Below, in pieces: positions 1 through 64,000 of a stretch of DNA of 64,000 nt. The first letter of the stretch is position 1, and every line of letters begins with the position of its first letter. Made by a program: the position numbers and the translations under genes. Origin of the DNA: an uncultured Cetobacterium sp. (GTDB taxonomy: Bacteria > Fusobacteriota > Fusobacteriia > Fusobacteriales > Fusobacteriaceae); the NCBI RefSeq assembly GCF_945952365.1, contig NZ_CAMFHX010000010.1, positions 1 to 64,000 on the forward strand. The letters run 5' to 3'. The notes under the pieces were generated by a model. The model saw nothing but the letters and a program-made list of their open reading frames with translations. It had not been told where the DNA came from and did no database searches.

Positions 1-112
1 AAAATTACATCATTGCATTCTGCCAAAAAACCTACAATTTATTCTACCATTAACACGCTGCTAATATCTGCCATATTTTTACTAATTTACCTTCTATCTT
101 AGCCTTATACTT

Positions 113-301
113 TTATAACTCTCTTGATTTTCCATTCTCCTTAAAGTATTTACAAGATATATCTCCTTTATCAATTCCAAGATTAAAATACTCCATCGCT
201 TTTTCACTATTTCTTAATCTTTGCTCTATACCACCTAAAAGATTATAAACCCCTTCATTACAACTAGATAAAGCTTTCTCTCCATAGATTTTTGCTTTTT
301 T
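113..301 (-). pseudogene. Sel1/TPR-like repeat gene remnant
   Basis: Reading the minus strand from 301 to a TAA at 115-113 gives about 62 codons of helical-repeat protein with phrases such as ALSSCNEGVYNLLGGIE and KAMEYFNLGIDKGD, which resemble Sel1/TPR repeats. The frame is closed just upstream by TGA at 304-302 and has no start codon. After the TAA a second frame continues as KYKAKIEGKLVKIW, consistent with a small frameshift in a decayed gene. It is a fragment; the original function cannot be inferred beyond a repeat scaffold. Nothing else is recognisable between 1 and 112. Confidence 0.5.
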
Positions 302-371
302 TCAATTTTTATTTGAATTCTAATAAAAAATAGAGTAATAATATATTAAACAATTTTATTTGGAGGTCAAA

Positions 372-1661
372 ATGGGAAAAATTCTTTTAACAGCTCTTGG
401 TGGAGTAACTCAAAACTATAGGGCCACAAACTACTCTATTGAAGGAAAAGAGTATTCTGACAAAAAGTTTATTCTTTCAGCTTTAGATGAACACTATAGC
501 TTTGATAAAATTTTTGTTTTAGGTACTACCTCATCTATGTGGGATGCTTTTTATGAACATATTTGTGACGTTACAGAGACACCCTCAAGTGTAGAAGATT
601 ATATGTTTATTAACAATCAATGTAGTTTAGCTAACCACGAAACAAATTTTTCAGATATAGACCTTACACCTATTACAAATATTATTCCAGAAAAATATAA
701 TTTAAAATTTATGAAATTTGGAATTTCAGAATTTGAAATGATTGAAAATTTAAAACTTCTTATGGAAATTACAGAAAATTTAGACAAAGAACATGAAATC
801 TATCTTGACTTAACCCATGGTTTCCGTTCTAATGCTTTTTATATGTTTATGGTTATGAACTATATAAATGATGTTAAGGATTCAAATGATGCTATAAAGG
901 GGATTTTTTATGGGATGCACGAATCCAAATTAAATCCGACTCCTATTTTAAATTTAAAAATATTCTCTGAAATATCAAATCTTTTAAAAGGAGTTCACGA
1001 TATTAAAAACTATGGAAATTTTTATACAATTACAAATTCGATTGAAGATATTAAAATTAAAAATAAGCTAGATAATTTTTCAAACTCACTGAATATAAAC
1101 TATATTGGAGAAGTTAAGAATAGATTAAATGAACTAAATAACATTATAAAAGCTTTAAGGGAAACTGATAATCCGCTTATAAATATGATTGTTCCGAAAG
1201 CTTTAAATGAGTTTTTAGATAAGTTTTCAAATATAAAAAATAATCAAACTTTTTTACTTGAAATTTCAAAGTGGTACTATGAACAGAAAAAATATGCTAC
1301 TTCATATTTAACTATGAGAGAAGCTATAACCGCTTTTTTCTGTGATAAATATTTAGGTTCTAGTACAAAAGAAAATATTGAAGAGGCTAATTCAAAAATA
1401 AATACGTTACATAATAGCTATAGAAATACTTCTAAAATAGAAAAACTAGATCCTAGTTATAAGAAAATGGAAAAACTGCTTCAAATTTTCAGAAAATGTC
1501 GTGAGATTAGAAATAATATTGCTCACTCTGGTGATCAGAAATTAAATGCCATTAATGATATAAACAATATTCCAAAATATATTGATGAACTTAATATACT
1601 TTTTAAAGATAAGGATTTTGCAAACTATCTAAAAAATAGACTAACATTTTTTAATGATTAA
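372..1661 (+). CDS. CARF-HEPN CRISPR-associated protein, TM1812/Csx family
   Basis: 429-residue protein with the hallmarks of the TM1812-type (TIGR02221) CARF family: N-terminal ILLTALGG strand-loop, GTTSSMWD near residue 55 and DLTHGFRSNAFY in the middle of the Rossmann-like half. The C-terminal half is helical and carries REIRNNIAHSG, an R-x4-H HEPN ribonuclease motif (about R380 and H385). In this family CARF domains bind cyclic oligoadenylates made by type III CRISPR Cas10, and the HEPN domain then cuts RNA. The ATG at 372 is chosen over an in-frame TTG at 360 because TGGAGGT lies 5 bases before it. A terminator follows, so it is transcribed alone. No Cas10, Cas6 or repeat array is in the window, so its activator is not visible. 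Family assignment is strong; the activity is inferred. Confidence 0.85.
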   Translation: MGKILLTALGGVTQNYRATNYSIEGKEYSDKKFILSALDEHYSFDKIFVLGTTSSMWDAFYEHICDVTETPSSVEDYMFINNQCSLANHETNFSDIDLTPITNIIPEKYNLKFMKFGISEFEMIENLKLLMEITENLDKEHEIYLDLTHGFRSNAFYMFMVMNYINDVKDSNDAIKGIFYGMHESKLNPTPILNLKIFSEISNLLKGVHDIKNYGNFYTITNSIEDIKIKNKLDNFSNSLNINYIGEVKNRLNELNNIIKALRETDNPLINMIVPKALNEFLDKFSNIKNNQTFLLEISKWYYEQKKYATSYLTMREAITAFFCDKYLGSSTKENIEEANSKINTLHNSYRNTSKIEKLDPSYKKMEKLLQIFRKCREIRNNIAHSGDQKLNAINDINNIPKYIDELNILFKDKDFANYLKNRLTFFND

Positions 1662-1671
1662 AAGAATGCTT

Positions 1672-1706
1672 AGAACTCTTATTTTATATGAGAGTTCTTA
1701 TTTTTT
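1672..1706 (+). terminator. Rho-independent terminator after the CARF-HEPN gene
   Basis: AGAACTCT (1672-1679) pairs with AGAGTTCT (1691-1698) across an 11-base loop and is followed by TATTTTTT. It separates the CARF gene from the next one. Confidence 0.8.
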
Positions 1707-1790
1707 GTAATTTTCATAGTTTTTTTGTAATATATATATTCTACAATATTGATGAAACACAAATTATAATAACTATACCAGGAGGAAGAA

Positions 1791-2345
1791 ATGGCTACAA
1801 TAAAAAATGAAACTAATTATATTTTCTCTCATATAATTCTAAAAGAAAAAATTTTTGAAAATCAAAAAAAGGTTTCTAACTTTTTCTTTAAAACAGATGA
1901 TGAAGAGGTAAAGAAAATACTTAAAACTATGTGGAACCATTCTTATAAAGTTGCAAATGAAGAAGATAGAAATGAGCATATAGTAAAGCAAGAATTTAAT
2001 TGTAACATAAAAAAAGATAAATTTAATAATAATTTCTTATATTGGGCTTTAGAGCTACCTAAACCAGAATATGTTGCTGATTGTAAATATATTGGAATTC
2101 TTTATAACACAGATAGTAACGAAGTAAAATATATTACTTTTGAAAAATCTTATAATTTCAATACTGGAGGATGGATTAAAGGAGTGATTAATAAACTTAT
2201 GGGAAAACCTAAAGAAGAATCCAAAGAAAGTTATGTCTTAGGTGGTTGGGCTAATGACGCTCATCTTAACTACGGAATGGTTGAAGATTGCAATTTTGAA
2301 GGATTTATAGAGATTTTAAAAGGAATTACTTGGGGAAAAATATAA
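1791..2345 (+). CDS. Hypothetical protein, 184 aa
   Basis: I do not recognise a family. The protein starts at an ATG behind AGGAGGAAGAA, has no signal peptide or membrane segment and looks cytosolic. It is rich in aromatic residues, with a central YIGILYNTDSNEVKYITFE strand pair and a C-terminal GGWANDAHLNYG segment that could be an active or binding loop. It sits in the same orientation 129 bases after the CARF-HEPN gene, but a terminator lies between them and it ends in its own hairpin, so co-regulation is not shown. It could be accessory cargo of the same island. Confidence 0.6.
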   Translation: MATIKNETNYIFSHIILKEKIFENQKKVSNFFFKTDDEEVKKILKTMWNHSYKVANEEDRNEHIVKQEFNCNIKKDKFNNNFLYWALELPKPEYVADCKYIGILYNTDSNEVKYITFEKSYNFNTGGWIKGVINKLMGKPKEESKESYVLGGWANDAHLNYGMVEDCNFEGFIEILKGITWGKI

Positions 2346-2351
2346 TTTTTT

Positions 2352-2390
2352 AAAACATATATTGCCAGATTAACTGACAATATATGTTTT
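2352..2390. terminator. Bidirectional terminator
   Basis: AAAACATATATTG (2352-2364) pairs perfectly with CAATATATGTTTT (2378-2390). U-rich or A-rich flanks on both sides allow it to serve the converging genes ending at 2345 (+) and 2414 (-). Confidence 0.75.
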
Positions 2391-2413
2391 AAATTTCTTA
2401 CAATTAATAAATA

Positions 2414-2638
2414 TTAGTCATCTTTCGATTTAAACTTTTCTTCAATTTTAAATATTAACATCTTAACATCTAACAACTCTGCTGCTATAAGTTTGTCAAA
2501 ATTATCTTTATAAACCTTTTCTAATTTTTTAAATCTTTCCCAGAAATCTTCTAACTCCTCTTTTTTTACCTCTTCAACTTTCTTCAAATTTTCAGTAGCT
2601 TCTTTTTTTAATTCTTCTAACTTTTTTTTATTTTCCAT
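2414..2638 (-). CDS. Small charged coiled-coil protein, 74 aa
   Basis: 74 residues, about half of them Lys or Glu, with heptad-like spacing (KKLEELKKEATENLKKVEE), so a single long helix or coiled coil is expected. AGGTG lies 8 bases before the ATG. There is no signal peptide or metal motif and no recognisable family. It is a monocistronic unit between a bidirectional terminator and ndk. Base composition and start context support a real gene; function unknown. Confidence 0.6.
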   Translation of the reverse strand: MENKKKLEELKKEATENLKKVEEVKKEELEDFWERFKKLEKVYKDNFDKLIAAELLDVKMLIFKIEEKFKSKDD

Positions 2639-2709
2639 AAATACACCTCACTTTTTATAGTATATAATTATATACACCACTTTAGATGAACTTCTTTTTA
2701 TAAAGAATA

Positions 2710-3114
2710 TTATAAATTCTTAAAAAAGTTTTTAATCTCTCTTTCGCTACTTTCTGAGCTATCAGAAGTATGAACAATATTCTCTAACATATCTGTTGAG
2801 AAATCTCCTCGTATTGTTCCAGGCATTGCTTCCACTGCTGAGGTACTTCCTGCCATATTTCTAACTATTTTTATACAATCTTTTCCCTCTAAAACTATTA
2901 AAACTAACGGTCCAGATGTTATAAAATTAATTAGATTACTATAGAACTCTTTTCCTTTATGAACTATATAATGATTTTCAGCTTTTTCTAAAGATATTTT
3001 CTCCATCTTTAAAGCTTTTATCTCCAATCCTTTTCTTTCAACTCTTTGAATTATCTCTCCAACCAATTTTCTTTCAACTGCATCAGGTTTTATTATCAGT
3101 AATGTTTTTTCCAT
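2710..3114 (-). CDS. ndk: Nucleoside diphosphate kinase
   Basis: 134 residues, close to the usual bacterial length. It transfers the gamma-phosphate of ATP to nucleoside diphosphates through a phosphohistidine intermediate in the cytosol. The N-terminal KTLLIIKPDAVER motif, the RNMAGSTSAVEAMPGTIRGD nucleotide-binding stretch and the active-site segment NIVHTSDSSESSEREI with the catalytic His are all present. The ATG is preceded by GGGGGCACT. The Ser-rich SDSSESSE loop is slightly unusual (SDSxExAxRE is typical) but the key residues are intact. Confidence 0.95.
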   Translation of the reverse strand: MEKTLLIIKPDAVERKLVGEIIQRVERKGLEIKALKMEKISLEKAENHYIVHKGKEFYSNLINFITSGPLVLIVLEGKDCIKIVRNMAGSTSAVEAMPGTIRGDFSTDMLENIVHTSDSSESSEREIKNFFKNL

Positions 3115-3186
3115 AGTGCCCCCTATTTAGTATTCAAATCCTATATATTTGTTACTATTCACTATGGAGATTTCCTTTATTTTTTA

Positions 3187-3340
3187 TTAAAAAGTATAAT
3201 TTATTCCTGCATACAATCTAGTATCTTCATTTACTTTATAATTAATAATTAAATTTGTTACAATATAATCATTTATTTTACCACCAGTATTGTTGCTATC
3301 TATATAGACTGCATCTTTATATACTGTCGGTGAACTACCA
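3187..3340 (-). pseudogene. C-terminal fragment of an outer-membrane beta-barrel protein
   Basis: The minus frame ending in TAA at 3189-3187 encodes about 50 residues of alternating hydrophobic/polar strand ending in LYAGINYTF. A final Phe after an aromatic is the classical Bam signal of outer-membrane barrels, here most like a TonB-dependent receptor or autotransporter end. The frame is cut at the right-end hairpin of the TnpB element (3341), and no matching 5' part occurs on the far side of the element. It is therefore the remnant of a gene truncated by the insertion or by a later deletion. It shows the host is diderm. Confidence 0.6.
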
Positions 3341-3359
3341 CCGCCCTAATAGAGGGCGG
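3341..3359 (-). repeat. Right-end hairpin of the TnpB element
   Basis: CCGCCC (3341-3346) pairs with GGGCGG (3354-3359) around a 7-base loop. It is GC-rich against an AT-rich background and sits directly at the junction with the truncated barrel gene. Confidence 0.7.
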
Positions 3360-3440
3360 GGCTTCGTGGGAAGTATCTGACTCATGTCGGATATATTAAT
3401 CACGCTCTGCGGGTAATTCCTACCCTGAATATATTTTAAT
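3341..3440 (-). ncRNA. Candidate omega RNA (TnpB guide RNA scaffold)
   Basis: In IS200/IS605 elements the 3' end of tnpB and the right end form a structured RNA that guides TnpB. Here the 95 bases after the tnpB stop are unusually GC-rich and fold well. They contain ATCCGAC/GTCAGAT as a stem near 3374-3391 and the right-end hairpin at 3341-3359. The guide would start just beyond the element, in the barrel remnant. This is inferred by position and structure only. Confidence 0.5.
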
Positions 3441-4551
3441 AGGCTAGTAGACTTCTACCAACCTCACGTATATTTATACTTGCGTTTAAATCTCTATCTA
3501 TCTCGTTGTTACATTCATCACATTTGTAAACTCTTGTAGATAGTGGCAGTTCAGTTTTTATAGCACCACAAAATGAACAAGTTTTTGATGATGGAAACCA
3601 CTTATCTATTTTTATTACTTGTTTACCTAAAAGCATTGATTTGTATTGAAGCATAGTGCAAAACATCCCCCAACCGTTATCAGCGACAGATTTATCAAAA
3701 TTTAATGCTCCACTCATAGCTTTCATATTAAGGTCTTCAAGTATTATCGCATTATATTTAGTTATAAGTTCATGTGATAACTTGTGTAAAAAATCTTTTC
3801 TACTGTTTTTGATAAGGTTATGAATTTTAGCAACTTTTAATTTTGCTTTATACCAATTTTGGGAGAACTTAACTTTTCTTGATAATTCTCTTTGAGCTTT
3901 AACGAGTTTAGCTTCTAACTTTCTAAAAAATCTAGGATAGTCAGCCCTTTGGTTATCGGAGCTAACAAAAAGTTCAGACATAGCAAAATCAAGCCCAACA
4001 ATATTATTATCGCTTGGAACTTCTTTAATATCCTTTTCAAATTCAGTTAGTAAAGAAACGTAGTAAGCACCGTTAGGCTCTTGGCTAATGGTAGCTGATT
4101 TAATCACATAATTTTGAGGTATCTGTCTATGAAGTTTAATTTTAACTAAACCTAGCTTTGGAAGTTTCAGAAAATTTCCTTCAACTCTAATATTATTACT
4201 TGTAGATACTGTATTGTACGATTTTCTAGTTGACCTTTTAGATTTGAACTTAGGAAATGCTATACGCTTTTGAAAGAAATTCTTATATGCAGTTTCTAAA
4301 TTTTTAAGTGATTGTTGTAATGCTATTGAATCAACCTCTTTTAAGAATGGTAATTCAAGTTTAAGTAGAGGGAGTTCTTTAGCTTGAGTATTGTAAGTTA
4401 CAGATTTTTTCTCTGTCTTATACAATTCTTTTCTTTGAGCTAAGAATCTGTTATATACAAGTCTAGTACAACCAAAAGTTGCATTAATTGTATTCGCTTG
4501 GGCTTCATTAGGATAGATTCTATATTTAAAAGCTAAGTTATATGTCTTCAT
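3436..4551 (-). CDS. tnpB: RNA-guided endonuclease TnpB
   Basis: 371 residues, usual length for TnpB. It has the N-terminal OrfB_IS605 helix-turn-helix region (YRIYPNEAQ, GCTRLVYNRFL), then a RuvC fold with all three acidic residues: D188 in VGLDFA, E272 in ILEDLNM and D354 in DRDLNAS. A four-Cys zinc ribbon (C325, C328, C344, C347) is inserted before the last Asp. TnpB cuts DNA at a site specified by its omega RNA and helps retain the element after TnpA excision. AGGAGGTG lies 6 bases before the ATG. With every catalytic residue intact, it is probably an active nuclease. Confidence 0.93.
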   Translation of the reverse strand: MKTYNLAFKYRIYPNEAQANTINATFGCTRLVYNRFLAQRKELYKTEKKSVTYNTQAKELPLLKLELPFLKEVDSIALQQSLKNLETAYKNFFQKRIAFPKFKSKRSTRKSYNTVSTSNNIRVEGNFLKLPKLGLVKIKLHRQIPQNYVIKSATISQEPNGAYYVSLLTEFEKDIKEVPSDNNIVGLDFAMSELFVSSDNQRADYPRFFRKLEAKLVKAQRELSRKVKFSQNWYKAKLKVAKIHNLIKNSRKDFLHKLSHELITKYNAIILEDLNMKAMSGALNFDKSVADNGWGMFCTMLQYKSMLLGKQVIKIDKWFPSSKTCSFCGAIKTELPLSTRVYKCDECNNEIDRDLNASINIREVGRSLLAY

Positions 4552-4678
4552 AGTTTACACCTCCTCATTAAATTTTTATGTCCTATTATTTTATCATATT
4601 TTAGAGAAAAATAATAGAAACTATGAAGCGATATATTAAATCACAGAAATTGAAAACTAAAAGGTTGTCTCGATTCAT

Positions 4679-4701
4679 CCTCTCCCTAATAGAGGAAGAG
4701 G
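4679..4701 (-). repeat. Left-end hairpin of the TnpB element
   Basis: CCTCT (4679-4683) pairs with AGAGG (4697-4701), with an inner CC/GG pair. It shares CCCTAATAGAGG with the right-end hairpin, which supports it as the other end of the element. Confidence 0.6.
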
Positions 4702-4721
4702 TTTTCTCGGGATATTTTGAT

Positions 4722-4746
4722 AAAAAAAGAGAACCCTTAGGTTCTC
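4722..4746 (-). terminator. Terminator of the 233-aa coiled-coil gene
   Basis: GAGAACC (4729-4735) pairs with GGTTCTC (4740-4746) across a 4-base loop. On the minus strand it is followed by seven T, directly downstream of the gene ending at 4762. Confidence 0.8.
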
Positions 4747-4761
4747 AGATATTTTTCAACT

Positions 4762-5463
4762 CTATTCAAATTTTATTAAATACTCCTCGTTATACTCTTC
4801 GAATATTTTTTTAAACTCGTTTATCTCCTCTGCTTTAAAATCATTTTGGCTTAATTTATCTAAGATATCTATACTCAAATCATCCATATATGAAATACAC
4901 TTTTCAGTTAAAACATTTATTAGTTTTCTAGATTTAGAATATATCACTGTTATTTTCTCACCTTTTAACAAATTAGTTTTTAATTCCCAAATCATAATAT
5001 CTTTTAAAAAATTATTATATCTTTTTAAAATATCATCTTTAAGCTTCTCATCCTCAACTAATTTTTCGATTAATTCAGAACTCAGTTGCTGAGCATACTC
5101 AATATTATTTAATTTAAATTTATTAACATCCTCTTTAAATCTAGCTTCAAATAAAAATTTATTTATCTTAATTTTATATCTTATATTCGATTCTTTAATT
5201 TTCAATATCTCTGTTATACTTTTCAATTCTTTTTTCAGAAGAAGATTTTCTTCATGGTATTTTTTTAACTCATCTCCCATCTTTTCCCAATCGAAACTGT
5301 TTTTACTCATATTTTCTTTTGAAATAAATAGATTATTTTTACATTTTAAAAATCCATCTTTTTTAACTAATTCTAGTGATAATTTTTTAATTTCATTTTC
5401 TAATAACTTTTGATTTTTTTCAATCTCAATAAGTTTCTTACTTTTAAATAACCCACCAATCAT
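4762..5463 (-). CDS. Hypothetical coiled-coil protein, 233 aa
   Basis: No family recognised. After a short MIGGLFKSKK start, residues 11-95 form long Lys/Glu/Leu helices with coiled-coil spacing. The C-terminal two-thirds are also helical and end in an acidic FKKIFEEYNEEYL segment. There is no signal peptide, so it is probably cytosolic. A strong AGGAGGGGAGAT precedes the ATG, and its own terminator follows. It lies beside the left end of the TnpB element and an orphan terminator, in an accessory region. Confidence 0.6.
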   Translation of the reverse strand: MIGGLFKSKKLIEIEKNQKLLENEIKKLSLELVKKDGFLKCKNNLFISKENMSKNSFDWEKMGDELKKYHEENLLLKKELKSITEILKIKESNIRYKIKINKFLFEARFKEDVNKFKLNNIEYAQQLSSELIEKLVEDEKLKDDILKRYNNFLKDIMIWELKTNLLKGEKITVIYSKSRKLINVLTEKCISYMDDLSIDILDKLSQNDFKAEEINEFKKIFEEYNEEYLIKFE

Positions 5464-5547
5464 ATCTCCCCTCCTAATTAAAATTACATATCCTTAAATA
5501 GATTATACTCTTCTCCTTTTGTTTTCCTTCTATTTTTTGTAAAATAG

Positions 5548-5582
5548 AAATAAGCAGGTACTGGGAATGTACCTGCTTATTT
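5548..5582. terminator. Orphan bidirectional terminator
   Basis: A perfect 14-bp stem, AAATAAGCAGGTAC (5548-5561) with GTACCTGCTTATTT (5569-5582), closes a 7-base loop. No gene ends here: the genes on both sides (5463 minus and 5803 plus) start and point away. The remaining bases of 5464-5802 show only AT-rich promoter-like DNA. It may be left over from a deleted gene. Confidence 0.6.
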
Positions 5583-5802
5583 TTAAATTAGAAAATTTTT
5601 CATCAATTTGAGAGAAAATTGACGAGCATTAAAAGTTCAGTAATTGAATTGTACATTAAAATAAGCTATTTGTCTAAGTTTTAACTGATCAACTTGTGTT
5701 CGTTATTTGATTATTTTTTATATTTTTCTTGGTTTTTGTATGTTTTTATACTATAATGTAAGATGTGATTTAAAAATATATATAAAAGTTTAGGAGAGTT
5801 TA

Positions 5803-6609
5803 ATGAATTACTTTTTACACAGAGATTTTAAAATTTCAGAAAAAAATAAAAATAGAATAAAAATATATTTCAATGGAATAAAAACACTAAATATACCTAT
5901 TAATTTAAAAAATAAAACTTATAACGCAACTATCGATATCGATAGTTTCAATCATTTAACAAATTTTGATTGCTTTAATTGCCTTACTAATTGCTGTGTA
6001 CAATTCCCATATGAGTTTAATAAAAAATCAAGAAGTGTAATTCTTGGTAATTTAAAAGAATATGACTCACTTACAAAAGCTGTTTCTATATTAAAGGAAG
6101 AGGGATTAACAGAAGCTGAAATTATAACATCTATCAAAAATGATAAGATGCTAATTCCCGATGAACATGTTGATTCAACTTTTGATAGATGTACATGTTC
6201 TTGTATCCATATAGATAGACACCTTTGTGCTATACATAAAATATGTATCGATAACGGTGCTTCATTAGGTGAAATTATAGATACAAAACCTCTTTGGTGT
6301 TCTATATACCCTCTAGAAATCATTCAAGAGAATGAGACTTTATACATCTTTGTTCCAACTAAAAAAAATAGCTATTTAGCTATGAATGATTCTAATTTTG
6401 CATGTATGGATATCGAGAAATCTAAATCTCCATATTTCAGAAGGGATAATCCCATAGGTTTTAATAGTGAAGAGTACCAACCTTTTATAATCTCTTATCA
6501 AAATGTTTTAGAATATATTTTTGGAAGTGATTTTGTAAATTCAATCAAAAAGTCTTTAAATTTAGAAAATCAAAATAGTGATGACTTACAATATAATAAA
6601 AAAATATAA
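5803..6609 (+). CDS. Cysteine-rich putative metal-binding protein (YkgJ/DUF3109-like)
   Basis: 268 residues starting at an ATG behind TAGGAGAG. Conserved-looking cysteine groups are CFNCLTNCC near residues 54-62, CTCSCIH plus LCAIHKIC in the middle, then WCSIYP and FACMD. This spacing resembles YkgJ/DUF3109 zinc- or iron-cluster proteins, in which WCxxYPLE-like segments also occur. The biochemical role of those families is not established, so only likely metal or Fe-S binding is claimed. There is no signal peptide. It is monocistronic and ends in a strong hairpin. Confidence 0.6.
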   Translation: MNYFLHRDFKISEKNKNRIKIYFNGIKTLNIPINLKNKTYNATIDIDSFNHLTNFDCFNCLTNCCVQFPYEFNKKSRSVILGNLKEYDSLTKAVSILKEEGLTEAEIITSIKNDKMLIPDEHVDSTFDRCTCSCIHIDRHLCAIHKICIDNGASLGEIIDTKPLWCSIYPLEIIQENETLYIFVPTKKNSYLAMNDSNFACMDIEKSKSPYFRRDNPIGFNSEEYQPFIISYQNVLEYIFGSDFVNSIKKSLNLENQNSDDLQYNKKI

Positions 6610-6638
6610 AAGAGAAGCGAAATTCGCTTCTCTTTTCT
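6608..6638. terminator. Bidirectional terminator
   Basis: A perfect 14-bp palindrome around A6622: AAAAGAGAAGCGAA with TTCGCTTCTCTTTT. It serves the converging genes ending at 6609 (+) and 6647 (-). Confidence 0.85.
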
Positions 6639-6646
6639 CATACTAT

Positions 6647-9481
6647 CTAATTTAAATTAAAATAATCAAATAAATCCTTATCTATCTCATCTTTTAAAAT
6701 TAAATCATATTGAACCAAAGGCTCACCTTTTTTCCCTAAAATCTCTTCAGCTTTTTCTACTCTCAGTACCTCTCCTAAATAGAAGAAATTCTCACCCATT
6801 TTTTTCTTTAAAAATACCTCTATTGTAAATTCGTTCTGAGCGATTCTCCCCTCTCCTGTGAGCTTTCCATTTCTATTCAAACATCTATTACTCTTTGAAA
6901 ACCAATTGAAATGTTGTCTATCATAAAAAATATTATCATAAGCCGTAAAAGGAGTTGAATCATCTAAAGTTATAAAAATCATAACTTTCTTTTCTTTTTC
7001 AAAAATTGTATACCCACTCACTTGGTATCCATTATTAAAATCGAGATTCATATACCAAAAAGCCTCTTGTTTTGAATAGCTTTTGTATTTTATTACCCCC
7101 TCTTTAGAAAAGTTTTTATAATTATCTTTAGAACTATTTAAATTATATTTCAAAAGATCATCTATCAAAACTTTGAAATAGCTATTAGTTTTATAACTTT
7201 CTATAAACCCTTTCTTTATAACCCAACTATTTTCTTCATCTAATTTTTCTACTAAAGGCTTATACTCTTTTATTGTCGACAAACTTTTAAAAATATCTTT
7301 CTCTAAATGCTTCAATGCATTTTCAATATTTTTTTCTTGATTGAACAAAGAGTATCTCTCTTCTAGAACTTTTAAAACTTCTTTTACTGTCACTTTCCTA
7401 TTTTCTATAAGATATTGCAGTATTAACATCTCATGAACTCTTTTAGCTGGTGTAAATATTGATGATAAAAATGTTAAATAGTTTTTTTCAGCTTCATTTA
7501 AACTTCCTAAATTCAAATTTGGTTTTATCGTTTTTAAAACTTCATCATAAGTTTTCCTAAATTTTAAAATTACTAATGGATCAATCAATTTCCTTTCATA
7601 AAAATCATTTAAAAATGGAACTCTACCCAATTGCTTTTCTAAAAGTTCAAAATCTGATTCAATCATTTTTTTAGTTGAGAAATTTGTTTTATTTATATTT
7701 TCAAAAATTCTCTCTCTAACTATTTTTTCAAAAGTGATACTACTTTCTCCTGGAATAATATTAGTTCCATTTATCAAAAACATCTTCATATCATCTCTAT
7801 CAAATGAGTTTCTTCCAGATATCGCTGTTGGAATTAAAAAGTTTTTTTGGTAATTTCCTATAAAGTCTAAAATTACTACAAACTCTTTATTTCCACTTTT
7901 TCTTAATCCTCTTCCCAACTGCTGTATATACACAATTGATGATTCTGTTGGTCTTAAAAATATAACTTGGTTTACAGCAGGAATATCAACACCCTCATTA
8001 AATATATCTACTGTTATTAAATACTCAATCTCACCATGTTCTAACTCTTTTATAGCTGTTTCTCTCTCTTTATCTGTAGTCTCACCACTTAACGCTTTTG
8101 ATTTGATTCCTCGCTCAGTCAATTTCTCAGCTAAAATTTCAGCTTCATCTATCCTAGATACAAAAATCAACCCATGCAACTTCTCACCGCTATATCCATA
8201 ATATCTAGATTTTTCAATTATATGTTCAACTCTTTCATCTAACACTAAATCTTTTATAGAAGTTTTTTCATCTATCTCTTTTCCTTCTATTTTTATATCA
8301 GAGATTCCAAAATAATGAAACGGACATAACAGCCCCTCATTCAAAGCGTCATTCAAACGTATTTCATAAGCTATATTATGATTAAATAATTCATAGATAT
8401 CAAAATCATCCCCTCTTTCCGGAGTCGCTGTCATTCCCAATAAAAATTTTGGTTTAAAATAGTCTAAAATTTTTCTGTAACTCTTAGCACCTCCATGATG
8501 AACCTCATCTACTACTATATAATCAAAATAATCTTTTTCAAATTTTAATAGATGCTCGTCTCTACTTAAAGTCTGAACCATTCCAAAAACTAAATCATTT
8601 TCACCATTTTCAAACTCTCCATATATCCCCATTTTTTTATCTTTTAAAATGTGTTTAAAACTATTTAAAGATTTTTTCAAAATTGTTTTCCTATGAGCTA
8701 AAAACAAAACTTTTGTAGGCTTTGTTTCCAATATATGAAAAGCACTCAGATATGTCTTTCCTGTACCTGTAGCACTTATCAATAGTGCTCTATCACCTTT
8801 TCCTCTTGCCTCTTCTAAGCCTAAAAGAGCCAACTCTTGCATTTTATTAGGTTTTATTTCTAATAAGTCACCATTAATTTGATTTTTTTTAATTTTAAGT
8901 TGTTTAGACAATTCATAAACCTCTTTGTATCTATTCAAAATATTTGAAGTTAGTTCTGGCAAAGCATTATAAACTAACTTAAATTCATTTAATATATCCT
9001 TTGCAATTTTACCTGTGACTAATGAACTAACTTTTAAATTCCATTCAAAATTAACTGTCAAAGCAGTTCCTGTCAAATTACTACTTCCAACTATAAAAGA
9101 CCATACATCTTTTTTCTTAAAAAAATAACCTTTTGCATGAAATTTAGATTCTGTCAAAAGTTTTACTTCAATATTATTAAAACTTAAAAGTTTCTCTAAA
9201 GCTTTGGGTTCTGTGAAACTGAGGTAATCCCCTGTCAATATTTTCCCTTTAACTCCTTTAGCTTCTAATAGTTTTAACTGCTCTAAAATTAAAGTTACAC
9301 CACTCTCTGTTAAAAAAGCTACAGATATTATAAATTCATCACACTCTTCTAACTCTCTTCTTATATCAACGATTATTTTTCTATCTCTATTTGATAAAAG
9401 TTTGTGTTGAAAATCTAGCTTAGATTCATTCGAAAAATCCAAACTACTTGTTTTTAAACTTTCAATTACATCTCTATGCAT
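6647..9481 (-). CDS. PLD-like nuclease/SF2 helicase with DUF3427
   Basis: 944 residues in three parts. Residues 30-180 form a phospholipase-D-like domain with H115-x-K117, GSSN at 132-135 and E146 of an HKD-type site. Residues 205-540 form an SF2 helicase with ATGTGKT (237-243), DEVH (325-328), TAT (351-353) and QQLGRGLRK (520-528). Residues from about 540 match the long DUF3427-type C-terminus. Proteins of this layout are widespread stand-alone ATPases thought to act on nucleic acids, often in islands; a precise role is not known. AAGGTG lies 6 bases before the ATG. It is alone in its unit with no methylase or specificity subunit nearby, so it is not an HsdR of a type I restriction system. 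Confidence 0.85.
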   Translation of the reverse strand: MHRDVIESLKTSSLDFSNESKLDFQHKLLSNRDRKIIVDIRRELEECDEFIISVAFLTESGVTLILEQLKLLEAKGVKGKILTGDYLSFTEPKALEKLLSFNNIEVKLLTESKFHAKGYFFKKKDVWSFIVGSSNLTGTALTVNFEWNLKVSSLVTGKIAKDILNEFKLVYNALPELTSNILNRYKEVYELSKQLKIKKNQINGDLLEIKPNKMQELALLGLEEARGKGDRALLISATGTGKTYLSAFHILETKPTKVLFLAHRKTILKKSLNSFKHILKDKKMGIYGEFENGENDLVFGMVQTLSRDEHLLKFEKDYFDYIVVDEVHHGGAKSYRKILDYFKPKFLLGMTATPERGDDFDIYELFNHNIAYEIRLNDALNEGLLCPFHYFGISDIKIEGKEIDEKTSIKDLVLDERVEHIIEKSRYYGYSGEKLHGLIFVSRIDEAEILAEKLTERGIKSKALSGETTDKERETAIKELEHGEIEYLITVDIFNEGVDIPAVNQVIFLRPTESSIVYIQQLGRGLRKSGNKEFVVILDFIGNYQKNFLIPTAISGRNSFDRDDMKMFLINGTNIIPGESSITFEKIVRERIFENINKTNFSTKKMIESDFELLEKQLGRVPFLNDFYERKLIDPLVILKFRKTYDEVLKTIKPNLNLGSLNEAEKNYLTFLSSIFTPAKRVHEMLILQYLIENRKVTVKEVLKVLEERYSLFNQEKNIENALKHLEKDIFKSLSTIKEYKPLVEKLDEENSWVIKKGFIESYKTNSYFKVLIDDLLKYNLNSSKDNYKNFSKEGVIKYKSYSKQEAFWYMNLDFNNGYQVSGYTIFEKEKKVMIFITLDDSTPFTAYDNIFYDRQHFNWFSKSNRCLNRNGKLTGEGRIAQNEFTIEVFLKKKMGENFFYLGEVLRVEKAEEILGKKGEPLVQYDLILKDEIDKDLFDYFNLN

Positions 9482-9751
9482 AAAATCACCTTATTCTATT
9501 TATTTTGTAGACTTTATTATAGCATATTTCTAAAAACTATTTGTTTAAATAATGTTTTATTCTAAGAGTTTATTATACCTTTTTCATATATTTAAAGTCC
9601 TTCTAACAAACACTAGCTTTCCCATTTTCAAATTTTTTGTTTACATATCAAAAAATATAATAAAAAAGAAAAATTTGGAATATTTATTTTAATCATTTTT
9701 TTTGATATTATTACATTAGAAAATATAATAAATAAATTTTGGGGATGAGCC

Positions 9752-10345
9752 ATGATAGAAGTTATTGATATCAAATTAGCACAACAAGGTGATGAGGAAG
9801 CTACTGAGAAGATTTTTCAAGAATACCAAAGTTCTATTTTAAGAAACAATCGTAAATTCTTCTTAAAAGGTGCTGAATCAGATGATTTATTACAAGAGGG
9901 ATATATAGGACTTATGAAAGCTATAAAATCTTTTGATGAAAATAAAAATGCTTGTTTTAATACTTTTGCAAATTTATGTATTAGAAGACAGATTATTACT
10001 GCAGTTAAAACTCACAGTTCAGCAAAATATCAAAATTTAAACTCAGCAGTTATGGGAGAAGAGTATGTTGGATTTGAAGAGGTTACAAAATATAATTCGC
10101 CTTCTATTAATTTTTATAACCCAGAAGAGATTGTTCTAGGAAAAGAGTTAGTTAAACTTCTAGAAACTTTCCTACTTGAAAATCTGAGTGATTTAGAAAA
10201 AAAAGTTTTCTATTACCTTTGTAAAGAATACTCTTATGTAGAGATTGCAGGTTTTCTAAATGAAACACCAAAAAAAATAGACAACACTATTCAAAGAATT
10301 AAAAAGAAAATTATAACTTACTTAGGAACAGGATTTTCAAAGTAA
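9752..10345 (+). CDS. SigH-like sigma-70 family factor
   Basis: 197 residues with sigma region 2 (DDLLQEGYIGLMKAIKSFD, then FNTFANLCIRRQIITAVKT) and region 4 (LSDLEKKVFYYLCKEYSYVEIAGFLN...IDNTIQRIKKK). Both are close to Bacillus SigH in order and wording, including the IRRQIITA and NPEEI segments. It lacks regions 1.1 and 3, so it is an alternative sigma factor that directs RNA polymerase to a special promoter set. Fusobacteria do not sporulate, so a stress, competence or stationary-phase role is more likely. No anti-sigma gene is adjacent. GGGGATGAGCC precedes the ATG. Confidence 0.85.
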   Translation: MIEVIDIKLAQQGDEEATEKIFQEYQSSILRNNRKFFLKGAESDDLLQEGYIGLMKAIKSFDENKNACFNTFANLCIRRQIITAVKTHSSAKYQNLNSAVMGEEYVGFEEVTKYNSPSINFYNPEEIVLGKELVKLLETFLLENLSDLEKKVFYYLCKEYSYVEIAGFLNETPKKIDNTIQRIKKKIITYLGTGFSK

Positions 10346-10364
10346 AATTAAATATATTAATATG

Positions 10365-10407
10365 AAAAAGAGTAGATTCAAATTTAATTGAATCCACTCT
10401 TTTTTTT
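10365..10407. terminator. Bidirectional terminator
   Basis: AAAAAGAGT and ACTCTTTTT plus GATTCAA/TTGAATC form a long stem with one mismatch, between the converging sigma-factor gene and gshF. Confidence 0.8.
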
Positions 10408-12730
10408 AATTTATATAACCTAAAGCTTTCAATATCTTTTCACCTAAATTTCTATTTTTTCCTTTATATGGATAACAATGTATATGAATAGCTGGATTGA
10501 AGTTTAACTCTATAATTGCATAATTCCCTTTTGGATTCTCCTCTTTTAAATCCTCTATCATCATATCTACTCCACAAATTTTTGCACCAACTGCTGCCGC
10601 TGATTGGATGGCTATTTGTTTATAAACATCTAAAATTTCATCTGTAAAATCTAAGCTATCGCCTCCTGTACTTATATTTGAGTTTTCTCTTAGATATACA
10701 ACTTCATTTTTTTCTGGAATATATTTAAAATCTAAACCTTGAGCTTTTAGAAACATTTTTTCTGCTTCACCTAGTTTTATCTTTTCTAGTGGAGTTTTAT
10801 ATCCCTCTCCTCTTAAAGGATCTAAATTCTTTTCAGCAACTAGTTCCTCTATACTTTTCTTTCCATCCCCCATAACATTAGCAGGAACTCTATGAAGAAC
10901 TCCTACAACCTCTCCATCAATAACAAAAATTCTATACTCTTTTCCTTTTACAAATTTTTCAATTAAAATTGACGAATCCTCTTTGAAAGCTATATCTATT
11001 GCTTTATCATAATCCTCTTTTGAAAACTCATCCTTAAAAATAGTTATCCCCAATCCAAAATTTGTAGATTTTGGTTTTATAACTGTTCCAGCACTATATT
11101 TTCTATAGTCACTTTTAGCTAAATCTATATCTGAATAATCTCTTCCATCAGGTACAACTACTCCGTTATCTTTTAATAACTTTTTTGTAACAACTTTATT
11201 CTCCATAATCAACATTGTCACATATGAATCTAAAGAGGTTTTAGTCGCTTGTTTTATATATTCAACTTTTCCATTTTTTTCTAAAGAGATAAAATTTTCA
11301 CCTCTATCTAAAATCTTAAATTTCACTCCATTTTTTATTGCATCTTTTAAAAGAATTTGAGTTGATAACTCGAAGTCTTCATATCCTTTTAATGTATATG
11401 GTGTACTTTTCATCTCTTCTAAATATTTTTCTGCTAACCCTATATGTAAATTGACAAAACCTTTCTCTTTAACGCCCTTTAAAACAGCCTCAGTGTAAAG
11501 TGATTTAGATAAAATTTTATTTCTTTGGAACTCTAAAATTTTTCTATCTTTTTCAGTGAAAGCTTCGATATTTTTAAGTTCTTTTTCTATCTCCTCAATT
11601 AAAATAAGAGAGTAGTCTCTCGGTGAAACTTCTGTATCCTCACAACAAATTAATTTAAAGTCTTTAGAATTTCCATTATTTGCAAGTAATTCTTGATTTT
11701 TTAAATATCTAAAATAATCTTTCTCTGTAAACTCTTCATCATCTTTTAAATATAAAAACAATATAAACAGATGTAAAAACTCTAAATCTAACTCTTCTAT
11801 TCCAATTTTTGAAAACGGATTTAAATCTATAGATCTAAACTCAAGATATTCAACACCACTGTTTTTTAGTTCATTTAGGATTTCTTTTGTATTTTTAGTC
11901 TTAAGTCTTATAGGACTATAGTATTCTTTAGGACTTGAGATTATATTTTGATTTATTAAATTGTTTAAAGATTCAATATAACTTTCTACATTTTTATAAT
12001 CCACAAAAAATTCATCTTTATTTCTATAGCCACAGCTACTATTTCTAAATGAAACTATATCTTCAAAATAATATGTCTCTCCATTATACTTTTTCATTTT
12101 ATCTAGGCACTTCTGTAAATAAGTTTCATGAACAACAGGACTAGCTCCTAAAAGGTATATTATGATCCAACCATATTTAAAATAGTTTCTAGATATTTTT
12201 AAATATATCTCATTCTTAAACTCTTTGAAATCCTCCGATGGTTTTAACAAAGTATATAGCTCCTCTAAAAACTCATCATCAAATGAAAAATTAAAATGAA
12301 TACCTGAAAGTAGTTGTTTTTTTCTACCATATTTTTCTCCTAATTTCTCTCTATAGATTTCTAACTCTCTATTTTGTGGAAATTTTGCTATTGGTATGTC
12401 CTTATCATCTGGAAGAATTGGAGGAACACTTTGCGACCATAAATACTCATCTTTCAGATTCATTGAAACAACTTCATGAATATTTCTTAAAAAATCATAC
12501 GCTTCTTTTACACTTTTTTCAGCGGGTGTTATAAGTTCCATTTGACTTTCTGAAAAATCAACTGTTATAAATGGATGTTTTGCTTTATCACCAAAAATTT
12601 CAGGATGAGGTGTATCTGCTAATCTCCCATCTTTTTTTACTCTAACACTTTCCTTTTCTATTCCAAAATTACCTTTTTTTATATCTAAACCAAGTTTATT
12701 ATTTTTAATTATATCTTTTACTCTGTTCAT
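10406..12730 (-). CDS. gshF: Bifunctional glutamate-cysteine ligase/glutathione synthetase
   Basis: 774 residues, the normal size of GshF/GshAB. Residues 1 to about 480 are the gamma-glutamylcysteine ligase part (FGIEKESVRV, FSESQMELITPA), which joins Glu and Cys. Residues from about 500 are an ATP-grasp domain (KPKSTNFGLGITIF, LIEKFVKGKEYRIFVIDGEV, IELNFNPAIHIH) that adds Gly. One cytosolic protein thus makes glutathione from amino acids with two ATP. It starts 13 bases after the MATE gene and is probably co-transcribed with it. AGGAGC precedes the ATG. Confidence 0.95.
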   Translation of the reverse strand: MNRVKDIIKNNKLGLDIKKGNFGIEKESVRVKKDGRLADTPHPEIFGDKAKHPFITVDFSESQMELITPAEKSVKEAYDFLRNIHEVVSMNLKDEYLWSQSVPPILPDDKDIPIAKFPQNRELEIYREKLGEKYGRKKQLLSGIHFNFSFDDEFLEELYTLLKPSEDFKEFKNEIYLKISRNYFKYGWIIIYLLGASPVVHETYLQKCLDKMKKYNGETYYFEDIVSFRNSSCGYRNKDEFFVDYKNVESYIESLNNLINQNIISSPKEYYSPIRLKTKNTKEILNELKNSGVEYLEFRSIDLNPFSKIGIEELDLEFLHLFILFLYLKDDEEFTEKDYFRYLKNQELLANNGNSKDFKLICCEDTEVSPRDYSLILIEEIEKELKNIEAFTEKDRKILEFQRNKILSKSLYTEAVLKGVKEKGFVNLHIGLAEKYLEEMKSTPYTLKGYEDFELSTQILLKDAIKNGVKFKILDRGENFISLEKNGKVEYIKQATKTSLDSYVTMLIMENKVVTKKLLKDNGVVVPDGRDYSDIDLAKSDYRKYSAGTVIKPKSTNFGLGITIFKDEFSKEDYDKAIDIAFKEDSSILIEKFVKGKEYRIFVIDGEVVGVLHRVPANVMGDGKKSIEELVAEKNLDPLRGEGYKTPLEKIKLGEAEKMFLKAQGLDFKYIPEKNEVVYLRENSNISTGGDSLDFTDEILDVYKQIAIQSAAAVGAKICGVDMMIEDLKEENPKGNYAIIELNFNPAIHIHCYPYKGKNRNLGEKILKALGYIN

Positions 12731-12743
12731 CTTTAATCAGCTC

Positions 12744-14048
12744 CTATTTTAAATTCTTTTTAAACATTAGCGGTGAAACAAGACCTTTTATCACACTCGA
12801 CAAAGCTATGCTTATCCAAACTCCATTTAAACCAAAATACTCATCTCTAGAAAGAAATAATGCCAATGGAATTCTTATCGATGTAAAAACAATACTTATT
12901 ACAGATGGGATTTTAGGTTTTCCAATTCCACTAAAAGCTCCATTTGTAACTATCTCATAACACATAAAGAGTTGAGACAACCCTATTATTCTCATATAAT
13001 TTACTGCTACTTCTATTGTTTCTGGTTTTTTAACAAATATTTGAACCAAAAATTCTGGAAAAAGAATAAATATCCCTGTTGTTATAACTCCTATCAAAGT
13101 AGCTATTGATATCGCTGTTTTATATCCATCTTTTATCCTATCTTTTAATCCTGCTCCATAGTTTTGACCTATGAAACTTCCTACTGCTCCTTGAAGACCT
13201 GCAACTGTCATAAATGTTATAGATTCTATTTGCAGACCTATCTTTTGAGCTGCTATAGCATCTGCTCCCCATTTTGAAATTATTTTTGCCATAGCTATTC
13301 CAAAACCAGTAAACAATACTCTTTGAATAGCAATTGGAGACCCCAACACAACCATCTCTTTCATACTATTCCAATTCTTAGAAATATAACTTTCTACTTT
13401 AAAATAATCCTTAGATTTTCTTACAAATAAAATTGTATTTATTCCCTCAGCTAACACTGTTGCAAGAGCGGCACCAAAAACTCCCCAATCAAAAACAAAA
13501 ATAAATAGTGGATCTAAAACTATATTTAAAATTACTCCAACGCTACTTATTTTAAATGGAAGCTTGCTTTCGCCATAACTATTTAAAATTCTAGAGTATA
13601 AAAAGTTAAAAAATTTGAATATAATACCTATCCCAGCAACGACTAAATATGTTTGAGCCATCTTTTCAACTTCACTACTCAAATCAAAAAATCTTACAAG
13701 GTTCTTTGAAAAAACAACTGTTGGAACTATAAATCCTATCGCCATTAAAAAATTCATTGTACACGCAGATTTTATATAATCTTTTGTCTTTTCTAAATCT
13801 TTAGCTCCAATCACATGCGATATTTTTATTCCAGCACCAACAACAATCATAGAATTTAATGCATATCCTAAATTTATAAAAAAACTAGCAGTCCCTACTG
13901 CTGCAACTGCATCACTTCCTATTTTTCCAACCCAAAACATATCAACTAATCCATAAATCATTTGTAAAAAAGATGAACCCATTATTGGAATTGCTAAACC
14001 CAACAATATTTTTTTTATATCCCCATTCGTTAAATCATTTTTTTTCAT
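12744..14048 (-). CDS. MATE family multidrug/toxin efflux transporter
   Basis: 434 residues with about 12 membrane segments in two MatE halves (N-half AIPIMGSSFLQMIYGLVDMFWVGK, C-half SPIAIQRVLFTGFGIAMAK). Such carriers export cationic drugs or metabolites using Na+ or H+ gradients. The ATG at 14048 is preferred because GGGAG lies 5 bases before it; the frame extends upstream to a TTG. It precedes gshF by 13 bases, so the pair may form an operon for redox or xenobiotic stress. The substrate is unknown. Confidence 0.88.
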   Translation of the reverse strand: MKKNDLTNGDIKKILLGLAIPIMGSSFLQMIYGLVDMFWVGKIGSDAVAAVGTASFFINLGYALNSMIVVGAGIKISHVIGAKDLEKTKDYIKSACTMNFLMAIGFIVPTVVFSKNLVRFFDLSSEVEKMAQTYLVVAGIGIIFKFFNFLYSRILNSYGESKLPFKISSVGVILNIVLDPLFIFVFDWGVFGAALATVLAEGINTILFVRKSKDYFKVESYISKNWNSMKEMVVLGSPIAIQRVLFTGFGIAMAKIISKWGADAIAAQKIGLQIESITFMTVAGLQGAVGSFIGQNYGAGLKDRIKDGYKTAISIATLIGVITTGIFILFPEFLVQIFVKKPETIEVAVNYMRIIGLSQLFMCYEIVTNGAFSGIGKPKIPSVISIVFTSIRIPLALFLSRDEYFGLNGVWISIALSSVIKGLVSPLMFKKNLK

Positions 14049-14202
14049 AAAATCTCCCATCAACCATATTAGCTTTTTCTAATATAGTTTTAACATTTTT
14101 TCTTTTTTTTGTCAAACTAATCTTAATTTTGAATCATCTATTAATTTGTATTGCAATTTTTGAAATGCTATAATAGAAATTATAAATTTGATAGGGGGAT
14201 TT

Positions 14203-15258
14203 ATGTTTTTAAGTTTTATCAATTATTTTAGAGGATTTGCTATTTTACTTATTGTTATTGGACATCTTTTTGGAACTGTTAAAGTTTTCAACTATGATAA
14301 TCCATATATGAATACTATTTTTACAAAATCAATCTTTTCACTAGTAAGTGGAGGAACATCTCTTTTTGTTTTTATTTCTGGTTTCTTATTTCATCATGTA
14401 TTCTATTCAAGAGGATTTAATTTTAAAAAATTTTTAATCAATAAACTAAAAAATGTTTTATGTCCATATTTAATTCTTATGACACCTGTTGTCGTTTACC
14501 AACTTTTGTATGTTCCTAGATACCAAAAGCTACACACAACAACTCTTGAATTTTTTAAATATCTATTTTTAAGCTTATATTCTGGAACTATGCTTTTATC
14601 TACATGGTATATTCCATTTGCTTTTTTACTTTTTTTATCGTCACCAATTTTTATAAAATTTATAGAGATGAAAAAATATCATAAAACTATTATGTTTGTT
14701 ATGTTACTCTTAGGAAGTATCGTTCACAGACCAGCTCATGATTTTACTGTTAATGTATTCCAAGCTTTAATATACTTCAGTCCAGTTTACTGTTTAGGAA
14801 TCTATATCTCTATGGAAAAAGATAGTTTCTTTGAGAAGTTTGAAAATAAAAGTTATATTTTTGGATTAATTACTCTTGGAATTTTGGCTTTTCAAATTTA
14901 CACGGGTAAATTTATTAACTCACATAAAAGTATTTTAATATATAAAGGAATAGACGTTGTTATTTTCCAAAAATTCTTTATGTGCTTATACTTAGTTCTA
15001 TTTTTTAATAAATATGAGAAATATTTTAATAAAGTTTGTAAAAAAATATTTGAAACTCTTGCTGAATATAGTTTCCCTATTTTCTTTTTACATAACTACA
15101 TTATTCAATTTCTTTATCCTGCTATCGGGTTTGAAAAAGAATCAGGTTATATAGGATTAATTCTTCTAACTATACTTACGCTTTTCTTATCTATTGTGTT
15201 TGCATATATCGTAAAAAAAATATTCAAAAAAAATAGTAGATATCTTATTGGAGGGTAA
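14203..15258 (+). CDS. Acyltransferase family 3 membrane protein
   Basis: 351 residues with about ten membrane helices and the family-3 acyltransferase opening FINYFRGFAILLIVIGHLF, in which the Arg and the His of IGH are the conserved catalytic or structural residues. Members acetylate or acylate cell-surface sugars and exopolysaccharides. The ATG at 14203 follows AGGGGGA; the frame could begin at a TTG 15 bases earlier. It is monocistronic and has no glycosyltransferases beside it, so the target glycan is unknown. Confidence 0.8.
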   Translation: MFLSFINYFRGFAILLIVIGHLFGTVKVFNYDNPYMNTIFTKSIFSLVSGGTSLFVFISGFLFHHVFYSRGFNFKKFLINKLKNVLCPYLILMTPVVVYQLLYVPRYQKLHTTTLEFFKYLFLSLYSGTMLLSTWYIPFAFLLFLSSPIFIKFIEMKKYHKTIMFVMLLLGSIVHRPAHDFTVNVFQALIYFSPVYCLGIYISMEKDSFFEKFENKSYIFGLITLGILAFQIYTGKFINSHKSILIYKGIDVVIFQKFFMCLYLVLFFNKYEKYFNKVCKKIFETLAEYSFPIFFLHNYIIQFLYPAIGFEKESGYIGLILLTILTLFLSIVFAYIVKKIFKKNSRYLIGG

Positions 15259-15279
15259 ATAAAAGATTAAGTAATTGAA

Positions 15280-15313
15280 AAAAGATGTGCAGTTTTATAC
15301 TTGCACATCTTTT
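15280..15313. terminator. Bidirectional terminator
   Basis: AAAAGATGTGCA (to 15291) pairs with TGCACATCTTTT (15302-15313). It serves the acyltransferase gene and, on the other strand, the AIM24 gene and the LacI operon. Confidence 0.85.
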
Positions 15314-15315
15314 CT

Positions 15316-16008
15316 TTATTTTTTATTCTCTTTAGGAAACGGTATATAATCAACTAAGATATCTACAAACGATTGGATATTTCTTGTTTGGATTATCACT
15401 TTTCCTTTTCCTCTGAAAGTATTCAACAATCCTTCACCAGATCTAAATCCAAATAGACCACTTGCTATCTCCATTTTATAATCTAAAGATTCTTGCCAGC
15501 AAACAACATGACCATTATCTATTTGAAACGGTTGTGACCCATCAAGATCTATCTCTATTAAATCTCCAAATCCATTCACAAGTAGTTCTCCCTCTCCTTT
15601 AGATTTCAAAATAAAAAATCCACCTGTTCCTCCTAAAATAGAGTTCAATATTCTTTTTTGTCTAGTCGAAGTGTAATCAACAGAGCTATTACAAGCTAAG
15701 AAACTACCATCATTTAAATACCAATGATTTCCACTAGAAACATTTAATACTTTTATATTTCCAAATCCCTTTGGTGCAACTGCAACTCTTCCTACTTCCT
15801 TAGCTGTTGCAACCGATGTAAAGAAACTTTCTCCACCTAAAAAAGCCTTTCCTATTGCTGAGAACAATCCTCCATTCACTTTTCCTTGTAAATTTATTGA
15901 GGCATCTTTATAAACCATGCAACCAGGTTCTATTCTTACACTTTCACCTTTTTCCAATTGAAACTCTACAAGAGCTGCACTTGTTGACGATGTTTGAACT
16001 ATTTTCAT
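15316..16008 (-). CDS. AIM24/TIGR00266 family protein
   Basis: 230 residues rich in glycine and beta strands, with SVRIEPGCMVYKD, GLFSAIGKAFLGGESFF and GLFGFRSGEGLLNTFRGKGKVIIQTR. These are the recurring phrases of the TIGR00266/AIM24 family, a tryptophan-RNA-binding-attenuator-like fold. The bacterial role is unknown; the yeast homologue is mitochondrial. There is no signal peptide. AGGAGGAAAAT precedes the ATG. It starts 25 bases after lacI on the same strand, and the first terminator is behind it, so it may be the last gene of the SnoaL/transporter operon. Confidence 0.85.
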   Translation of the reverse strand: MKIVQTSSTSAALVEFQLEKGESVRIEPGCMVYKDASINLQGKVNGGLFSAIGKAFLGGESFFTSVATAKEVGRVAVAPKGFGNIKVLNVSSGNHWYLNDGSFLACNSSVDYTSTRQKRILNSILGGTGGFFILKSKGEGELLVNGFGDLIEIDLDGSQPFQIDNGHVVCWQESLDYKMEIASGLFGFRSGEGLLNTFRGKGKVIIQTRNIQSFVDILVDYIPFPKENKK

Positions 16009-16033
16009 ATTTTCCTCCTAAACAATCGTTGTT

Positions 16034-17023
16034 TTAAGTTGTTTCCCTTTCAATAATAAAATTATCTGACTTATTTTCTGAAATCACCTTTTTTTTATCT
16101 TCTATCTGACCAATTAAATACTCTAAAGCATTTAAAGTTATTTCTTCAAAATTCTGTTTTACACTTGATAGTCTAGGATAGAAATAATCTATTAATTCTA
16201 TATTATCATGTCCTATTATTTTTATTTCTTCTGGAATTTTTATTTCATATTCTTTTACCAAACTTAAAATACCTAAAGCTACTTTATCTTGTTGACAAAA
16301 AATACCATCAAAACTTTTTAGAAATTCTAAATTATTTAAAACTAAATCTCTTCCATTTTCAAATGTCATATCACATTCATATATATGGTTATTAGATTTA
16401 GATAGATTATTTTTTTCTAAGTATTTCATAAAGCCTATAGTTCTATCTTTATAGTCTGTTAACTGAATGTTATTAGACGTGATTGTTAATAGCTTCGAGC
16501 ATCCTTTAGAATGCAACAATTTCGCTACTTCATAACCACACTTCAAATTATCACTCTTAAAAACAAGCGTTTCTTCATCTAATATGGATGGCTTATACGC
16601 AACAAACGTATGTGGCATTTTATTTTTTTTTAAAATTTTAATATTTTCCTCTGAAATTTCTCTACTAGCTACTATCAAACCATCAACATTTCCACTTTTA
16701 ATTGTTTCTTCTAAAGATTTAGTTCTTATTATTAATATCTCATAATCAAATTTTTCAGAATTTAATAAAAAATATTTTTCTAATTGTGAAAAGAAATCTC
16801 TTTTATTAAATTCGTAGAAATCATTTGGAAATATTATTCCGATACGATGATTTTTTTTTGTTGCTAAACTTCTCGCATTCTGATTTATTACAAAATTATT
16901 CTCTTGAGCAACTTTAACAACTAGTTCTCGAGTTTTTTTAGCTATATTTGGATTATTATTTAATGCTCTTGATACTGTTGATTCACTTAAATTAACTATT
17001 TTAGCTATATCTTTTAATGTCAT
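16034..17023 (-). CDS. LacI family transcriptional repressor
   Basis: 329 residues. The N-terminal helix-turn-helix and hinge (MTLKDIAKIVNLSESTVSRALN) are typical LacI, followed by a periplasmic-binding-protein-like sugar sensor domain (RIGIIFPNDF, DGIFCQQDKVALGIL, KIIGHDNIELIDYFYPRLSSV). Such proteins release DNA when a sugar or related ligand binds. The gene lies inside the operon it is likely to control. The 16-bp palindrome at 21020-21035 is the probable operator. AAGGTG precedes the ATG. The effector is unknown. Confidence 0.93.
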   Translation of the reverse strand: MTLKDIAKIVNLSESTVSRALNNNPNIAKKTRELVVKVAQENNFVINQNARSLATKKNHRIGIIFPNDFYEFNKRDFFSQLEKYFLLNSEKFDYEILIIRTKSLEETIKSGNVDGLIVASREISEENIKILKKNKMPHTFVAYKPSILDEETLVFKSDNLKCGYEVAKLLHSKGCSKLLTITSNNIQLTDYKDRTIGFMKYLEKNNLSKSNNHIYECDMTFENGRDLVLNNLEFLKSFDGIFCQQDKVALGILSLVKEYEIKIPEEIKIIGHDNIELIDYFYPRLSSVKQNFEEITLNALEYLIGQIEDKKKVISENKSDNFIIERETT

Positions 17024-17054
17024 TTTACACCTTTTTTTTCTTAATATTATAAAT

Positions 17055-18584
17055 TTATATATCTAAAAAGTAAAGTAATATAATCAGTAATATAAAATAT
17101 ACGATTAATAAAACTGATTTTTTATCAAAATATGTTTTTTTCATCATAAATTTTTCAACACTTTTCCTATAATTCGAATCACTAAAACTAAATGTATATC
17201 CAATAAAGCATGTTATTAAAAAACCTACAAGATTATTCCACATCCAAAATATATTAAACATATGAGATATAAATGCCGTTCCAATTATTCCAATTAAAAA
17301 TCCAAAGATAACACTTTTTTCATTCGTTTTTGAAGAAAATAACCCTAAAGTGAAAACTGCTAACATTGCTCCTAACAGATAAGAACCATATTGACTTATA
17401 ACTTCTAAAATAGAATTATTTGAAGCAGATACATTAAACGCAAAATAACCAATTAACATTCCAAATATTGAAGTTGCAATTCTTGTCATATTTATATCTG
17501 AAATATTTTTTACGCTCTTTTTTAAATATGTATCATATATATCCTTCATAAAAACTGTTGTCATTGAATTTAAAGAAGAATCTATACTACTCATTGTTGC
17601 AGCAAAAACTGCAGCAATTATAACTCCTAAATATCCCTTTGGAATCTCTTCTAATGCAAATTTTATATATACTTCATTCGCATTCTGGAATGGAACTCCT
17701 TTATAAAATACAAATAAAACTATTCCAACTAATAAAAATAAAAACATTTGTATAACCGAAAATACCCCACTAAACCATAAGGAATACTTTGTATTATCCA
17801 ATGATTTCGCGGTTAAAACTCTTTGAACTTGAGTTTGATCAACCCCAAAATATGCTATATGTAAAATTCCACCTCCAAAAAGACCTGCCCAAAATGTATT
17901 TGGCTCTCTAAAATTCATACTCCAATCAAATGTAGATAATTTACCACTTTGTCTTGCTATATCAAATATTTCAGGTATAGTATGTGGAGTTTTTTCAAAA
18001 ACTGTTATTACTGAAATTACTACTCCTATCCACAAGGCAAACATTTGAAAAACATCTGTCCAGATAACACTTTGTATTCCTCCAAGAACAGTATAAAATA
18101 TTGAAACTATAACAATTAAAGATATTGTATAATTAAGAGATAGACCCGTGATTTTAGAAAGTATTAATGATGGTAAATAAACTATCGAACCGATTACAAC
18201 TAACATTTTAACTATATATACAAAGACCATAATAAGCCTCATTTTCTTTCCAAATCTTTTTTCTATATACTCATAAATAGAAACTATCTCTAAACTATAA
18301 AAAAATGGGATAAATGTTCCACTTAAAACATACATCACTAAAGGAATATTTAAATTTAATACAAGTGGCTTTAATCCTTGCTCATAAGCCCACCCAGGGG
18401 CTCCAATAAATGTAATTGCGCTAATTTGAGTTGCCATAACCGAAAGCCCTATTGCCCACCACTTAAAATCTCTTCCTCCTGAAAAAAAATCAGCTGTATT
18501 CGTTGTTTTTTTCCCAATTACAACTCCTAATCCTATTGTAAAAATAAAATAAAATACTAAAACTCCCCAATCTAAATGCGTCAT
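17055..18584 (-). CDS. Sodium:solute symporter (SSS family)
   Basis: 509 residues with about 13-14 membrane segments. The start THLDWGVLVFYFIFTIGLGVVIG, the motif FFSGGRDFKWWAIGLSVMATQISAITFIGAPGWAYEQG and the YTVLGGIQSVIWTDVFQ segment place it in the SSS family, nearest the SglT-like sugar symporters. It would import a sugar, sugar acid or similar solute with Na+. The start is ATG at 18584 after AGGAGGATTG; an in-frame TTG directly precedes it. Downstream of the SnoaL gene and upstream of lacI, it is part of the same unit. Confidence 0.9.
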   Translation of the reverse strand: MTHLDWGVLVFYFIFTIGLGVVIGKKTTNTADFFSGGRDFKWWAIGLSVMATQISAITFIGAPGWAYEQGLKPLVLNLNIPLVMYVLSGTFIPFFYSLEIVSIYEYIEKRFGKKMRLIMVFVYIVKMLVVIGSIVYLPSLILSKITGLSLNYTISLIVIVSIFYTVLGGIQSVIWTDVFQMFALWIGVVISVITVFEKTPHTIPEIFDIARQSGKLSTFDWSMNFREPNTFWAGLFGGGILHIAYFGVDQTQVQRVLTAKSLDNTKYSLWFSGVFSVIQMFLFLLVGIVLFVFYKGVPFQNANEVYIKFALEEIPKGYLGVIIAAVFAATMSSIDSSLNSMTTVFMKDIYDTYLKKSVKNISDINMTRIATSIFGMLIGYFAFNVSASNNSILEVISQYGSYLLGAMLAVFTLGLFSSKTNEKSVIFGFLIGIIGTAFISHMFNIFWMWNNLVGFLITCFIGYTFSFSDSNYRKSVEKFMMKKTYFDKKSVLLIVYFILLIILLYFLDI

Positions 18585-18606
18585 CAATCCTCCTTATAAA
18601 ATAGGG

Positions 18607-18632
18607 TTAGCGCAGTTAAAAAACTGCGCTAA
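18607..18632 (-). other. Intercistronic stem-loop
   Basis: TTAGCGCAGTT (18607-18617) and AACTGCGCTAA (18622-18632) form a perfect 11-bp stem with a 4-base loop between the SnoaL and symporter genes. On the minus strand no clean U-tract follows, so it looks more like an mRNA processing or stabilising element, or a weak attenuator, than a full terminator. Confidence 0.55.
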
Positions 18633-18670
18633 TTGAAATTATCTAAAATATACTTTATTATAAAATTCTA

Positions 18671-19687
18671 TTAAAATTTTGGATTTAATATATTTGCTGT
18701 TCTTTCAAATACATCTAACCCTTGTTGCTTTAACCAGAATGGAATATCTATTAATACCCAGTTCTCAGAAAGTTTATCTTTATCTCTATAGTAAACGTCA
18801 ACAACTTGCATATCTCCTCTTACTTTTCCACCAGGTAAGCCTAGCCATCCACCGATTGGTGTATTAGAAAGATTTGGCCATCCGAAGAAACAGCTAAAGT
18901 TTCCTTCTGCAAATCTACATACATGTCCATTAAAAACTTTATCTGTTAAGCTACTTCTGAATGGTAATGAATGCTGAGCTATATATCTAGGAATAGTATA
19001 ACTTGCTCCAACTCCTGCTGGACCATACCATATCATATTTTTTGACCATGAAGGCTCTAATATATCTGGAGTAATTCCCATAGCTCCACTTTTATTAAGT
19101 GCTGATAAATCCTCAACCATTTTATTAACAAGAGCTAATGTTTTTACTCCTTCTTCTGGAGCTGCATCTTCAAATAATAATCCATCATGATTTCTTGGTC
19201 CTGGATAAACAAAGTATTGTCCTGTTGATGGAGGTAATGGATAAACTCCAGCTTGTTGCATTAATCCTAATAAATCAACGAAAAGACCTGTCTTAGTTAT
19301 TTTTCCATTTTCAACGCAAGAAAACTCTGCGTATCTTAAGTTTATCATTTTCCCAGTTGGTCTGATTCCTAAGTATTCTTCATCAAATAGACCCATAAAA
19401 TGACCCATTGACATTACCCACTCTTCAGTATCATTAACTTCATTTGTTCCAGCTATAAAAACATCTTGTCTTCTTTGAAGGTGTTTTATCGAAGTCATTA
19501 AAGGTTTCCAAAAAGTTTCTGTTGCTGCTGTCGCTCCTTCTTGCTCTCTGAATGGATAAACTCCTCTCCACAAGTAGTTTTCTGAAGTATATTCTTTTAA
19601 AACTGATTCAATTGTTTCTACTGTTGAATTCTCCATTGCATCAAAATATTCTCTTACAATTTTTTTTATTTCTTGATATTTAGACAT
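18671..19687 (-). CDS. Tandem SnoaL-like (NTF2-fold) protein
   Basis: 338 residues made of two SnoaL-like halves, about 1-160 (REYFDAMENSTVETIESVLKEYTSENYLWRG, then WEEW-type strand EEWVMSMGHFMGLFD) and 190-338 (NMIWYGPAGVGASYTIPRYIAQHSLPFRSSL, GWLGLPGGKVRGDMQVVDVYYRD). SnoaL folds house polyketide cyclases, isomerases and many unknown enzymes on small polar substrates. There is no signal peptide. It is sandwiched between two carriers under a LacI repressor, so it probably acts on the imported compound. The reaction is unknown; no polyketide synthase is present. Confidence 0.75.
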   Translation of the reverse strand: MSKYQEIKKIVREYFDAMENSTVETIESVLKEYTSENYLWRGVYPFREQEGATAATETFWKPLMTSIKHLQRRQDVFIAGTNEVNDTEEWVMSMGHFMGLFDEEYLGIRPTGKMINLRYAEFSCVENGKITKTGLFVDLLGLMQQAGVYPLPPSTGQYFVYPGPRNHDGLLFEDAAPEEGVKTLALVNKMVEDLSALNKSGAMGITPDILEPSWSKNMIWYGPAGVGASYTIPRYIAQHSLPFRSSLTDKVFNGHVCRFAEGNFSCFFGWPNLSNTPIGGWLGLPGGKVRGDMQVVDVYYRDKDKLSENWVLIDIPFWLKQQGLDVFERTANILNPKF

Positions 19688-19692
19688 ATTCT

Positions 19693-20970
19693 TTACCTTT
19701 CCTTTATTTCTTTTTTATTATTTGTTTTTTTATAAAAAACTCCTGTTTCTAGAGTTTCTGGTAATGTTAACCAAAGAATTGCAGCTAATGTAAATAGCAC
19801 TGGTGCTCCCCACATTGCCGTTTGTAAGGATGTTGCATTTCTTACTGCAACCACTATTGTTGGTGCAAATAATGCTATGATTCTTCCACCGTGGAAAAGT
19901 GAAGCACCCATAGTTTTTAAGTGCGACGGAAATAACTCTGTAAAATACCCTCCCCAAATTGCACTTGATGCTAAACCTACTCCATATATAAATCCACATA
20001 TTGATAATATCGTTACATTGCTTGGTGCTATAAAATATAAAGATATCATTATTGAAGATATAATAAATCCAAACGCATTTGCTTTTCTTCCAAATTTATC
20101 TGACATGAATCCCCAGATATACGCTCCAACTAAAGATCCAGAAGAAGCTGCTGAAAACAGAATTCCCATAGTTTTTGCATCAAAGTTCCTTACTTCTCTT
20201 AAATAAACCGTTACAAACCCACTAAAGAATTGATAACCTATAAAGTTTAATCCAGATAGTAAAATGCAAGTTACAGATATTCTAGCTAATTTTCCAGAGA
20301 ACATCTCTTTCCAAGTTGCTTTTTTCTGTTCCTGAATTTCTCCAAGATCATTCTTCTTCTGCTCACTACCGAAAGGTATATAAACTTTTTCGCTTGGTAC
20401 TAAAAATATCATAGCTATTGCCGCTAATACTGGTGGTAATCCACCTATCACCATAAGCATCTCCCAGTTATTTTCTCCTAATAAAGCTCCATAAGCTCCC
20501 ATTATTATTAGGGCTATTGAGAACAAACTTGAGGCGAAAGCAGTTACTTTTCCTCTTACTTTACCATCAAATAATCCTACCATTACTGTTACAGCCACTG
20601 TAAAATATCCACCTAATGAAATCCCAATTACAAATCTCATCAACATCCACATTTCAAAAGATTGACTTGATAAATTTACTAATGTCGCTCCTCCATTAAG
20701 AAGTGTTATCATTATTAATATTTTTTTTCTTCCAAAATTTTCAGCAAACCACGCACAGCTTAAAGCCCCAATTAAAGCTCCAATTGATTGTGCTGTATAA
20801 AATAGAGCTGTTTGTGCTAAAGTTATTCCATAATATTGAACTATAAACGGTCTTACATAATCTATAACTACGAAATTATAGCAGTAGAAAAAATACCCAA
20901 TTAAAATTACAAAATACGCCAATAAACGCTTTGCTAACGATAAGTCACTCATATGTTTCATGTCTTTCAT
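19693..20970 (-). CDS. MFS transporter
   Basis: 425 residues with 12 predicted membrane segments. The loop 2-3 signature WFAENFGRKKILI and its repeat GFMSDKFGRKANAFG mark the major facilitator superfamily, and RFVIGISLGGYFTV and LPSHLKTMGASL-like segments suggest the AAHS or sugar-porter groups. It would import a small sugar or organic acid by H+ symport. It is the first gene of the operon, downstream of a strong promoter and a LacI-type palindrome. The start ATG follows AAAAGGGGT. Confidence 0.88.
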   Translation of the reverse strand: MKDMKHMSDLSLAKRLLAYFVILIGYFFYCYNFVVIDYVRPFIVQYYGITLAQTALFYTAQSIGALIGALSCAWFAENFGRKKILIMITLLNGGATLVNLSSQSFEMWMLMRFVIGISLGGYFTVAVTVMVGLFDGKVRGKVTAFASSLFSIALIIMGAYGALLGENNWEMLMVIGGLPPVLAAIAMIFLVPSEKVYIPFGSEQKKNDLGEIQEQKKATWKEMFSGKLARISVTCILLSGLNFIGYQFFSGFVTVYLREVRNFDAKTMGILFSAASSGSLVGAYIWGFMSDKFGRKANAFGFIISSIMISLYFIAPSNVTILSICGFIYGVGLASSAIWGGYFTELFPSHLKTMGASLFHGGRIIALFAPTIVVAVRNATSLQTAMWGAPVLFTLAAILWLTLPETLETGVFYKKTNNKKEIKER

Positions 20971-21019
20971 TTTTACCCCTTTTCAATTCTTATGTTTTAT
21001 TCTAGAATAAACATTACTT

Positions 21020-21035
21020 TTGCAAGCGCTTGCAA
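21020..21035. promoter_or_regulatory. LacI-type operator
   Basis: TTGCAAGCGCTTGCAA is a perfect 16-bp palindrome with the central AGCGCT core usual for LacI-family operators. It lies about 15 bases downstream of the -10 box, where a bound repressor blocks transcription. LacI from the same operon is the natural ligand. Confidence 0.85.
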
Positions 21036-21049
21036 TTTATTTCAAAATC

Positions 21050-21078
21050 AATATAACATTAATTATTAATTTTGTCAA
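21050..21078 (-). promoter_or_regulatory. Promoter of the MFS-SnoaL-SSS-lacI operon
   Basis: On the minus strand TTGACA (21078-21073), a 17-base spacer and TATATT (21055-21050) form a near-consensus vegetative promoter. Confidence 0.8.
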
Positions 21079-21100
21079 AATAAATTTTAATTGTATTTTT

Positions 21101-21130
21101 AAAAAGGGTAGATATAATAAATCTACCCTT
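21101..21130 (-). terminator. Terminator of the ABC-transporter/phosphatase operon
   Basis: AAGGGTAGAT (21104-21113) pairs with ATCTACCCTT (21121-21130). On the minus strand it is followed by a T-rich run and lies just after the histidine phosphatase stop. Confidence 0.75.
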
Positions 21131-21139
21131 CATTTCTTT

Positions 21140-21718
21140 TTATTCTCCTATTGGCTTTATAGCTTTTATTTTTTTTACTTTATCTATTTGAAGCTCATAA
21201 CCCAATCCATTTTTTACATCAAACTTCCAAAATCCTTTTTCATTTTCAAAAAAATTATGCAAAATTGCTCTTATAAAACCAGAGTGAGTAAATATGACTA
21301 TATGATTTTCTTCATTGTAATTTTTTTGAATTATCTCATTAATTATTAAGTTAACCCTCTCTTTAAATTCTTTTATTGACTCTCCGTTAAATGGTTTAAA
21401 ATTATTATTTGCCCAATTTCTAAAATAATTTTCATTTCCTACTTCTGAATATGTTTTATTCTCATCATCACCAAAATTAATCTCTCTTAGCCTGTGATTT
21501 ATTAAAATATCTTTATCCGGTGCAATTATTTTTGCAGTTTTTAAACATCTTTTTAAATCGCTACTAAAATAATGTGTTCCCTCTTTATAATAACCTTTTT
21601 CTTTATAGTTTTTTATCTCTAAAAGCCCCTTCTCTGTAACATCTACATCAGTCCATCCTGCAAGTATATGATTTACATTTGCATATGTTTGAGCATGTCT
21701 TATCAATGATATTTTCAT
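21140..21718 (-). CDS. Histidine phosphatase family protein
   Basis: 192 residues with the phosphoglycerate-mutase-like active site: LIRHAQT at residues 4-10 (Arg and phosphoacceptor His), SSDLKRCLKTA, REINFGDDENK and the second His in VIFTHSGFIRA. Members remove phosphate from small molecules such as alpha-ribazole phosphate, sugar phosphates or phosphoproteins; the substrate cannot be told. Its ATG follows the stop of the metallophosphoesterase with no gap, implying translational coupling in the same operon. Confidence 0.85.
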   Translation of the reverse strand: MKISLIRHAQTYANVNHILAGWTDVDVTEKGLLEIKNYKEKGYYKEGTHYFSSDLKRCLKTAKIIAPDKDILINHRLREINFGDDENKTYSEVGNENYFRNWANNNFKPFNGESIKEFKERVNLIINEIIQKNYNEENHIVIFTHSGFIRAILHNFFENEKGFWKFDVKNGLGYELQIDKVKKIKAIKPIGE

Positions 21719-22549
21719 TTAAACCACCACCACTTTTATTGACTCTTCTATATTTTGATAAAGTGTCATTTCTCCTTTACTTTTTTCAAACTCTTTATGA
21801 TATCCAAGACAAGAACAAACAAATTCTGTTTCCTCTTCCACAAAGCTCTTTCTGTAGTGAACATGTCCTGATATAGAAACTATAGGTTTATATTTTTTTA
21901 CTAATTTATAATAATCTTCGCTTCCTAAAAACCCATTAAAAAACTTCCATTCTTCTCTATTTTCCGTACTAACTTTAAAAAAACTATGATTAATCATATG
22001 AGTTATAAAAATAACCTTTTTATTTCTATTTTCCTCAAATTTTCTCTCCAATTGATTCAATATTTCTTTATGCTTTTCTATATCCATTTTAGTAAACTTT
22101 ATTTTTATTTTATCTTGCCATATTCTTTCTCTATAAGATCCTTTTATAAATTCTTCTATTGAAAATTTTTCGTTATCACCAAAAGAATAATCATACCATC
22201 CTGTATCTCCTATTACTACAAGGTCATCTCTTAATTGTATAACTTTTCCTGTTATACAATTTTTATCAGCGGCATATTTTTGCACAATATCTTCTGTCGG
22301 GATTTCTATTTTTTGTTTTTGCCAAATATCATGATTTCCTGGAACATAATAAATTTTTATTTCTATTTTTTTCTTTAAATTTTCTATAAATTTTATTGTT
22401 TCATTTATATCTTCAGTTATATCCCCTGCAATTAAAAGTACTTCAATATCTTTATTTTGGATAAAATAATTATTTAATTCATTTAATAAATCGATTCCTT
22501 TTTCTTTATACAAATCTGAATGTAAATCTGAAATTATACCTATCTTCAC
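21719..22549 (-). CDS. Metallophosphoesterase
   Basis: 276 residues with all calcineurin-like metal ligands: SDLHSD (residues 7-12), AGDITED, GNHDIW, THMINH and SGHVHY. Such enzymes hydrolyse phosphomono- or diesters with two metal ions; there is no signal peptide, so it is cytosolic. The start is a GTG at 22549, placed just after the stop of the ABC ATPase gene, with GGAGAGG inside that gene as the ribosome binding site. Position at the end of a transporter operon suggests it acts on an imported phosphorylated compound, which is inference. Confidence 0.85.
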   Translation of the reverse strand: MKIGIISDLHSDLYKEKGIDLLNELNNYFIQNKDIEVLLIAGDITEDINETIKFIENLKKKIEIKIYYVPGNHDIWQKQKIEIPTEDIVQKYAADKNCITGKVIQLRDDLVVIGDTGWYDYSFGDNEKFSIEEFIKGSYRERIWQDKIKIKFTKMDIEKHKEILNQLERKFEENRNKKVIFITHMINHSFFKVSTENREEWKFFNGFLGSEDYYKLVKKYKPIVSISGHVHYRKSFVEEETEFVCSCLGYHKEFEKSKGEMTLYQNIEESIKVVVV

Positions 22550-24106
22550 TTAAACAACCTCTCCTTCTCTGGTTAATCTCGATGATAATAATTTTTTTGT
22601 GTATTCATGTTTTGGATTTTGAATAATTTTATCAGTTTTTCCTATCTCTACTATTTCACCTGAATTTATAACCGCAACTCTATCACAAAAATATTTTACT
22701 ACTGATAAATCATGGGTTATAAATATTATTGTTAAATTCAATTTATTTTTCATTTCCATAAAAATATTTAAAATTTGTGCTTGATTAGATATATCAAGAG
22801 CACTAATAGATTCGTCTGCCACAATAATTTTTGGATTTAGAATAATTGCTGTAACAATCGTAACTCTTTGTCTTTCACCACCACTAAGCTCTTTTGGTAA
22901 TTTGTAATAATATTCTTCTGTTAAGCCAACCATTTTTAAATATTTAATAGATTTTTTCTTTCTTTCTTCTTTAGTTAGATTTGTGTGTGCTTTTAAAGGC
23001 TCTTCTAAATGCCAACCAACCGTATGAAAAGGATTTAATGTACTGTAAGGATCTTGAAATATTGACTGGATGTCTTTTTTTTCATTTTTTCCTGAAAAAA
23101 AAATATTTCCTGAATCTACTTTTTCTAAACCTAATATGCACTTTCCAAGAGTACTCTTTCCACTCCCTGATTCTCCTACTATCCCTAAAACTTCATTTTC
23201 ATATATATCTAAAGAAAGATTATTTAAAATTAAAGACTCCTTTTTTTTATATCTTTTTTTTATTTTTTTTATAGCTAATATTAATTTTTTATTTTTCTTA
23301 TTAAAATTAGTTTCTTCTAAAATTTTATTTTCATTTTTTATATAGTTTTCTGGTTTCAATCGAATTAGAGATTTTGTATAATCATTTTGAGGATTATTTA
23401 GAACCTGTTCTAATTCACCCTTTTCTATTATCTTTCCTTTGTACATGACTAAAATATCTTCTGAAATATACTCTATAACTGATAAATCATGAGAGATAAA
23501 TATGATTGATAAGTCATATTTATCTCTCAACTCCTTAAAAAGATCTAAAATCTGTTTTTGTGTTGTCACATCTAAAGCTGTTGTTGGTTCATCTGCAATT
23601 AAAAGATACGGTCTATTAATTATTGCATTAGCTATAACAACTCTTTGCTTTTGACCTCCACTCAACTGATGCGGATAATATTTAACCATTTCTGGATTTA
23701 GACCTACATCTCTCATAGTATTTTCTATTCTTAAATCTATCTCTTCTTTAGTCAGAGAATTATCATGATTTATTATTGTTTCTTGAAGCTGTTTTTTTAT
23801 TTTCACAACCGGATTTAAACTTGTCATTGGATTTTGAAATACCATAGAAATTTCTTTACCTCTATAAGCTTGAAATTGTCTTTCAGATATTTCTAAAAGA
23901 TTTTTATTTTTAAATATAATCTCTCCTTCAACCTTAAACTTATCAGTTAATAATCCTAAAATAGTTTTTGAAAGCATACTTTTCCCACTTCCAGATTCAC
24001 CAACTATTCCTAAAATTCTTTTTTTTTCAAAACAAAAATCAATATTTTTCAATATGTAATTTCTTTCATTTTTTAAATTCAAATTTTTTATAGTTAATAT
24101 TTTCAT
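22550..24106 (-). CDS. Fused DppD-DppF-type ABC ATPase
   Basis: 518 residues containing two complete nucleotide-binding domains. The first has GESGSGKS, LSGGQKQRV and LIADEPTTALD; the second has GESGSGKS, LSGGERQRV and IVADESISALD. This is the peptide/nickel importer type in which the two ATPases are usually separate genes. It overlaps the end of the upstream permease by 41 bases, with AAGGAGAAAA before the ATG. The second domain has DESIS instead of DEPTS after Walker B, a common variant in this group. Confidence 0.92.
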   Translation of the reverse strand: MKILTIKNLNLKNERNYILKNIDFCFEKKRILGIVGESGSGKSMLSKTILGLLTDKFKVEGEIIFKNKNLLEISERQFQAYRGKEISMVFQNPMTSLNPVVKIKKQLQETIINHDNSLTKEEIDLRIENTMRDVGLNPEMVKYYPHQLSGGQKQRVVIANAIINRPYLLIADEPTTALDVTTQKQILDLFKELRDKYDLSIIFISHDLSVIEYISEDILVMYKGKIIEKGELEQVLNNPQNDYTKSLIRLKPENYIKNENKILEETNFNKKNKKLILAIKKIKKRYKKKESLILNNLSLDIYENEVLGIVGESGSGKSTLGKCILGLEKVDSGNIFFSGKNEKKDIQSIFQDPYSTLNPFHTVGWHLEEPLKAHTNLTKEERKKKSIKYLKMVGLTEEYYYKLPKELSGGERQRVTIVTAIILNPKIIVADESISALDISNQAQILNIFMEMKNKLNLTIIFITHDLSVVKYFCDRVAVINSGEIVEIGKTDKIIQNPKHEYTKKLLSSRLTREGEVV

Positions 24107-24908
24107 TTTTTCTCCTTTTGTCTAAAATTTCTTTAACTCCATCTCCTAACTGATTGAAACCAAGTGCTGTTAAAGTTATAAAAATTCCCGGTACAATTGA
24201 ATAAAATGGATTTAAAAATATAAATTCCTTTGATTCTGAAAGTATCATTCCCCAGCTTGGATAAGGTAATTGTACTCCTAATCCTAAATAACTTAAACCT
24301 GCTTCCATTAATATAACATTCGAAAATTTCATCGCTGCATTAACAATTATTGTAGATTTAATATTTGGTAGGATATGAACGAATAAAATTCTAAAATCAT
24401 TTACACCAATAGTCTTTGCCCAAAAAATATAGTCTAAGTTTTTTATTTCTAAAACTTTTCCTCTCGTAAGCCTTATTATTGATGGTAAAATTAAAATTGT
24501 TATTGAAATAACCGTATTCAAATTACTTTTTCCTAAAATTGCTATAAACATAAGCAATATTAAAATTCCTGGAATCGCTATAATAGAATCTACAATTTTC
24601 ATTAAAATTGTATCAATAATACCTCCATAGTAACCTGAAATCAGACCAATTAGAGTTCCAATTAAGCTACTCATAAATATAACTATTGTACTTAAAATAA
24701 AAGCACTCTGACTTGCTATCATTATTCTCGAAAATATATCCCTTCCTAAATAGTCCGTTCCTAAAAAATTGGTATAACTCGGATAAGCTATTTTATTAAA
24801 CTCATTTATTTTATAAGGATCATAAGGTGTCCATACAAAACTCAACAACATTATAAACAATAAACTTCCTAAAATGAGACTTCCTATATAAAGATTTTTA
24901 TTTTTCAT
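24066..24908 (-). CDS. ABC transporter permease, DppC type
   Basis: 280 residues with six membrane helices and the EAA loop ending in the usual form (AKTIGVNDFRILFVHILPN, then GLSYLGLGVQLPYPSWGMIL). It carries the extracellular TDYLGRDIFSR motif of DppC/OppC permeases. It pairs with the permease just upstream to form the membrane channel. It begins 11 bases after the DppB-type gene and overlaps the ATPase gene. Confidence 0.9.
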   Translation of the reverse strand: MKNKNLYIGSLILGSLLFIMLLSFVWTPYDPYKINEFNKIAYPSYTNFLGTDYLGRDIFSRIMIASQSAFILSTIVIFMSSLIGTLIGLISGYYGGIIDTILMKIVDSIIAIPGILILLMFIAILGKSNLNTVISITILILPSIIRLTRGKVLEIKNLDYIFWAKTIGVNDFRILFVHILPNIKSTIIVNAAMKFSNVILMEAGLSYLGLGVQLPYPSWGMILSESKEFIFLNPFYSIVPGIFITLTALGFNQLGDGVKEILDKRRKNENINYKKFEFKK

Positions 24909-24919
24909 TTTTCCTCCAT

Positions 24920-25855
24920 CTATTTTGAAACTCTAGGATCTACAACAGAATAAAGAGTATCCACACAAAGATTTATAATAATCACAGTTAAACTAAAGAA
25001 AAATACGATTCCTTGTGTTAACGGTATATCTCTTTGATCAACAGCATTTATTAAAAGACTTCCAATTCCTGAAAGACCAAAAACATTTTCTATTATTATA
25101 CTTCCTGAAAGAAGATTTAAAATGATCATTCCTATGATTGTTATTACTGGAATTAATGAATTTTTAAGCATATGCTTATATATTATTTTATTCATACTTG
25201 TTCCTTTTGCTACAGCAAAAACTACATAATCCTTTTCTTTTTGATCTGCTAATTCATTTGCTAAGTATCTCATAATAATTGAGATACTTCCCATACTTAT
25301 CGCTATAACTGGTAATATTAAAGCTCTTAAAGTTTTTAAAGGTAGATTCCAGTCAATTGAAACAATAACTGGTAATATTCTTAGCTTCAAACAAAATAAG
25401 TACATTAAAACTATTCCTATCCAAAATGAAGGTGTTGATATATTGATCTGAATAAATATTTTCAAAAAATTTCCGATTTTGTTATTTTGATTTTTATATA
25501 AAACTATTCCCATTGGAATAGATATTATAACTATAAAAAATAGTGAAATTAATCCTAAAGAAAGGGTTATTTTTAATCTACTTATAATTAAATCTACAAC
25601 CGTATAATTTTCGTAAATATACGATTTACCTAAATCAAATCTTAAAATATTATAAACCCATTCAAAATATTGCTTATATAAAGGTTTATCTATTCCCATT
25701 GTTTTTTTATAAACCTCTGCCATATTAAATTCATCTTCCATTCCAGCTTTTAAAGTTGCTGCATCTCCAGGTAAGATTTGAAAAATTACAAAAATTAGTA
25801 TTGTTATAATAAAAATTGTAATTAATGATGATATTATTTTTTTCAAATATTTCAT
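24920..25855 (-). CDS. ABC transporter permease, DppB type
   Basis: 311 residues, six membrane segments, with the DppB/OppB N-terminus (ISSLITIFIITILIFVIFQILPGD), the EAA loop VFAVAKGTSMNKIIYKHMLKNSLIP and the ending NLCVDTLYSVVDPRVSK. It is five bases from the binding-protein gene and forms a heterodimer with the following permease. Confidence 0.9.
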   Translation of the reverse strand: MKYLKKIISSLITIFIITILIFVIFQILPGDAATLKAGMEDEFNMAEVYKKTMGIDKPLYKQYFEWVYNILRFDLGKSYIYENYTVVDLIISRLKITLSLGLISLFFIVIISIPMGIVLYKNQNNKIGNFLKIFIQINISTPSFWIGIVLMYLFCLKLRILPVIVSIDWNLPLKTLRALILPVIAISMGSISIIMRYLANELADQKEKDYVVFAVAKGTSMNKIIYKHMLKNSLIPVITIIGMIILNLLSGSIIIENVFGLSGIGSLLINAVDQRDIPLTQGIVFFFSLTVIIINLCVDTLYSVVDPRVSK

Positions 25856-25860
25856 TTTAA

Positions 25861-27354
25861 CTACCCTCTCTTTTTTATATTAAATATATCTATAAATGTA
25901 AACGGATAAGCTTTGTAATTAGTAAATTTTTTAGATAATGCTATACTTATCCCTTGGTCCATTATCCATATTGATACTACTTCATCTGTCAAAATCTTTT
26001 GTATTCTTTTATAAGCTTTTACTTCCTCTTCTTTTGAATTTTGATTAAACGCTTCTTTTAATAAATTATCAATTTCTATATTTTTATATTGCGGCATATT
26101 TCCCGAAGCCATGCTCCCATATCTAGATAAAACTCTATATGGATCTGGATATCCAACAATTTGTAATAAAGCTGCTTCATAATTATGTTCTCTATAAACC
26201 TCTGTAAAATAATTTGTCCAAGGTAAAGAATGAATCTCCACATTTACTCCTATAGAAGATAACTCTTCTTTTATTATAACGGCCATTGTATTGTCAAAAC
26301 TATTCTCACCAACAACTTTCAATGTAAAACTCAAATTCTCATAACCACTATTCTTTAATAATTCTTTTGCTTTAACTATATCTTTAACCTGAATTGGAAT
26401 ATTTTCAATATAGTCTCTCATATAAGGAGACATATGGGTAGATAAAGCTACTCCACTATCTTTTGCTAAAATATTAACCAATCTGTTCTTATCTATTCCT
26501 AATTCAATAGCTTCTCTTACCTCCTTATTTTTAAATGCTTCAAACTCATGATTTAAAAACATCGTTCTAACATCATTTGCTAAACCATCATAAATTGAAC
26601 TTCCTGAAACTTTTTCTACTATTTTTCTATTATCTGAAGTTATTTGAAGTAAATCTAATTCTCCCGCTTGGAAAGCCATCAATTGAGAAGATGTATCTGG
26701 AAAAATCTTAAATGTTACTTCTTTTACATCTCCAACACCTTTATAAAAATCTTTGAAAGCAGATAAAACTATTTTTTCTCCAGGAACATACTCTACAAAT
26801 TTATATGGTCCCGCTCCTATTGGCTTTTTTTCTTGTTCTTCTTCGCTAACATCTTTAGGTATTATAAATGTATCTATCACTTCAAAAATTATTTGAGATA
26901 AACTTATATTTTCATTAAAACTCATTTTTATAGTTTTGTCATTAATTATGTCTATATCTTCTAAACTATTTGACAATAAAGATGATATTGGAGCTTTTCC
27001 ATCTTTTCCAGCTACTCTTTCATATGAATACTTTATATCATCTATAGTTATATCTTTTGTATTATGAAATTTAGTACCCTCTCTTAAAATCATAGTTATA
27101 CTCTTAGTTTTTTCATCTAAAAAATAACTTTTAGCTAAAGCTTCTTTTACTTCTTTAGAATCAACATCATATTCTAACATTCCTAAATGCATATTTCTCA
27201 TAACTCCTTTGGTTGATGCTGATACATCTCTGAGTGGAGCTAATGATTTAAATCCTGTTTTTATAGGAATAACCATTTTTAATGTCTCTTCTTTCTTCTC
27301 ACACCCCATTAAGATTGCAACTATTACAAATAATAAATAAACTATTTTTTTCAA
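25861..27354 (-). CDS. Peptide-type ABC solute-binding lipoprotein
   Basis: 497 residues. A lipoprotein signal (MKKIVYLLFVIVAILMGC) puts Cys18 on the periplasmic membrane face. The mature part is an SBP_bac_5 protein with TKSITMILREGTKFHN and LSAFKDFYKG segments. It delivers peptides, nickel chelates or related solutes to the two permeases behind it. The start is a TTG at 27354, 8 bases after AAAGGAG; no in-frame ATG is better placed. It is the first gene of a six-gene unit ending at 21140. The binding specificity is not readable. Confidence 0.88.
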   Translation of the reverse strand: MKKIVYLLFVIVAILMGCEKKEETLKMVIPIKTGFKSLAPLRDVSASTKGVMRNMHLGMLEYDVDSKEVKEALAKSYFLDEKTKSITMILREGTKFHNTKDITIDDIKYSYERVAGKDGKAPISSLLSNSLEDIDIINDKTIKMSFNENISLSQIIFEVIDTFIIPKDVSEEEQEKKPIGAGPYKFVEYVPGEKIVLSAFKDFYKGVGDVKEVTFKIFPDTSSQLMAFQAGELDLLQITSDNRKIVEKVSGSSIYDGLANDVRTMFLNHEFEAFKNKEVREAIELGIDKNRLVNILAKDSGVALSTHMSPYMRDYIENIPIQVKDIVKAKELLKNSGYENLSFTLKVVGENSFDNTMAVIIKEELSSIGVNVEIHSLPWTNYFTEVYREHNYEAALLQIVGYPDPYRVLSRYGSMASGNMPQYKNIEIDNLLKEAFNQNSKEEEVKAYKRIQKILTDEVVSIWIMDQGISIALSKKFTNYKAYPFTFIDIFNIKKRG

Positions 27355-27570
27355 TTTTTCATCTCCTTTTTAATTCTATTTGTTCAAGTTTATCATTAAA
27401 ATGTTAAATCTAAATTAAACAGATGTAAAATATAAGAAAACTAATTTCTACTCTTTATTCACAACAATTATTTTCTCGAATAACAATTGCTTGTGAAAAA
27501 AATATTGCAATGTTTAGAAAGTTATGGTACCATCTTTTTGTAAAAGAATTAACATACAAACACAAATTAA

Positions 27571-27632
27571 CTCATATATACTTGGGATTGGCCAAGAGTT
27601 TCTACGAGCTGCCGTAAATAGCTCACTATGAG
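27571..27632 (+). ncRNA. Purine riboswitch aptamer (guanine-type)
   Basis: The aptamer fits the purine class closely: P1 CTCAT (27571-27575) with ATGAG (27628-27632), P2 CTTGG/CCAAG around GATTGG, J2/3 AGTTTCTAC, P3 GAGCT/AGCTC around GCCGTAAAT, and J3/1 ACTATG. The C in ACTATG corresponds to C74, which in known examples selects guanine or hypoxanthine; adenine switches have U there. Its distance to the gene and the terminator behind it fit transcription control of the exported nucleosidase gene at 27729. Confidence 0.9.
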
Positions 27633-27654
27633 GGATGATATAATCACTAATAAT

Positions 27655-27696
27655 GAGAGTATATATTCCCATAGGATTTTATATGCTCTTTTTTAT
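27655..27696 (+). terminator. Riboswitch expression platform (terminator)
   Basis: GAGAGTATAT (from 27655) pairs with TATATGCTC (to about 27689), with one A-G mismatch, followed by TTTTTT. AGTATATA at 27658-27665 could instead pair with TATATACT at 27575-27582, inside P1/P2 of the aptamer. This is a plausible antiterminator, so bound guanine would leave the terminator free and switch expression off. The logic is inferred from pairing only. Confidence 0.65.
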
Positions 27697-27728
27697 TTTC
27701 ATAAAATTTATTTTAAAGGGAGAACCAA

Positions 27729-28478
27729 ATGAAAAAACTTACATTACTTTTAACACTTCTGACATCAACACTATCTTTAGCTGACAGAATAGCTATAATC
27801 GGAGCTATGGACTCTGAAATAAAAATTTTACTTTCACAAATGAAAAATGTAGAACAAGAGGAAAAAGCTTCTGTTGTATTTTATAAAGGAAAATTAGAAA
27901 ATAAAGATGTTGTTGTTTTCAAGTCTGGAATTGGAAAAGTTAATGCTGCTATGTCTACAACTATCGCTATGGAAGAGTATGATGTAAATAAAATAATCTT
28001 CACTGGAGTTGCTGGAGCAATCAATAATAACTTAAATATAACTGATGTTGTTGTATCTGATTATTTAGTTCAACATGATTATGACACTACAGTATTTGGT
28101 ACTAAAAAAGGGGCTGTTCCTGGATCAGTTGATGCTAAGTTCTCAGCTGATAAAAACTTAATTAATATTGCTAAAAATTCCGCTGAAAAAGTTTTAGGAA
28201 AAGATAAAGTTTATGTTGGAACAATTGCAACTGGAGATCAATTTATAGCTGATAAGAAAACTGTACAAGCTTTAGAATCTGAATTTGGTGCATGGGCTGT
28301 TGAAATGGAAGGAGCTGCTGTTGCTCACGTTGCTAATCTTTATAAAACTCCTGTTGTTGTTATTAGATCTATGTCTGATAAGGCTGATGGAAGTGCTCAT
28401 ATGAACTACAATGATTTCGTTAATATTGCTGCTGATAACTCTGCTAAAATCGTTATCAATATGCTATCACAAATGTAA
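27729..28478 (+). CDS. Exported 5'-methylthioadenosine/S-adenosylhomocysteine nucleosidase
   Basis: 249 residues. Residues 1-18 (MKKLTLLLTLLTSTLSLA) are a Sec signal peptide with cleavage before DRI, so the enzyme works in the periplasm, unlike the usual cytosolic MtnN/Pfs. The rest is a full MTAN domain: IAIIGAMDSEI, FTGVAGAIN, ATGDQFIAD, VEMEGAAVAHV with the catalytic Glu and RSMSDKAD with the catalytic Asp. It cleaves the glycosidic bond of MTA, SAH or related nucleosides to free the base. GGGAGAACCA precedes the ATG. A guanine-type riboswitch controls it, and it is followed by an exported unknown. Confidence 0.88.
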   Translation: MKKLTLLLTLLTSTLSLADRIAIIGAMDSEIKILLSQMKNVEQEEKASVVFYKGKLENKDVVVFKSGIGKVNAAMSTTIAMEEYDVNKIIFTGVAGAINNNLNITDVVVSDYLVQHDYDTTVFGTKKGAVPGSVDAKFSADKNLINIAKNSAEKVLGKDKVYVGTIATGDQFIADKKTVQALESEFGAWAVEMEGAAVAHVANLYKTPVVVIRSMSDKADGSAHMNYNDFVNIAADNSAKIVINMLSQM

Positions 28479-28520
28479 TTCATAATATAAATCCCACAAA
28501 CTAAACTTAGGAGACATTTA

Positions 28521-29525
28521 ATGAAAAATAAAATTTTATTTAGCTTTATACTACTTAATCTTACTGCTTTAGCTGCTCTTGATCCGAGTACTGCCATTGA
28601 AAAACTAAAATTAAAAGAGTTATCTAAAACTTATCCAAAAGAAAAAGTTCAAAATTCTTTAAAAGGTTATAAAAATATTAAATCAGAATCTTTAGAATCT
28701 CTTTCAGATAAAGCTGTTTTAATCGACCTTAATATAACAACTGTGGACTTGCTAAATAAAAAAGATTACTCAACAATTTCTAATTATGTTGATGATTTTT
28801 TAGATATGAATGAAAATAGTTTAGGAAATATATCTGATAAAAATATCCTTGAGAGAGTTTCAAAAAAATGGTCTGCAACTGTAGCGCCTAAAGATACCCT
28901 TCTTTTAAACAACTTAAACATAGCTTTAGCTAATGGATTAATGACAGGATATAACTTAAAAAATATAAATGAATATGCAAACTTTAAAAAAGAACTAACT
29001 GCCAGTTATGGTCACAATGATATAACTCATGCTTTACAGCTGATATCTTTATTAAAAAGTGAAGGTTTAGATGCTAAAATACAACTAGAACCTAAGACCT
29101 CTGCTTTTTTACATAATCCAAATTGGGGTTCTCCTAACTATGACCACATAATTTTAGAGGATGGTAAAATAGTTCTTACTCCTACTGAATACGATTTAAA
29201 ATTTGAATTTAAAAATGTAAACGATAAAATTAAATTCACAAAAATTATAGATCGTTATGCTAAGAAAGACTCTAAAGACCAAGAGGGATTAATATATAAA
29301 TCTTGGTGGCAACCATTTGTACAAACTGATAAAATTGAAGGATACAATATGCTTATCTCTCATCTAGTTAAAAATGGTAATTTTGAAGCTAACGTATTAA
29401 CTTTACCTAAAAATTCTGAAGCTTTCATTAAAGCTATGAAAAAGGAATCAACTCTTGAAGTTACTGCTCAAGAGATTTGGGTTAATCCCGCTTTCTATAG
29501 ATTTATGGAAGGTAATTACAAATAA
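28521..29525 (+). CDS. Exported hypothetical protein, 334 aa
   Basis: No family recognised. Residues 1-18 (MKNKILFSFILLNLTALA) are a Sec signal peptide. The mature part has a helical N-half rich in Lys/Asn/Leu, a phrase YGHNDITHALQLISLLKSEGLDAKIQLEP with a transglutaminase- or cysteine-peptidase-like look but no clear Cys, then HNPNWGSPNYDHIILEDGKIVLTP. It starts 42 bases after the nucleosidase gene behind AGGAGACAT and shares its terminator, so both are under the riboswitch. It may handle or bind the same periplasmic substrate. Confidence 0.7.
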   Translation: MKNKILFSFILLNLTALAALDPSTAIEKLKLKELSKTYPKEKVQNSLKGYKNIKSESLESLSDKAVLIDLNITTVDLLNKKDYSTISNYVDDFLDMNENSLGNISDKNILERVSKKWSATVAPKDTLLLNNLNIALANGLMTGYNLKNINEYANFKKELTASYGHNDITHALQLISLLKSEGLDAKIQLEPKTSAFLHNPNWGSPNYDHIILEDGKIVLTPTEYDLKFEFKNVNDKIKFTKIIDRYAKKDSKDQEGLIYKSWWQPFVQTDKIEGYNMLISHLVKNGNFEANVLTLPKNSEAFIKAMKKESTLEVTAQEIWVNPAFYRFMEGNYK

Positions 29526-29529
29526 TATA

Positions 29530-29576
29530 AAAGAAGACCAAACTCTCAAAATGAGAGTTTGGTCTTCTTTTTTTTC
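29530..29576. terminator. Bidirectional terminator
   Basis: A 19-bp perfect stem (29530-29548 with 29552-29570) with a 3-base loop and U-runs on both strands, between the riboswitch unit and bioC. Confidence 0.9.
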
Positions 29577-30234
29577 AATTCCAACAATTATAATAAACTA
29601 CTTTATATGTCAACTTTGTCTCTTTAAAATTTCTTATCTTCGCAATTTCTATATTTTTTCTAATTCCTGTAACCCCTGTGTATTTCAAATGTTTTAAAGC
29701 TTCTAAAGGAGTCGAAAACTTTAAAATAATATTTTCTATCTTGTAATCAACAAATTTAAACTTTCTCTTTAACTTTAACAAAATATCTTCATGCTTAACA
29801 TATTCCAAACTCACTCCAAAATCATTTTTAATCTCTGGTAAATTTCCATCTACATAAATTGAAAATAACAATCTATCTGTTGCTATTGATATTTTATCTA
29901 GTAGCTGATCTAAATTCTTACTCCATTGAAATACCGAGCTTGAAGTTATCAAAGAATATTTTTTATATTCAAAAGTATCCATATCTTCAATTATAAATTT
30001 CGATTTTTCAATCTGTGACACATAATTTTCACTATCACATAAGTCATTTAATATTATATTTTGATATTTTATATGAGATACTAATTTTTTAGAATAGATT
30101 CCTGTTCCACATCCAATCTCTAAAATTGTTTTAAACTCTTCATCTTTCTGTAAAAAACGGATTAATTTTTGAGCAACCTTCTTCTGAACAAAAGCATAAT
30201 TATCATATGTATTTAAAAACTTATCAAATCTCAT
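29575..30234 (-). CDS. bioC: Malonyl-ACP O-methyltransferase BioC
   Basis: 219 residues with a class I SAM-dependent methyltransferase core: TILEIGCGTGIYSKKL (motif I, about residue 37), ILNDLCD and SLITSSSVFQWSKNLDQLLDKI, the last being BioC-like. BioC methylates malonyl-ACP so that fatty-acid synthesis builds pimeloyl-ACP methyl ester. It overlaps bioG by 11 bases and is the last gene of the biotin operon, which makes the assignment firm. It is slightly shorter than the E. coli enzyme (251). Confidence 0.88.
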   Translation of the reverse strand: MRFDKFLNTYDNYAFVQKKVAQKLIRFLQKDEEFKTILEIGCGTGIYSKKLVSHIKYQNIILNDLCDSENYVSQIEKSKFIIEDMDTFEYKKYSLITSSSVFQWSKNLDQLLDKISIATDRLLFSIYVDGNLPEIKNDFGVSLEYVKHEDILLKLKRKFKFVDYKIENIILKFSTPLEALKHLKYTGVTGIRKNIEIAKIRNFKETKLTYKVVYYNCWN

Positions 30235-30838
30235 CTAAAATATCCACCAACCTACTTACAAATTTTTTCTCATTAAAGATAAAATGTTCTCCATCTATCT
30301 CATAAATTAAACTACCATTTTCTGTAAAATATTTTTTTTGATTTTTAAATTTTATTATTCGATCATTTTTAGAAATTATAGCTTTTTTTATATAGTTTTC
30401 TCTTTCTATATAGTTATCTATAAAATCTAAAAGTTCAATTTTCAATTCCGATATAGCTTTTTTTCCATCAAAAATAGATATATTTTTATTATCTAAAATT
30501 CCTATATTTTTATAAAATCTCTCTAAAGATTCTTCCGTCAAATTTTCAAGAGTATACTCCAACATTTTTTTTGAAATTCCTCTCTCTCCTATCATATGTG
30601 GAGTCCCATTAATTCCTATTGTCTCATAGCTCCGATAAGAAGGATTCTCTTCTAAAAATTTATTTAAATAGTAAACCCCAAATGACCAGCCTACAAATAT
30701 AATTTTTTTATATTCTAAGTCAACCTCTTCATACTCATATTTATATGGATAATTCAAATATCTAATCTTCCATCCATTTCCTACAGAAAAATTTAAACTC
30801 TTTATTCCCCAGCCATTAAAGAATATTATCAATTTCAT
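30224..30838 (-). CDS. bioG: Pimeloyl-ACP methyl ester esterase BioG
   Basis: 204 residues of the BioG/DUF452 alpha-beta hydrolase family. The nucleophile is S52 in VGWSFG, with D159 and H185 (DGEHF) as likely triad partners, and an FFNGWG start typical of BioG. It removes the methyl ester from pimeloyl-ACP, ending chain elongation for biotin. It replaces BioH here. It overlaps both bioF (23 bases) and bioC (11 bases), implying coupled translation. Confidence 0.9.
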   Translation of the reverse strand: MKLIIFFNGWGIKSLNFSVGNGWKIRYLNYPYKYEYEEVDLEYKKIIFVGWSFGVYYLNKFLEENPSYRSYETIGINGTPHMIGERGISKKMLEYTLENLTEESLERFYKNIGILDNKNISIFDGKKAISELKIELLDFIDNYIERENYIKKAIISKNDRIIKFKNQKKYFTENGSLIYEIDGEHFIFNEKKFVSRLVDILDEI

Positions 30839-31943
30839 ATTTTAACTCCTCTATAAACTTTTGAACTATCTCCTTTGTATGAAGTGCTGTTAAGCTTACT
30901 CTCAATCTAGCTGTTCCTTTTGGAACTGTCGGCTCTTTAATAGGGTATATTAAGTAACCTTTCTCCTGAAGATTTTCAGATATTCTATTTACCCTCTGAT
31001 TTTCACCTATTACTATGCTAATTATATTTGTTGTAGATATTGTTTTTATTTCATATTTACTCAAAAGATTCCTAGTATACTCTGAAATCTCAATTAATCT
31101 CTCTCTTCTAAAATCAAATTTTTCTATCTTTTCGAGAATAAAAAGATTCCAAGCCACATTTATAGGAGGCAATGCTGTCGTATATATAAATTTCCTTCCT
31201 TTGTTTATCAGATACTCTTTTGATAATTCATCCATTAAAACATAAGCTCCTATTGAAGCCCCAGCTTTTCCAAGAGGAATAACAATATAGTCAACTAAAT
31301 CCAAAGCATCTGCCTCATAACATTCACCATATCCTGAAACTCCAAAAGAGTGAGCTTCATCTATTAACAATTTAAATTTATACTTATTTTTTAATTGAAC
31401 TAATTCTTTTATATCTGCTTTATCTCCATCCATACTATAAATAGTTTCTGAAACAACTAATATATCATCATACTCCAAACTATATTTTTTCAAAATTTCT
31501 TCTAAGTGATTATAATCTAGATGTCTATATCTTAAAAGTTTTGCCTCTGAAGCTTTTATTCCAGCATATATACTTGAATGATTATATCTATCACTTATAA
31601 TAAGTGAATTTTTAGAAAATAAAGTTTCTATCAAGCAAGTGTTAGCATCATATCCACTATTAAATAGTAAAGCTTTTTTATTATAAATTTTTTCTAATAT
31701 TTTTTCCAACTTTATGATTATAGGATAAGTTCTACTAAGTAATCTTGACGAGGAAGATGAAAACATTAAATCGACATTCTTATATTTTTCAAAAAACTCT
31801 ATTCTTAATTCTCTATCTTCATTCAATCCTAAATAGTCGTTTGATGAAAAATTAATATACTTTTTGTCAATTGACTTTAAACTTCGGTAATTCTCATCTT
31901 TTTTTAATTTTGATAACTCTTTAATAATATCCTCTTCTCTCAT
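30816..31943 (-). CDS. bioF: 8-amino-7-oxononanoate synthase
   Basis: 375 residues, PLP-dependent alpha-oxoamine synthase. Visible motifs are NFSSNDYLGL near the start, DEAHSFGVSGYG with D195 and H198, and the PLP lysine K226 in PLGKAGASIGAY. It condenses pimeloyl-ACP with alanine. It starts the base after the end of bioDA and overlaps bioG. Confidence 0.95.
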   Translation of the reverse strand: MREEDIIKELSKLKKDENYRSLKSIDKKYINFSSNDYLGLNEDRELRIEFFEKYKNVDLMFSSSSSRLLSRTYPIIIKLEKILEKIYNKKALLFNSGYDANTCLIETLFSKNSLIISDRYNHSSIYAGIKASEAKLLRYRHLDYNHLEEILKKYSLEYDDILVVSETIYSMDGDKADIKELVQLKNKYKFKLLIDEAHSFGVSGYGECYEADALDLVDYIVIPLGKAGASIGAYVLMDELSKEYLINKGRKFIYTTALPPINVAWNLFILEKIEKFDFRRERLIEISEYTRNLLSKYEIKTISTTNIISIVIGENQRVNRISENLQEKGYLIYPIKEPTVPKGTARLRVSLTALHTKEIVQKFIEELKYEIDNIL

Positions 31944-34004
31944 CTAAACCTCAAATCCTACAAAACTATTTATAAATTTATTGTTTACTTCCATATTTTT
32001 TCTTTTTATCAAATACTCTTCAATAGATTCTAGACACTTTTCTAACATAAAATCTATCTCATCTAACTCAATTGTATATGGTGGCATAAAGTATACTACA
32101 TCTCCCAAAGGCCTAATTATAATTCCTTTTTCAAGACCTATCTTATAAATTTCATATGTTGCTCTCTCGTAAGACTTAAATCTCTCTTTTTTCTCTTTAT
32201 CTTTAACTAATTCAAGGGCACCAATAAAACCAATCTGTCTATACTCTCCAATATTTTTATGATTTTCAAAAATTTCTCTAGCTTTTTTCTCTAAATATTG
32301 TGCTTTTTTCTCAACCTCTTTCAGAATATCTTCCTCTTTAAAAATTTTTAATGTTTCGACAGCTACCGAACACCCAAGCGGATTACCAGAATAGCTATGT
32401 GAATGTAAGAATGCTCCACCTTCTAAATAATCTTTATAAAAAGTATTATATATCTCATCCGTAATAAGAGTTAATGCCATTGGAAAATATCCCGCTGTTA
32501 GACCTTTTCCAACACACATAATATCTGGAGAGATATCTGCATGTTCACAAGCAAACATTTTTCCTGTTCTTCCAAATCCAACAGCAATCTCATCAGCTAT
32601 GAAATGAACTCCTTTTTCAATTGTTAAAGCTCTTAATTTTTTCAAATATTTTGGAGAATACATATTCATTCCTGCTGCTCCTTGCACCATTGGTTCTATT
32701 ATTACTCCTGCTATTTCATCACCATTTTCTTCTAACAACTCCTGCATATGAATAAAACATTCGGCCTCACAATTTACCGGTTTTTTATTCCAACTACATC
32801 TATAACAATCTGGACCTTCGACTTTCAGAGCTTCTTTTATAAGCGGTTTATATAACTCTGTAAACAGATTTACATCTGTTACTCCCAAAGCTCCTAAAGT
32901 TTCCCCATGATAAGCATTTTTTAAAGATACAAACTTTTTTCTTTTTGTATTCCCTTTCTCTTGATGATATTGAAATGATATTTTAAGAGCTATCTCTACT
33001 GCTGAAGAGCCATTTTCAGAAAAAATAAGTTTTTTTAAACCTTTAGGAACTACTTCAATCAACCTCTCTCCAAGTTCTATAGCTGGCTCATGTGTAAAAT
33101 TGGCAAAAATTGTATGTTCTAAACTTTCTAATTGTCTATTTAGAGCTTTATTTATCCTTTCATTGCAATGTCCAAAAAGATTTACCCACCAACTTGAAAC
33201 ACAATCCATATATCTTTTCCCATTTTCATCTATCAAATAAACTCCCTTACCTTTTTTTATAACCATCGGTGGAAGCTTTTCATAGTCTTTCATTTGTGAG
33301 CATGGATGAAAAATATATTCTAAATCTTTTTTTTGAAGCTGACTTATACTCTTATAATTTAAAAAAGTTTTTAATTTTTCTAAATCTATATCTGTTTCTC
33401 CCTCATCAACAATTAAGTAGTTATCAATTTTTGCTAACGAAACCAGCATATCTATATTATCTTTTTCAAAATATTCATTTTTAAATCTATTGAAAACAAC
33501 TCCTAAAACCGGTATTTTTTCAGCTTTAAGATAGCTTAACGTTGCTAAAGTGTGATTGATTGTTCCAACTTTTGTATCTGCTACTAAAATTACTGGTAGT
33601 TTTGATTTTTTTATTAAATCTGAATACATGTACCCATCTCTATTTAATGGAACACAAACTCCTCCTGCCCCTTCTACAATTAGATATCTGTTATTCAAAC
33701 GTTTTTTTCCTATCTTTTTTAAAATTCTTTCAAAGTCTATTTCAACTTTATCTATCTCTGCTGAAAGATGTGGCGATACTGGTTCAATTAAATTGTAACT
33801 ACACATCTCCTCACTATATTCAACTCCTGCAAACGAACAAACACTTAAAACATCTGGAGCTATTCCGTCAATTGATCCACTCTGAATGGGTTTATAATAT
33901 GTTGCTTTACTATTTTTCAAGGCCTTAAAGAACAATCCCGAAATATATGTTTTACCTATATCTGTTCCTGTTCCAACTACAAAAAAACTATCTCTTGAAT
34001 TCAA
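31944..34004 (-). CDS. bioDA: Fused dethiobiotin synthetase-DAPA aminotransferase (BioD-BioA)
   Basis: 686 residues. Residues 1-215 are BioD: VGTGTDIGKTY P-loop (10-20), KPIQSG, VEGAGGVCVPL and VLGVVFNR. Residues 230-670 are BioA, a class III aminotransferase: SSWWVNLFGHC, NGSSAVEIALK, AYHGETLGALG, DEIAVGFGRTG with D471, and PLP lysine K500. A CxxC...CxxxC group (C400, C403, C412, C416) is also seen in other BioA proteins. One polypeptide would thus do two successive steps, KAPA to DAPA to dethiobiotin, in reversed domain order. The start is TTG at 34004, 6 bases after AAGGAGG, overlapping bioB by 17 bases. There is no frameshift, so the fusion is genuine. Confidence 0.95.
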   Translation of the reverse strand: MNSRDSFFVVGTGTDIGKTYISGLFFKALKNSKATYYKPIQSGSIDGIAPDVLSVCSFAGVEYSEEMCSYNLIEPVSPHLSAEIDKVEIDFERILKKIGKKRLNNRYLIVEGAGGVCVPLNRDGYMYSDLIKKSKLPVILVADTKVGTINHTLATLSYLKAEKIPVLGVVFNRFKNEYFEKDNIDMLVSLAKIDNYLIVDEGETDIDLEKLKTFLNYKSISQLQKKDLEYIFHPCSQMKDYEKLPPMVIKKGKGVYLIDENGKRYMDCVSSWWVNLFGHCNERINKALNRQLESLEHTIFANFTHEPAIELGERLIEVVPKGLKKLIFSENGSSAVEIALKISFQYHQEKGNTKRKKFVSLKNAYHGETLGALGVTDVNLFTELYKPLIKEALKVEGPDCYRCSWNKKPVNCEAECFIHMQELLEENGDEIAGVIIEPMVQGAAGMNMYSPKYLKKLRALTIEKGVHFIADEIAVGFGRTGKMFACEHADISPDIMCVGKGLTAGYFPMALTLITDEIYNTFYKDYLEGGAFLHSHSYSGNPLGCSVAVETLKIFKEEDILKEVEKKAQYLEKKAREIFENHKNIGEYRQIGFIGALELVKDKEKKERFKSYERATYEIYKIGLEKGIIIRPLGDVVYFMPPYTIELDEIDFMLEKCLESIEEYLIKRKNMEVNNKFINSFVGFEV

Positions 34005-34986
34005 ATCCAGCCTCCTTAAATATCATTCTATCTCTTTCAATTGTGCTTCCTGTCGTTGTTAGATAATTACCTGTAAGAGCTCCATTAACTCCTGAGTTTA
34101 CTCCAATAATTTCATAATCTCCTAAAAGTTGACGTCCACCTGCATATCTTATAAAAGTATTTGGTAAAATTAATCTATATATTGCTATTGTTTTTACAAC
34201 TTCTAAAGGTGTTAGCTCCTCTATTATTTCTAAGGCTAAAGGTGTGCCTTCAATAGGAGTCAAAATATTTATTGGAACTGAATCTACCTCCAACGCTTTC
34301 AATTCAAATGCCATTTCCACTCTATCCTTTTTAGTTTCACCCAATCCTAAAATACCACCAGAACAGACTTTTAAACCAGCTTTTTTAGCATTTTTACAAG
34401 TTTCAATTCTATCTTCATAAGTATGTGTCGTGCAAATTTCATCATAAAATTTTCTTGAAGTCTCTAAATTATGATGATACATCTGTACTCCTGAATTTTT
34501 AAGTTCTTTTGCTACTTCAAAATCTATTATTCCATGAGAAGCGCATAGATGGAGAGATGTTTCATTTTTCAACTCAACGTATATCTCTTTTAAACTTTCT
34601 AATTCACAACCTATATTTAAACCTCTTCCACTTGTAACTAAAGAGAATTTATCAACTAACTTTGTTTCCATATCTTTTGCAAGCTCTAAAATTTTATTCT
34701 TGTTCATCAAATCATATACATCTGCTGCTGTATTATAGTATGATGATTGAGCACAATATCTACAATCCTCTGAACAATTTCCTGATTTAGCATTAACTAT
34801 CGTGCAGAGATTAAATATATCCCCATGAAAAGTTTCTCTAATTTTATTTGCTCCATCTAAAAGAACCTTCAAACTATCTTTATCTTTTTCGAAATCATAC
34901 TCTATAAGTTCTATAGCTTCTTCAAAAGTTATTTCACTTTTTCTTTCTAAAATTCCATCTATTATTTTCTTTATAAATTTTTTCAT
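33988..34986 (-). CDS. bioB: Biotin synthase
   Basis: 332 residues, a radical-SAM enzyme. CSEDCRYC (C71, C75, C78) binds the [4Fe-4S]/SAM cluster, and YHHNLETS, YEDRIETCKNAK, CSGGILGLGET and RYAGGRQ are the other biotin-synthase motifs, including ligands of the sacrificial second cluster. It inserts sulfur into dethiobiotin. It is the first gene of the operon, behind a promoter with a BirA-like operator; GAGGTG precedes the ATG. Confidence 0.97.
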   Translation of the reverse strand: MKKFIKKIIDGILERKSEITFEEAIELIEYDFEKDKDSLKVLLDGANKIRETFHGDIFNLCTIVNAKSGNCSEDCRYCAQSSYYNTAADVYDLMNKNKILELAKDMETKLVDKFSLVTSGRGLNIGCELESLKEIYVELKNETSLHLCASHGIIDFEVAKELKNSGVQMYHHNLETSRKFYDEICTTHTYEDRIETCKNAKKAGLKVCSGGILGLGETKKDRVEMAFELKALEVDSVPINILTPIEGTPLALEIIEELTPLEVVKTIAIYRLILPNTFIRYAGGRQLLGDYEIIGVNSGVNGALTGNYLTTTGSTIERDRMIFKEAGFEFKR

Positions 34987-35020
34987 ATTTCACCTCGGAT
35001 AATTTTATTTCATGTTAACC

Positions 35021-35049
35021 ATTCTATTCTACAAAAATAAAAATGTCAA
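35021..35049 (-). promoter_or_regulatory. Promoter of the biotin operon
   Basis: On the minus strand TTGACA (35049-35044), a 17-base spacer and TAGAAT (35026-35021). It points at bioB. Confidence 0.8.
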
Positions 35050-35076
35050 CTTTTTTTATTTTTAAAGTTTACATTT
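35041..35076. promoter_or_regulatory. BirA-type biotin operator
   Basis: AAATGTCAAC (35041-35050) and GTTTACATTT (35067-35076) are inverted half-sites matching at 9 of 10 positions with 16 bases between. This is close to the TTGTTAAC-like half-sites with a wide spacer bound by the biotin repressor BirA. It overlaps the -35 box, as expected for repression by biotin. No birA is in the window. Confidence 0.7.
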
Positions 35077-35146
35077 TACAGATATTAGACATTTTCAATT
35101 TTATTTGCTAAAATAAACTACAAGAATACTTATCAGGAGAGAACTT

Positions 35147-35581
35147 ATGAAAAAAATACTAGGAATTTTACTTTTACTTTTAACAACATCATTATTTGGA
35201 ATGAACAGCGATTATGAAGTTATTCTAAATCTTGTCAATATCGAAAGAGAAAATAGAGGTATCGAACCTTTAAAGCTAAATCCAACTTTAAATGCTCTTG
35301 CTAAAATTAAATCTGATGATATGCATCACAATCAATATTTTAGTCACAATTCACCTATATATGGTTCGCCATTTGATTTAATGGAAAAACATAATGTACA
35401 ATACATGACTGCTGGTGAAAATATTGCAAAGGGACAAAACACACCGGAATTTGTTATGAAGTCATGGATGGATTCACCAGGTCATAGGAAAAATATACTA
35501 AACCCTAAATTTAAAGAGATGGGTGTTTCAAGAGATGAGTTTGGAAATAATATTTGGACACAGATGTTTATTGGAAGTTAA
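35147..35581 (+). CDS. Secreted CAP-domain (SCP-like) protein
   Basis: 144 residues: a Sec signal peptide (MKKILGILLLLLTTSLFG) and a single CAP domain with LNLVNIERENRG, HHNQYFSHNSP, TAGENIAKG and WMDSPGHRKNILNP. The two His and the Glu of the CAP cavity are present. It is like bacterial YkwD proteins; the function is unknown, perhaps binding of cell-envelope ligands. It is divergent from bioB across 160 bases. AGGAGAG precedes the ATG. Confidence 0.88.
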   Translation: MKKILGILLLLLTTSLFGMNSDYEVILNLVNIERENRGIEPLKLNPTLNALAKIKSDDMHHNQYFSHNSPIYGSPFDLMEKHNVQYMTAGENIAKGQNTPEFVMKSWMDSPGHRKNILNPKFKEMGVSRDEFGNNIWTQMFIGS

Positions 35582-35696
35582 CTAATAATAACAGAAGCTA
35601 TAAATTTTCAAAGTTAGTAATCTCTTATTTTTTAAATTTCTATCCATAAAATATGATATAATAAAATAGATATATAAAAATGATGAGGTGAAAAAA

Positions 35697-37349
35697 ATGG
35701 ATAAGAAAAAGTTACCTGTTGGAATAGACAACTTTAAAAAAGTAATAGAAAATGACTATTATTTTATTGATAAAACAATGTTTATAGATGAATTATTAAA
35801 TAAAAAATCTGAGGTAATATTACTACCTAGACCTAGAAGATTCGGAAAAACTTTAAATATGTCAATGCTTAACTATTTTTTTAATATAGAAGATAAAGAG
35901 ACCAATAAAAAACTATTTGATAATTTATCTATTTCTAATACAGATAAAATGAAGTATGCTGGAGAATATCCAGTTATATATATAAGTTTAAAAGATATAA
36001 AGGTTAGTAGTTGGATAGAGTGTTTTAGTGCCTTAAAAAATTTAATTAGTAACCTATTCCAAACTAAAATATATATTAGAGAATCTTTGAATGAAATTCA
36101 AAGAAAAAACTTTAATGATATTTTAATGAAAAGTGAAAATGCAGATTATTCAAATGCTTTAAAAGATTTGTCTAGCTATCTAGAGAGTTATTATAAAAAG
36201 AAAGTAATAATTTTAATAGATGAATATGATACACCATTGGTAACAGCTCACTCACAAGAATACTATGATGAAGCTATATTCTTCTTCCGTAATTTTTTGA
36301 GTGCAGCATTAAAAGGTAATCCATATTTAGAACTTTCAGTTCTTACAGGAATATTGAGAGTAGCAAAGGAAAGTATATTCTCAGGTTTAAATAACCTTAC
36401 AGTATCTACAATTTTAGATAGTGACTTTAACTATTTTGGTTTAACTGTAGAGGAGGTCGAAGTAGCTTTAAAATATTATAAATTAGATTATGAGTTAGAA
36501 GATGTCAAGAGATGGTATAACGGATATACTTTTGGAGAGAAATTAGTCTATAATCCGTGGTCTTTAATTAACTTTATAAATAAAAATGCCTTAGGACCTT
36601 ATTGGATAAACACAAGTGATAATGCTTTAATAAAGCAGTTACTTGATAAAAACGATTCTAAAATATTGGATGATTTAAAAGCTGTTTTTAGCGGAAACGA
36701 AATAGAGGAAGTAATTACAGAAAATATAGTATTTTCAGATTTAGAAGATGTGGATACAATCTGGTCATTGATGCTATTTTCAGGCTATTTAACATATGAT
36801 AGATTTGAAATTTCAGATATAACAGAAGCAAAGACATATTTCTTAAAAATTCCAAATTATGAGGTTAAATCATTTTTTAAAAACAGCTTTATAAAGCAGT
36901 ATAGTCATGGTAAAACAGCTATGTATTTTAAAATGCTTGAAGATTTGTATAAAGGTGATATTGAAAGATTCCAGTATAAATTTAAAGAATTATATTTATC
37001 AGCTGTAAGTTATCATGATGGTGGAGATAGCGAAAAGTATTATCATCACTTTATGCTTGGACTTCTATTAACGTTAGGAGATAAATACATAATAACCTCT
37101 AATAGAGAAAGTGGTTATAGAAGATATGATATAGCCTTAGAACCAAAGGATAAAAAAAATTATGGATTGATATTTGAGTTTAAAATAGGAGATAAAAACA
37201 GTATCTCTGAGAAAGCTAAAGAAGCTTTAACTCAAATAAATGAAAAAAAATATGATATATCTATGAAAAATAATGGTGTATTGAAAATTATAAAAATAGG
37301 AATGGCTTTTAGTGGAAAAGATGTTGCTATTGAAAGTGAAATTGATTAA
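35697..37349 (+). CDS. AAA-ATPase-like protein with C-terminal PD-(D/E)XK nuclease domain
   Basis: 550 residues of the family common in anaerobes (AAA-ATPase_like plus DUF1703). The N-terminus has VGIDNFKKVIENDYYFIDKT, a variant P-loop RPRRFGKT and Walker B ILIDEYDTPL. The C-terminus has a degenerate endonuclease site (GLIFEFKIGD, then KEALTQINEKKYD). These proteins are often multicopy and are suspected to be mobile or conflict-related, with no proven role. The ATG at 35697 is chosen because GAGGTG lies 6 bases upstream; the frame reaches a GTG at 35688. Its codon use is more purine-rich than its neighbours, hinting at transfer. Confidence 0.85.
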   Translation: MDKKKLPVGIDNFKKVIENDYYFIDKTMFIDELLNKKSEVILLPRPRRFGKTLNMSMLNYFFNIEDKETNKKLFDNLSISNTDKMKYAGEYPVIYISLKDIKVSSWIECFSALKNLISNLFQTKIYIRESLNEIQRKNFNDILMKSENADYSNALKDLSSYLESYYKKKVIILIDEYDTPLVTAHSQEYYDEAIFFFRNFLSAALKGNPYLELSVLTGILRVAKESIFSGLNNLTVSTILDSDFNYFGLTVEEVEVALKYYKLDYELEDVKRWYNGYTFGEKLVYNPWSLINFINKNALGPYWINTSDNALIKQLLDKNDSKILDDLKAVFSGNEIEEVITENIVFSDLEDVDTIWSLMLFSGYLTYDRFEISDITEAKTYFLKIPNYEVKSFFKNSFIKQYSHGKTAMYFKMLEDLYKGDIERFQYKFKELYLSAVSYHDGGDSEKYYHHFMLGLLLTLGDKYIITSNRESGYRRYDIALEPKDKKNYGLIFEFKIGDKNSISEKAKEALTQINEKKYDISMKNNGVLKIIKIGMAFSGKDVAIESEID

Positions 37350-37363
37350 ACCCATAAAAAATT

Positions 37364-37392
37364 AAGAGGCTAGATAATCTAGCCTCTTTTTC
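37364..37392. terminator. Bidirectional terminator
   Basis: AAGAGGCTAGAT (37364-37375) and ATCTAGCCTCTT (37377-37388), followed by TTTTT on the plus strand. It serves the AAA gene and the converging mrp gene. Confidence 0.85.
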
Positions 37393-37403
37393 GTTTCCTT
37401 ATA

Positions 37404-38231
37404 TTATATATTAATTTTATTTAATATATTTGTAGTAATTGGATTAAAAATAGTGTTTATCTCTTCTTTATTAGCTTCGTATCCATCTACAGAAAGATTA
37501 CATATGCTAGAAATCATCGGAAGCTCTCCTAAAAGTTGTAAATTATTTTCATTTAAGAAATTCGTTGCCTCTCCATTAAATAACTTTATTTTAGTTTCAC
37601 ATCCTGGACATACAACATAACTCATATTTTCAACTACTCCGATTACATCTACATTCATTTGATTTGCCATTTTAACAGCTTTTGCAACAATCATTGATAT
37701 CATATCTTGTGGTACTGAAACCATTACAATTCCATTTAATGGAATTGATTGCATAACCGTAAGTGCTACATCCCCTGTTCCTGGTGGCATATCTATAATT
37801 AAATAATCTAGCTCTCCCCAGATAACATTCTCCCAAAACTGTTTAACAGCTCTTCCTATAATTGGACCTCTCCACAATACAGGATCATTTTCATTTTCAA
37901 CTAAGAAATTTAAAGAGATTACTTTTATTCCATCTTTTGTTAATACTGGATAAATATCATTACCTTTTCCTCCAGCTCTCTCTCCACTTAATCCTAATAA
38001 TCTTGGAATACTTGGTCCTGTAATATCAGCATCCATTATTCCTACTTTGTATCCTTGATCCGCTAATTGTTTTACTAATAAAGTCGAAACTGTAGATTTA
38101 CCTACCCCACCTTTTCCACTCATAACACCAATTACCTTTTTTATTTTATTTGCAGGGTGATTAGTTATCCCACAACTTGAAGATTCTTTTGAGCACGATC
38201 CTTTTGATGGACATGAATTACAACTTGACAT
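37404..38231 (-). CDS. mrp: Mrp/ApbC-type P-loop iron-sulfur carrier
   Basis: 275 residues with a deviant Walker A MSGKGGVGKST near residue 40, DADITGPSIP, IIDMPPGTGD and a C-terminal CPGC pair. Mrp proteins bind and pass on [4Fe-4S] clusters as homodimers. A Cys-rich N-terminal tail (SSCNSCPSKGSCSKESSSC) precedes the domain and may bind another cluster. The start is placed at ATG 38231, 8 bases after GGGAG; an in-frame GTG lies 9 bases upstream. Confidence 0.9.
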   Translation of the reverse strand: MSSCNSCPSKGSCSKESSSCGITNHPANKIKKVIGVMSGKGGVGKSTVSTLLVKQLADQGYKVGIMDADITGPSIPRLLGLSGERAGGKGNDIYPVLTKDGIKVISLNFLVENENDPVLWRGPIIGRAVKQFWENVIWGELDYLIIDMPPGTGDVALTVMQSIPLNGIVMVSVPQDMISMIVAKAVKMANQMNVDVIGVVENMSYVVCPGCETKIKLFNGEATNFLNENNLQLLGELPMISSICNLSVDGYEANKEEINTIFNPITTNILNKINI

Positions 38232-38442
38232 TTTTGTCACTCCCTTTATCTATAGAATTAAAAATTATTCTCTTTTATATAAACATATTTTAGTATAGTT
38301 TATCTCGTTTGTCAACTTTATTTAATGTGATAACTTTATTACCCATAAATTGAATATCGATAGTTTATATGATATAATATCTCAAAAGAATACAAAACTA
38401 TAACTAAACTTACTATTACAAAAAAATTAAAAGGATAATTCT

Positions 38443-39039
38443 ATGAATATAATCGAAAAAACAAAAGAATATGTAAAAAATAAATTAATTAATGAAAAAA
38501 CTGGTCATGATTGGCAACATACACTTAGAGTTCTAGAGAATGCCAATAGAATTTCTGCAAAAGAAAGTTCTCAAATTGATTTTACAGTTATACAACTAGG
38601 AGCTCTTTTCCATGACGTTGCCGATCATAAATTTGGATATTCAGATACTGATCGAAAAAATATTATTACATCATTTTTACTGAACACTTCCTTAACTAAA
38701 CAGCAGATTGAACATATTATATATATAGCTAATAATACTTCTTTTAGCAAAGGAATAACTTTAAAAACTTTAGAAAGTAAAATAGTTCAAGATGCTGATC
38801 GTTTAGATGCTTTAGGAGCCATTGGTATCGCTCGAACTTTTACTTTTGGGGGCGCTTTTCAACGAGAAATTTATAACCCTGAAGAAATGAATGATACTAT
38901 CTCTCATTTTTATACTAAACTTTTAAAACTAAAAAATTTGATGAATACAGAAGAGGGGCGGATTGAAGCTGAAAAAAGAGACAAATTCATGAAGGATTTC
39001 TTAAAACAATTTTATTCAGAAATATCTACAACTACTTAA
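38443..39039 (+). CDS. HD-domain phosphohydrolase (YedJ/PqqF-like group)
   Basis: 198 residues with the HD metal site: H in GHDWQHTLRV, HD in ALFHDVADHKF and D in VQDADRLDALG. Enzymes of this set are small metal-dependent phosphohydrolases of unknown, probably nucleotide, substrate. AAAAGGATAATTCT precedes the ATG. It is alone in its unit with a terminator after it. Confidence 0.85.
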   Translation: MNIIEKTKEYVKNKLINEKTGHDWQHTLRVLENANRISAKESSQIDFTVIQLGALFHDVADHKFGYSDTDRKNIITSFLLNTSLTKQQIEHIIYIANNTSFSKGITLKTLESKIVQDADRLDALGAIGIARTFTFGGAFQREIYNPEEMNDTISHFYTKLLKLKNLMNTEEGRIEAEKRDKFMKDFLKQFYSEISTTT

Positions 39040-39042
39040 TTT

Positions 39043-39075
39043 AAAAGACTTCCCTGTTCAAGGAAGTCTTTTTTT
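39043..39075. terminator. Bidirectional terminator
   Basis: AAAAGACTTCC (39043-39053) and GGAAGTCTTTT (39062-39072) followed by T-runs. Confidence 0.85.
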
Positions 39076-39661
39076 ATTTTTTTATTCTATTTAAAATTCT
39101 ATTTTTCAATTCAAAATCTTTATCTATTTTTTTATTGGTCACCCTTTCAGAAATAGATGTATTTCCATAACGAGAAATATCTTTCATTTCACTCTGCGTA
39201 AGAGAGTTTGTTCCTTTTGAAATCAACTCTTGAAAATATTTTTTATTCGCAATAAACTCTTTTATACAATCTTCATCTTTTGTAGAAAAAAGGTTATAAA
39301 AACCACTTATGTATATACTCGGTATTTCATAAGGATTTACATTTGGAATAAACATAATTTTGGCATTAGATCCTCTTGTTATATGATGAATCTTTTTATC
39401 AGGTGATTCCCAAACAGCAAAAACCTGTTTTTCAAAAATAATATCTGACTCTAAAATTGAAACTCCATATACAATTTTTCCACCGTGTAAATCAATATAT
39501 TTTGTAACTGTTTCAAAAGAATCATTAACATCATATTTTTTTATTTGTATATCATTATCAGTTAAATTTCGAGTCAAAAAAATATAATCTTTATAGTCTA
39601 TAAATTTTTCTAACTCACTACAAACAACTTCTGGACAGTTTAATTTTGAATAAGATCTCAT
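39074..39661 (-). CDS. Hypothetical protein, 195 aa
   Basis: The central part, YIDLHGGKIVYGVSILES followed by AVWESPDKKIHHITRG, resembles a small family of uncharacterised bacterial proteins in which this 'HGG..yGW.iwe..' segment recurs. I cannot name a function. There is no signal peptide; the C-terminal third is charged and helical. The ATG at 39661 is chosen because TTGGAGG lies just upstream; the frame extends 12 bases to a TTG. Confidence 0.6.
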   Translation of the reverse strand: MRSYSKLNCPEVVCSELEKFIDYKDYIFLTRNLTDNDIQIKKYDVNDSFETVTKYIDLHGGKIVYGVSILESDIIFEKQVFAVWESPDKKIHHITRGSNAKIMFIPNVNPYEIPSIYISGFYNLFSTKDEDCIKEFIANKKYFQELISKGTNSLTQSEMKDISRYGNTSISERVTNKKIDKDFELKNRILNRIKK

Positions 39662-39741
39662 AACTTCCTCCAAAAAATCAAATATTTTTTGATTTTACTT
39701 ATAGTATAACCTTTATTCAAACTATTTACAACAAATGATTA

Positions 39742-39765
39742 AAATAAATAAATAAATAAATAAAT
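39742..39765. repeat. AAAT tetranucleotide microsatellite
   Basis: About five tandem AAAT units lie upstream of the antiporter gene. Repeat-number change could in principle tune the promoter, but in such AT-rich DNA it may be chance. A separate inverted pair, CATATTATT (39805-39813) and AATAATATG (39854-39862), lies between it and the gene. Confidence 0.4.
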
Positions 39766-39899
39766 TGTAGGAAAGTTTTCACAAAGGTTGTATAAGCGAG
39801 TGGGCATATTATTTTATTTCTTATTAAAATGAAAATACAAAGATGGGTAGTAGAATAATATGACCAAAAATAAATTTCTCTAAAAGGAGGAGAAGAATT

Positions 39900-41360
39900 A
39901 TGGCAACAGAAAAAAAACTAGGCGTTATCACTTTAGCAGGACTTGTTATAAGTGCTATGATTGGTGGTGGTGTATACAATCTACCTCAAAATATGGCTCA
40001 ATCAGCTTCTGCTGGAGCTATAATAATAGCTTGGGTTATCACAGGTTTAGGTATGTGGTTTTTAGCAAACACATTCAGTATTCTATCTGATGTAAAACCA
40101 GAAGTTACATCAGGAATTTATGGGTATGGTGAATCAGGATTTGGAAAACTAATGGGATTCCAAATTGCATGGGGATACTGGATATGCAACATTTTTGCAA
40201 ATGTTGGATATGCAATCCTTCTAATGGATTCATTCAACTATTTCTTCAATCCATACTTTAAGGGTGGAAACAATCTACTCTCAATTATTTGTGGTTCTTT
40301 AGTTATCTGGATTATGTATTTCGCTGTTTTAGCAGGTGTTAAACAAGCTACCTTTATCAATAATATTGGAGTTGTTGGAAAATTAATACCTCTACTATTA
40401 TTTGTTTTTATTCTAATTTTTAAATTTGATTTTTCAGTTTTTACAACTAATTTTTGGGGAAAAGATGTCATTCCAAGTCTTATGGACAAAGATTTAGGTG
40501 GACTTTTCCCTCAAATAAAAAGTACTATGCTTGTAACACTTTGGGTATTTATTGGAATCGAAGGTGCTGTTGTTATTTCAAGTAGAGCAAATTCACAAAA
40601 AGATGTTGGTAAAGCAACAGTTATTGGATTCTTAGGATGTTTAATTATGTATGCCTTACTTTCTTTACTTCCACTAGGAATTTTATCCCAAGGTAAAATT
40701 TCTACTATGTCTCCTCCTTCAACAGGACCTATTTTGAGCACTGTTATTGGAAATTCTGGAAACTGGATAATGAATTTAGGAGTTATTATTGCTCTTTTAA
40801 GTTCTTGGCTTGTTTGGACAGTCATGCTTGCTTCTTTACCTTTTGAAGCGGCTAAAGATGGAACATTCCCAAAAGTTTTTGCTACTGAAAATAAAAATGA
40901 ATCACCTTCATACTCTTTATTAGTTTCATCTATTCTTATGCAACTATGTATGATTGTAGTTTATTTTTCTAATAACGCTTGGAATTTAATGCTTAGTATA
41001 ACTGGTGTTATGATTCTACCTTGCTATTTCATCTGTACACTGTACCTATGGAAAATGTCAAAAGCAGATGGAGAATTTCCAAACGCTTCTCCTATAAGTA
41101 GAGAAAAAGCTCTTTTAACTGGAGTACTTGGTAGTATCTATGCTGCTTGGTTAATCTATGCTGCTGGTTTAAGCTATTTCTTAGTTGCTGCTATCATTTA
41201 TGCTTTAGGAATTCCTGTGTTCAGAAAAGCTAGATTAGAAAGTAATGACGGTAAACCAATTTTCACTCATGGAGAAAAAATATTTGCAGCTTTAATAATC
41301 GTGAGTGGAATAGTTGGAGTTTTTTATACAATTGCAAATTACAAAGTTTTACTTGGATAA
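39900..41360 (+). CDS. Basic amino acid antiporter (ArcD/AdiC group, APC superfamily)
   Basis: 486 residues and about 12-13 membrane helices. The start LGVITLAGLVISAMIGGGVYNLPQNMAQ and the GFGKLMGFQIAWGYWICNIFANVGY segment are those of arginine:ornithine-type antiporters. Followed 15 bases later by an arginine-decarboxylase-type gene, it most likely swaps external arginine for internal agmatine, consuming a proton per cycle. AAAGGAGGAG precedes the ATG. An ornithine- or lysine-related exchange is the alternative. Confidence 0.88.
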   Translation: MATEKKLGVITLAGLVISAMIGGGVYNLPQNMAQSASAGAIIIAWVITGLGMWFLANTFSILSDVKPEVTSGIYGYGESGFGKLMGFQIAWGYWICNIFANVGYAILLMDSFNYFFNPYFKGGNNLLSIICGSLVIWIMYFAVLAGVKQATFINNIGVVGKLIPLLLFVFILIFKFDFSVFTTNFWGKDVIPSLMDKDLGGLFPQIKSTMLVTLWVFIGIEGAVVISSRANSQKDVGKATVIGFLGCLIMYALLSLLPLGILSQGKISTMSPPSTGPILSTVIGNSGNWIMNLGVIIALLSSWLVWTVMLASLPFEAAKDGTFPKVFATENKNESPSYSLLVSSILMQLCMIVVYFSNNAWNLMLSITGVMILPCYFICTLYLWKMSKADGEFPNASPISREKALLTGVLGSIYAAWLIYAAGLSYFLVAAIIYALGIPVFRKARLESNDGKPIFTHGEKIFAALIIVSGIVGVFYTIANYKVLLG

Positions 41361-41375
41361 AAGGAGGTTATTTTT

Positions 41376-43664
41376 ATGAAAAAAATTATAGATGGAAATA
41401 AAACTAAAATTGTATTTTTCAATGAAGGAATAAAAGATGGAACTGAGATTGCTAATAGAAGCAATCTTCTTTTAGAGGAATTAAGTAAAAGAAATCTTGG
41501 AATATATATATCTCAATCTTACGAAGATTTAGAAGATGTTGTCTGTTATGATAAGGGTATTGATTGCCTTCTATTATCTTGGCCTAATAATAAAGAGGAG
41601 AAAGAAGCTTTAAATATTATTAAAAAACTCCACGAATCTCAAGATGGTGTCCCTGTTTTTCTTTTAACTCATAAAGCCGATGCTCTAGAAACATTAAGTC
41701 GAGAGATTTATGAAAATGTTGAAGAGATTATATGGTTGTTACAAGAAGAAATCACTTTTTTAGGTGAACGAATTCAAAGAGCTATTGAAAGATATAATGA
41801 TGAACTTTTACCACCTTTAACAAAAGCCGTTTTTAGTTACAATAAGGTTGCTGAATACTCATGGGCTGCTCCCGGTCATCAAGGTGGTGTTGGTTTCACT
41901 AAAACTGCATTAGGACAAAGATTTTTCGATTTTTATGACGAAAATCTATTTAGAACTGACACTGGTATTGAAAGAACTTGTATCGGTTCTTTACTAGACC
42001 ATACTGGTGCTTTCTTAGAAGGTGAGAAATTAGCAGCAAAAATATTTGGTTCAGATAGATCATACAATGTTTTAGTAGGTACTTCTGGGTCTAACAGAAC
42101 AATTATGCAAGGAACGCTAACTGAAGATGATATTGCTTTACTTGATAGAAATTGTCATAAATCTATTGAGCAGGGATTAATGTTAACTGGAGCAAAACCT
42201 GTATATATGAAACCAACTAGAAATAGATATGGGATAATTGGTCCTATTCTACCAAGTGAAATGTCTGAAAGTGAAGTTTTAAATAAAATAAAAAATAGCT
42301 GTTTAATTCCAGATTCAATGAAAAATCAAAAACCTTTGTATACAGTAGTCACTAACTGTACGTATGATGGGGTTTGCTATAATGCTAAAAAAGTTGAAGA
42401 TATATTCCAAACTTATATTCAAAATATCCATTTTGATGAAGCTTGGTATGGATATGCTAAATTTAACGAAATTTATAAAAATCACTACGCTATGAGAGGA
42501 GAAGCTAAGGATTATCACGGGAATGCAACAATCTTTGCAACTCATTCTACCCATAAACTTTTAAATGCCTTATCTCAAGCTTCATATATTCACATGAGAA
42601 AAGGAAGTAATCCTATAAGTGAGGAGCGTTTCAATCAAGCTTATATGCTACACTCTACAACATCTCCTTTATATGCTATTGCTGTTTCAAATGAAATTGG
42701 GGCTGCTATGATGGAAGGAAAAACTGGTAAGTATTTAACTGATGAAGTTTTAAAAGAAGCTATTGATTTTAGAAAAATGGTTGCAAAATATTATAAAGAA
42801 TATAAAGAGAAAGGTGAATGGTTCTTCAAACCATGGAATGTTGAAATTGTCAGTGATAATTCAACTGGTAAAACTTATAATTTTGAAGATGCACCAACCG
42901 AATTTTTAATGAAAAATCAAGATTGTTGGAAAATGAAACCAGGAGATGTTTGGCACGGTTTTGATAATCTTCCTGAAGATTGGGCAATGCTAGACCCTAT
43001 TAAAGTTAGTATTCTTTCACCAGGAATGTGTGACGATGGAGAACTTGGTAATGTTGGAGTTCCTGCTGAACTTGTAGCATACTATTTCTCTAAATATGGT
43101 GTTGTCCCTACAAGAACAACTGATTTCCAAGTTATGTTCTTATTCTCAATGGGAATAACTAAAGGAAAATGGGGAACTCTTTTAGATTTATTAATCGCTT
43201 TCAAAAAAGATTATGATAATAATACCCCTTTAGTTAAAATATTCCCCGAATTAGTTAAAGGACGTGAAGAAAGATATGGTAACCTTGGAATGAAAGATTT
43301 AGGAGATGAAATTTTCCATTATTTAAAAGAACATAATTTAGGAAAATATTTAAATGAAGCGTATTCTACTCTGCCTGAGCAAATGATTACTCCTAGACAA
43401 GCTTATAATAAAGTTGTAAAAAATGAAGTTGAATTAGTTCCAGCTACACAATTAAAAAATAGAATCGCTGCAAATGCTGTTATTCCATATCCACCTGGAA
43501 TCCCTATGCTGATGTCTGGTGAAAACTTTGGAGATTCTAATAGTCCACAAATAACATATTTAAAAGCTCTTTCTACTTGGGATAAACAATTCCCTGGTTT
43601 TGAACACGAAACAGAAGGAACAAGTGTTATTAATGGTGAATACCATGTGTTGTGCATAAAATAA
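41376..43664 (+). CDS. adiA: Biodegradative arginine decarboxylase (Orn/Lys/Arg family)
   Basis: 762 residues, the size of inducible decarboxylases: a response-regulator-like wing domain (1-130), then a PLP fold-I core (WAAPGHQGG, GTSGSNRTIM, HFDEAWYGYAKF) with the PLP lysine in ATHSTHKLLNALSQASYIH, and a C-terminal domain. The HSTHKLLNALSQAS wording is closer to AdiA than to CadA or SpeF. It turns arginine into agmatine and CO2 and raises internal pH. It forms an operon with the antiporter; AAAGGAGG precedes the ATG. Lysine specificity cannot be fully excluded. Confidence 0.88.
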   Translation: MKKIIDGNKTKIVFFNEGIKDGTEIANRSNLLLEELSKRNLGIYISQSYEDLEDVVCYDKGIDCLLLSWPNNKEEKEALNIIKKLHESQDGVPVFLLTHKADALETLSREIYENVEEIIWLLQEEITFLGERIQRAIERYNDELLPPLTKAVFSYNKVAEYSWAAPGHQGGVGFTKTALGQRFFDFYDENLFRTDTGIERTCIGSLLDHTGAFLEGEKLAAKIFGSDRSYNVLVGTSGSNRTIMQGTLTEDDIALLDRNCHKSIEQGLMLTGAKPVYMKPTRNRYGIIGPILPSEMSESEVLNKIKNSCLIPDSMKNQKPLYTVVTNCTYDGVCYNAKKVEDIFQTYIQNIHFDEAWYGYAKFNEIYKNHYAMRGEAKDYHGNATIFATHSTHKLLNALSQASYIHMRKGSNPISEERFNQAYMLHSTTSPLYAIAVSNEIGAAMMEGKTGKYLTDEVLKEAIDFRKMVAKYYKEYKEKGEWFFKPWNVEIVSDNSTGKTYNFEDAPTEFLMKNQDCWKMKPGDVWHGFDNLPEDWAMLDPIKVSILSPGMCDDGELGNVGVPAELVAYYFSKYGVVPTRTTDFQVMFLFSMGITKGKWGTLLDLLIAFKKDYDNNTPLVKIFPELVKGREERYGNLGMKDLGDEIFHYLKEHNLGKYLNEAYSTLPEQMITPRQAYNKVVKNEVELVPATQLKNRIAANAVIPYPPGIPMLMSGENFGDSNSPQITYLKALSTWDKQFPGFEHETEGTSVINGEYHVLCIK

Positions 43665-43670
43665 AATTTT

Positions 43671-43704
43671 AAAAGGCGAGAAGTTTCTAACTCTCGCCTT
43701 TTTT
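43671..43704. terminator. Bidirectional terminator
   Basis: AAAAGGCGAGA (43671-43681) and TCTCGCCTTTT (from 43692) with a T-run, between the converging adiA and alkaline phosphatase genes. Confidence 0.85.
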
Positions 43705-43714
43705 CTATAAAAAA

Positions 43715-45364
43715 TTAGATTATATCTTTTAAAGCTGCATTTGGTATAAATACATCTTTTCCATTGAAGACAACAATTCCGTTAAATTTAACTTTTTTTC
43801 CATCTAATTCATAGTAGTTTTTATTTTCATGGAACACAAACTTTTTTCCACCCTTAGATAAAGTAAATACTGGTTGGAATTTATTAGCTGTATCTATTTT
43901 TACATCTATTCCCATCTCTTTTATTCTTTTTCCTGGAACAAATAGCTCGTTTGTTGCTACATCTAAATCTAAGTTCATAGCTTTAGCTATATAAAGTGCT
44001 ATATCAGAGTTATTAACTGTTCCTGTCAATTGATTAGCATAATTAGAAGTATATACATAAAGAGGTACATCCTCTCCAGTATGACCATTTGTTGTCCATC
44101 CTAAATGAGCTCTTTCACTCATAGCTTTTCCTAAGATAGTCTCAATTGCTGAAGTTTTTTCAGCTTTATTTATTCCTTCTAACTCTACATCTGTTAAATC
44201 TAAACCTAACATATCTTTTGCTAAAGATTTTGCTGATGATTTATTAGCTAATATTTTTTCAGCTGTTAATACCTCTGTGAATTTAGCTTTTCTCATATCT
44301 TTTGTAAATACATCCATAGGTAGCTCTGGATAGTTAGATGATGTAGCTAAATTTCCGATAGAGATTCCACCTGTTCCGTGATCTGTTACAGCAACCACTA
44401 AAGTATCACTATTTTTTTTAGCATACTCTAAAGCTACTCCAACTGCTTTATCAAATGCCATAAACTCTGAAGTTATAGCAACTGGATTATTTGCATGTCC
44501 TGCCCAGTCAACTTTTGATCCCTCTACCATTAAGAAGAAGCCATCTTCATCTTTTGAAAGTAACTCAATTGCTTTCTCTGTCATCTCTGCTAAAGATGGA
44601 ACTGTTTTCTTGTCACGATCTAAATCGTAAGGGATATCTTTTTCAGCAAATAATCCCCATACAAAATCTTTATTTAAACTTTTCATTTCATCTAAAGTTT
44701 GTACTATGTTATATCCATTAGCTGTTAAGGCTTCTAACATATCCTCTCCATCAGTACGTTTCTTTGAGTTAGCTTCTGTTGCAGTATCTTTTTTTAGATA
44801 ACTTTTCCCTCCACCAAAAACTACATTTAAGTTTTGGTGAACTTGCTGCTCTCCGATTACAGAGTAGTTATTTCTGTGAATTGAGTGAGTAGTGAAGTCT
44901 GCTGGTGTGGCATGTAGCACTTCAGAAGTTGCTACAATCCCTACTGCTTTACCATTTAATTTAGCTGCTTCTAAAACTGAGGCTGCTGGTGCTAATTCGT
45001 CTCCTGCTTCTGGGACTCTAGCTCCCTTTAAAGTTGCAGCTTTAGGTTTTACACCTATCAGTTTATCCTGTGTCTTCCATCCTGTTGCAAGTGCTGTTCC
45101 TGCTGGAGCAGAATCAGCTATAAAAGTATCCGAGTTATAAGTTTTTACTAAACCAGATGCTAACTCATCTATGTTTAAACTCTCTCCATCATTATATACT
45201 GCTCTTGCTAGTGTTGAAACTGTTGAGCTCGAACCATCTGGAATAAGAAATATTACATTTTTAGCAAATCCTGGTTTTACATCTTTTAAAGCCACCCCAT
45301 GTGCTGTCCCCGCGATTGTTAAAAATGCTGTTAATGCTGCTAATTTAAATTTCATCTTACTCAA
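43715..45364 (-). CDS. Periplasmic alkaline phosphatase
   Basis: 549 residues with a Sec signal peptide ending near GTAHG (residue 23). The PhoA-type core shows NVIFLIPDGSS, the nucleophile segment ADSAPAGTALATG (D84-S85), VEGSKVDWAGHANN and VTDHGTGG (DHETGG is usual). The last 60 residues (NKNYYELDGKKVKF, then FNGKDVFIPNAAL) look like an added copper-amine-oxidase-N-type domain. It releases phosphate from monoesters. GAGGGGG stands 7 bases before a TTG at 45364, which I keep; an ATG at 45355 is the alternative. Confidence 0.9.
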   Translation of the reverse strand: MSKMKFKLAALTAFLTIAGTAHGVALKDVKPGFAKNVIFLIPDGSSSTVSTLARAVYNDGESLNIDELASGLVKTYNSDTFIADSAPAGTALATGWKTQDKLIGVKPKAATLKGARVPEAGDELAPAASVLEAAKLNGKAVGIVATSEVLHATPADFTTHSIHRNNYSVIGEQQVHQNLNVVFGGGKSYLKKDTATEANSKKRTDGEDMLEALTANGYNIVQTLDEMKSLNKDFVWGLFAEKDIPYDLDRDKKTVPSLAEMTEKAIELLSKDEDGFFLMVEGSKVDWAGHANNPVAITSEFMAFDKAVGVALEYAKKNSDTLVVAVTDHGTGGISIGNLATSSNYPELPMDVFTKDMRKAKFTEVLTAEKILANKSSAKSLAKDMLGLDLTDVELEGINKAEKTSAIETILGKAMSERAHLGWTTNGHTGEDVPLYVYTSNYANQLTGTVNNSDIALYIAKAMNLDLDVATNELFVPGKRIKEMGIDVKIDTANKFQPVFTLSKGGKKFVFHENKNYYELDGKKVKFNGIVVFNGKDVFIPNAALKDII

Positions 45365-45452
45365 TTTTATTCCCCCTCTTTTTTTAATTTAATTCATTCT
45401 AACCCATCGTTGTAAAACCATGATTAAATTTATGTAAAATTAGAGTAAAAAC

Positions 45453-45482
45453 AAAAGTGCTAGAAATATTTCTAGCACTTTT
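45453..45482 (-). terminator. Terminator of the alcohol dehydrogenase unit
   Basis: A perfect 30-base palindrome centred at 45467/45468 (arms AAAAGTGCTAGAAAT). On the minus strand it is followed by GTTTTTAC. Confidence 0.8.
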
Positions 45483-45503
45483 CTAATCTATTTTATTTAA
45501 TAG

Positions 45504-46652
45504 CTACATTGCATTTCTATAAATTTCAATTATTTCATCTAGTGTCGCTTGTTTTGGATTTGTTAATCCACACGCATCTTTCAATGCATTTGTTGCTAAA
45601 GTTACAAAGTCGTCCTCTTTAGCTCCAAGCTCTTTTATTCCTGCTGGAATTCCAACATCTTTTGAAAGTTTTTTTATTGCTTCAATTGCTAGATCAGCTG
45701 GATTCTTATCTTTTATTTCATGAGGATTTACTCCCATAAGAGTTGCAACTTTTCTCAATCTATCTTCTGACACTGAAGCGTTATATCTAACAACATGTGG
45801 TAATAATATTGCATTACAAACTCCATGTGGTAAATCATAGAATCCACCAAGTTGATGAGCCATCGCATGAACATATCCTAAAGAAGCACTATTGAATGCC
45901 ATTCCTGCTAAATATTCTGCATAAGCCATGTTGTCTCTAGCTTTTATATCTTTTCCATTTTCAACTGCTAATCTTAAATTTTTTGAGATTAATTCAATAG
46001 CCTTTTCTGCACAAGCATCTGTAACTGGAGTTGCTATTGTAGAAACATAAGCTTCTATAGCATGAGTTAAAGCATCCATCCCTGTTGCTGCTGTTAAACT
46101 CTTTGGCATATCTAACATTAATTCTGGATCATTAACTGCAATAAGTGGCGTTACATGCTTATCCACTATTGCCATTTTTACATGTCTATCCTCATCTGTT
46201 ATTATACAGAATCTTGTCATCTCTGATGCTGTTCCTGCTGTTGTATTTATAGCTATTAATGGTAGTTGTGGATATTTTGACTTGTCCACTCCTTCATAAT
46301 CTTTAATATCTCCACCATTTGAAGCTACTAAAGCTATTCCTTTAGCTGCATCATGAGGTGAACCTCCACCAAATGATATTACAAAGTCACAATGATTATC
46401 TTTTAAAACCTTTAATCCATGATTTACATTTGTTACAGTAGGATTTGGTTTTGTTTCGTCATAAATAACATAACCTATTCCATTTTCATCTAATAAATTT
46501 GTTAAACTTTTAACTAACCCAATTTGAACTAGAACATGATCTGTTACGATTAAAGCTTTTTTTAGTCCTCTAGAATGAATTTCGTTTCCTAAACCTTTTA
46601 CTGATCCTTCTCCCATATATGAGATTGTTGGCATAAAAAATACATATGACAT
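45504..46652 (-). CDS. Iron-containing alcohol dehydrogenase
   Basis: 382 residues, the normal size of the Fe-ADH family. [14 protein letters not shown] binds NAD(P), and [10 protein letters not shown] plus [16 protein letters not shown] carry the iron ligands. It most resembles 1,3-propanediol/butanol-type dehydrogenases, which reduce aldehydes during fermentation. I start at ATG 46652, which has AAGGAGGAATCAAAG before it; the open frame upstream to 46781 has no ribosome binding site or homology. It may be co-transcribed with the PHP gene 116 bases upstream. Confidence 0.93.
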
Positions 46653-46768
46653 CTTTGATTCCTCCTTATATTGTAGACCTCTTGTAAGCAGATAATACTC
46701 CATTTTATTTAGGAAATCAATCTTTTTTTGAACAAAATATTTCGAATTTATATTCAATTTAGAATTAT

Positions 46769-48118
46769 CTAATCTCTCCAAACAACATCTTTCACATCAA
46801 ACCATTTCTCTATTGATGGTTCTTTTAAAGAGTTATATATTGGATTAATAACTACCATTGGTTCATGATCTTCTGAAACACCTTCAACTCTCAAGTATTC
46901 TCCAGTGAATACACTCTGATTTACAATCAGTTCTTTTCCTTTTTGAGTAAATACTACTTTACCATTTTTTATAATTTTCCATACTAAATTTTGTGAAGAA
47001 AATACTTTAATTGAAACCTCTCCATTCACTTTATCTCCAGGGTAAATAACACTTCCATTATTTTCCATTCTTAATTTTATCTCTCCAACTCTAGATATAT
47101 ACGTTCTTCCTTTTTTCAAATTTTCTAAAATATTTTCAGTAGAATATTTATCCAATCTTATATAGTTTAATGGATCACCTAAAGTTAATCCATGATTATC
47201 ACTTCCAGCAACAGCAAATATTTTATGTCCATCACACCACAACATATCTAAAGCTTCTAAAGCTTTTTTATCATAATATGCATTTCTATCTTCTGATGTA
47301 GGAGAATTTATAACTTCTATAAAATCTAAATCTTTTAAATCTATATTGTAAAATAATCCTAAACACATCTTTGAACTATTATGAAAAGGATGGTTTAATG
47401 AAACAAATCCCCCTTGCCTTTTAACCTCGCAGAATATCTTTTTCAATGACTCTTCTCTAGTTTCATTTTCTTCTACAAAATTATAGTAATCAATAAGTTG
47501 TCTAAGTCCAAATAGATTAAAGTGTCCTAAATCATCTAATGTCAGTTCTGTTGATGGAATCACAGGTTTATCTAAATCCGGATATTTTGTTAATACACTA
47601 TTATGCTCTGTTGGAAATATAAAATCTATATCCTTATCTAGAATCTCTTTTTTTAACTCTTTTAGTGCCATTCTTCCATCGGATACATTTGTGTGATTAT
47701 GTAACTCTCCTGCATACCACTCTTTTGTATCTGGATAATGCTCTTTTAAACTAATCTTTTTCATATTTTCTTTTTTTATTAAATTTCCATTTTCAACTAT
47801 AACTTCTAATTCAAACTCACTATCAACTAAATATGGCTTTAATAACTTTATCTTCCACTCTCCCGCTGGAATATCGCCTGGAATACAGCAGTTTGAAGTA
47901 CTCTCCCAGTGAGTTGTTAAATAGTATTTCTTTTTAAAAGTTTTAAATGATGTCAAAACTCTTGTTCTTCCCTCACTATCCTCTAAAGATATAATTACAT
48001 CTTTAAATGCTCCTTTAGTCAAATTTAATGATATTCTATTTGTTCCTTCTGGAATTTCAAATCTATATTCTAATTTTTCAACCTTTTTATTATTATCAAA
48101 CATCCCCTTAAATATCAT
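46769..48118 (-). CDS. PHP-domain metal-dependent phosphoesterase (CehA/McbA-like)
   Basis: 449 residues. The centre (about 135-340) is a PHP domain: [30 protein letters not shown] and AGSDNHGL supply the metal-binding His and Asp residues. The CehA/McbA group has this layout with an N-terminal beta domain. It hydrolyses a phospho- or carbamate-like ester; the substrate is unknown. There is no signal peptide despite beta-rich flanks. AGGAGG precedes the ATG. Confidence 0.82.
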
Positions 48119-48371
48119 CTTTTTTCCTCCTAGTGTTATCTTGAATATATTTTAACAAGTTGATGTTAAAACAAAATTAATATTTCGTAAATTTATAGTT
48201 AATTTCATATATCTTTATTCTCTTTGTTATTAAAAAAATTAATATTGAAACCACTCAAGCCTTGAGTCTTTTAAGCTCATAGTATCTTTTAAACAGAACA
48301 AAAATTTCATTTTTTGTGATTTTTATGTTATACTACTAGTAGATGATTTTTTTTACGAGAGGTGATTTTTA

Positions 48372-48875
48372 TTGAAGTTTAGATTTATCGCATTATTTTT
48401 TCTTTTAACAATTTGTGTTTTCTCAAAAGAAGACAACTCTTCAAGCAAAATAAAAACTTACATAGAAAAACATACTAAAACTGAAACTGCAGCTACTAAT
48501 ATATATAATAGTATAATTGAACATTCTAATAAGCACGATGTAGAACCCGAACTAATTGCGGCTATCATCAAGGTTGAAAGTGATTTTAAACAAAGTACAG
48601 TATCTCGTGTCGGAGCTACAGGGCTTATGCAACTGATGCCTAAAACAGCTAAGCTTATGAATGTTAACCCAAACAATATCAATTCAAATATCAAGGGAGG
48701 AACGAAGTATATCGCTTGGTGTTTAGAGCAAAATAAAAATAATCTTACTTTAGCTTTAGCATCTTATAATGCTGGTATTGGAAACGTTAAGAAATACAAC
48801 GGTATTCCCCCATTCAAAGAAACGCAAAATTATGTAAAGAAAGTTATGAAAGAGTATAACTATTTAAAGGCATAA
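48372..48875 (+). CDS. Lytic transglycosylase (SLT domain)
   Basis: 167 residues with a signal peptide (KFRFIALFFLLTICVFS) and a minimal SLT domain: AAIIKVESDF with the catalytic Glu, GATGLMQLMPKTA, and ALASYNAGIGNVKKY. It cleaves peptidoglycan to 1,6-anhydromuropeptides in the periplasm. The start is TTG at 48372, 7 bases after GAGAGGTG; no ATG fits. It stands alone between the PHP gene and opp. Confidence 0.9.
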   Translation: MKFRFIALFFLLTICVFSKEDNSSSKIKTYIEKHTKTETAATNIYNSIIEHSNKHDVEPELIAAIIKVESDFKQSTVSRVGATGLMQLMPKTAKLMNVNPNNINSNIKGGTKYIAWCLEQNKNNLTLALASYNAGIGNVKKYNGIPPFKETQNYVKKVMKEYNYLKA

Positions 48876-48912
48876 AAACTAAAAATATTAAAAGAAAAAA
48901 TATAAACGAAAT

Positions 48913-48950
48913 AAAAAACTGGCCAGAAACTATATCTGACCAGTTTTTTT
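48913..48950. terminator. Bidirectional terminator
   Basis: AAAAACTGG and CCAGTTTTT with inner CAGA/TCTG form a stem with a C-A mismatch. It is shared by the SLT gene and the opp operon. Confidence 0.8.
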
Positions 48951-48967
48951 ATTTCTATATCTGTTTT

Positions 48968-50614
48968 TTAATTCTCCATATATGCTTTTTTGAAGAAATA
49001 TCCACCTAACGGTGATTTAATCCAACCTTTTGCTTTTGGATTAGCTACAACCACACTTGTATAGTAATAAAGTGGGATGACAGGCATATCACTCATCAAA
49101 ATATCTTCTGCTTTATGAAGCAGTGCTGTTCTTTTAGCTGGGTCACTCTCTCTTTGAGCTTCTTTTACATAGTTATCATACTCTGCATTAGAATATCCAG
49201 CAGCATTGTTTCCTCCACCTGTTAACCACATATCTAAGAAGTTCATTGGATCATTATAATCAGCTATCCACCCATGTCTAGCTATCTCATAATTTAAACT
49301 ATTTCTAGTTGTTTGAAATACTGCCCACTCTTCATTTTTTAATTCAATATTAACACCTAAATTTTTCTTCCACATATCTTGAACAGCTTGAGCTACCATA
49401 GCATGTCCATCTCCTGTGTTGAATGTAAATGTCAATTTAGGAATTGACTCTGGTGTTGTGTATCCTGCTTCAGCTAATAATTTTTGAGCTAACTCTACAT
49501 CTCCCTCTGCTGGAAGATAAGAACTATTCGCTGTAAAATCTTTTCCATCTGTTGCTACTATTCCTGCTGGTACGAAACTTTTAGCTGGAAGCTGACCAGC
49601 TTTTGTCACTTGCTCTACAAGTAACTTTTTGTTTATCGATAAAGCTAATGCTTTTCTAACTCTTGAATCACCTAAAAACTTAACAATCTCTGGATTACTA
49701 TTATTTCCAGATACATTTACAACATAGAAATATGTCCCTAAATATGGATATATTTTCCCCTCTCCACTTGATAAAAGAGATGGAATTTCACTTGATGGAG
49801 GTGAGTCTATAATATCTACCTCTCCAGATTTAAAAGCGTTCAAGTATGTTTTATCATCTACAATCATATCAAATCTTAATTCATCCAACTTCACTTCTGA
49901 TTTTCCCCAATAGTTCTCGTTTGGCACTAAAAGTATACTCTCTTTTGGACTCCAAGTTTTAATTTTAAATGGTCCATTTCCAATATATGTTTTAGCATCT
50001 ATTGCCCAAGATGAATTTCCTTTTACAACATCCTCTCTAAGTGGAAAATACGCTGGGAAAGATGTCAATGCTAAAAAATATGGTGTCGAATTTTCTAAAG
50101 TTACTTCAAGAGTTCTATCATCTAAAGCTTTTACTCCTAAATCTACCTCTCCAACTTCTCCGTTATAGAATCTCTCACCGTTCTTTATATAAAATAGTTG
50201 GTACGCATACTCCATTGCTGTATCTGCTGTTAATCCTCTTTTCCAAGAATATACAAAATCATGAGCTGTTACTGGTTTTCCATCAGACCACTTAGCTCCC
50301 TCTCTAATTTTAAATTTATAAACTAGACCATCTGTTGATACTTCTACTGATTCTGCTGCAGCTGGAACTGATTTCCCTCCTTCTCCCTCTGCAAAAAGTC
50401 CTTCAAAAACATTTGAAGCAACTATTGAACCATCAACTGCTGTATTTAGCTGTGGATCTATTGTTCTTGGGTCTGTCCCTAAATTATATGATATTGTATT
50501 TTTTTTAGGTGTAGAACTTGTTGCTACCTTTTCTTCACTTTTACCTCCACATGCTGCTAAAAATAAAACCATTGATGCTAATGCTAAACTTTTTCCATTT
50601 AATCTCCCTAACAT
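48968..50614 (-). CDS. oppA: Oligopeptide-binding lipoprotein OppA
   Basis: 548 residues. A lipoprotein signal ends at LAACGG (Cys22). The SBP_bac_5 body shows YNLGTDPRTIDPQL, YKFKIREGAKWSDGKPVTAHDFVYSWKRG (OppA signature) and ARHGWIADYNDPMNFLDMW, all close to OppA. It captures peptides in the periplasm. It is the last gene of oppBCDFA, 33 bases after oppF, with AGGAGGAG before the ATG. Confidence 0.93.
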   Translation of the reverse strand: MLGRLNGKSLALASMVLFLAACGGKSEEKVATSSTPKKNTISYNLGTDPRTIDPQLNTAVDGSIVASNVFEGLFAEGEGGKSVPAAAESVEVSTDGLVYKFKIREGAKWSDGKPVTAHDFVYSWKRGLTADTAMEYAYQLFYIKNGERFYNGEVGEVDLGVKALDDRTLEVTLENSTPYFLALTSFPAYFPLREDVVKGNSSWAIDAKTYIGNGPFKIKTWSPKESILLVPNENYWGKSEVKLDELRFDMIVDDKTYLNAFKSGEVDIIDSPPSSEIPSLLSSGEGKIYPYLGTYFYVVNVSGNNSNPEIVKFLGDSRVRKALALSINKKLLVEQVTKAGQLPAKSFVPAGIVATDGKDFTANSSYLPAEGDVELAQKLLAEAGYTTPESIPKLTFTFNTGDGHAMVAQAVQDMWKKNLGVNIELKNEEWAVFQTTRNSLNYEIARHGWIADYNDPMNFLDMWLTGGGNNAAGYSNAEYDNYVKEAQRESDPAKRTALLHKAEDILMSDMPVIPLYYYTSVVVANPKAKGWIKSPLGGYFFKKAYMEN

Positions 50615-50647
50615 AAACTCCTCCTTTTAAAATTAGTATATGATGAA

Positions 50648-51628
50648 TTAAACTTTATTATATAGATGACACGCAACCTTATGATTCTCTTTTACTTCTC
50701 TCAACTCTGGCTCTACTATTTGACACTTTTCAAAAGCCTTTGGACAACGACTTTTAAATCTACATCCTCCACTTGGATTAATTGGAGTTGGTATATCTCC
50801 TTCTAAAATTATTCTCTCTTTTTTTAACGATATATCTGGATCAGGTATTGGAATTGCCGAAAGCAGTGCTTCGGTATAGGGATGTAATGGTGTTTCATAA
50901 ACTGTATCACTTTCTGCAAGTTCAACTAACTTCCCTAGATACATTATTCCTACTCTATCTGAAATATGTTTTACCATCGATAAATCGTGAGCTATAAACA
51001 GATACGTCAGTCCTAGCTTTTCCTGTAACTCCTCTAAAGTATTTATAATTTGAGCTTGAATAGATACATCTAACGCTGATATTGGCTCATCACAGACAAT
51101 GAACTCTGGATTACATGCCAATGCTCTTGCTATTCCAACTCTTTGTCTTTGTCCTCCTGAAAACTCATGAGGATATCTGCTCATATGTGTATTATTTAAA
51201 CCAACTAACTCTAAAATTTCTAAAACCTTTTTATCTCTTTCATTCTTATCATAAAGGTTATGAATCTCCATAGGTTCTTTAATAATATCTCCTATAGTTT
51301 GTCTCGGATTCAGTGAAGCATATGGGTCTTGAAATATCATTTGAATTTTTCTTCTAAAACTTTTCATCTCTTGGAAATTTAAATTTGTTAAATTTTTACC
51401 ATCATAAATTATATCTCCAGATGTTGGTTCATAAAGTTTAACAATCGTTCTTCCTAAACTTGTCTTTCCACATCCTGATTCTCCAACTAAACCTAACGTT
51501 TCCCCTTTTCTAATTTCTAAAGATATTCCATCTACAGCTTTTAAAATTTTTCTCTTTTTTTCAAAGATACTATTTTTTATATTAAAATGTTTTCTTAAAT
51601 CTTTTATCTCTAATAAATTTTCAGCCAT
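50648..51628 (-). CDS. oppF: Oligopeptide ABC ATPase OppF
   Basis: 326 residues with Walker A GESGCGKTS, Q-loop FQDPYASLNPR, signature FSGGQRQRVGIARAL and Walker B FIVCDEPISALD. The C-terminal peptide-transporter tail (CRFKSRCPKAFEKC) is present; in this group those Cys can bind an Fe-S cluster. It powers peptide uptake with OppD. Confidence 0.95.
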   Translation of the reverse strand: MAENLLEIKDLRKHFNIKNSIFEKKRKILKAVDGISLEIRKGETLGLVGESGCGKTSLGRTIVKLYEPTSGDIIYDGKNLTNLNFQEMKSFRRKIQMIFQDPYASLNPRQTIGDIIKEPMEIHNLYDKNERDKKVLEILELVGLNNTHMSRYPHEFSGGQRQRVGIARALACNPEFIVCDEPISALDVSIQAQIINTLEELQEKLGLTYLFIAHDLSMVKHISDRVGIMYLGKLVELAESDTVYETPLHPYTEALLSAIPIPDPDISLKKERIILEGDIPTPINPSGGCRFKSRCPKAFEKCQIVEPELREVKENHKVACHLYNKV

Positions 51629-51640
51629 AACTTCCCCCTA

Positions 51641-52633
51641 TTAATTTATTCCAACTTTAGGTGCATCTTTATGATTTAACCAACAAGCGGATTTATGATT
51701 TTCATCTATCTCAAAAAATGGTGGCATACTGTCCTTACACACCTTCATTGAGTATTCACATCTTTGATAAAAAGGACACCCTTTTGGAGGATTTAACAAA
51801 TCTGGAGGAGTTCCCATTATTGGCTTTAGCTTTTCTTTACCTACTCTTTCTGGATTAGGTACACTTTTCAAAAGTCCTAGCGTATAAGGATGTTTTGTAT
51901 TATAAAATATATCTCTTGTTCTTCCTTGCTCAACAATAACTCCACCATACATAACATTTATCCGATCACACATCTCAGCCACTACTCCTAAATCGTGTGT
52001 TATAAGAATAATTGATGTATCACTAGTTTTTTTTATCTTTCTCATTAAATCTAAAATTTGAGCTTGAATAGTTACATCTAAGGCTGTTGTTGGTTCATCT
52101 GCTATAAGTAGCTCAGGATTTGTAGCTAGTGCCATCGCTATCATAACTCTTTGTCGCATCCCTCCAGAAAACTCATGTGGATATTGCTTCATTCTAGTCC
52201 TTCCCATAGGAATCCCAACATCTTCCAAAAGTTGTACTCCTTTTTCAAAGGCATCTTTTTTACTCATACCTTTATGTACAACAAGAGTTTCTGTTATCTG
52301 CTTCCCTATCGGAATCAAAAGATTTAAAGATGTCATTGGGTCTTGAAATATCATTGAAATTTTATCTCCTCTTATAGAGTTCATCTGCTTCTCTGTAAGC
52401 TGATCTATTCTAACTCCATCAAAAATTATTTCTCCCTCTTTTATTTTTCCATTTTCTTCTAAAAGCTTCATTATACTCATCATTGTAATACTTTTTCCAC
52501 TTCCAGATTCACCCACAACTCCTAAAACTTCACCTTTTAATAAATCAAACGTAACTCCTCTCACAGCTTGAACCTCTCCATGATGAGTATTAAAAGATGT
52601 TTTCAAATTTTTAACTTCTAATAGCTTCTTCAT
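51641..52633 (-). CDS. oppD: Oligopeptide ABC ATPase OppD
   Basis: 330 residues with GESGSGKSI, FSGGMRQRVMIAMALA, LLIADEPTTALD and the C-terminal CPFYQRCEYSMKVC tail. It forms a heterodimer with OppF. It is 12 bases from oppF and 3 bases from oppC. Confidence 0.95.
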   Translation of the reverse strand: MKKLLEVKNLKTSFNTHHGEVQAVRGVTFDLLKGEVLGVVGESGSGKSITMMSIMKLLEENGKIKEGEIIFDGVRIDQLTEKQMNSIRGDKISMIFQDPMTSLNLLIPIGKQITETLVVHKGMSKKDAFEKGVQLLEDVGIPMGRTRMKQYPHEFSGGMRQRVMIAMALATNPELLIADEPTTALDVTIQAQILDLMRKIKKTSDTSIILITHDLGVVAEMCDRINVMYGGVIVEQGRTRDIFYNTKHPYTLGLLKSVPNPERVGKEKLKPIMGTPPDLLNPPKGCPFYQRCEYSMKVCKDSMPPFFEIDENHKSACWLNHKDAPKVGIN

Positions 52634-52636
52634 AAC

Positions 52637-53551
52637 CTACCCCCTAACCTTTGGATCTAAAGCGTCTCTTAATCCATCACCTAAAAGATTAAAAGCTAAT
52701 ATCGTAAAACATATTGCCAAAGTTGGAAATATAAGTTGATATGGATAAAGTCTAAATCCTCCAAGTGCATCATTTGCTAAAGTTCCCCAAGATGCTGCTG
52801 GTGGGGTTATTCCTAGCCCAATAAAACTTAAAAATGCTTCTGTAAATATAGCTGATGGAATTTGTAATGTCAATGTAACTATTATTGAACTCATACTATT
52901 TGGTAAAAGGTGTTTAAAAAGTATTCTTCTATTTGAAGCCCCTAAAGTTCTAGCAGCCAAAATATACTCTTGTTGTTTTAGTTGTAAAATTTCCCCTCTA
53001 ACAATTCTTGCCATCCCAATCCAATAAGAAAGTGCTAAAGCTAAAACAATATTTAAAAAACCACCTTTTTCAAAAGTAACCATAATTAAAATTACATATA
53101 TCGTCATAGGAACAGAGTATATAATATCAACTATTCTCATCATAATCATATCAACTCGACCACCAAAATACCCTGAAACTCCTCCATATAAAATCCCTAT
53201 TATAAGATTTAGAAAAGAAGCTATGAACGCAATGGCTAAAGAATATCTTGCTCCAAACATAACTCTTACAAATATATCCCTTCCTAATTGATCTGTTCCA
53301 AACAGATGAGTAGCACTTGGAAATTGATTAGTTTTTCCTAAATCTGTTTCAAAAATACTATAGCTTGAAAACATAGGAACAACAATTGCAGATGTCGTTA
53401 TTAAAATAATAAAAATCAACCCAGCTATTGATAGTTTATTTCCTTTCAGTTTTCTCCAAGCATCTTCTGCAAATGTAAAACTTTTTCTATTTATCTCATC
53501 TTTTACTTTTTCATTTTCTGAAACAAAAGTAAAGTCTAAATTATTACTCAT
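52637..53551 (-). CDS. oppC: Oligopeptide permease OppC
   Basis: 304 residues, six membrane helices, TDQLGRDIFVRVMFGAR, EAA loop AARTLGASNRRILFKHLLPN and the ending LGDGLRDALDPKVRG. The start is placed at ATG 53551 after AGGGGGGAG; an in-frame TTG lies 21 bases upstream, overlapping nothing useful. Confidence 0.95.
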   Translation of the reverse strand: MSNNLDFTFVSENEKVKDEINRKSFTFAEDAWRKLKGNKLSIAGLIFIILITTSAIVVPMFSSYSIFETDLGKTNQFPSATHLFGTDQLGRDIFVRVMFGARYSLAIAFIASFLNLIIGILYGGVSGYFGGRVDMIMMRIVDIIYSVPMTIYVILIMVTFEKGGFLNIVLALALSYWIGMARIVRGEILQLKQQEYILAARTLGASNRRILFKHLLPNSMSSIIVTLTLQIPSAIFTEAFLSFIGLGITPPAASWGTLANDALGGFRLYPYQLIFPTLAICFTILAFNLLGDGLRDALDPKVRG

Positions 53552-53561
53552 AAACTCCCCC

Positions 53562-54482
53562 CTATTTATCAAGTTTAATTCTCGGATCTATAACAACATA
53601 AAGTAAATCTACAATCAAATTACAAACCATTAAGAAAGCACTATAAAATATAGTTACTCCCAAAATTACTGTATAATCTCTATTTGTAATTGTTGTTACA
53701 AATTCACTACCTAATCCTGGAATAGCAAATATTTTCTCTATTACAAAACTTCCTGTTAAGATTCCAGCTACTAATGGACCTAAGTATGTCACAATAGGAA
53801 TCAGTGTATTTCTAAGCGCATGCTTGATTATAATCCTTGTTTTACTTAAGCCTTTGGCTCTAGCTGTTCTTATGTAATCTGATTTCATAACTTCAACTAA
53901 TTTCGAACGTGTCAATCTAGCTATAAATGCAATTGAGTATCCAGAAAGAGCAACACTAGGAAGAATATATGAATCCCACGTTTTCAATCCTACAATCGGT
54001 ACCATTTTTAATTTCACTCCAAAAATATACATTAGAAAAACTCCTACAACAAAACTTGGAATAGTAACTCCTAAGGTTGAAAGCAACATGCAAATAGAAT
54101 CAGGCCATCTATTAAAATTCAATGCTGCTAAAATTCCTAATGCAATTCCTATTGTTAAAGAGATTAACACTGCAACTAATCCTAATTTTGCAGATGTCGG
54201 AAATGAGTATCCAATAATCCAGTTCACGCTTCTTCCCTCTCTTTTCATACTCGGTCCTAAATCACATTTGCTTAAGTCTTTTACATATGATATGTATTGC
54301 TGACTTAAAGGTTTATTCAAACCAAACTTTTCTTCTAACTTAATTTTGATTTTTGGTGGAATATTTTTCTCACCATCGAAAGGTCCTCCAGGCATTAGTC
54401 TCATTAAAAAAAATGTCAATGTGATAACTAAAAAAAGTGTACAAATTGTTGTTAAAATTCTTTTAAAAAAATATACTAACAT
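53562..54482 (-). CDS. oppB: Oligopeptide permease OppB
   Basis: 306 residues, six membrane helices, with RLMPGGPF, EAA loop ARAKGLSKTRIIIKHALRN and IDPRIKL end. It is the first gene of the opp operon and starts behind AGGGGGAAAAAG. Its upstream 54483-54600 is AT-rich DNA in which I see no clear operator. Confidence 0.95.
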   Translation of the reverse strand: MLVYFFKRILTTICTLFLVITLTFFLMRLMPGGPFDGEKNIPPKIKIKLEEKFGLNKPLSQQYISYVKDLSKCDLGPSMKREGRSVNWIIGYSFPTSAKLGLVAVLISLTIGIALGILAALNFNRWPDSICMLLSTLGVTIPSFVVGVFLMYIFGVKLKMVPIVGLKTWDSYILPSVALSGYSIAFIARLTRSKLVEVMKSDYIRTARAKGLSKTRIIIKHALRNTLIPIVTYLGPLVAGILTGSFVIEKIFAIPGLGSEFVTTITNRDYTVILGVTIFYSAFLMVCNLIVDLLYVVIDPRIKLDK

Positions 54483-54601
54483 CTTTTTCCCCCTAGTAAA
54501 AATTTTTAAAAATTATAACCCTTTATTTTATTTTTTGCAAATATTTTTTTATTTTTATTTTATTTGAAATTAATTTTGTGTTTTTTGCGGATTTATGATA
54601 A

Positions 54602-54652
54602 AAAAAATACACCTAAAATATTAATTCACATGAACTAACACTTTAGATGCTC
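54602..54652 (-). terminator. Terminator of the EIIC-like gene
   Basis: On the minus strand CATCTAAA and TTTAGGTG pair (one G-U) across a long loop and are followed by eight T. The loop is long, so confidence is moderate. Confidence 0.5.
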
Positions 54653-54659
54653 TTTTATT

Positions 54660-55688
54660 TTATATTTTTATTTTTAAATCTCCATTTTTTATATATCCCT
54701 TTTTTCTCATAAAAATTGAAATTAAATATGTTAACACTGCTGGAAGAATTATATATAAAATTACTATCAATAAAATCATTTCACTTCCACCTCTACCTAT
54801 TTTTGACATTGCTACATAACTTTCAAAAATCCCAACTAAACCACTTGTTCCCATTCCAGCTCCTGCAAAAGTGTTTTCCATTTTAAAAACTACAGTTACT
54901 AGTGGGCTTAAAATTATAGAACCTAAAATTGACGGAATCCATATTTTCCAATTTTTTACTATATTTGAAAACTGTAACATTGAAGTTCCAAGTCCTTGAG
55001 CTACTAAGCCTCCCCACCCATTCTCTTTAAATCCTATAACTGCAAAACCAACCATCTGTGTACAGCACCCTAAGGTTGCAGCTCCTGCTGCCAACCCTTC
55101 TAATTTTAACATCATAGCAATAGCTGCACTACTTATTGGTAGCGTCAATGCCATTCCCATAAATACAGATATTAAAATCCCCATAAATAGTGGTTGTAAC
55201 TCTGTGGTTTGCATTATAACAAATCCTAAAGCTGTCATTACTTTATCTAAAACTGGACCCAAATATACTCCGATTAAACTACCTGACATCATAGTTAACA
55301 CTGGTGTTAAAATAATATCAACTTTTGTTTCTTTTGATATTAACTTTCCTAACTCAGCTCCAACTAAAGCGGCAGCATAAGCACCAACTGGTCCTCCTAA
55401 AGAATATCCAATTGCTCCGGTGAAAGTTGATGAAAACAAAACTAAAGGTGGAGCTTTTAATGCATATGCAATCGCTACTCCAATAGCTGGTCCCGCCATA
55501 TTTCTAGCTGTAGGCCAAACAACCTCTGATAAAAAGGAAATTCCAACTCTCTCTCCAATCATATTTAATATTGATCCCGTAATCAGTGTTGAAAACATTC
55601 CAAGTGCCATTGCACCTAAAGCATCCACGAAATATCTTTTTCCAGATAATTTAACATCTTTTCTTTTTAAAAATTCCCCTAAAACCAT
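54660..55688 (-). CDS. PTS EIIC-like (PTS_EIIC_2) membrane protein
   Basis: 342 residues with about ten membrane helices rich in Gly and Ala: FVDALGAMALGMFSTLITGSIL, AGPAIGVAIAYALKAPPLVLF and GTSGLVGIFESYVAM. It matches the PTS_EIIC_2 group, which lacks EIIA and EIIB partners. No PTS genes are adjacent. Its transport substrate is unknown. I choose ATG 55688, 8 bases after AAAGGGAG; the frame extends to a TTG 33 bases earlier. Confidence 0.82.
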   Translation of the reverse strand: MVLGEFLKRKDVKLSGKRYFVDALGAMALGMFSTLITGSILNMIGERVGISFLSEVVWPTARNMAGPAIGVAIAYALKAPPLVLFSSTFTGAIGYSLGGPVGAYAAALVGAELGKLISKETKVDIILTPVLTMMSGSLIGVYLGPVLDKVMTALGFVIMQTTELQPLFMGILISVFMGMALTLPISSAAIAMMLKLEGLAAGAATLGCCTQMVGFAVIGFKENGWGGLVAQGLGTSMLQFSNIVKNWKIWIPSILGSIILSPLVTVVFKMENTFAGAGMGTSGLVGIFESYVAMSKIGRGGSEMILLIVILYIILPAVLTYLISIFMRKKGYIKNGDLKIKI

Positions 55689-55823
55689 TTTACAACTCCC
55701 TTTTAAGATAATTTTGTTCAAAATACTGTATTATTATATCATATTTTCACCACTTAGAATATTGACTTGAAAGTTAAAATAAAGGTATACTATATTATAG
55801 TAACAATTTTTTGGAGGGAACAC

Positions 55824-56696
55824 GTGAAAAAAATTTTTTTAATCGGTGCATTTATATTATCTTCAGCTTTATCGATAGCTGAAAATAAAATACCAACTTG
55901 GTCAGTACAACCAAAACAAGGTATTGTAAAAGGAGATTACTACAAAGTTGAGGAGAGATTCCGTCAAGGTCATCTTGGAACTCTTGAAGTAGTAAAAAAT
56001 AATGGAAAATTAGTTCATGTTGAGTTCAACGAGTTAACAAGACCTAATTACTACAATCGTTTTTATCAAAATGTTTCAAAGAGATTATCACCATACAATT
56101 TCTCAATGGCAGAAAAAGCTGGTGTTTCTTGGATAGAAGGAGTTTTAGTTGCTGAAAATCAAATGCTTTCAGAACAAAGATTAACTGGAACTTTTGATAC
56201 TGTTGCTGGAGCATCAAACAGTATACAGCAATCTATGGTTCCACTAGCAGAGAAGTTAAATACTTCTATGAATAAAAAATCAAATTCAAAATACTATAGT
56301 ATTTCTGAAAAATTTGAAAATGGATTAACTGGATTCTTAAAAGTTATTATTGAAAATGGAAAAATTGTAGAGTGTAGATATGATGAAATCTTTGCTGATT
56401 CTAAAGAGGAAATAAAGGATAAAACTTCAAAAGAGTTCTACAGACAATCTAAATACTGGAGTATCATGTATGATGAACCTTCTCGTATTGGATTTAATGT
56501 TCAAATGGATGCTTTAAACGATAAAGTTATAAAAACTCAAAATCTTTTAGATTTAACTGATTTACCTGCAACTGAAAGAAGTGGAAATTATAAAACAAGT
56601 GGTTTCACAAGAAGAAATACCGCTTGGGATAACTACTTAAAACTTGCTGAAACTTTAAAAACTGAACTAGATAAAGATAAAGTTTTTAAAAAATAA
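55824..56696 (+). CDS. Exported protein with two FMN-bind-like repeats
   Basis: 290 residues from a GTG at 55824, 6 bases after TGGAGGG; the longer frame to 55767 has no ribosome binding site. A signal peptide (KKIFLIGAFILSSALSIA) is followed by two similar modules: YYKVEERFRQGHLGTLEVVKNNGKLVHVEFNE and, about 130 residues later, the same pattern (YYSISEKF, GLTGFLKVIIENGKIVECRYDE). This 'G.G...v....GKiv.v...E' layout resembles FMN_bind-type domains, but the flavin-linking Thr motif is not obvious. It acts in the periplasm. Role unknown. Confidence 0.65.
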   Translation: MKKIFLIGAFILSSALSIAENKIPTWSVQPKQGIVKGDYYKVEERFRQGHLGTLEVVKNNGKLVHVEFNELTRPNYYNRFYQNVSKRLSPYNFSMAEKAGVSWIEGVLVAENQMLSEQRLTGTFDTVAGASNSIQQSMVPLAEKLNTSMNKKSNSKYYSISEKFENGLTGFLKVIIENGKIVECRYDEIFADSKEEIKDKTSKEFYRQSKYWSIMYDEPSRIGFNVQMDALNDKVIKTQNLLDLTDLPATERSGNYKTSGFTRRNTAWDNYLKLAETLKTELDKDKVFKK

Positions 56697-56706
56697 AATA
56701 TTAAAT

Positions 56707-56743
56707 TTAAGGCTGCAAAATATTCTTGCAGCCTTTTATTTTT
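56707..56743. terminator. Bidirectional terminator
   Basis: AAGGCTGCAA (56709-56718) and TTGCAGCCTT (56726-56735), flanked by A and T runs. Confidence 0.85.
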
Positions 56744-57772
56744 CTATAAATATGCTATTAGAAGTTTTATTGTTTCAACTACTCCATCTATATGAGTTCT
56801 TTCATAGTGATGTGTCGCATCTACATTTGGTCCAATACAAGCATATCTTAAATCTGCACCTTGAAGAATTGAAGCTGTGGCATCTGAGCCATATCTATTA
56901 TATACTCCAACTGTGTACGCTATTTCATGCTCATCTGCGGCTGCTTGTATTTTTTTTCTTATTCCAAAATCATAAACAGTTTTATTATCTCTTGCTGCAA
57001 TACTTACTTTTTTCTCGTCACCATCTGCATCTTCAGCTACAAGTCCTATATCTAAAGCTACAAACTCATCTGCATCTTTAGGAATTTCTGAAACTCCGTG
57101 ACCTACCTCTTCAAAATTTGAAAAGTAAAGATATAGATTATTTTTAGGTTTTTTCTTATTATCTTTTAAATATTTCAAATATGTTAAAACTTGTGCTACA
57201 CAAAGCTTATCATCCAAATATCTTGATTTTATATATCCTGACTCTGTAATTTTTGTATTTGTTTCGTAGCTCACAAAGTCTCCTTGGCAAATCCCAAGTG
57301 CTCTTGTATCTGCTTCACTGTAAACCTCGTAGTCTAATCTAACTTCCATAGTTTCAGCTGTTCTTGGCATCTCTCTTGGAATATCCCCATAAACATGAAC
57401 TGATGCTTTAACTGGAAGCAGTGTTCCCTCATACTCTCTTCCATCTAAAGTATGAATAGTTACATTTTCGCCCTCAACCGATCCCCAAGCATATCCACCA
57501 ATATTTAATAGTTCTAATCGACCATTCTTTTTTACTTTTTTTACTATCGCTCCAAGGGTATCCACATGAGCTGATAATAACCTTGTGTAAGATGTATCTT
57601 CCCCTTCAAGCTTTACAATCAAACAACCTTTTCTACTATATTTATAACCAAATCCTAAAAAATCTAACTCCTTAGCTATTCTATCCATCACTTTTTCTGT
57701 ATATCCAGCTGGACTTGGGATATTCAAAATCTCTTTTGTAAATTCTAACGTATAATTTAAATCTAACTTCAT
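56744..57772 (-). CDS. M42 family metallo-aminopeptidase
   Basis: 342 residues with the M42 metal and catalytic residues: SAHVDTLGAIV, SRYLDDKLCVAQVL, NFEEVGHGVSEIP, LDIGL and the late His of THHYERTH. Such tetrahedral dodecamers remove N-terminal residues from peptides in the cytosol, here probably using imported peptides. It follows the broken solute-binding gene on the same strand. GGGAGGAGACT precedes the ATG. Confidence 0.9.
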   Translation of the reverse strand: MKLDLNYTLEFTKEILNIPSPAGYTEKVMDRIAKELDFLGFGYKYSRKGCLIVKLEGEDTSYTRLLSAHVDTLGAIVKKVKKNGRLELLNIGGYAWGSVEGENVTIHTLDGREYEGTLLPVKASVHVYGDIPREMPRTAETMEVRLDYEVYSEADTRALGICQGDFVSYETNTKITESGYIKSRYLDDKLCVAQVLTYLKYLKDNKKKPKNNLYLYFSNFEEVGHGVSEIPKDADEFVALDIGLVAEDADGDEKKVSIAARDNKTVYDFGIRKKIQAAADEHEIAYTVGVYNRYGSDATASILQGADLRYACIGPNVDATHHYERTHIDGVVETIKLLIAYL

Positions 57773-57839
57773 AGTCTCCTCCCGCTATTTAAATTGTTAA
57801 TTATCATACTCTTCTCAAACATATTTGTCAAGCCTTATA

Positions 57840-59360
57840 CTATTCTTTAATTTCTATCAGTGAATAATCATGGATTGTATTTGGCATAGCTTTAAAGTTA
57901 ATAATTTTTTTATTTAATCCCATATTCTCATTTTTGTAATATAGTGGTATCAGTGGATTTTCCTCTGCTAAAATCTCTTGAGCTTTTGAATATGCTTCTA
58001 ATCTTTTTGAAGGCTCTGTAGATTTTCTTCCTAATTCTACTAATTCATCATACTCATGATTTTCAAAATTCGCCCTATTTCCTGCTCCTCCTTTGTAACT
58101 ACTATGAAGTAGTGGGAATAAAACTATATCTGCATCTGAAGTTCCAGCAACCCATCCACCAATAAAGATATCATAATCACCTTGAGCTGTCATTTGTAAA
58201 TAAGTTCCCCACTCAACTGTTTCTATATCTGCATTTATCCCAATCTCTTTCAAGTTAGCCTGAACTATCTGAGCTGCTTGAAGTCTTACAGGATTATCAT
58301 TTGACATTATTTTTATTGTTCTATTTTTAATTCCTGATTTTTCTAAATACTCTTTAGCCTTTTCTGGATTATAATCTATCTTTCCAAGAGATTGATCACT
58401 TCCAAACACAGTCGGATTTACAATCGTATTTGCCACGCTAGCTTTACCCAAATATACTGCATCTACAATACTTTGTTTATCTATTGCATGGTGCAAAGCT
58501 TTTCTAAAATCTTTATTATTAAATGGTTCTCTATTCATATTTAAAGTTAGGTATTCTGTTGCTGTAGTTGGGAATGAAACTGCATATAACTCGTTATTGC
58601 TCTCTACTGTTTGAACATCTATCGGAGCTACAGTTGTTATATCTATTTCACCTGTTTCTAAAGCAGCTAATCTACTTGTATTTTCTGGAATAGCTCTAAA
58701 TATAAGCTCATCTATCTTAGCTTTTTCTCCAAAATATTCGTTATTTATAGCTAACTCAATTTTTTCTCCATCTCCCCAATTTATATATTTAAATGCTCCA
58801 GTTCCCATAGCATCTGTTCCTATATTATTACCTTTTTCAAGAGTGTATTTTTCATTTAAAATAGCTGTTAAAGGATATGAAAGGGTAAATAGTAACGGCG
58901 CTGAAGGTTCTTTCAACTTAACTATTACTCCATACTCTCCATCTTCTTCAACAGATTGAACTACATCTAGCATAACTTTTGTAGCTGGTTTTTCTATCAT
59001 TCTCTTTATACTAAAAACCACATCACTGGCTTTTAATTCCTCTCCATTATGAAATTTAACTCCTTTTTTTAATTTTATTACTAACTCAGTTGGGCTTACA
59101 TATTGAAATGATTCTGCTAACTCTGGAACCACATTTCCATTTGAATCTATTTTAAAAAGTGTGTTATATATTTATTTTACGATAGATAATGATGGGATTT
59201 CATTGTACATTGTAGGATCTAAACTTTTTGGTTTTGACCCTAGCGAAACTATTACTTTTTTTGATTTATTAGTTTTTGATACCGAACTATCTTTTGCTCC
59301 ACATCCTGTTACTGCAATTCCTGCTAATAATAATCCTAAAAAATATTTTTTATTCTTCAC
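57840..59360 (-). pseudogene. Peptide-type solute-binding lipoprotein interrupted by one stop codon
   Basis: A GTG start at 59360 behind GGGAGG opens a lipoprotein (LGLLLAGIAVTGCGAKDSS), which stops at TAA 59174-59172 after NEIPSLSIVK. The same frame continues without shift as IYNTLFKIDSNGNVVPELAESFQYVSP and runs to 57840 as a normal SBP_bac_5 protein (VKLKKGVKFHNGEELKASDVVFS, GGWVAGTSDADIVLFPLLHSS). Total 507 codons, a normal length. A CAA-to-TAA change at one base explains it. No permease or ATPase gene is adjacent. Either a recent pseudogene, or a sequencing error, or readthrough; internal initiation at 59132 would make an unexported fragment. Confidence 0.9.
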
Positions 59361-59452
59361 TTTTAAAACCTCCCGTAGTAAGTAATTTTTACAATATTAC
59401 CCTACAAATAAGACTTTTGTCAAATTTTTTAAAAAATTTTTTTTATTTTTAT

Positions 59453-59490
59453 AAATAAAAAAAATAAACGATACAATGTTATCGTTTATT
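59453..59490 (-). terminator. Terminator of the MarR gene
   Basis: AATAAACGATA (59463-59473) and TATCGTTTATT (59480-59490) form a perfect 11-bp stem. On the minus strand it is followed by a long T-run. Confidence 0.85.
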
Positions 59491-59502
59491 ATTAAATAAA
59501 AA

Positions 59503-59901
59503 TTATAAATTTTTTTTAAATTTATCTAAAAGTAATTTTAATTGTTCTAAATCACTTTGGTTTAAATTTTGAGATATCTCCTCGTTAAACGCTTTATCAA
59601 TATCTTTTAATTCTTCAATAAGTAAATAAGCTTTATCTGTTAAAATTATCAAAAAAGCTCTTTTATCATTCGTATCTTGTTGACGAATTAGATATTCTTT
59701 TTTTTCTAACTTATCTATCAAAGCTTTTATATTATTTTTATCTTTTCCAACTCTAAGAGATATTTCATTTTGAGAAATTTTATCCTCATTTGATAACTCT
59801 TTTAAAACAACCCACTGTTCTGGAGTTATATCATAGTCTCTAAATTTCAAACTCAATTTCTGATGTATTTTTCTAGCTACAATACATATCTCATAACCCA
59901 T
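59503..59901 (-). CDS. MarR family transcriptional regulator
   Basis: 132 residues with a winged helix: ISQNEISLRVGKDKNNIKALIDKLEKKEYLIRQQDTNDKRAFLIILTDK, the typical wing DxxDKR included. It is a ligand-responsive repressor. It lies 76 bases behind the metallo-hydrolase gene on the same strand and may regulate it, perhaps through the palindrome at 60868-60887. The nearest AGGAGG lies 18 bases before the ATG, an unusually long gap, so translation may be weak or start at a non-ATG codon. Confidence 0.88.
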   Translation of the reverse strand: MGYEICIVARKIHQKLSLKFRDYDITPEQWVVLKELSNEDKISQNEISLRVGKDKNNIKALIDKLEKKEYLIRQQDTNDKRAFLIILTDKAYLLIEELKDIDKAFNEEISQNLNQSDLEQLKLLLDKFKKNL

Positions 59902-59977
59902 AGTATTAATATTAATCGTCCTCCTACTTCAATAGTTTTTCAATTAATATAATATTACTTTTTATAAATAATTACAA

Positions 59978-60844
59978 TTATTTTCTATTTAAAATAGTAT
60001 CAATAGAGTCGTGAAGTTCTTTGTAATATTTTTCCATTCCATTTTTTCCTCTAACAAAAGGATTTAACTCTCCAACTTTTCTACTATTAGCTGTTTCTAA
60101 TTTTTGGTATCCATTATCTATAAATAAATGAGCTGTAATTTCAGAAGTAACTCCCATCTCTTTTGATTTTTTCTCAAAATGACTAACCGATTTTTTATAA
60201 TCTAATTGCAACTCTTTTTCACGAGGAATACCTGTTCCTCCCCACATTGCAACAACCTCTTTTTTTCCATCATTTGTTGTTGGGAAAATTAAAGACATTC
60301 CTCCTGGAGTGTGTCCCGGTGTTTCTAGTATTTCTACAGTTGTTTTTCCTAAAGTAATTTTATCTCCATCTTTAACGTAAATATCAACAGATGTTTTAGG
60401 TGAACGACTTGAGTTAGCTCCAACATGAACAGTGTTCATAAGATTTTCATCAACTTTTGTCATTACAACTTTAGCATTGTATTTTGTTCTAAGATAGTTA
60501 GCCCCACCATAATGATCTCCATGACCATGAGTTACTATAATATATTTTATTTCTTCTGGATTTAAACCTAACTTTTCCATTCCACTGATTATAGTTTTTG
60601 CGTCTGTATCGTCCCACATTGCATCAATTAAGATAATTCCATCTTCTGTTTTTATTGCCCAAGCAACAACACTTTTAGTTCCAATGCAATAAACATTATC
60701 AAAAACTTTTCCTGGATTTAAAGGTGTATTGTCATGAAGAATAGCTTTTATACTTGCTGGTGGTTCAGAAGCAAAAGTAGTATTAAATGTTGTTGGTAAT
60801 AATAATAAACTTAATAAAGCTGTTTTTTGAATAAATTTTAACAT
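59978..60844 (-). CDS. Exported MBL-fold metallo-hydrolase, subclass-B3-like
   Basis: 288 residues with a signal peptide ending at TFA-SEP (residue 25). The zinc site is complete: H106-x-H108-x-D110-H111 (THGHGDH), H178 in PGHTPGG and H239. The organisation (HxHxDH, spaced His, GNN-like loops) resembles B3 metallo-beta-lactamases and their periplasmic relatives, but a general hydrolase function is equally likely. AAGGAGATATAAA precedes the ATG. A promoter and a 20-bp palindrome lie upstream, and a MarR gene follows. Confidence 0.85.
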   Translation of the reverse strand: MLKFIQKTALLSLLLLPTTFNTTFASEPPASIKAILHDNTPLNPGKVFDNVYCIGTKSVVAWAIKTEDGIILIDAMWDDTDAKTIISGMEKLGLNPEEIKYIIVTHGHGDHYGGANYLRTKYNAKVVMTKVDENLMNTVHVGANSSRSPKTSVDIYVKDGDKITLGKTTVEILETPGHTPGGMSLIFPTTNDGKKEVVAMWGGTGIPREKELQLDYKKSVSHFEKKSKEMGVTSEITAHLFIDNGYQKLETANSRKVGELNPFVRGKNGMEKYYKELHDSIDTILNRK

Positions 60845-60867
60845 TTTATATCTCCTTTTAATTTTTT

Positions 60868-60887
60868 ATAGTACGTATACGTACTAT
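60868..60887. promoter_or_regulatory. 20-bp palindromic operator
   Basis: ATAGTACGTATACGTACTAT is a perfect inverted repeat that overlaps the -10 box and start site of the metallo-hydrolase promoter. Such a site would bind a MarR- or TetR-type dimer; the MarR encoded downstream is the obvious candidate, but no direct link is visible. Confidence 0.75.
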
Positions 60888-60914
60888 GTTACTTTAAAAA
60901 ATATAAAACGTCAA
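60886..60914 (-). promoter_or_regulatory. Promoter of the metallo-hydrolase gene
   Basis: On the minus strand TTGACG (60914-60909), a 17-base spacer and TAACAT (60891-60886) point at the gene beginning at 60844. Confidence 0.65.
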
Positions 60915-61055
60915 CTATTATTTTATTCGTTCTTACTATTCAATTTCCTCTTTTAACCAGTTCTACACTATTTTTTATAATGTGTATCATATGATACAGA
61001 ATTTATTTTATTTTAATGGTAATATAAATTAAAAATAATATTTTGGAGGAACAAG

Positions 61056-61724
61056 ATGAACGCAATAAGAAATATTGAATTAAACGAGGTTATAACATTA
61101 AAGGATTTAGTTCCCTACGGTGAAAAAACAATAAACAGCTTAATGATTGCTTTAAAAAATTCTTTAAACTCTGCTATTTTTGCTTTTGATAAAGATGAAA
61201 TGCTAAGTGAACATAGTGCTCCTGCTGATGCTTTAGTTTATGTTTTAGATGGAGAATTAGAAATTTCTATAAATAAAGTTATTTATAAAGTGAGAGCAGG
61301 TGAAATGATTTTAATGCCTGCAAACATTCCTCACGCATTAAAAGCTACAGAAAAAGCTAAAATGTTATTAATAATAGTTAAAAAACAAGAAGAAATTGGT
61401 GGATTTATAAATTTAGAATATTCAAAAGAACTTTTAATGAAAGATATTTTGATTGGATTTAAAGGTGGGGTTGTTAGTAAAAGAGTTTTAAATTTAGAAA
61501 ATTTGACTTCTCTAATGTTTGCTTTATCAGAAAATGAAGAGATTGAACATAATCAAACAGAAGGCGAGCTAATTATTTTAAATTTAGATGGAGAAGTAAA
61601 TGTCACTGTTAACAACAGTGTTAAAACTTTAAAAAAAGATCAAATTCTAGTAATTCCTGCAAATACTCTATATGAAATAAAAGCTAAAACAGACAATAAA
61701 TTTTTATTGATTGAAATTAACTAA
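61056..61724 (+). CDS. Double-cupin protein
   Basis: 222 residues in two cupin halves. The first has YVLDGELEISINKVIYKVRAGEMILMPANIPHALKA with HSAP and the late His; the second (GELIILNLDGEVNVTVNNSVKTLKKDQILVIPANTLYEIKA) keeps the fold but has fewer metal His. Unknown small-molecule or metal role. There is no signal peptide. TGGAGGAACAAG precedes the ATG. It is alone, converging with the DUF1971 gene. Confidence 0.82.
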   Translation: MNAIRNIELNEVITLKDLVPYGEKTINSLMIALKNSLNSAIFAFDKDEMLSEHSAPADALVYVLDGELEISINKVIYKVRAGEMILMPANIPHALKATEKAKMLLIIVKKQEEIGGFINLEYSKELLMKDILIGFKGGVVSKRVLNLENLTSLMFALSENEEIEHNQTEGELIILNLDGEVNVTVNNSVKTLKKDQILVIPANTLYEIKAKTDNKFLLIEIN

Positions 61725-61736
61725 TTATAACAATGA

Positions 61737-61769
61737 AATTAGCGAGCTAGTTTTACTAGCTCGCTAATT
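61737..61769. terminator. Bidirectional terminator
   Basis: A perfect 15-bp stem (61737-61751 with 61755-61769) with a 3-base loop between converging genes. Confidence 0.85.
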
Positions 61770-61774
61770 AATTT

Positions 61775-62200
61775 TTATTTATAAAACTCTATTTTTAATT
61801 CTACAGGACCATTTAACATTATTCTATGAGCCTTTTCAGGAAGTATCCCTAATGGGTGATCAGAATCTACTGTATAAATAACATCCAATTCTTCTTCCCA
61901 AATAAAATTTACTTTTCCAGAAATTACTTTTAATAACCCAAATTTTCCTTCAGGAAGCTTATGTGCTTTCAATATTTCAGAAAATATAGTTTTTTCGTTC
62001 ATTATTGGTGTTTCATTTATTTTTTTAAAATTAGAAGGAACTACATCTCTACTATAAATAATTGTATCTTCAAATATCCCATCATCTATTTTTGTTTTTA
62101 CGTCTAAATCAAAAATGACTTCATTTGCCTCTGCTTCAACATGAGGATTTACAATTATTGGTTCTCTTTGTTCATCACAGCCACAATCATTTTTTTTCAT
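61775..62200 (-). CDS. DUF1971 (YeaR/TehB-N-like) protein
   Basis: 141 residues. Residues 50-141 match DUF1971 (VVPSNFKKINETPIM, GKFGLLKVISGKVNFIWEE, LGILPEKAHRIML, VELKIEFYK), a small cupin-like domain that in E. coli YeaR is induced by nitrate, nitrite and NO. A Cys pair DCGCDEQ sits at the start. It is the third gene of the hcp-ferredoxin-DUF1971 unit, 18 bases after the ferredoxin gene. GAAGGAGTT precedes the ATG. Molecular activity unknown. Confidence 0.8.
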   Translation of the reverse strand: MKKNDCGCDEQREPIIVNPHVEAEANEVIFDLDVKTKIDDGIFEDTIIYSRDVVPSNFKKINETPIMNEKTIFSEILKAHKLPEGKFGLLKVISGKVNFIWEEELDVIYTVDSDHPLGILPEKAHRIMLNGPVELKIEFYK

Positions 62201-62218
62201 TTATTTAACTCCTTCTAA

Positions 62219-62395
62219 TTAAACTTGTGATATGCATGATACTGGGCATACAGAAGCACATGCTCCACAGTCTATACATACATCTTCATCTATCTCTCTT
62301 TTTGAATCTTCAACCTCTGAGATACATGATACCGGGCACACACTTTGGCATGCTCCACAAGCTATACATTCCTCTTTATTTATTCTATGAGCCAT
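62219..62395 (-). CDS. 2[4Fe-4S] ferredoxin, 58 aa
   Basis: This short gene reads MAHRINKEECIACGACQSVC, continues PVSCISEVEDSKREIDEDVC, and ends IDCGACASVCPVSCISQV. Two CxxCxxC...CP motifs bind two [4Fe-4S] clusters in a clostridial-type ferredoxin. It lies 13 bases after hcp behind AGGAGGAAAAAAG, so it is probably the electron donor for Hcp, which in other anaerobes is a ferredoxin- or rubredoxin-like partner. Confidence 0.95.
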   Translation of the reverse strand: MAHRINKEECIACGACQSVCPVSCISEVEDSKREIDEDVCIDCGACASVCPVSCISQV

Positions 62396-62408
62396 CTTTT
62401 TTCCTCCT

Positions 62409-64000
62409 CTATACTAAATTAAATTTTTTCAAATCATCTTCAACAGTTCCAATTCCTGATAACCCAAAATTCTCTACTAAAACTTTAGCTACATTTGGTG
62501 ATAAGAATGCAGGAAGTGTTGGACCTATATGTATATTTTTGATTCCTAAATAAAGTAAAGCTAAAAGAACTATTGCTGCCTTTTGTTCATACCAGGCTAT
62601 ATTATAAACTATTGGTAATTGATTTATATCATCAAATCCAAATGCGTCTTTTAATGCTAAAGCTATTACAGCTATCGAATACGAATCATTACATTGACCT
62701 GCATCTAATACTCTAGGTATTCCTGCTATATCTCCTAAAGGTAGTTTTAAATAACGGAATTTAGCACATCCTGATGTTAAGATAATTGTATCTTTAGGAA
62801 GTTTTTCAGCAAACTCTGTATAGTACTTTCTATCAGCCATTCTACCATCACATCCACCCATCACAATAAATCTCTTTATAGCACCAGATTTAACCGCATC
62901 TATAATCTTATCTTTAAGTTGTAAAACTTGATTATGAGCGAATCCACCATGAACCTCTCCTTTTTCAATTTCAATAGGAGGCTCACATCTCTTTGCAAGT
63001 TCTATAATTTCAGAAAAATCTTTATTTCCAAATTCATCTAACTCAATGTGTTTACACCCTTCCATTCCTGCTGCATTTGTTGTAAAAACTTTATCAATAT
63101 AATTAAGTTTTTTAGCTCCTTCTCTGAATGTGTATGGAACTATACAGTTACTTGTAAATAAAACTGGTCCATTAAAAGTTGGAAACTCTTTATCTTGATT
63201 CCACCACGAACCACCATAGTTACCACGGAAATTATCATATTTTTTAAATGCTGGATAATAATTAGCAGGTAGCATTTCTGAATGTGTATAAACATCAACA
63301 CCAGTACCTTTTGTTTGCTCTAAAAGTCTTTCCATATCTTTCAAATCATGTCCTGATATAAGAATTCCTGGTTTTGTTCCAACTCCTATATTTGCTTTTC
63401 CTGCCACGGGATGCCCATAAGTTTCAGTGTTAGCTTTATCTAAAATCGCCATCGCTTTAACTCCATACATTCCTGTATCTAGAACTAATTGAATAAGCTC
63501 TTCTGTAGTTTTATTTGGATTTTCCATATCACATAATGCTTTTTCAACAAAAGCTATATTTTCTTCATTCTCATATCCTAGATTTAAAGCATGCTCTAAG
63601 TACGCAGCCATACCCTTTAATCCATAAGTTACTGTTTCAACTAAAGAACGTTTATCTATATCTTCATTTCTTAAAACACCATTTTCAGTTGCAAATTCTA
63701 ATGCTTTTTCAAAGTTAGAAAAAACTTCTTTAGGGGCAAATAGGTGTCCATAAAAGCCTTCAACTTCTAAGTTTTTTTCTAAACACTTTGCATATAAATC
63801 ATCTCTTAAATTTACTCCTTCTTCTACTAACGAATACAATTTTTTTGTATCAAAATTTGCATTAGTTATTGTTGTGAAAAGTGCATTAATAATAAAATGA
63901 TCCACTTTTGTATCTTTTAAACCAAAATGACGAAGTTTACTACTACAAACAGCAATACCCTTTGAAAGATAAATCAAAAGATCCTGAGCTTTTGCTTCAA
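62409..64000 (-). CDS. hcp: Hydroxylamine reductase (hybrid-cluster protein), N-terminus beyond the window
   Basis: 530 codons are visible, and the frame is open to the window edge ([17 protein letters not shown]), so the N-terminal Cys cluster lies outside. Hybrid-cluster ligands are seen in order: SGHDLKD (His), THSEMLP (Glu), [23 protein letters not shown] and [10 protein letters not shown] (Cys), then WYEQKA (Glu and Lys). Hcp reduces NO to N2O or hydroxylamine to ammonia in the cytosol. It heads an operon with ferredoxin and DUF1971. Confidence 0.95.

Follow-up and report, generated by a model that had tools for sequence, protein, structure and literature searches.

A predicted guanine riboswitch in front of a putatively exported MTA/SAH-type nucleosidase in Cetobacterium

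Introduction

Guanine riboswitches are mostly OFF switches, and their usual targets are genes of purine synthesis, salvage or uptake (PMC9295807, PMC11477304). The described members of the family (RF00167), among them those of Bacillus subtilis xpt and yxjA and of C. difficile guaA, xpt and permease genes, have the same aptamer core, guanine-selecting C and transcription-terminating OFF design as the element described here, and they repress genes of purine synthesis, salvage and transport (PMC11477304, PMC9756952, PMC9295807). The main text of a regulon survey, as available, names no nucleosidase and no Fusobacteria (PMC3766115). In a search of mainly freely accessible literature, no paper was found on a purine riboswitch controlling an exported nucleosidase, and the novelty of such an arrangement is therefore provisional.

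Exported nucleosidases are themselves on record. According to the available part of a report on Borrelia burgdorferi, Bgp and MtnN carry signal peptides and have MTA/SAH nucleosidase (MTAN) activity, and an external supply of adenine has been proposed for them (PMC7557402). The enzyme described below resembles them in being a signal-peptide-bearing MTAN beside a cytosolic one, as that part of the report has it, but it lies behind a riboswitch, a form of control of which the same part makes no mention (PMC7557402).

The locus lies in a 64 kb stretch of DNA (the window) from a Cetobacterium genome; Cetobacterium sp. UBA6069 is a named near relative. Cetobacterium is a fish-gut bacterium. Unlike the guanine riboswitches in the papers searched, the one in the window has a predicted exported nucleosidase as its target.

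Results

The riboswitch and its leader

The leader contains the following elements:

27552-27648, + strand: purine (guanine-type) riboswitch aptamer, Rfam RF00167 covariance-model match, kept in G008, G009, G010 and G011
27571-27632, + strand: aptamer core from the folds, with P1 (27571-27576/27627-27632), P2 (27581-27585/27592-27596) and P3 (27606-27611/27619-27624)
27626-27641, + strand: antiterminator, pairing with about 27660-27674 in the minimum-energy structure computed for a transcript that ends at 27677 (-27.5 kcal/mol)
27655-27694, + strand: intrinsic terminator of the switch, stem 27655-27665/27680-27690 followed by a T run
27716-27724, + strand: likely ribosome-binding site, AAGGGAGAA, from the sequence

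The original prediction had placed a guanine-type purine riboswitch with a complete P1, P2, J2/3, P3 and J3/1 core at this site. The covariance-model search that it called for confirmed the family, with a full-length match of 64.2 bits (gathering threshold 37; E 6.9e-9), which is the sole Rfam element across the 64 kb. The ligand-pairing C27626, immediately 5' of the P1 3' strand, equals C74 of xpt, J2/3 (UUUCUAC) and L3 (CCGUAAA) are intact, and J2/3 supplies the U expected at position 51 of the guanine class. Together, J2/3, L3 and C27626 form what is, by sequence, the guanine-class signature, and the ligand would be guanine (or hypoxanthine).

Taken by itself, the aptamer fold barely beats shuffled sequences (z -1.57), so the aptamer is argued from three other sources: the covariance-model match, its presence in five species, and compensatory changes in P3 in the alignment of leaders from relatives. 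Compared with the family consensus, the L2 loop of the window aptamer lacks one base, and the loop-loop contact may differ as a result. The same short loop (GAUUGG) is common to all five Cetobacterium aptamers (L014:1324-1420, L016:1323-1419, window 27586-27591).

The predicted antiterminator consumes both the P1 3' strand and C27626. The terminator of the switch (-13.6 kcal/mol; z -4.2 versus shuffles) and the antiterminator are predicted to be mutually exclusive, the pair overlaps the aptamer, and the same elements are present in the other leaders folded. Folds were taken per single sequence; the terminator pair counts from the MAFFT alignment are unreliable (one-base indel). On this predicted geometry, the leader is the common OFF arrangement.

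The nucleosidase and its predicted export

Downstream of the leader, the transcript would carry two genes:

27729-28478, + strand: exported MTA/SAH-type nucleosidase (MTAN), 249 aa, by family profiles and alignment with E. coli mtn
27729-27782, + strand: predicted signal peptide of that enzyme, MKKLTLLLTLLTSTLSLA, 18 residues, rule-based
28521-29525, + strand: exported protein without recognised family, 334 aa, with a signal-peptide-like start, found in Fusobacteriaceae only
29529-29571, + strand: terminator at the end of the two-gene transcript, with a stem of 20 pairs and a T run

The product of the first gene passes the NCBIfam models PRK05584 (267.6 bits, cut-off 169) and TIGR01704 (193.1 bits, cut-off 73.8). 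It is identical to E. coli mtn at the aligned E12, F105, F151-I152, M173-E174, R193 and S196-D197, residues whose catalytic or base-binding roles are established. The signal peptide, assigned by rules of charge, hydrophobicity and the -3/-1 positions, has a charged n-region, a hydrophobic h-region and an SLA cleavage site. The same genome also encodes an ordinary cytosolic MTAN, which is 46% identical to the window enzyme and has no N-terminal 18-residue extension. These results agree with the MTA/SAH nucleosidase with a signal peptide proposed for the locus, and they narrow a specificity that the original prediction had left open among MTA, SAH, inosine, guanosine or similar nucleosides. By sequence type the window enzyme is a classical MTAN, and MTA, SAH or 5'-deoxyadenosine, with release of adenine, is a far likelier substrate than inosine or guanosine, since the enzyme retains an active site of MTA/SAH type and members of a sister clade are found with metK behind a SAM riboswitch. 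Export and substrate are presumptive assignments of the sequence analysis.

The second gene

As the original prediction had it, the second gene probably shares the transcript: no terminator was found between 27729-28478 and 28521-29525, and a strong one follows the latter. Its product was likewise correctly described as exported, to judge from its N-terminus, and as lacking a recognised family. Neither Pfam nor NCBIfam returned a family, nor did sequence or fold searches of the PDB. Two AlphaFold models (pLDDT 74.1, then 82.7 with 13 sequences) gave nothing significant against PDB and viral libraries, the best PDB fold for the 82.7 model having an E of 0.09 and TM-scores of about 0.1. A degenerate transglutaminase-like domain at residues 160-230 was considered and rejected, the candidate His not being conserved and a fold match being absent. 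One homologue has a weak match to Imm68 (E 0.002), below the cut-off.

Homologues of this protein occur in 14 of 98 Fusobacteriota genomes, all of them Fusobacteriaceae, and a scan of named genomes found them in Cetobacterium and Fusobacterium only. If the two secreted proteins formed a functional pair, with 28521-29525 as an obligate partner of the nucleosidase or a binding protein for it or its product, this would account for two adjacent genes on the same strand, with no terminator between them and both products predicted to be exported, that occur together in five Cetobacterium. Such a pair is nevertheless unlikely. The genes are unlinked in G023 and G034, the second family stands alone beside unrelated genes in other Fusobacterium, and G004 and the g21 genomes carry the nucleosidase but lack the second gene. 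The expectation that homologues of the second gene would always follow nucleosidases therefore failed, several genomes having one gene only. Within the data set, five closely related Cetobacterium are the only genomes in which the family adjoins the nucleosidase, and elsewhere its neighbours are unrelated genes; with linkage confined to these species, it is not an obligate partner. The two genes are probably co-transcribed in these five species, the link is recent or local, and the second gene may be a co-opted neighbour.

The possibility that a divergent oligopeptide-type ABC operon (22550-27354) belongs to the system was rejected, because the upstream genes are different in other Cetobacterium. 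A biotin-type cluster on the - strand (window 30816-34986) adjoins the two-gene unit and comprises, from translations only, bioB, a bioD/bioA fusion-like ORF of 686 aa and a bioF-like gene.

The purine-riboswitch regulon

The window genome has ten purine riboswitches in total, nine besides that of the window. Their targets include purE-purK, guaA and an adenosine deaminase gene; three sites have NCS2-type permeases, one of these followed by xanthine dehydrogenase-like genes. A further riboswitch precedes a 5'-deoxyadenosine/MTA/SAH deaminase-like amidohydrolase and then a permease, another a PnrA/BMP-type binding protein, and another a related amidohydrolase of MTA/SAH/5'-deoxyadenosine deaminase type with a lipoprotein signal (L061:3965-5514, G000:C6). 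From its sequence, this last protein is a second candidate for an external purine enzyme, likewise controlled by a purine riboswitch. Nearly all genes behind the other nine switches are purine genes, which fits an external purine-salvage role for the nucleosidase.

Relatives extend this picture. Among Cetobacterium, G006-G010 additionally encode a second exported, nucleosidase-like protein (261 aa, PNP_UDP_1) behind a purine riboswitch of its own (L056-L060); this protein is absent from the window's species. In G007, G009 and G010 its gene adjoins a PnrA-type gene that itself has its own switch, and in G008 an exported UshA-like 5'-nucleotidase (L058:2673-4169) stands immediately before the unit formed by the riboswitch and this second nucleosidase. 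In the second protein, Asn replaces the catalytic Asp197 of MTANs. Its interpretation as a 6-oxopurine nucleosidase on that ground is weakened, because the same Asn occurs in PDB 5b7g, an entry that its depositors name MTA/SAH nucleosidase; 5b7g/5b7n are close relatives of the second protein (E 1e-73). This type is missing from the window's genome, whose enzyme is of the classical type.

Neither LuxS nor MTR kinase was found in the window genome, although at 98.7% completeness their absence is uncertain. Neither known route would then use the ribose half, a point in favour of adenine being the product that the cell needs. In the same genome no adenine deaminase scored above the TIGR01178 cut-off, a result that counts against the salvage interpretation.

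Distribution of the exported enzyme and its controls

In the tree, the exported MTANs form one clade of 24 rows (support 100/100), separate from the cytosolic MTANs. Its members come from Cetobacterium, Fusobacterium and Sebaldella-like genomes, the last being an inferred label for the g21 genomes, and some of the Fusobacterium members (g7) have no signal peptide. A purine riboswitch lies directly upstream of the exported MTAN in five Cetobacterium, namely the window genome (G000), G008, G009, G010 and G011. The Sebaldella-like genome G092 also has one (L077:943-1040, - strand, 60.5 bits); its absence from two sister genomes suggests a separate gain (or losses). The aptamer of L077 has CCAAAAA in L3, not CCGUAAA, and its J2/3 ends in G, changes that could possibly reflect a difference in specificity or stability. 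No riboswitch was detectable with the exported enzyme in G004, G055, G094, G023, G034 and G065.

Five Fusobacterium genomes (G067, G069, G070, G071 and G072; loci L078, L080, L081, L082 and L084) have the order SAM riboswitch, metK, exported MTAN on a single strand. These are SAM-I riboswitch-metK operons in which the orthologous exported MTAN follows metK, and their ligand class differs from that of the window's switch. With a guanine switch in Cetobacterium and a SAM switch acting through metK in Fusobacterium, the exported MTAN appears from these gene orders to have been placed under different controls in different lineages.

The metK setting speaks for a role in the SAM cycle, be it disposal or recovery of MTA and SAH or methionine salvage, with the purine riboswitch as secondary wiring. 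It points to SAM metabolism in these five Fusobacterium and to that extent counts against purine salvage. For the enzyme of the window, this explanation is doubtful: a purine riboswitch controls the gene in Cetobacterium and G092, and in the window genome LuxS and MTR kinase gave no match, while a cytosolic MTAN is present in any case.

Discussion

We consider it likely that a guanine-sensing OFF riboswitch controls an exported MTAN whose release of adenine in the periplasm feeds purine salvage, within a wider purine regulon. When cytosolic guanine (or hypoxanthine) is plentiful, ligand binding would stabilise P1, the terminator would form and the nucleosidase would not be made. Under purine shortage, the antiterminator would instead capture the P1 3' strand, and the cell would produce the nucleosidase and export it. 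In the periplasm it would cleave MTA, SAH or 5'-deoxyadenosine, whether external or leaked from the cell, to adenine, which would be imported and converted into the purine pool. The enzyme would thus be one member of a regulon that also comprises importers, deaminases and synthesis genes. The RNA and protein families, the terminator/antiterminator geometry, the signal-like N-terminus, conservation and regulon membership were computed here, and from them we infer the ligand, the export, the substrate and the salvage role. Of the external salvage system originally proposed, the purine-salvage role fits the regulon, whereas the idea of the second gene as a working partner found no support. Two further points count against salvage: adenine is not the ligand of the riboswitch, and G004 has the exported enzyme with no detectable riboswitch.

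The idea of a surface-exposed MTAN that doubles as an adhesin, a role suggested for Borrelia Bgp, perhaps with the second secreted protein sharing the role, has a precedent, in the available part of the report, in Bgp and MtnN, which have signal peptides and are both active MTANs, with Bgp on the surface (PMC7557402); it is nonetheless improbable for Cetobacterium, where nothing examined points to adhesion and the regulon is metabolic. Least credible of all is an aptamer of changed specificity (2'-deoxyguanosine, guanosine or xanthine) that would suit a gene acting on nucleosides: the target is atypical, variants elsewhere were found by such targets (PMC9295807) and L2 is a base short, but L2 lies outside the ligand pocket, the U of J2/3 that corresponds to U51 and the C of J3/1 that corresponds to C74 are both preserved, J2/3 and J3/1 have no insertions, and the other purine switches of the genome precede ordinary purine genes.

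Beyond the salvage mechanism, we tentatively suggest, as somewhat less than an even prospect, that one lineage of exported MTANs in Fusobacteriota has moved between two unrelated controls, guanine and SAM riboswitches, so that the external reaction serves purine supply or SAM metabolism depending on the species. Guanine control would hold in Cetobacterium and also, seemingly as an independent event, in a Sebaldella-like genome, and SAM control would act through the metK operon in Fusobacterium. In Cetobacterium the enzyme would be part of a periplasmic purine-mining regulon, with nucleotidase, nucleosidases, deaminase and binding protein largely under guanine riboswitches.

The riboswitch and the enzyme are each ordinary members of known families. 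What is new, provisionally, is the combination of an exported nucleosidase under guanine control with relatives that have the same enzyme under SAM control. The steps that guanine riboswitches are known to govern lie inside the cell, whereas the step controlled here is probably outside the cytosol, accompanied by the lipoprotein amidohydrolase and, in relatives, by the second exported nucleosidase-like protein. The locus also gives the uncharacterised secreted protein of the Fusobacteriaceae encoded at 28521-29525 its first testable context. Cetobacterium probably makes its exported nucleosidase when purines are scarce, and the guanine versus SAM control of the same enzyme constitutes a natural experiment for asking directly which of the products released by an exported MTAN is important to the cell.
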